Positions 1 to 25,013 of a DNA stretch of 25,013 nucleotides are shown piece by piece. How positions within the stretch are numbered: the first letter of the stretch is position 1; each line of letters starts with the position of its first letter. A program made the position numbers and the translations under genes. Source of the stretch: Entrophospora sp. SA101 (Eukaryota; Glomeromycota; Glomeromycetes; Entrophosporales; Entrophosporaceae); contig CAUDNR010004309.1 of assembly GCA_958430865.1 (NCBI GenBank), positions 7,097 through 32,109 of the forward strand. Reading direction: 5' to 3'. Below the pieces are notes generated by a model. It saw only the letters and a program-made list of their open reading frames with translations. It did no database searches and was not told the DNA's origin.

Positions 1-108
1 GTACTTTTTCAATTAAATACATTAGTTACACAGTATAAAAATGATCATCACTTTATATCACGTTTAGTGATAGTATCAAAAGTCCACTATGCTCATAGAA
101 ATACGATA

Positions 109-1800
109 TTAAACAAAACCATTAAATAATAATACTTTGATGATTAGCACAGCTGCCAGAATTTGCAAAATGTCTGGAAAATTTTCCTCGATGTCTGGCA
201 CCTGTATCAAATCTCCATGTCCAATACAGCACACGTAACCTTTAGGATTGTCGAGAAAAATTGTCATCATCATTGATGGTAAGCATCTTGAAATTTATTT
301 ACACTAGTTACACTACAATTATAATACAGAAAATTGCTTGTCTGCATGGGTGATTCCAACTGTTTGTAGTTTCTTGCACAATTCTTTATCCCAGTCTACT
401 TTTTTCATGAGCTTTAACAACATATCCTTTAAACATTTTGGTGATTTAACACATGTTTCCTTCAGGAATTTCATCCCATGATCATCAAACCACAACTTTC
501 CCGCTTCGCCAATACCATATTCATCACGCTCACCATTTCCAATTCGTCTCAAGATCCAATCGCCTCGGTGCCCGAACTTTCTCCAAGTGTTCGTATCCGT
601 CCTATGCGCATTCTTCCGCTCAGCATTCGCGGTGCTAGTGCTTTCACCTCTTTAAAGATGACAGTCACACAAAAACAAATTAAAAGAGATAATGAATAAA
701 TAGTTAAAGTATGAATGCATACCGAATAACAGATGTCTCCTTCAAACCTGAAAAACCTTGATCAATGATGACATCCCACACATGACAGTTGTACCATGCC
801 TCCAAATACTGGCCTTTTAATCCTCCATACTCAATTTCCCTAACTCTGGGAAACAATTGTTTAGTTGAAATACTTCGATTTATGTAAATAAATTTGAATA
901 TATGATAACCTACAGCGCGCATAACGCAAATCTAATGTAATCTAGATCATGGTAAGCATCTTGATCATATTTCATATCAAACCTTTCATCTGGTTCAATA
1001 ATTGTCTTACGTATCTCCTTTAGCGTTTTCTGACAAGAAGAATCAATTCAATGTATATATATGCATTGTTTGCCAATTAATATATAAAATAACCTTACCT
1101 TATCATTAAATTTGATAAGATAACCTATAATGCCTTATGACAGCTGTGGTATTTCTGGAACACATTCATTCTCCGTTTCTAGACGTTCAGCTTCACTAAA
1201 ATGCTGTTTTATTAACTCATCATCCACATCCACAATAAATGAGTGGACTCCACTAGAAATACAGATCTCCAATCATACATTTTCCTAATAAATATCAGCA
1301 GATGAAATCACTAGCTCACTGTTCAAATTCCAGACCACGGCTAAGTTTATATAGTTCCTCTTCAACCACTCTACCACTTGTCTCCAACTTCCACATATTT
1401 TCCTTCTTCATTGACAAAAAGGCGATCTTGATTTCTTTGTGATTTGCATTGTTCAAACACCAAGGACCCATCTATTGCTACTTGCTAGCTTTCACGAATA
1501 TTATATCTAAAATCGGAAATGTCAACAAAGAATTATATCTTATTCTCCTTGAAATTGTCTTCATTCACGGAAGACTTTTCAAAAAAAGGATTAAATACAG
1601 AAATTTCATAGAGTGAATCTTCCTCTTCCTCCTTTTTTTCCTGTTGTTCTGGTGAATGGTACCTGACATGCAACATATTTTATCTTTTGGGTGTACAGGG
1701 CTCATAATTAGCAATCTCTTGTTCTGCTTTATACAGCAGGGTTGGCTAATTGATTGTTCCATTGATAACTGATGGATTTTGAACTGGTACGTTGCCATTA
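109..1800 (-). pseudogene. Decayed member of a multi-copy glomeromycete family of unknown function
   Basis: Translated conserved blocks run along the minus strand: an acidic linker and 'DSLYEISVFNPFFEKSSV' (about 1620-1565), 'VAIDGSLVFEQ' (about 1480-1450), 'GRVVEEELYKLSRGLEFE', 'DVDDELIKQHFSEAERLE', 'EPDERFDMKYDQDAYHDL', 'EAWYNCHVWDVIIDQGF', 'GDWILRRIGNGERDEYG' and 'LDNPKGYVC' near the 3' end. I recognise these from memory as a repeated Rhizophagus family with no known function. Four introns still have GT-AG borders and keep frame: 1319-1253, 1098-1030, 913-846 and 722-650. Damage includes in-frame stops at 1533-1535, 1485-1487 and 1135-1137, a frameshift near 1375, and a disturbed join near 320-280. 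The final stop is at 109-111. No function is proposed. Calling it broken is safer than naming its role. Confidence 0.6.
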
Positions 1801-2057
1801 ATAAAATACCAAATATGGTTAAATTGTTACATTAATGGACCCAATGGACCATCAATAGACCATCAATAGACCGCAAATTTGCCAATCCTGTTATACAAAG
1901 ACTCAGCCTAGTCGAATGTAAACTTAATCAGAAAAATAAACGATAATGTGCTTTCTCATATGATAGAAATATGTCTACTGTTTCTTATTAGTATTAGCTT
2001 TTGACAAAATATTATTCGGTAATGTTGAAAAATTTTTTTGTACCTGGCTATTCTCCA

Positions 2058-2239
2058 CTATGCAAACTGCTGGATCTTGAGATTTCTGCTTTTATCTTCA
2101 ACATTTTGCAACACGTTTTTTAGTGATTTTATTGCATTATTAGTTGCTATGGTATGTACTTGGTGTTTTTCTTTGTTGGAATCTCTCAACACACGTTTAA
2201 CATAGTCCAACTATTTCATGTGGTAAACTCAGTTTCTTG
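2058..2239 (-). pseudogene. Possible exon remnant, family unknown
   Basis: A consensus-like 3' splice site (tttag at 2241-2240) is followed by about 55 coding-like codons, including 'NNAIKSLKNVLQNVED' and 'KSRNLKIQQFA', up to a TAG at 2058-2060. A one-base frame change near 2210 separates the first block ('KKLSLPHEIVGL') from the rest. It could be a 5' exon of the decayed gene at 109-1800, which lies on the same strand, or a separate relic. The evidence is only codon-like composition and a splice site. Confidence 0.25.
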
Positions 2240-2926
2240 CTAAAATATAAAAACCTTATAAAAGTTAGTTTAACAAGCCTGCATATTTTCTATTTCCCCA
2301 TTATAGCGTTCTTTATTAATCAACATCCAGAAGTTGCTTAAAATTTCAGAGGACTTCTTGTTCTTTTTAGAAAACAGACCATTAATATAAAGCTAGATAG
2401 AAACCACTATACTATTAAAGAATCAAACATTGATATAAGTGGACCATAACATGGTACGTAGCCTGACAACCAGTTTGGATGTATCCATCCGGTTGTATTA
2501 TGGCAATAATACATAGTCTACTCAGAAAAGACATAACTCCATTCTCACCAGCCAATGCGTAATCAGCTTGCTACCTGAGGTTTGTCAATACGTCACGTGA
2601 TTGTCACAATGACCAGTTTATTTTATTCTTGAAAAAAACTTTTATTACTACTTGTACTTGCCATGGCATTTGTGATTCGCTCAACATCATGGTGGACAGG
2701 ATTAAAAGATTCTTTGAGATGTACATGTTAAAAAATTTTCAGACTTTTACATAAAACGCGATTGAAAAAAAAACAGCATAATAACACAGTCTGGGATTAT
2801 ACCATAAATGGAAATTAATTCTAGAATAATTTAGAGTCTCACCTCGAAATTTAATTGGCCTTTGACGATCTTTTCTACAAAAAAAATCAAAAAAATCATG
2901 ACATTTTTGTAAGCCCAAAAAAAGGT
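2240..2926. other. Intergenic, no gene recognised; one inverted-repeat arm
   Basis: I see no supportable gene. A 26-bp stretch at 2786-2811 (acagtctgggattatacca...) is the inverted complement, with one mismatch, of 4664-4689 and 6718-6743 in the tandem units downstream. This makes it a likely transposon end or an inverted fragment of the same element. A 69-codon minus-strand ORF across it (2739-2948) is mostly low-complexity and is not called. Confidence 0.4.
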
Positions 2927-3122
2927 ACACATAATATAGTAGTACCATATTTTTATAATATCAACAAGCTCGTCTAAATACACAGTTTAATAATCCACTT
3001 TAATCCACAAAGGTTTACATATTAGTTTTTTTTTTAATAAGAGACATGTTTTGGCTTGAATTTTCAGTTATTTATTATTTTTTTATATTTTTTTCGTGTG
3101 TAACTATCAAATTCCTACGACT

Positions 3123-3904
3123 ATGATGTCAAATACAAGACAACTAGCCAAAACTTTACCATGCTTGTTTAAAGACATAGTTGATAAATATCCAAAGAGT
3201 CAATTACGACCATGTAAAACTGACTCACAAACATGGAAGCATGCATCAGCACCTGCTGCAGTTGAAAGAGTAAATAAATTAGCTAAGTATTTCCCTGAAT
3301 TATCTTTATTAAATAATTGTTTAGGAAATTGTTCATTATGTATAAATCATTATAATCAAGTTGTTGCTACTGACAATTTTTATCAGAATCTTTTAAATTC
3401 AGATCTAAGTTCAGACATATGTTTAATTCAAAAAAAACAAAAGGTTTCGACAAGATATACTGGAGACAGGTTCTATATAGTAATATATAGTAGTATTGTT
3501 AAAAAATAGGTGCAAATCAAAAGACAGTATACTGAAAGATAGTATAATTAATAACAGTTAACTTATGAACAAGCAACATATGGATCTTTGAGTAATATAA
3601 TTAGAAATGTTGGTTTATTTTATTTTGCTCACTCATTCATCTATTAATTAACTAAAAGAAAATATGTAACTTCAAAAAAAATATAATGGGAAGCATAACA
3701 TAGTTAATAGTAGTAGATAATGAATTGTATATAACATCATATTAATATTGTTTTTTTTTCAAAAAAACAGATCTACCAATTAAACAATGGGACTGGATTA
3801 TTGTACAAAGCATTAATGGTGGTGGTAATAATAATATATCAATTACTGATAACTATTATGGTTATTGTTACTTATGCAAACAAAGTATAACAAAGTATAA
3901 CTGA
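3123..3904 (+). pseudogene. Unknown-function multi-copy gene, tandem unit 1 (frameshifted)
   Basis: An ORF from tandem ATGs at 3123 runs 128 codons to TAG at 3507. It contains 'RQLAKTLPCLFKDIVDKYP', 'SQLRPCKTDSQTWKHA', 'VNKLAKYFPELSLLNNCL' and a Cys pair in 'NCSLCINHYNQVV'. Its last 25 residues are out of frame relative to unit 2 because of an extra A in the A-run near 3430. Coding-like sequence continues after the stop ('TYEQATYGSLSNIIRNVG', about 3560-3605). A second exon follows a good acceptor (aaaacag at 3770): 'DLPIKQWDWIIVQSINGGG' to TGA at 3902. I recognise the family only as a repeated hypothetical protein of Rhizophagus. No catalytic motif is visible, and a transposon-borne gene is possible. 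Confidence 0.55.
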
Positions 3905-3929
3905 TTTATTATGGCTTATTGTTAACGTG

Positions 3930-4495
3930 GTAAGTACTAATATATTATTAAATAATATTTATTGTATAACATTGTATTAACAGGTTTATTATTATGGTTT
4001 ATTGCCATTATTATGTACACAACCATCAAGGTAAGTAATAATATACATATAATTTATTGTATACATATATAACATTATATTAACGGGTTTATTCATTATT
4101 GTGCATGTGACCATCAAGGTAAGTAATATTATATTACTAATAATATTATTTATTGTATACATATATTACATTGTATTAACGGGTTTATTTATTATTATGC
4201 ATGTGACTGTCAAGGTAAATATAATATATTACTAATAATTCTTATTGTATTAATGGGGTTTATTATTATGGTTTATTGTTACACACGGTAAGTAATAATA
4301 TATTATTAATAATAATTCTTATTAAATATAACATTGTACTAATATTTCTTTTTTTCCAAAATGGGGTTCACTATTATTGTTACTCACGTGATTATCAAAG
4401 CATAATGTAGTAAGTAATAATATATTGTTATTTAATAATTTTTATTATATATATAACATTGTATTAATATTCTTTCTTCCAAAATGGATTCATAG
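3930..4495 (+). repeat. Degenerate array of splice-donor modules, unit 1
   Basis: Six modules of 73-122 bp each start with a 5'-splice-site consensus or close variant (GTAAGTA; GTAAATA once) at 3930, 4031, 4119, 4215, 4288 and 4410. A typical module is: donor, AT-rich intron-like stretch, tgtattaac(a/g)gg, ttatt-rich exon-like stretch, and a tag such as 'gaccatcaag', directly followed by the next donor. Only the first keeps an intact acceptor (attaacag). The final two modules replace the tag with a 'ccaaaatgg(g/a)ttca' motif. The array follows the exon ending near 3904 and looks like an exon-intron junction that was copied repeatedly. Confidence 0.65.
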
Positions 4496-4725
4496 TTAAA
4501 CAATGGGTTATTTTCATACAACAATTAAAGAAAAAAATTAGTTATTACTTTATCATCATCATTATTATTGCTATGGATAAAATTTATTTGTATTTAAGTT
4601 TCTTTTGCCAACTGTATGTTTATTATAAAAATATAAATGGAGGCGGGATCACCACACATCCATTTTTGGTATAATCCCAGACTGTATTTTGTAGCAGACT
4701 TTCATGTATATGGTAATAGTAAGTG

Positions 4726-4909
4726 CAGTGTTGTGCCATTTATGGTTCCAATAAAATTTCATTGGAACATTCTAAATGTGGTTCCAATGAAGTTAACCAA
4801 TGAAATTCAATTATAGTGTCGTACACACGAATTTTATTGGTTAATATCAATTGAAGATCTACATTGGAACATTCCAATAGCATTACAATGTTCCAATTGC
4901 ACAACACTG
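4726..4909. mobile_element. hAT-like MITE, 184 bp (unit 1)
   Basis: Perfect 11-bp terminal inverted repeats: cagtgttgtgc at 4726 and gcacaacactg ending at 4909. The flanks are agtaagtg (4718-4725) and agtaaatg (4910-4917), an 8-bp target duplication with one mismatch. CAGTG ends and 8-bp duplications are typical of the hAT superfamily. The interior has no coding capacity but carries several ttccaat/attggaa motifs in both orientations near both ends, as expected of transposase-binding subterminal repeats. Confidence 0.75.
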
Positions 4910-5308
4910 AGTAAATGTAACACGATCTACATTGTAAATCACATGATTAGGCTGTTAAAAAATTCGAATAAAACAACAATCTGATTAAAAAAAATTTCAT
5001 TTTTTCTTTATAGTCTTTGTAATAATAGTAATAGTTGTAGTTCTGAATTTCGCATATTTAGTGTATACAATACCAAGAACATATGCTAGTACCTTACCAG
5101 TACACATCATATCGTACCATATTTTTATAATATCAACAAGCTAGTCTAAATACACAGTTTAATAATCCACTTTAATCCACAAAAGTTTGCATATTAGTTT
5201 TTTTTTTAATAAGAGACAATGTTTTGGCTTGAATTTTCAGTTATTTATTATTTTTTTTTTTTATTTTTTTTGTGTGTAATTATAGAAATTATTCAAATTC
5301 CTATGACT

Positions 5309-6025
5309 ATGATGTCAAATACAAGACAACTAGCCAAAACTTTGCCATGTTTGTTTAAAGACATAGTTGATAAATATCCAAAGAGTCAATTACGACCATG
5401 TAAAACTGACTCACAAACATGGAAGCACCTGCTGCAGTTGAAAGTGTAAATAAATTAGCCAAGTATTTCCCTGAATTATCTTTATTAAATAATTGTTTAG
5501 GAATTATTCATTATGTATAAATCATTTTAATCAAGTTGTTGCTACTGACAATTTTTATCAGAATCTTTTAAATTCAGTTCTAAGTTCAGACATATGTTTA
5601 ATTCAAAAAAACAAAAGGTTTCGACAAGATATACTGGAGACAGGTTCTAGTAATAGTAGTATTGTTAAAAAATAGGAGCTAATCAAAAAGACAGCATACC
5701 GAAAGACAGTATAATTAATAACAGTTAACTTATGAACAAGCAACATATGGATCTTTGAGTAATATAATTAGAAATGTTGGTTTATTTTATTTTGCTCACT
5801 CATTCATCTATTAATTAACTAAAAGAAAATATGTAACTTCAAAAAAAATATAATGGGGAAGCATAACATAGTTAATAGTAGTAGATAATGAATTGTATAT
5901 AACATCATATTAATATTGTTTTTTTTCAAAAAAAAAACAGATCTACCAATTAAACAATGGGATTGGATTATTGTTCAAAGCATTAATGGTGGTGGTAATA
6001 ATTATGGCTTATTGTTAACGTGGTA
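5309..6025 (+). pseudogene. Unknown-function multi-copy gene, tandem unit 2 (two frameshifts)
   Basis: Same gene as at 3123-3904. Relative to unit 1 it has lost 10 bp after '...TWKH' (near 5428) and 1 bp near 5503, so the reading frame breaks twice. The 3' part stays in the older frame ('NKRFRQDILETGSSNSSIVKK'-like), where unit 1 is shifted; each unit is thus broken at different places. An in-frame ATG at 5219 would add a hydrophobic leader (MFWLEFSVIYYFFFLFFL), but this rests on a T-run and unit 1 does not keep it. The exon starting at 5941 repeats 'DLPIKQWDWIIVQSINGGG' and then carries a deletion of about 77 bp. Confidence 0.5.
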
Positions 6026-6541
6026 AGTAATAATATATTATTAATAATATTTATTGTATAACATTGTATTAACAGGTTTATTATTATGGTTTATTGCTAT
6101 TATTATGTACGCGACCATCAAGGTAAGTAATAATATACATATAATTTATTGTATACATATATAACATTATATTAACGGGTTTATTTATTATTGTGCACAC
6201 GACCATCAAGGTAAGTAATAATATATTACTAATAATATTAATAATAATAATTTATTGTATACATATATTACATTGTATTAACGGGTTTATTTATTATTAT
6301 GCACGTGACCGTCAAGGTACATATAATATATTACTAATAATTCTTATTGCATCAACGGGGTTTATTACGGTTTATTGTTACGCGTGGTAAGTAATAATAT
6401 ATTATTAATAATAATTCTTATTAAATATATAACATTGTATTAATATTTCTTTTTTTCCAAAATGGGGTTCACTATTATTGTTACGCAGTAGGTAATTATT
6501 TAATAATAACATTGTATTAATATTTCTTTCTTCCAAAATGG
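6023..6541 (+). repeat. Degenerate array of splice-donor modules, unit 2
   Basis: Counterpart of the array at 3930-4495, with donor-like starts at 6023, 6123, 6211, 6317, 6387 and 6492. The tags differ from unit 1 almost only at C/T or G/A positions that imply ancestral CpG (for example tacgcgacc here against tacacaacc in unit 1). The last module is shortened. Confidence 0.65.
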
Positions 6542-6779
6542 ATTCATAGTTAAACAATGGGTTATTTTCATACAACAATTAAAGAAAAAAATTAGTTATT
6601 ACTTTATCATCATCATTATTATTGCTATGGATAAAATTTATTTGTATTTAAGTTTCTTTTGCCAACTGTATGTTTATTATAAAAATATAAATGGAGGCGG
6701 GATCACCACACATCCATTTTTGGTATAATCCCAGACTGTATTTTGTAGCAGACTTTCATGTATATGGTAATAGTAAGTG

Positions 6780-6963
6780 CAGTGTTGTGCCATTTATGGT
6801 TCCAATAAAATTTCATTGGAACATTCTAAATGTGGTTCCAATGAAGTTAACCAATGAAATTCAATTATAGTGTCGTACACACGAATTTTATTGGTTAATA
6901 TCAATTGAAGATCTACATTGGAACATTCCAATAGCATTACAATGTTCCAATTGCACAACACTG
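6780..6963. mobile_element. hAT-like MITE, 184 bp (unit 2)
   Basis: Same element and same flanks as at 4726-4909, with identical sequence as far as I can read. It sits at the same place in the tandem unit, so it was copied with the unit and not inserted twice. Confidence 0.75.
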
Positions 6964-7290
6964 AGTAAATGTAACACGATCTACATTGTAAATCACATGA
7001 TTAGGCTGTTAAAAAATTCGAATAAAACAACAATCTGATTAAAAAAAATTTCATTTTTTCTTTATAGTCTTTGTAATAATAGTAATAGTTGTAGTTCTGA
7101 ATTTCGCATATTTAGTGTATACAATACCAAGAACATATGCTAGTACCTTACCATGCTTATTTGCTTCTTTTCACTTACTCAAATATTCTGAGAACAATTT
7201 TAATTGATCTTGGAGATGAGCATCAGAAAGGAACGTATTTTCTTGAATTATATTTATTATCTATTTAAATATATAGATTAACCATCTACA

Positions 7291-7400
7291 AAGGTATTTT
7301 GGTCTGAATTTCTAATTATCGCAAAATATTTATTAAAGCTTGTTTAAAGAATTAGGTAAAAATATTTAGAGAGTAAATTAGTGCTATGTAAGCAAGAAAG
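7291..7400 (+). pseudogene. Ancient third relic of the tandem-unit gene
   Basis: Just past unit 2, the stretch gtattttggtctgaatttc... resembles the 5' part of the tandem gene (atgttttggcttgaatttt...). Then 'cttgtttaaaga', 'aaatat..agagt.aatta' and 'atgtaa' follow in the same order as in the 'CLFKDIVDKYPKSQLRPCK' part. Many substitutions and gaps leave no ORF. This is collinear but weak similarity. Confidence 0.4.
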
Positions 7401-7787
7401 AAGAAAGGTGGAGGTATTGTATGAATCAGTAAATACTGTATTTTAAAAATAATACACATTTTAGCTAATAAAATTAATTATTTATAAAAAGAAAATTTTG
7501 ATTTTATCTTTCCCAAGTAATTTTGAATCTTTTTGATAAATAATTATGCAAATCAAATTAGCGGTAGAAAACTTTAGCCGGCTTATCAAATAATTTACTA
7601 GACAAATATTTTTATGATAAAAAAAAAATTCCTTTTAACATTCATTTTTATGTCCGAAATTTTAGTGCAGAATTCAGTGGCATAGACATTTAGTTGAGAT
7701 GTGTCCATCTGCATTACTTAGAATGACAAAAGAAAAAAACATACATTTGCTCAAAAAAAAAAAATAATACTCATAGCAGGATAAATA

Positions 7788-7919
7788 TAATAATAAAGAA
7801 GGCAAATTAAATAGTAATAATGGCAGCGAATTAGGAGATATTAATATAACAACAACATCAATAACAATAACGATAGTAGCAGTAATAATAATACAGCAAG
7901 CTTAGTAACATCTAATTAA
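7788..7919 (+). pseudogene. Asn/Ser-rich coding-like remnant
   Basis: One frame reads 'NNKEGKLNSNNGSELGDIN'. After a one-base shift near 7850, another reads 'NNNINNNNDSSSNNNTASL' to a TAA at 7917. Codon-like order on both sides of the shift suggests the C-terminal end of a dead gene, but trinucleotide-rich DNA could mimic it. It has no identified family. The rest of 7400-8567 is AT-rich and I see no gene in it. Confidence 0.2.
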
Positions 7920-8567
7920 TTTAGCCACCTCATACAATTAATTCAAATACCAACATATATTCATTTGTGCTTGGATCTTTGGTGATTCCAAAGCATGAAT
8001 TAATTTTTGCTTTTAACTAAAAAGATCAATAATTACAATTATTGTTATAATTAATAAATAAAATTTATAAAAAAATTAATATTAAAAGTTTCGCCTTTTT
8101 ACAATAACTAAAATTTATCATTTCATTCAAAGTTTGTTGAAACGAGATTACTAATCGCGTCTCAATGAATTTGTATCTTTTCATAAGGTGTAACAAGATT
8201 TTTAAAACTCGTTGATTGAAATGCGAATTTAATTATAATTCGCTGGAATGAAGTTCGTTGAAACAAGGGTTCGACTATACTTGAAAAATAGTTTTTTTTG
8301 TGCTCAATGGAGTTTTAGAAAAGATATTGGGATTAAGGTTTCTCTCTTTATTAGTAGCCGAAATTGTGGAAAAAATTACTTTTTTATAAGCCCAAACTAT
8401 TTTTTGTTATTAGCCGAAATTGGGCGAAATTACTTTAAAGTTGTTTAAGTTAAAATAAGTTGATTGGTATAATTTTTTAATGTTCATGTTATAAAAAATG
8501 CTGAGAAGCTCAAATTGCCCAAACTAGTTTGGGCCTTGAGAAAACAGTTTGGACCAGAAACCTTAGT

Positions 8568-8750
8568 TGGGATCATGATCCTGAAATAAGACCTACTGCT
8601 CAAGAAACTCATGATTTTTTATAAAGAAACTTATGAAGAAATTGAATTAGCAGAACCTAGAAGGCAAGAAATAATTAGATCAGGAAAATATTTGTCTGAT
8701 GAAAAAAGTCCTAAATATCATCCAGAAACATTCTATATAACAATAAGTTG
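8568..8750 (+). pseudogene. C-terminal tail of a TKL-type kinase, eroded
   Basis: From 8568 the frame reads 'WDHDPEIRPTAQETHDFL', which matches the W..dP..RP motif of kinase subdomain XI. A TAA follows, and after a one-base shift the frame continues as 'YKETYEEIELAEPRRQEII' and 'SGKYLSDEKSPKYHPETFY', a tail typical of Rhizophagus expanded kinases (recognised from memory). No upstream kinase domain can be read. It lies on the strand opposite to the kinase-Sel1 gene that follows and has a different tail, so it comes from another subfamily. Confidence 0.55.
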
Positions 8751-9039
8751 CTGTTCAACTCAACAACTAAATCATGGAACTTTCTTTATTTATGTATATT
8801 TGTTGTGCATGAAAATGAATCTGCAATTCATACACGTGAAATTCAAATTAGCCAATCAGGACTTCACCAAATTTTATAATAGTGAGTATTAATGCTCTTG
8901 TTCGTGATGATAGAATTATTATTTTTCAATTAAAGAAACTAGATATGAACCATCATTGGTAATATAGAGCTTTTTTTACCAGGCATTTTTAATGAAGGTA
9001 GGCATGTTATATATATATACATTGAACAATAACCAATAT

Positions 9040-11863
9040 AAAGTTGCATTTGGAACAAATGAGTAGCATAAATATCTATAATATAAATGTTCATATGAAC
9101 TTTAGGTAGTGGCATAAGTTTGCAAATTAGCCTTAATTGATATGCTCGAGGAATGCCAAAACAAATAAAGCAAGCAAACACTTTTTGTTGCAAATATCTA
9201 AATTGCAGCTTCCATAATTCAATAAATTCAATTGAAATAAAGAAAGCAATAATTATCATTCAACAAAAAAAGGTCATTTCAAACTGAAAACATTTTTTGA
9301 AATGCATAGATATCCTATCTAATCAGTGATAATATTTTTACTTTAAAAATTTATCCATACATTAAATAAATAATATTGATATTTGAAAAAAAAACTACCC
9401 TCTAATTTTGTTTATTTGGTTTATTATGTTTGTTGCATCCCAACTAATTTGTTCATTGTGATTTTGAAAAGTTACACATTTGAGATAATCTATGGCTTGA
9501 TCATGATCCTTTTCGTAACCATGGGCTCCTTCAAAATAGCAAACACCTAAGAAGTGCAAAGCAACCTCATATCCATTTTCAGCTGCCAATTGTAAATATT
9601 TCTTAAATTCTTTAAGGTTTGCTACTTTATCTTTTTCGTAAATGAGGGATGCATAATTATATTGAGCCTTGGCTATACCATTGTCAGCTGCAATTTTATA
9701 CAATTCAATTGCCTTTTCTTTGTCTTCTTGACTGGCTTTGCCTGTTTCTTCACCATGTTGTAAATAGTATGCTTTCCAATAAATTGCATTATAATTATTA
9801 AGTTCAGCATTTTCACAAAAACATTTCCATGCCCTTTGATATTTTCCTCCTTTATAAGCTTTCACTCCTTCATCTAATGGTATGGGAGATTCAAATAAAG
9901 TTTTTTTAACAACTTTAAAATCTGAGTCCTTATCAATGTTATGATGTTGAATTTTGTCATTTGAAACTTCATCTTTAGCAATAAATTTAGCTACATATTT
10001 AGTATTTTCAAAACATTTCCATGATTCTGCCAATTCATTTTTTATTTCATCAAAAGATGGACGATTATGGGGTGAATGTTCCCAGGCTAACAATGAACAA
10101 TAATTATAAATTATTAAAATGTTTATTGATGTAATGATTATTACTTTTGTTATCATTTACCTTTATTAATAATTTGAATTAAAACTTGCTGAATTTCAAC
10201 ATTGTGCACTCCAATTTTTATAGTTTCTCTTTGACCACTTTTGACATGTTCACCAATACTAATTGCATTCATTTCTTTATATGGAATTTGTTGATAAGTA
10301 AGCTCCCAAAGAAACATTCCAAAGCTGAATGAATGGACAAATTAATAATTAGTTAATGAAATTTTATTTAAAATCAAATCATTTCTGTTCATGTTTACCT
10401 AAACATTTCACAATCAAGATTATAAAGTTGAGTTCCTGATTCTATTTTTTCAGGAGCCAACCAAGGAATATAGTCATTTAAATTTGAAATTCTTGAAGTT
10501 TCACCAGATAGATTACGACTAAGTTCAAAATTTGAAACTTTTGCATTTCCATCCTCATCAATCTAAAAAGAGTACATGTTGGTTAATGTGTGCTAATGAT
10601 GTTTTACAAAAAAAAATATAAAACCTACTAATATATTTTCACATTTAACATCATGATGTAAAATTTCACCATTATGCATAAAAAAAAGTCCTCTAATGAC
10701 ATCATATGAAATCTTTAATTTTGTAACCCAGTCAATGTAATGAGTATTGTACAAATCTTTTAAATTGCCCTTTTCAGCCCAGCCAAATATCAAAGCATTA
10801 TGAGAATTTACATTGGAGATACCATAAAATTTAATGATATATTTACATTGAATAGCATTTAGTATTGCAAGTTTTGCTTGAAATTTTTTTGATTCAGAGG
10901 TACCATCATCCTTTGGATAATGTAGAATAGTTTTACATGCCACCTCAACTGTTTTTCTAAGTATTTTTTTAACAACCCTTTTATTTGCACCTCTTACATC
11001 TGTATCCTTTCTGTGACTTAATTTTACATCATCTATATTCCTGGGATCAATTTATGCCAATTTCACTATAGGATTAAGTTCCAAATTGTCAGATGACACA
11101 TATTTAGATAAGTTTTTTATTAAAACTAATTCACTATTCTGCATTGTTGTTTCCAAATTCTAAACAAAATATTTAGATATATATATATATAAATATTCTT
11201 AAATGCATTTATAAAAAAATAAAAAAATTGATATCATTTACTTTATACCTCAAATTTTTCGTATATTTTAGCAAAATATTTCTCCATGTTATTGTCTTGT
11301 TGTTTCATTGTATGATAACTGGAAAGAATCACATTGAATTGTAAATCTGCACAAGCTCCTTCCAAATTTTTAACATGATCATCATAGCACTTTTTAATGT
11401 GGTCAGCATTAAAAAATTTTTTAAATCCTCCATAACTTGAAATATGTTTAATAAAATGTTTAATATTTTTCAAAACAGCTTCAAGCCTATTAAATGCTTT
11501 AAAATAACTTTCTTTACGGAAATTTTCTTCATTTGCTTCTTTTTCTCTTTCCATTTGTTTAATGGCTACATGTGCCAATTCAACTCTATGAATTAATGCT
11601 ATAGAAATTGTCTTATTTTCTTTAATAGTATCATAAAGCCTAATAATTGTTTCACATAAATCACATATTGTTTTAAGTATTGGTACATAATTTGTAAAGG
11701 CATCTCCTGTGGACAGTACAAGCAAGGAAACATTTTTTATTGTGTCCATTGTTGTAATATTATCATCTTTATCATCAATACATCTTTTTTTCGGCTTTCC
11801 ATCATTTATATTAGGTGAAATCTTATCTTTATAATCCATATGTCTTTTTCTATTATTTGGCAT
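9040..11863 (-). repeat. Segmental duplication, copy I (kinase-Sel1 gene plus 3' flank)
   Basis: The block matches 20098-23065 in the same orientation, about 11.2 kb away. Its 3' flank (9040-9394) shares clear but diverged sequence, e.g. gtagcataaatatctata and aaacaaataaagcaagcaa. The centre, about 9845-10899 against 21050-22104, runs at a constant offset of 11205 with no difference that I noticed, introns included. Both ends are more diverged. It stops at the assembly gap at 11870. Confidence 0.85.
9395..11863 (-). CDS. MLKL-like helical domain - pseudokinase - Sel1 repeat protein, copy I (one in-frame stop)
   Basis: Five exons on the minus strand join in frame with GT-AG introns: 11863-11249, 11159-10629, 10562-10399, 10324-10161 and 10086-9395 (721 codons). 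Residues about 40-200 form an amphipathic helical region ('CDLCETIIRLYDTIKENK', 'RVELAHVAIKQMEREKE', 'FNRLEAVLKNIKHFIKHIS') resembling the MLKL N-terminal four-helix bundle. Residues about 245-505 are a TKL-like kinase domain: Lys 281 in VACK is kept. The alpha-C Glu is Lys (FQAK), HRD is HHD (Asp 375), DFG is NFE (393-395), and APE is present. This predicts a pseudokinase. Residues about 564-700 hold Sel1-type repeats ('AIELYKIAADNGIAKAQYN', 'YLQLAAENGYEVALHFLG'), likely protein-binding. A TAA at 11052-11054 interrupts exon 2, so the gene may be dead, or the start of exon 2 may be skipped. Confidence 0.7.
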
Positions 11864-11869
11864 TTGTAG

Positions 11870-11879
11870 NNNNNNNNNN
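11870..11879. other. Assembly gap (10 N)
   Basis: Ten unresolved bases lie 6 bp upstream of the start codon of kinase copy I. The promoter of copy I is therefore not visible, and the join to the sequence that follows is uncertain. The gap size may be nominal. Confidence 0.98.
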
Positions 11880-12190
11880 AATCAACAAATAGCATGGGTT
11901 AAAATTTTGTGTTCCCTCCTGTTAATTTTTGTGTTCCCAGAACGGTCCCACCTGTTCCTGTTTATATACATATATACTTCTGCTATGTTGCGCAGAGCAT
12001 TACTATATATTACTATCATTGAATATTCGAATGTTCGAATATTCATATTAATATTTAATACGTGTAACCGAATATTCATATCGAATATTCGTTAATATAA
12101 AATTTTTTAACAATAAAATAAATTAAATAAAATTGGTAAATTAATTTTTCTAATCAGGATGCTATTTTTATTTTTTTTTGATGTTCTTTA
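11880..12190. other. AT-rich spacer with GAATATTC inverted repeats
   Basis: No gene is supported; both short ORFs here are AT-rich artefacts. The octamer gaatattc occurs four times, at 12021, 12037, 12070 and 12083. The first two form a near-perfect 24-bp palindrome (12021-12044) with 11-bp arms. See findings. Confidence 0.6.
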
Positions 12191-12332
12191 AGGAGTTTTT
12201 CTCCGCAAGACTTGTCATTATTTGCTATGATGATATTACATGGCCATTCTAGATTTCTTTAAATATAGCAGCTCTTAAAAAAAAATTTTTTCTTACAATT
12301 ACTATTCTTAAAAAACTTTTTTTTAGAACACA
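12191..12332 (+). promoter_or_regulatory. Conserved 5' flank of the kinase-Sel1 family (truncated copy)
   Basis: This stretch aligns with the sequence upstream of copy II (complement of 23066-23236). Shared blocks are ggagtttttctccgcaagac (12192) against ggagtttttttccgcaagac; ccattctagatttctttaa against ccattttagattcctttaa; and cttacaattactattctta just before the start. It is the likely promoter and 5' leader, since it is kept between two otherwise separated copies. Function is inferred from position and conservation only. Confidence 0.45.
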
Positions 12333-12719
12333 ATGAATAAAAATTTAGTTCTCAAAATGCCAAATAATAGAAAAAGACATATTGATTATAAAGATAATAT
12401 TTCACCTAATATAAATGATGGAAAGCCGAAAAAAAGATGTATTGATGATAAAGATGATAATATTACAACAATGGACACAATAAAAAATGTTTCCCTGTTT
12501 GCACTGTCCACAGGAGATGCCTTTACAAATTATGTACCAATACTTAAAACAATCTGTGATTTATGTGAAACAATTATAAGACTTTATGATACTATTAAAG
12601 AAAATAAGACAATTTCTATAGCATTAATTCATAGAGTTGAATTGGCACATGTAGCCATTCAAGAGGATTCAAGAAAAGACAACAAATGGGACAGAACAAT
12701 AATGGACCTATACACTTGA
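12333..12719 (+). CDS. Truncated MLKL-like N-terminus fused to foreign sequence (chimeric ORF)
   Basis: Codons from the ATG at 12357 repeat the N-terminus of copy I ('MPNNRKRH', then 'GKPKKRCIDDKDDNITTMD') and the first half of the helical domain up to 'RVELAHVAI'. Homology ends abruptly at 12660. The ORF then runs 19 codons out of frame into the next gene and stops at 12719. An upstream in-frame ATG at 12333 adds MNKNLVLK; copy II lacks it, so 12357 is the ancestral start. The product would be 120-128 aa, with roughly half of the predicted bundle, no kinase and no Sel1 part. The 5' flank is retained, so it may be transcribed. It is either a new chimeric gene or a dead fragment. Confidence 0.5.
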   Translation: MNKNLVLKMPNNRKRHIDYKDNISPNINDGKPKKRCIDDKDDNITTMDTIKNVSLFALSTGDAFTNYVPILKTICDLCETIIRLYDTIKENKTISIALIHRVELAHVAIQEDSRKDNKWDRTIMDLYT

Positions 12720-13135
12720 CACATGAAGATGGGTATGATGTTAATGATCAAGGTCTTAAGACTGGCTTATTATCATCTACAGAGTATCAAAATTATAATA
12801 ATCAACATTTGATGGGAAAAGAAGGAGATTCAACATCGATAAGGTCATTCGAATCATTGTCAACAGATATTGGACCGCAACAACAGTATTATGATTATAC
12901 GGCCAATATCGGAATTGCGACGGGTGGTGAGGAAGTAGGTATGGAAACATCTGAATATCCACCTATGCGACAACAGCCACAATTACAGCAACAATATGGA
13001 GCAGCAATAACAGGTCATCCGCTAATACCAATAGAACAACAGCAATTTTATCAGCAAAGTCAAAATACATTATATGAGGATGACAATAATGGAAATATTA
13101 CTAACAACAATAATAACATCTATCCAAGATTTTAA
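12661..13135 (+). pseudogene. C-terminal end of a Gln/Asn-rich protein, 5' part missing
   Basis: A frame open from the breakpoint reads 'RGFKKRQQMGQNNNGPIHL', then an acidic and serine-rich stretch and a Gln-rich tail ('MRQQPQLQQQYGAAITGHP', 'IPIEQQQFYQQSQ'), ending '...NNNNNIYPRF' with TAA at 13133-13135. Mixed codon use and no stops over about 157 codons argue that it is real coding sequence. The basic start followed by a polar tail could be the cytoplasmic tail of a membrane protein, but I do not recognise the family. The 5' part is absent and replaced by the kinase-family fragment. An ATG at 12686 could start a 149-aa protein. Confidence 0.45.
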
Positions 13136-14589
13136 ATTAATTATTATTAATTGATAAAAAAAAAAAGACATTGACATTGGACTTTTAATTTTAGATTAAT
13201 TAATTATTAATTTTAATATAATAGAATAGAATAGATTGTGTTGGTTTGAGTTGGTTTTGTTTATAATTTATATTTTATATATTTTTTTTGTATTTATTTT
13301 GATTTTTGAGGGATGATGGATGATAATAATAAATATTATTAATAAAGTAAAAATTTTAATTTAACATTTTAATTTATAATAATTTTAATATCATTTTGTT
13401 CCTTCATGTGAATAATTTAATTTAGTTTTTTAATCTATCCATGGAAAAATCGCTCACTCGCTGATGGAGATGATGGAGATGGCGATGATGATGATGATGA
13501 TGATGATGATGATAATGATGATGATAATGAAAGAATAATCATCATTAAATCAAATGTTGTAAATATTTAATTAATTATTTTTTTTAAAATAAATAACTTC
13601 CAAATTTAAAAATCAATTAAAATACAAAGAGAACCAATAAGAATTTAAATAAAGTCGTCAATTATGCCAAAAGCAAAAGGCAGATGATAATAGTGCCATG
13701 TCCAACCACGCAGAATTTTGTTTTTTACCAACTAAAACCACATGTCTTATATTACTGCTATTATTATAATTATTTATGCATACAAATAAATACACCAATC
13801 AATTGTCCAACAATGATTTACTAATTATATTAACTAATGGGCTATAAATATGCTAACTGTTTACACTACCAGCTATTAATATACTGCATAATCAATAGAC
13901 TATTTACTATTAAAATATAATTAAATCGCCGAATTAAAAATTTGAAATCTCCGTTTTTCCGTTTTTTATTATTTAAGAGAATAACACAAAGCAACACATT
14001 TTATTTGTGGTGTAGTGTGGAAGTGTATGTGAAAAATGCGTGTCTGATTAAGGGAATGAATAATATTAAAATTTTTGATATCAAACTATCAACACTTGAC
14101 CCCTGAAACATCATCACCATTGCCATTATAATAATTCAAATCAATCAAATTCTTTCAGTTTTTTTTTTTTTGTTTTATTTTTCATGAGATAATAAATAAT
14201 AATAAATTTTTTTTCCATTATTTCCATTTTTATCACTATCATTATTATATATTTTTTTTTCATATATACTTATATTGTTACACAGAACTAAGCAACATAA
14301 AGAAGTATTAGATTTAAAACATTTATTTATTTTTTATATAATAATCAACCTTCAAATTTCCATTTTTTTTTTATTTATTCTTCACTTTTCACTTCCTTGC
14401 AAAAAAATATTTCAAATATTTCAAATTAACTCATAATTTATTAATTTTATTAACTACTAGTTAGTTAATTAATTAAAATTTTGGTTTTTTTCTCTTTCTC
14501 TCTCTCTGTACAAGAAGAAACTTCAAAAAAAAAAAAAAGTTTAAAAAATTTTATTATTATTTATATAATTAATATAAAATTTTATTATA
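13136..14589. other. Intergenic region and presumed Ase1 promoter
   Basis: I see no gene. It holds a GAT-rich microsatellite (13462-13530), long A/T runs, and a pyrimidine tract tttttctctttctctctctc just upstream of the Ase1 start (about 14485-14508). In fungi such CT tracts often lie near transcription starts. The start codon context has A at -3 and G at +4. Confidence 0.5.
13462..13530. repeat. GAT/GGA trinucleotide microsatellite
   Basis: Imperfect (GAT)n with ggagat interruptions at the left. The core from 13483 to 13512 is pure GAT. A matching ATC array in opposite orientation lies at 23461-23506. Confidence 0.9.
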
Positions 14590-17500
14590 ATGGATGCACT
14601 TTATTTCAAAGTAGACCAACTAAGATCTTTATGGGTTGAGTATCGTGCTGTAAACGAAACTGGTAATGGTAATAACGATTATGGTGATCAGTCAGAATGG
14701 GCCAGAGGAAAATTACAGGTTTTTGCATTTATTTTAAATAAACAATAATGCAACGATGAAAGTTTTTTTTTTATAAATTTATTTATTTTCTCTTTTTATT
14801 AAAAAAAAAAAAGACGATATTAACGGAACTTGATAAACTTATACAAGAACAAGTTTTATGGAAATCAACTTTATCTGCTGAAATAGAGGATTTATTGGTT
14901 TGTACTTGTTTAAACCATTACTCGTTCATCCATTCATTATATATCATTACTATAGATTTATCGATATGTAGATATTAATCTCTATGGCAATTTCTTTATT
15001 TATGATAATAGATAGAAATAGAGGAATATAGTCAATTGTTTGGTCGTAATGTAGACACGATAATATCACAAGCTGCTTTATTGCATGTTGAAATAAATAA
15101 TTTAACGCGTGATAAATTATCAAGTATACGAAATGAGTTAAAAGAGGAAGCTGATTTGACAAGGGAGAATATTAAGAAATGGTTGACAAGTCTTCGAACA
15201 TTTGTTAAAGAGTTAGATTCTGATTATGTCGTTCCGTCTGACGAGGTATGTTTTAAAAGGAAGGTGGACGAGAGAATGTGATAAATAAGAATAAAGAAGG
15301 TGATAATTGACTAATGATTAATGATATTTTTATTTTTTTAGGTGTTTGAGAGTAATTTGGGTACAGCTGTAGTTCGTCCGGTTTGTATATATATTTTATT
15401 TAAATCCTGTTTTTAAACATATATTCATTCATAATTCATTAATATATATATATATACATATATATTATTTTGATTTATAGATATGGTGCAAGTATGATGA
15501 ATATAGCCGTGTTGTGGTAAAGTATTTTTTACAATAATGCATCTTATTAACAATTAATAGATTATTTACCATTCGTCATATCATATCTTATTGTAATTGT
15601 TAGCTTGGTCTTCGAAACGAATTTGAAGAATCATCGATTCAACTTCATTATTATTGGGACACTCTTTGCTACAAACCAAAAGATGAAATAGATAAGGCTT
15701 TATCACAATTATTTGTTGATAAACCAAATCCAAAGGACATTTTTGAAGCGTTACAAGAAACGCTAAAAAATAAGAACAATAATAGTAGCAATGATAATAA
15801 TAGTCTTAGTAGTAATAGTCTTACAAATAGTAATAATAGCGATATTATAAATAATGATGCCGATAAATTAGAACAAGGCCAAGTTATAAATCTGGATCTG
15901 GAATTATGCCATTACATTTATTATACTGCACAGCTCCCGTCCGGGCTAAAATTGACATCGGATCATTTAGAAATTCTAAAAAAGAAAATCCTCGGCTTGG
16001 AAAAAAGTTACACAGAACGTAAACAGAAATTGATGATGTTGAAGAAAACTATACATAACTTCTATGAAGAATTGGATATTCCGAAAGAGAAAAGATTGGA
16101 ATTTAGTGATTCGTTGGACGAAGAGAATATCGATAAATTATCAAAAGAATATGAAAGCCTTCGTGAAATTATGAGACAACGAATTCAAAAGGCTATCGAC
16201 GAGGTTTATTATGAATTATTTGTTTTATTTAATGAGGGTTTATTGTTATTGTTGTTGTTTCTGTTGTTGTTCCTTTTATTAACGATATATTTTATTGATG
16301 ATATATTTATATTGATGTAATAACGAAATGTAGTATACAGTACAATTGGGTGAATTATGGGATAAATGTTTGGTTCCTCAATATGAACGTGATGAATTCT
16401 TTTCAAATTTACATTCATGTAAGTTAAACATATAGTTTTTTTTAGGAAAATCATTTTAGTTTGTTTGTTTGTTTATTTGTTTATAACTGATCAATCACAC
16501 TTACGTTCGCTCAACCTCTCGAAAATTTTAGTGAATTCTGCTGAAGAAGTATACGAATTACTCGCGCAAGAAATTGATCGTCTTCAAGATCTTTATGCTA
16601 AATGTGCCAAGATATATAGATGGATGTTAGAAAGACGTGCTTTAATCGAGGTTAGGATTAATAAATATTATGTCAATTAAACCAAAACCGCAAATACATT
16701 AACGTTAATCGCTAATTAATCAATTGATGTGTTTCTTTACTCTCTTTCCTCTCATTTATCACCCTCGCCTCATTCATCGCCTCCAGAAAATGATTGAATT
16801 TGAGAAAAAGGCTTCTGACCCACGTCGTCTATTCCAAAGTTCATTTCGATTATTGGAAGAAGAAAAATGGAGAAAAACATGTTGGCCCAATTTGGTTAAG
16901 ATTGAAGATCAACTAATCAATGCTTGTGTTGCTTATGAAGAATCTGAACGTAAACCTTTTATGCATGAAAGCAAACGTTACTTGGACACTTTGGTAAATA
17001 AAAGAATATCGGAATTTTTATTTAAAGAAAATTTAGTAATTATGTATTTTTGTTTTTTTTTTTTTTTTTTATTCATTCCATCTTCCCATAATTCAATTTT
17101 ATAGCAATCTGAAATTTCTGAGCGTATTGTAAATCAAATGTTCTTCGGTTTTGAACAATTTGGCTCTAAAAATACAAAAAACGCTAACAATAATGATGAT
17201 GAAAACAGCAATAAATCAAAAAATGCTTCAAAACGTAAAGATAGCCAAAAGGCAATGCCAAGCAGACCATCTTCACCTACCAACGAAAATAAAAGAAATA
17301 GCAGATTATTTGCTAAAGCTCCATCAGCTAGTCGTTCAGTTTCACCTTCAAATGGTAATAGTAATGGAAGATCTCCACAATCACGTAGAAACAGCCAATA
17401 TATCCCTAGTAGATCTGTATCACCCACAGGTCTTAACAATAATGGAACTAAATCAAGAAGAAATAGTCAAGCTATTAGTCAAGCAATTACTCAAGCCATG

Positions 17501-18454
17501 ATGGGTGGCAATAGTAGAGCACCAAGTAGAGCGCCAAGTAGAGCACCAAGTAGAGCACCAAGTAGGACACCAAGTCGGGCACCAAGCAGAGCTGTTTCGC
17601 CTGTACGTTCTAATTCTAACATTTCACGAAACGTATCACCCGTTAGACCTAATCATAGGAGTAATTCAGAAACATCTCCCTCGTCATCAACGAAAAAGCG
17701 TAATAGTTTATTTGTTAAAAATTCCATTGATCCATTATCGCATCTCAACTCGAGTAACAAAGCTTCGTCAAAGTCTCCCAGATCTCCACGATCTTCTTCA
17801 TTCTCTAATAATAATAACAACAACAACAACAACAACAGCAACAACAATATATTGTCATCATCACCATCATCAACTGACCAAAACAATTCACTCTTTTTAG
17901 AAAATAATGGTAATAATAATGATGGTGATGATTCTAATAATACTAAACGTAGTAATAGTATTTCTAGTACATCTAGTGAATCGTCATCATCGATATCTTC
18001 AGTTGCAACTCCAACTATGTTAGAACCATCATCATCTCCTTATATTGTTAATGGTTTATTAAGTGTACCTTCATCATCATCACCATCGCCTCCTAATTCA
18101 TCATCATCACCGTCTGCTACAAAAACAAAATTAAAAATTGAAATAAATGGCAACAATAAAAACAATGGTAATAAAAATAATCCATCTACTAAATCTACAA
18201 AAAGTAGCATTCCTCCTTCTCCATCAATAGTATTATCATCATCAAAAAAGCCTTTGTCTTCTGCTTCCACTACTCCTTCAAATTCTTCATCTTTACCAAC
18301 ACCTATAACTAGGCGTACTAATTCTGCACCGGTTAGGCCAAGACCAAAAAGCATAGTAAATGGCAATGTTTCTAGTTTCTCTAACGAACCATCATCGATG
18401 TTAAAAAGACAAGTTAATAAAAGAATGTCGATGATTGTTGAAAGCAGTAGATAA
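14590..18454 (+). CDS. ASE1: MAP65/PRC1/Ase1 anaphase spindle midzone microtubule bundler
   Basis: Ten exons join in frame: 14590-14718, 14814-14897, 15012-15245, 15342-15380, 15481-15516, 15604-16203, 16334-16418, 16532-16650, 16787-16993 and 17105-18454. All nine introns are GT-AG and 87-136 bp. The product is 960 aa. Residues 1-440 are coiled-coil/rod-like ('DQLRSLWVEYRAVNE', 'EEYSQLFGRNVDTII'). The family signature follows: 'YRWMLERRALIE|KMIEFE' and KKASDPRRLF (449-458), then 'LLEEEKWRKTCWPNLVKIE', the spectrin-like microtubule-binding domain. Family members form dimers that cross-link antiparallel microtubules in the spindle midzone. Residues about 530-960 are disordered, Ser/Asn/Arg-rich, with APSR repeats, a poly-Asn run, and TPSR and SPVR sites matching the CDK consensus. 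This basic tail likely adds microtubule affinity under cell-cycle control. Splicing was inferred by eye. Confidence 0.9.
17516..17592 (+). repeat. 12-bp coding repeat (R-A-P-S) in the Ase1 tail
   Basis: About six and a half copies of agagcaccaagt with minor changes encode R(A/T)PS units at about residues 648-673. One unit reads RTPSR, which creates a CDK-type site. Arg every fourth residue gives a dense positive charge next to the microtubule-binding domain. Confidence 0.85.
17804..17848 (+). repeat. AAT/AAC poly-Asn codon run in Ase1
   Basis: Mixed AAT and AAC codons encode about 14 Asn residues with one Ser near residue 755. Using both codons indicates a tract older than a fresh single-codon slippage event. 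Confidence 0.8.
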
Positions 18455-20097
18455 TTTATAATAGACAAATAATGACATAATGACATATAGATTAATGAAG
18501 ATAGATATTGGATTTATTCATTAAAAAAATATTTAGAAACATAATTATGAAGAATATAAGATGTTAGAATTAAATCAATAGAGCAAAAAAAAAATTTTTC
18601 GTAACAAAATTAGAAAAAAATGACACTTGTTTGGAGAGAATGTATATGAGAGAGAGAAAAAAGGAAGGATTAATTAATGATTGTAATTTCCCCTTGTATT
18701 TTTTATTTTATTTTATTTGGGTGGGTTTTTTGTTGATAATAATAATATTATTATTAGGACGATAGTTGTGTTATGGTTTTAGTAAGAATGAAAAAACATT
18801 CTGAAAAAACTTTTCTTTATTTTTCTTGGAAATTTGTATATTTTTTTTTTATTATAGAGACAATTTTGGACAATTTACTTTTTAATATATACATTCAAAT
18901 TTTTTTTTAATTTTGGATGTAATGGACAATTTATTTTTTTCTTTTGTTTTGTTGCCCATCCACTTTACTTTTTTCATTTCGCCATCATTTTTACCATTAT
19001 CTTTGCGATTAGATTATGATTTATTCCACATTCGCAAACTCGTGCATTCACATGCATCATTTAGAATCTTTACTATAGATTCTATATTCACATTCTTTTT
19101 CAATTTATCCCGTTAATTATCATCTAATCACTTTTATCCAATTAATTTACTTGAATTAATCATCAAAACTCCTTGTAAATTCACACCCCCTTTAATTTTT
19201 ACCTTATTTATATATATACACAATAATAATAATTTCTTTATTTCTTATTTGTGTATGATATTTATTTATTTCTTCGTATTAATCCATTAATTGGTTAATT
19301 TAGGATGTTAAATTTTAAATAAAACATTGTTGTAAAGTTTCGAAAGATGGTGCCGCGTGACTTATAATGATTTTGTACGCCTAATATATAAATTGAGAAT
19401 AAAAAATTATTAAAAGGCAGTGTCGTTGGGTACTATCTTTCGGTACTTTGTGCGTATATTAACAGGATGTTTATTAAGATAAAATTGTGTTTGGTTTCTT
19501 TATTTTATAAAAATATGTTACTATGAAAAGTAACCCTATTTATTGTATGTCTTCCGAAATTACTGTATGTCATACAATAGATGCATTATAAAATTTACCA
19601 GTAGCTTAAATTCATGAAAGCGTTCATTACCAATTTCTTGGACTTTTTTTACTCAAAATAAAAATGTCGAAATTTCATAATGTTATCCAACTTCTTAAAA
19701 TAACCTAGTAATCTAAGCTAGCATCAAAATATTGAAAGTCTTTTTCACCTTCATAACAGTGAGTTTTATCCAATTCTGTAACATTGGATTTTCCCCACAA
19801 CATCTACAATGTGATTCCCACAACCTACGCTTGTCTTTCGAATAATAGTTTTTTAATCAATTCAAACTGCTATTCACATTAAAATTTTGTGCGCTTGGTA
19901 ATCATGAAATTTAATTCAATGCTTTCGAATTATTAATTACATTCGCTTTCTCTATAACGGATCATTTGGCTTAGTATTAGTATTAGTAGTGAGTAGTAGT
20001 AGTATTAATAGTACTAATAATAGTAATCGGGGATTTTCCGTTATTATTATAGAACTTTTGTTATCAGACATTTTGATGAAGATGAATATTAAACGAT
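18455..20097. other. Intergenic, Ase1 3' UTR and AT-rich spacer
   Basis: I see no gene. It contains the Ase1 3' end, long T runs (about 18700-18960) and a TAG/TAT-rich simple stretch near 19968-20030. The only longer ORF (18913-19116) is T-rich low complexity. The spacer separates the convergent Ase1 gene (+) and kinase copy II (-). Confidence 0.5.
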
Positions 20098-20530
20098 AAA
20101 GTTGCATTTTGAAACAAACGAGTAGCATAAATATCTATAATATAAACGTTTATGTAGAATCCGTTTTCACAATAGAGACTTTCCTTATGATGTTTACCAT
20201 TTTTTAGTGTTGAACGTGTGTTTATATCTTTTAATAAGTAAAATTTATAAATTTAGGTAGTTGCAATTTTACAATTTTACGAATTAGTCTTAATTGATAT
20301 GGTTGAAGATTGCTAAAACAAATAAAGCAAGCAAACACCATTTAAATCAAACAATGAATGAATAAAGAAAGCAATAATTATCATTCACCATAACAAAAAA
20401 CACCAGATATCCTATCTAATCAATAGTAATATTTTTATTTTAAAAAATTTATCCATACACTAAATAAATAATATTGATATTTGAAAAAAAAACTACCTTC
20501 CATTTTTGTCTATATGATTTATTTATTTGT

Positions 20531-23065
20531 TTAATTTGTTTGGTTTGTTTGGTTTGTTTGGTTTATTTGATTTATTTGATTTGTTTGGTTTGTTTGATTT
20601 GTTTGATTAGATTGATTTATTTGATTTATTATATTTGTTGCATTCTGACTAAATTGTTCATTATGATTTTGAAAAGCTACACATTTAAGATAATCTATGG
20701 CTTGATCATGATCCTTTTCGTAACCATGGGTTCCTTCAAAATAGTAAACACCTAAGAAGTGCAAAGCAACCTCATATCCATTTTCAGCTGCCAATTGTAA
20801 ATATTTCTTAAATTCTTTAAGGTTTGCTACTTTATCTTTTTCGTAAATGAGGGATGCATAATTATATTGAGCCTTGGCTATACCATTGTCAGCTGCAATT
20901 TTATACAATTCAATTGCCTTTTCTTTGTCTTCTTGACTGGCTTTGCCTGTTTCTTCACCATGTTGTAAATAGTATGCTTTCCAATAAATTGCATTATAAT
21001 TATTAAGTTCAGCATTTTCACAAAAACATTTCCATGCCAATTGATATTTTCCTCCTTTATAAGCTTTCACTCCTTCATCTAATGGTATGGGAGATTCAAA
21101 TAAAGTTTTTTTAACAACTTTAAAATCTGAGTCCTTATCAATGTTATGATGTTGAATTTTGTCATTTGAAACTTCATCTTTAGCAATAAATTTAGCTACA
21201 TATTTAGTATTTTCAAAACATTTCCATGATTCTGCCAATTCATTTTTTATTTCATCAAAAGATGGACGATTATGGGGTGAATGTTCCCAGGCTAACAATG
21301 AACAATAATTATAAATTATTAAAATGTTTATTGATGTAATGATTATTACTTTTGTTATCATTTACCTTTATTAATAATTTGAATTAAAACTTGCTGAATT
21401 TCAACATTGTGCACTCCAATTTTTATAGTTTCTCTTTGACCACTTTTGACATGTTCACCAATACTAATTGCATTCATTTCTTTATATGGAATTTGTTGAT
21501 AAGTAAGCTCCCAAAGAAACATTCCAAAGCTGAATGAATGGACAAATTAATAATTAGTTAATGAAATTTTATTTAAAATCAAATCATTTCTGTTCATGTT
21601 TACCTAAACATTTCACAATCAAGATTATAAAGTTGAGTTCCTGATTCTATTTTTTCAGGAGCCAACCAAGGAATATAGTCATTTAAATTTGAAATTCTTG
21701 AAGTTTCACCAGATAGATTACGACTAAGTTCAAAATTTGAAACTTTTGCATTTCCATCCTCATCAATCTAAAAAGAGTACATGTTGGTTAATGTGTGCTA
21801 ATGATGTTTTACAAAAAAAAATATAAAACCTACTAATATATTTTCACATTTAACATCATGATGTAAAATTTCACCATTATGCATAAAAAAAAGTCCTCTA
21901 ATGACATCATATGAAATCTTTAATTTTGTAACCCAGTCAATGTAATGAGTATTGTACAAATCTTTTAAATTGCCCTTTTCAGCCCAGCCAAATATCAAAG
22001 CATTATGAGAATTTACATTGGAGATACCATAAAATTTAATGATATATTTACATTGAATAGCATTTAGTATTGCAAGTTTTGCTTGAAATTTTTTTGATTC
22101 AGAGGTATCATCATCATCCTTTGGATAATTTAAAATAGTTTTACATGCCACCTCAACTGTTTTTCTAAGCATTTTTTTAGCAACCCTCTTATTTGCACCT
22201 CTTACATCTGTATCCTTTCTGTAACTTAATTCTACATCATATATCCTTGGGATCAATTTTTGCCAATTTTATTATAGGATTAAGTTCCAAATTGTCAGAT
22301 AACACACATTGATTTAATTTTTTTATTAAAACTGATCCATTATTCTGCATTGTTGTTTCCAAATTCTAAACAGAATATTTAGATATATATATATAAATAT
22401 TTTTCAATGCATTTATAAAAAAATAAAAACAATTGATATCATTTACTTTATACCTCAAATTTTTCATATATTTTAGCAAAATATTTCTCCATGTTATTGC
22501 CTTGTTGTTTCATTGTATGATAACTGGAAAGAATCACATTGAATTGTAAATCTGCACATGCTCCTTCTAAATGTTTAACATGATCATCATAGCACTTTTT
22601 AATGTGGTCAGCATTAAAAAATTTTTTAAATCCTCCATAACTTGAAATATGTTTAATAAAATGTTTAATATTTTTCAAAACAGCTTCAAGCCTATTAAAT
22701 GCTTTAAAATAACTTTCTTTACGGAAATTTTCTTCATTTGCTTCTTTTTCTCTTTCCATTTGTTTAATGGCTACATGTGCCAATTCAACTCTATGAATTA
22801 ATGCTATAGAAATTGTCTTATTTTCTTTAATAGTATCATAAAGTCTTATAATTGTTTCACATAAATCACAGATTGTTTTAAGTATTGGTACATAATTTGT
22901 AAAGGCATCTCCTGTGGACAGTGCAAACAGGGAAACATTTTTTATTGTGTCCATTGTTGTAATATTATCATCTTTATCATCAATACATCTTTTTTTCGGC
23001 TTTCCATTTGTTATCATGTCTGTCATTTTAGTTGAAGGATCAATATTTCTTTTTTTATTTGACAT
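20531..23065 (-). CDS. MLKL-like helical domain - pseudokinase - Sel1 repeat protein, copy II (2-bp deletion in exon 2)
   Basis: Exons on the minus strand: 23065-22454, 22365-21834, 21767-21604, 21529-21366 and 21291-20531, with the same GT-AG sites as copy I. The helical domain, VACK lysine, FQAK, HHDVKCEN, NFE and APE motifs and Sel1 repeats all match copy I, so kinase activity is again unlikely. Differences: the first 20 residues ('MSNKKRNIDPSTKMTDMIT') are unrelated to those of copy I; an extra Asp lies in exon 2 (DDDDT); and the C-terminus ends in about 27 residues of NQT/NQI repeats where copy I ends NQINKIRG. A 2-bp deletion near 22241-22246 breaks exon 2 where copy I reads 'DPRNIDDVKLS'. 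The copy I stop is absent here (AAA). Expression cannot be judged. Confidence 0.7.
20534..20626 (-). repeat. 9-bp coding repeat giving an Asn/Gln-rich tail
   Basis: On the minus strand, aaccaaaca-type 9-mers (with aatcaaata variants) repeat about nine times, encoding N-Q-T or N-Q-I. The repeat forms the last residues of copy II and is absent from copy I, which has only one NQI unit there. It is therefore an expansion after duplication. Confidence 0.85.
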
Positions 23066-23240
23066 TTTGAGAACTAAATTTTTATTCTTGTATTGTAAAA
23101 AAAATGTTTAAGAATAGTAATTGTAAGAATATGAAAAAAAAAGTTTTTTTAAGAACTGTATTAAAGGAATCTAAAATGGTTCATTTAGTATTATTATAAT
23201 TAGTATTAGTGACAGGTCTTGCGGAAAAAAAACTCCGGAA
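23066..23240 (-). promoter_or_regulatory. Conserved 5' flank of kinase copy II
   Basis: The complement carries the same ordered blocks as 12191-12332 (see that entry), including ggagtttttttccgcaagac, then attct taca attactattctta-like sequence next to the start codon. This is a likely promoter and leader. No TATA element can be singled out in such AT-rich DNA. Confidence 0.45.
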
Positions 23241-23256
23241 AAAAAAGTATAATAAT

Positions 23257-23260
<4 letters not shown>

Positions 23261-23336
<76 letters not shown>
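23261..23336. repeat. AAT microsatellite
   Basis: A nearly pure (AAT)n run of about 25 units lies directly upstream of the conserved flank of kinase copy II. A minus-strand poly-Leu ORF across it is an artefact. Confidence 0.95.
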
Positions 23337-23340
<4 letters not shown>

Positions 23341-23460
23341 TAATAATATATTTGCAAGGATATTTTTATAAATATGAAAAAATTAATTGACATAAGATTT
23401 ATCATAGAATCCAAATAAATGAATTCCATTTAACAAATTTATTATTTACCCGAAGATCGC

Positions 23461-23505
<45 letters not shown>

Positions 23506-23506
23506 T
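23461..23506. repeat. ATC microsatellite
   Basis: Pure (CAT)n of about 15 units, preceded by gaagatcgc and followed by tatcgtcatcatt. Confidence 0.95.
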
Positions 23507-24722
23507 ATCGTCATCATTATATTAATATTAATATATATATCAAATTAAATACCCGAACTAATCATTGTTGTTTCATGTGGTAGATCAGGCTCCCCGGATA
23601 ATTGTTATTGAAGTAGGAAAATCTAATTATAATAGTAATTTAAAACTGTATTTCCTTTATGGAAAAGATATTTGTGATGTTACGCGAAATTTTCTGAAAT
23701 TGAGTTATTGTATGAAAATATCTGGGGCTTAGTAGATCCGTAACACACGATATTCTTGGTATTAGTATTAAAAACTTCACTATTACTATATTAATATTAA
23801 TATATAAGAAAAGATTTTCTTTTATGAATCAGCCGGTACTAATATAATTGTATTCATTACAACTATAACGTTAATTATTATAGGAATAAAAATAAACAAA
23901 TGATTACCCCTATATCTATCTACTTCTCATGTAAAAAATCAATGAATTTTATTATATTTAATAAATCGTGATAGTAAATAGTAGGGTTTTAATAATAATA
24001 TATAATAATAATAATAGAATTCATTTTTCCTTGGCGTCTTTTATCCTTTTATTTCAATACAATCAATTTCATTCTTAATTTTTACATCATGCCAGTCAGG
24101 TAGGTATTTAAAACACTTGTATGTAAATTTTGAATTGAAGTTTTAGTTTTCTTTGTTGAGACAAGGATTATCTATATTTAATTATATTATTATAAATTTA
24201 TTATATATATATATATATATATTGCATTCAATAATAATTGCATTTTTCATCAACTCATCAACAAATAAAGGTCACCTGTGAGTTTTTATTATAAAGGCAG
24301 TTAAATGTGGTGCCATTTTTGTTATTGGCATTGGCTTCAATAACTGTGAAATTATTTGTTTATTTGGTGCTAACGATTGAATCAATCACATAAACAGTAC
24401 TGTAGTAAATTTAAATGGTATTGTTTTAAAGAATTTATTTGAAATAATGTTATCAATTATACTTTAAAAATTTCTTTATTTCTTTTTTTGATAAAAATAA
24501 ATTTAATCATTCGTTTATAATTCGAATAGATTTTATTCACAATCGCAACTGCGGAACAATTTTTTGCCATAACTATTATTATTATAGTTTGGTAAAATAT
24601 GTAAAAACGGAGTCGTCATAAAAAATTTTTAGAACTGACGTGATAAAATCATGCTTTCTGTTTCAGGATTTTTTCAGGGGGGCACAAAATTTTTATGGTA
24701 ATTCTCTAGAATATCGCATTTT
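23507..24722. other. Intergenic, AT-rich, no gene recognised
   Basis: I see no supportable gene or RNA. A TA microsatellite lies at about 24201-24222. The stretch separates kinase copy II from the P450 fragment; both are on the minus strand. Confidence 0.5.
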
Positions 24723-25013
24723 TTATTTGTCGTTATCAAAAAAATAACACTGGCGAAAAATCTTTCGGTCCCACTCCATCATATTAATAATTATTTCACC
24801 ATTTCGTTGATCCAAATCCTTCCAATATTCTTCCATTTCCTAAAATAATGATTGATTGATCTTGACACTTTGTTTGGCAAAACTTGACGCCGAGATGGCT
24901 TTTGAGAAAAATTTTCGGTTATAACTCCATTTATTGTAATCACCATTGAATAATATACCTTTAGAAGTCATGTCCAACACATCTAATCCTTTGTTTGGAG
25001 TTGTACGATGATT
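24723..25013 (-). pseudogene. Cytochrome P450 fragment with in-frame stop, running off the window
   Basis: From the window edge the minus strand reads 'NHRTTPNKGLDVLDMTSKG', 'ILFNGDYNKWSYNRKFFSK', 'AISASSFAKQSVKINQSLF', then TAG at 24840-24842, then 'EMEEYWKDLDQRNGEIIIN'. Frame ends at TAA 24723-24725. The WxxxR motif (WSYNR) marks P450 helix C, where the Trp and Arg contact heme propionates. The layout fits the expanded P450 families of Rhizophagus. The heme-Cys region would lie further along the gene but is not found in the following 300 bp. The TAG sits inside continuous homology, so it is a nonsense change and not an intron end. The last 20 codons before the TAA also look eroded. The 5' part is outside the window. 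Confidence 0.6.

What the first reader, a model, noticed from the sequence alone, without database searches (positions are those of the whole stretch)
9395..11863. MLKL-like helical domain joined to a degenerate kinase and Sel1 repeats
The domain order (helical bundle, kinase fold, protein-binding tail) parallels animal and plant MLKL proteins. All three classic catalytic positions are altered: alpha-C Glu to Lys, HRD to HHD, DFG to NFE. Human MLKL is likewise a pseudokinase, with GFE. A fungal pseudokinase that releases a membrane-active bundle would be a necroptosis-like system, possibly tied to non-self recognition between hyphae. The motifs are seen directly; the link to cell death is inference.
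Basis: partly seen in the sequence, partly recalled or inferred. Interest (0 to 1): 0.75.

Follow-up and report, generated by a model that had tools for sequence, protein, structure and literature searches.

The report
Broken copies of fungal MLKL-like pseudokinase
This stretch of a mycorrhizal fungus genome holds two near-identical, interrupted copies of a gene whose intact relatives look like the animal and plant cell-death protein MLKL (a membrane-attacking helical bundle joined to a dead kinase); the family has been noted in print for these fungi, and I found no test of its function.

Summary
The architecture is real. The helical domain is an MLKL-type four-helix bundle: Pfam MLKL_N above cut-off; a bundle profile's only PDB matches better than E 0.01 are MLKL; the predicted fold matches MLKL best. 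A brace region, a TKL-type kinase fold and Sel1 repeats follow. In this genome 46 of 51 bundle matches have the same pseudokinase exon just downstream, and the arrangement recurs across Glomeromycotina. The altered motifs are a family trait: of 109 aligned kinase rows 7 keep the DFG Asp (six second domains, one outsider); of the other 102, 95 have Asn, while VAIK Lys (90) and HRD Asp (92) are mostly kept. 'All three catalytic positions altered' is overstated.

Both look like pseudogenes or bundle-plus-brace-only genes. The source resembles Entrophospora sp. SA101, not Rhizophagus. MLKL homologues with Sel1 in Glomeromycotina are already in print.

A lead outside the window: some relatives join a canonical-type kinase to bundle plus pseudokinase in one chain, like RIPK3 and MLKL combined. 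A cell-death role is inference.

The parts
11249..11863 (-). Copy A exon 1 (205 aa): N-terminal tail plus MLKL-type four-helix bundle; helices fall in residues 55-173 (about 11701-11345)
   Evidence: Open frame; splice model; Pfam MLKL_N above cut-off; AlphaFold2 model and fold match to MLKL
11055..11159 (-). Copy A exon 2, first part: brace region between bundle and kinase
   Evidence: Splice model; helices predicted at the same place in the intact relative P0005, partly at low confidence
11052..11054 (-). In-frame TAA stop of copy A, between brace region and pseudokinase
   Evidence: the frame of the copy at G000:C1803:51562 closes at the same place
10629..11051 (-). Copy A exon 2, second part: pseudokinase N-lobe and catalytic loop (VACK Lys codon 10934-10932; Lys at alpha-C position 10874-10872; HHD 10658-10650)
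10399..10562 (-). Copy A exon 3: activation segment, NFE at 10532-10524, WLAPE
10161..10324 (-). Copy A exon 4: pseudokinase C-lobe
9395..10086 (-). Copy A exon 5: end of pseudokinase, linker and Sel1 region (about 9877-9455)
20531..23065 (-). Copy B, second near-full copy: exons 23065-22454, 22365-21834, 21767-21604, 21529-21366, 21291-20531; 2-base frameshift near 22242
   Evidence: the copy at G000:C520 is identical from bundle to catalytic loop and shows the same break
12357..12680 (+). 5' fragment of a third copy (matches residues 1-108 of copy A), no pseudokinase match after it
   Evidence: (G000:C1803:19453-19776); too short to reach a Pfam family at E 0.01
11870..11879 (.). Assembly gap (10 N) directly upstream of the copy A start codon

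Best explanation
The window holds interrupted copies of a Glomeromycotina-wide family: N-terminal tail, MLKL-type four-helix bundle, brace, conserved TKL pseudokinase, Sel1 repeats. Shown: homology of each part, conserved order, shared history of bundle and pseudokinase, family-wide loss of the DFG Asp, and the breaks in copies A and B. Inferred: in intact members the pseudokinase (with the brace) holds the bundle inactive. Phosphorylation of its activation segment by a partner kinase, or a partner bound by the Sel1 repeats, releases the bundle, which oligomerises and permeabilises the fungal membrane, as in MLKL. Copies A and B can, in this splice model, make at most bundle plus brace, and are most likely recent pseudogenes.
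For: Bundle: Pfam MLKL_N; a 19-sequence bundle profile finds seven distinct MLKL sequences as its top seven PDB matches (E 1.3e-4 to 3.8e-3), the next, unrelated, at 0.019; Foldseek ranks 1-7 and VIA ranks 1-7 are MLKL, the latter including Arabidopsis MLKL2. Conserved order: 46 of 51 bundle matches; of 61 near-full-length relatives that I chose out of the 120 listed, MLKL_N in 58, kinase in 61, Sel1 in 59 at E 0.01. Bundle and pseudokinase distances co-vary over 71 proteins (Mantel r 0.865; largest of 999 permutations 0.126). Pseudokinase: Asn at the DFG Asp in 95, Glu at alpha-C in 20, of 102 rows. Possible phospho-acceptor: Thr/Ser in 91 of 109 rows eleven residues after the DFG Asp position. 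Kinase coupling: 23 of 237 retrieved proteins are labelled canonical-type kinase, bundle and pseudokinase in one chain; P0013, P0075, P0129 and P0149 show GxGxxG, Lys, Glu, HRD and DFG together. Constraint: 66 of 71 dN/dS values (17 chosen, partly overlapping paralogue pairs, up to five parts each) are below 1.
Against: No functional data of any kind. The bundle alone finds no PDB sequence by phmmer. Foldseek E for the bundle is 0.015 at best, none at or below 0.001; designed helical proteins come close behind MLKL in Z (10.7 against 12.3-10.8). The pseudokinase keeps Lys and HRD Asp, so nucleotide binding or residual activity is not excluded. By sequence its nearest solved kinases are various TKL and Tyr kinases; MLKL is among the 60 shown of 830 but not first. 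A tail of about 55 residues precedes helix 1, whereas MLKL's residues 0-2 already align there. Some kinase fusions may be merged gene models; the kinase label is rough (in P0157, P0164 and P0180 it also fell on domains with NFK/NFR), DFG is missing or changed in P0039, P0062, P0063 and P0133, HRD is degenerate in several, and P0093 keeps only a remnant. Five of 71 dN/dS values exceed 1, among them L042/L047 in bundle (3.5) and N-lobe (2.7).
Confidence: 0.55

Rival explanations
1. Scaffold, not killer: the bundle is a regulatory or oligomerisation domain and the pseudokinase plus Sel1 assemble other kinases, as part of the large AMF kinase expansion; no membrane attack.
For: Many AMF kinase-Sel1 proteins exist (47 of 237 retrieved are canonical-type kinase plus Sel1; 2,533 kinase genes are given for R. 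irregularis in PMC10234402, passages); 6 of 237 put a canonical-type kinase before the pseudokinase without a detected bundle; long tail before helix 1.
Against: The bundle is closest to MLKL executioner domains; animal MLKL and fungal HET-S bundles act on membranes (PMC12881547, passages).
Confidence: 0.3
2. The window copies themselves are pseudogenes with no product; the family may be functional but this locus is a decaying tandem array (not exclusive with the best explanation of the family).
For: TAA in copy A (same break at C1803:51562) and a frameshift in copy B (same break at C520); truncated fragments nearby; the deposited model P0001, which reads nearly like copy A on both sides, skips the broken stretch together with the end of the bundle and the brace (by eye).
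Against: The exon pieces after the breaks are still open. In the bundle core copies A and B differ by 6 synonymous and 2 non-synonymous changes, against 10 and 27 after the break (Fisher p 0.017). This sign is weak: non-synonymous changes also dominate before the break outside the core (5 to 21 in the exon 1 tail, 1 to 10 in the brace part), alignment ends inflate the counts, gene conversion is possible, and the comparison of copy A with C362 shows no such contrast.
Confidence: 0.6
3. Copies A and B are working bundle-plus-brace genes, a free executioner or a dominant regulator cut loose from its pseudokinase.
For: Two different lesions both fall just after the brace region; bundle core little changed between copies.
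Against: Small counts with the weaknesses named above; no transcript data; a constitutive killer should be selected against.
Confidence: 0.12
4. The kinase is still active with an unusual metal site.
For: VAIK Lys in 90, HRD Asp in 92, catalytic-loop Asn in 99 of 102 rows.
Against: Of 109 rows only 7 have the DFG Asp, and these are six second, canonical-type domains of chains that also hold a pseudokinase plus the outsider P0117; the other 102 have Asn 95, Gly 2, Lys 2, Ile 1, gap 2. The window and the family consensus show no Gly-rich loop, and alpha-C Glu is found in only 20 of 102.
Confidence: 0.08

Closest known systems
Animal MLKL (human/mouse; RIPK3 substrate)
   Same: Four-helix bundle, brace, TKL pseudokinase with the VAIK Lys kept and DFG lost (motifs of human MLKL recalled); best fold and profile match for the bundle
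   Different: Sel1 repeats added; NFx/HHD signature; tail before helix 1; no necrosome known here; function untested
Plant MLKL (Arabidopsis MLKL2/MLKL3)
   Different: No Sel1 repeats; kinase motifs differ (recalled)
TCDB 1.A.105 MLKL homologues of Glomeromycotina (PMC8778642, passages read)
   Same: Reported as MLKL-family homologues found, in that survey of early-diverging fungi, exclusively in Glomeromycotina and carrying Sel1: this is the same family
   Different: The passages give no catalytic motif, structure, fusion or copy-level analysis; another paper names an MLKL of the early-diverging fungus Basidiobolus (PMC11476962, passages)
Fungal HeLo/HELL/Goodbye bundles (HET-S, HELLP, NLR N-termini)
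   Same: Same bundle superfamily; membrane-targeting death effectors (PMC9815663, PMC12881547, passages read)
   Different: Those described in the passages are mostly NLR- or amyloid-controlled; here the bundle is joined to a pseudokinase, an arrangement PMC12881547 mentions for some HELL proteins

Membership tests
MLKL-type proteins (bundle plus pseudokinase) | N-terminal MLKL four-helix bundle | tested here: met
   MLKL_N 29.9 bits, cut-off 27; profile match to MLKL first and alone below E 0.01; fold match
MLKL-type proteins (bundle plus pseudokinase) | Brace helices between bundle and kinase | tested here: inconclusive
   Two helices at 271-294 and 296-315 in the model of intact relative P0005, partly with pLDDT under 50
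MLKL-type proteins (bundle plus pseudokinase) | TKL kinase fold lacking catalytic residues | tested here: met
   Kinase E 5.8e-38; window NFE and, in the family, Asn for the DFG Asp in 95 of the 102 rows left after setting aside 7 of 109 rows with Asp. Lys and HRD Asp are mostly kept
MLKL-type proteins (bundle plus pseudokinase) | One continuous reading frame in the window copies | tested here: not met
   In-frame TAA in copy A, frameshift in copy B; a relative with an open junction, C362/P0003, exists
MLKL-type proteins (bundle plus pseudokinase) | Phosphorylation-triggered membrane permeabilisation | not testable with these tools
   Only a conserved Thr/Ser (91 of 109 rows) and kinase fusions point to it
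Glomeromycotina MLKL-Sel1 family (PMC8778642) | MLKL homology plus Sel1 repeats in an AM fungus | tested here: met
   closest proteins are Entrophospora sp. SA101
HeLo/HELL with amyloid motif | Pfam HeLo/HELL match or amyloid signalling motif | tested here: inconclusive
   No HeLo/HELL family listed by Pfam for the bundle at E 1; amyloid motifs not searched

The most novel reading that the evidence does not exclude
Arbuscular mycorrhizal fungi run a kinase-triggered, MLKL-type lytic death system in which trigger kinase and executioner are sometimes one polypeptide (canonical kinase, bundle, pseudokinase, with or without a second bundle-pseudokinase unit and Sel1). The window copies would be derivatives that shed the pseudokinase and make bundle plus brace only.
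Probability: 0.25. Interest if true: 0.8.

Novelty: new member of a known kind. Interest (0 to 1): 0.5.

Why it matters
If intact members work like MLKL, necroptosis-type execution (a pseudokinase-gated bundle) would exist in the symbionts of most land plants, at about 50 loci in this one assembly (many in identical pairs), giving a handle on how these coenocytic fungi kill compartments or police non-self. The kinase-bundle-pseudokinase chains would make the kinase-to-executioner step testable within a single protein.

Tried and rejected
Rejected: chance or a one-off decay of the motifs (family-wide conservation); Rhizophagus as source. An extra intron that removes the break: the deposited model P0001 uses one, but it takes the end of the bundle and the brace with it, and in the relative P0003 this stretch is coding; I did not test splice variants systematically. 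The copy A/B constraint contrast is too weak to carry a claim. The single-sequence PDB search with the bundle found nothing; only the profile did. Full-length fold search of P0005 was filled by kinase domains, so it does not test the whole architecture. A search for canonical kinases in this genome scored 142 of 1589 candidates; one match lies within 1 kb of a bundle (C724), a few others about 10 kb away, so absence of neighbours is not shown. Paper searches on MLKL with Rhizophagus or HeLo, MLKL with Glomeromycotina, mycorrhizal pseudokinases with Sel1, MLKL and fungal evolution, mycorrhizal necroptosis, Entrophospora SA101, and RIPK3-MLKL fusion in fungi showed, in the listings and passages that I saw, only PMC8778642 on this family. 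Kwon et al. 2019 on pseudokinase evolution, which I recall as reporting fungal expansions, is not held and may already describe the pseudokinase. The third protein search was not used, and members outside Glomeromycotina were not sought further.

Full report
What is there. On the minus strand at 11863-9395 five exons can be read: exon 1 (205 aa), exon 2, two short exons and a last exon with the Sel1 region. Exon 1 matches Pfam MLKL_N (29.9 bits, cut-off 27); the stretch after the stop matches protein kinase (E 5.8e-38) and Sel1 (E 3.3e-09). Two further points change the picture: the frame carries a TAA at 11054-11052, after the brace region and before the pseudokinase, and a near-identical second copy at 23065-20531 carries a 2-base frameshift within about 20 bases of the homologous place. 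Each break is found at a second locus of the genome (C1803:51562 for the stop, C520 for the shift), so a single read error is unlikely; an assembly duplication is not excluded, since several loci of the family occur as identical pairs. A relative with an open junction (C362; protein P0003) exists. A 5' fragment lies at 12357-12680 (+).

Source. The best matches of the spliced copy A protein (X at the stop) are Entrophospora sp. SA101 proteins, followed by proteins of other Glomeromycotina: Gigaspora, Diversispora, Rhizophagus, Funneliformis, Acaulospora, Ambispora and others (137 matches, 120 listed; nine of rows P0001-P0116 carry no species name, and the four weakest rows are from outside these fungi or unnamed). 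P0001, one of the SA101 proteins, reads nearly like copy A on both sides of the broken stretch, which its gene model skips (by eye). SA101 is a Glomeromycotina entry. I read the source as Entrophospora, not Rhizophagus.

Conserved architecture. In the 101-Mb genome 51 bundle matches were found. Matching them by place with the pseudokinase exon matches, 46 of 51 have one just downstream on the same strand. The exceptions are two fragments (C1803:52463, C1803:19453), two C612 loci and C724, where a single open frame joins a bundle to a different kinase (HCD...DLG). The family search of the genome with MLKL_N gives 37 matches, 33 over the cut-off, and none in 14 control genomes. Of 61 near-full-length relatives that I picked from the 120 listed, MLKL_N is found in 58, kinase in 61, Sel1 in 59. 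Over all 120, 69 read bundle-kinase-Sel1 in that order with the profiles. Bundle and pseudokinase distances correlate over 71 proteins (r 0.865; largest of 999 permutations 0.126), so they have largely travelled as one unit.

Pseudokinase. 109 kinase rows were aligned (154 domain rows came out of the search; those under 181 aa were dropped; the window counted in). Seven rows have Asp at the DFG position: six are second, canonical-type domains of chains that also hold a pseudokinase, one is an outsider (P0117). In the other 102 the DFG Asp is Asn in 95, Gly 2, Lys 2, Ile 1, gap 2; VAIK Lys 90; HRD Arg is His in 90; HRD Asp 92; catalytic-loop Asn 99; alpha-C Glu 20 (one of the 102, P0118, is an outsider). 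In this genome 35 of 36 kinase pieces read lack that Asp, many of them from identical duplicate loci; the one with it is C724. So the signature HHD...NFx is inherited and old, while the Lys and the HRD Asp are mostly kept. Human MLKL, with GFE and its Lys (recalled), is the natural comparison. The nearest solved sequences are TKL and Tyr kinases, with RIPK2, RIPK4 and MLKL among the best 60 shown of 830. A Thr or Ser is found in 91 of 109 rows at one place in the activation segment, a candidate phosphorylation site. Of 71 dN/dS values from 17 chosen paralogue pairs, 66 are below 1 and 5 above, the highest in L042/L047.

Fusions with a kinase. Among 237 proteins collected by two searches (the second used the fused P0013 as query, so this is not a random sample), 23 are labelled canonical-type kinase, bundle and pseudokinase in one chain. 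They are named as Rhizophagus clarus, R. irregularis, Gigaspora margarita, Cetraspora, Diversispora, Funneliformis and Acaulospora. P0013, P0075, P0129 and P0149 have all five active-site motifs; HRD is degenerate in P0032, P0063, P0109, P0084 and P0090; DFG is missing or changed in P0039, P0062, P0063 and P0133; P0093 keeps only a remnant; and in P0157, P0164 and P0180, outside the 23, the label fell on NFK/NFR domains too. Against merged gene models: the linker is conserved between Gigaspora and Cetraspora (about 59% over 90 residues) and between R. clarus P0127 and R. irregularis P0084/P0090 (56% over 32), and has no Met in P0032, P0084, P0090 and P0127. For merging: the P0013 linker resembles the tails of ordinary kinase-Sel1 proteins. 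This arrangement reads like RIPK3 and MLKL in one chain and is the best hint that a kinase switches the module.

Mechanism. Shown: domain homologies, conserved order, family-wide pseudokinase, interrupted window copies. Inferred: autoinhibition by the pseudokinase, release by phosphorylation or Sel1-bound partners, membrane permeabilisation, any role in non-self recognition. The window copies are most likely recent pseudogenes: the exon pieces after the break are still open. A bundle-only product is possible; between copies A and B the bundle core has 6 synonymous and 2 non-synonymous changes against 10 and 27 after the break (p 0.017). That sign is weak: the exon 1 tail (5 and 21) and the brace part (1 and 10) before the break are as loose as the part after it, alignment ends inflate the counts, and gene conversion is possible.

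Known or new. PMC8778642 (passages read) states that MLKL-family homologues were found exclusively in Glomeromycotina and carry Sel1. PMC12881547 (passages) notes HELL domains joined to kinase or pseudokinase domains in fungi. PMC11476962 (passages) takes MLKL homologues in fungi as given and names one of Basidiobolus. So the kind is known. The HHD...NFx signature and the kinase fusions were not seen in the listings or passages that I saw, which is weak evidence of novelty because most subscription papers are not held.

Noticed in passing
proteins P0013, P0032, P0063, P0075, P0109, P0127, P0129, P0133, P0149: Canonical-type kinase (motifs intact in some, degenerate in others) joined to MLKL-like bundle and pseudokinase in one chain, some with two bundle-pseudokinase units in tandem.
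   Followed up: partly
L036 (G000:C724:71303-76929): Single open frame of 432 aa joining an MLKL-like bundle directly to a kinase with HCD and DLG motifs; the only bundle locus read here with Asp at the DFG position.
   Followed up: partly
window, about 20531-20625: Copy B ends in a repetitive Asn/Gln/Thr tail (NQTNQTN...) that copy A lacks.
   Followed up: no
window 15952-17104: Exons of a MAP65/ASE1 microtubule-bundling protein gene on the + strand; a Ser-rich ORF without a Pfam match follows at 17138-18454.
   Followed up: partly
G000 contigs C1492, C1216, C1337, C1573, C270, C1794 and others: Many loci of the family occur as identical or near-identical pairs on one or two contigs, either recent duplication or unresolved haplotypes in the assembly.
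   Followed up: no
window 11870-12357: A 10-N gap and an inverted 5' fragment lie head to head beside copy A, possibly a scaffolding artefact.
   Followed up: no
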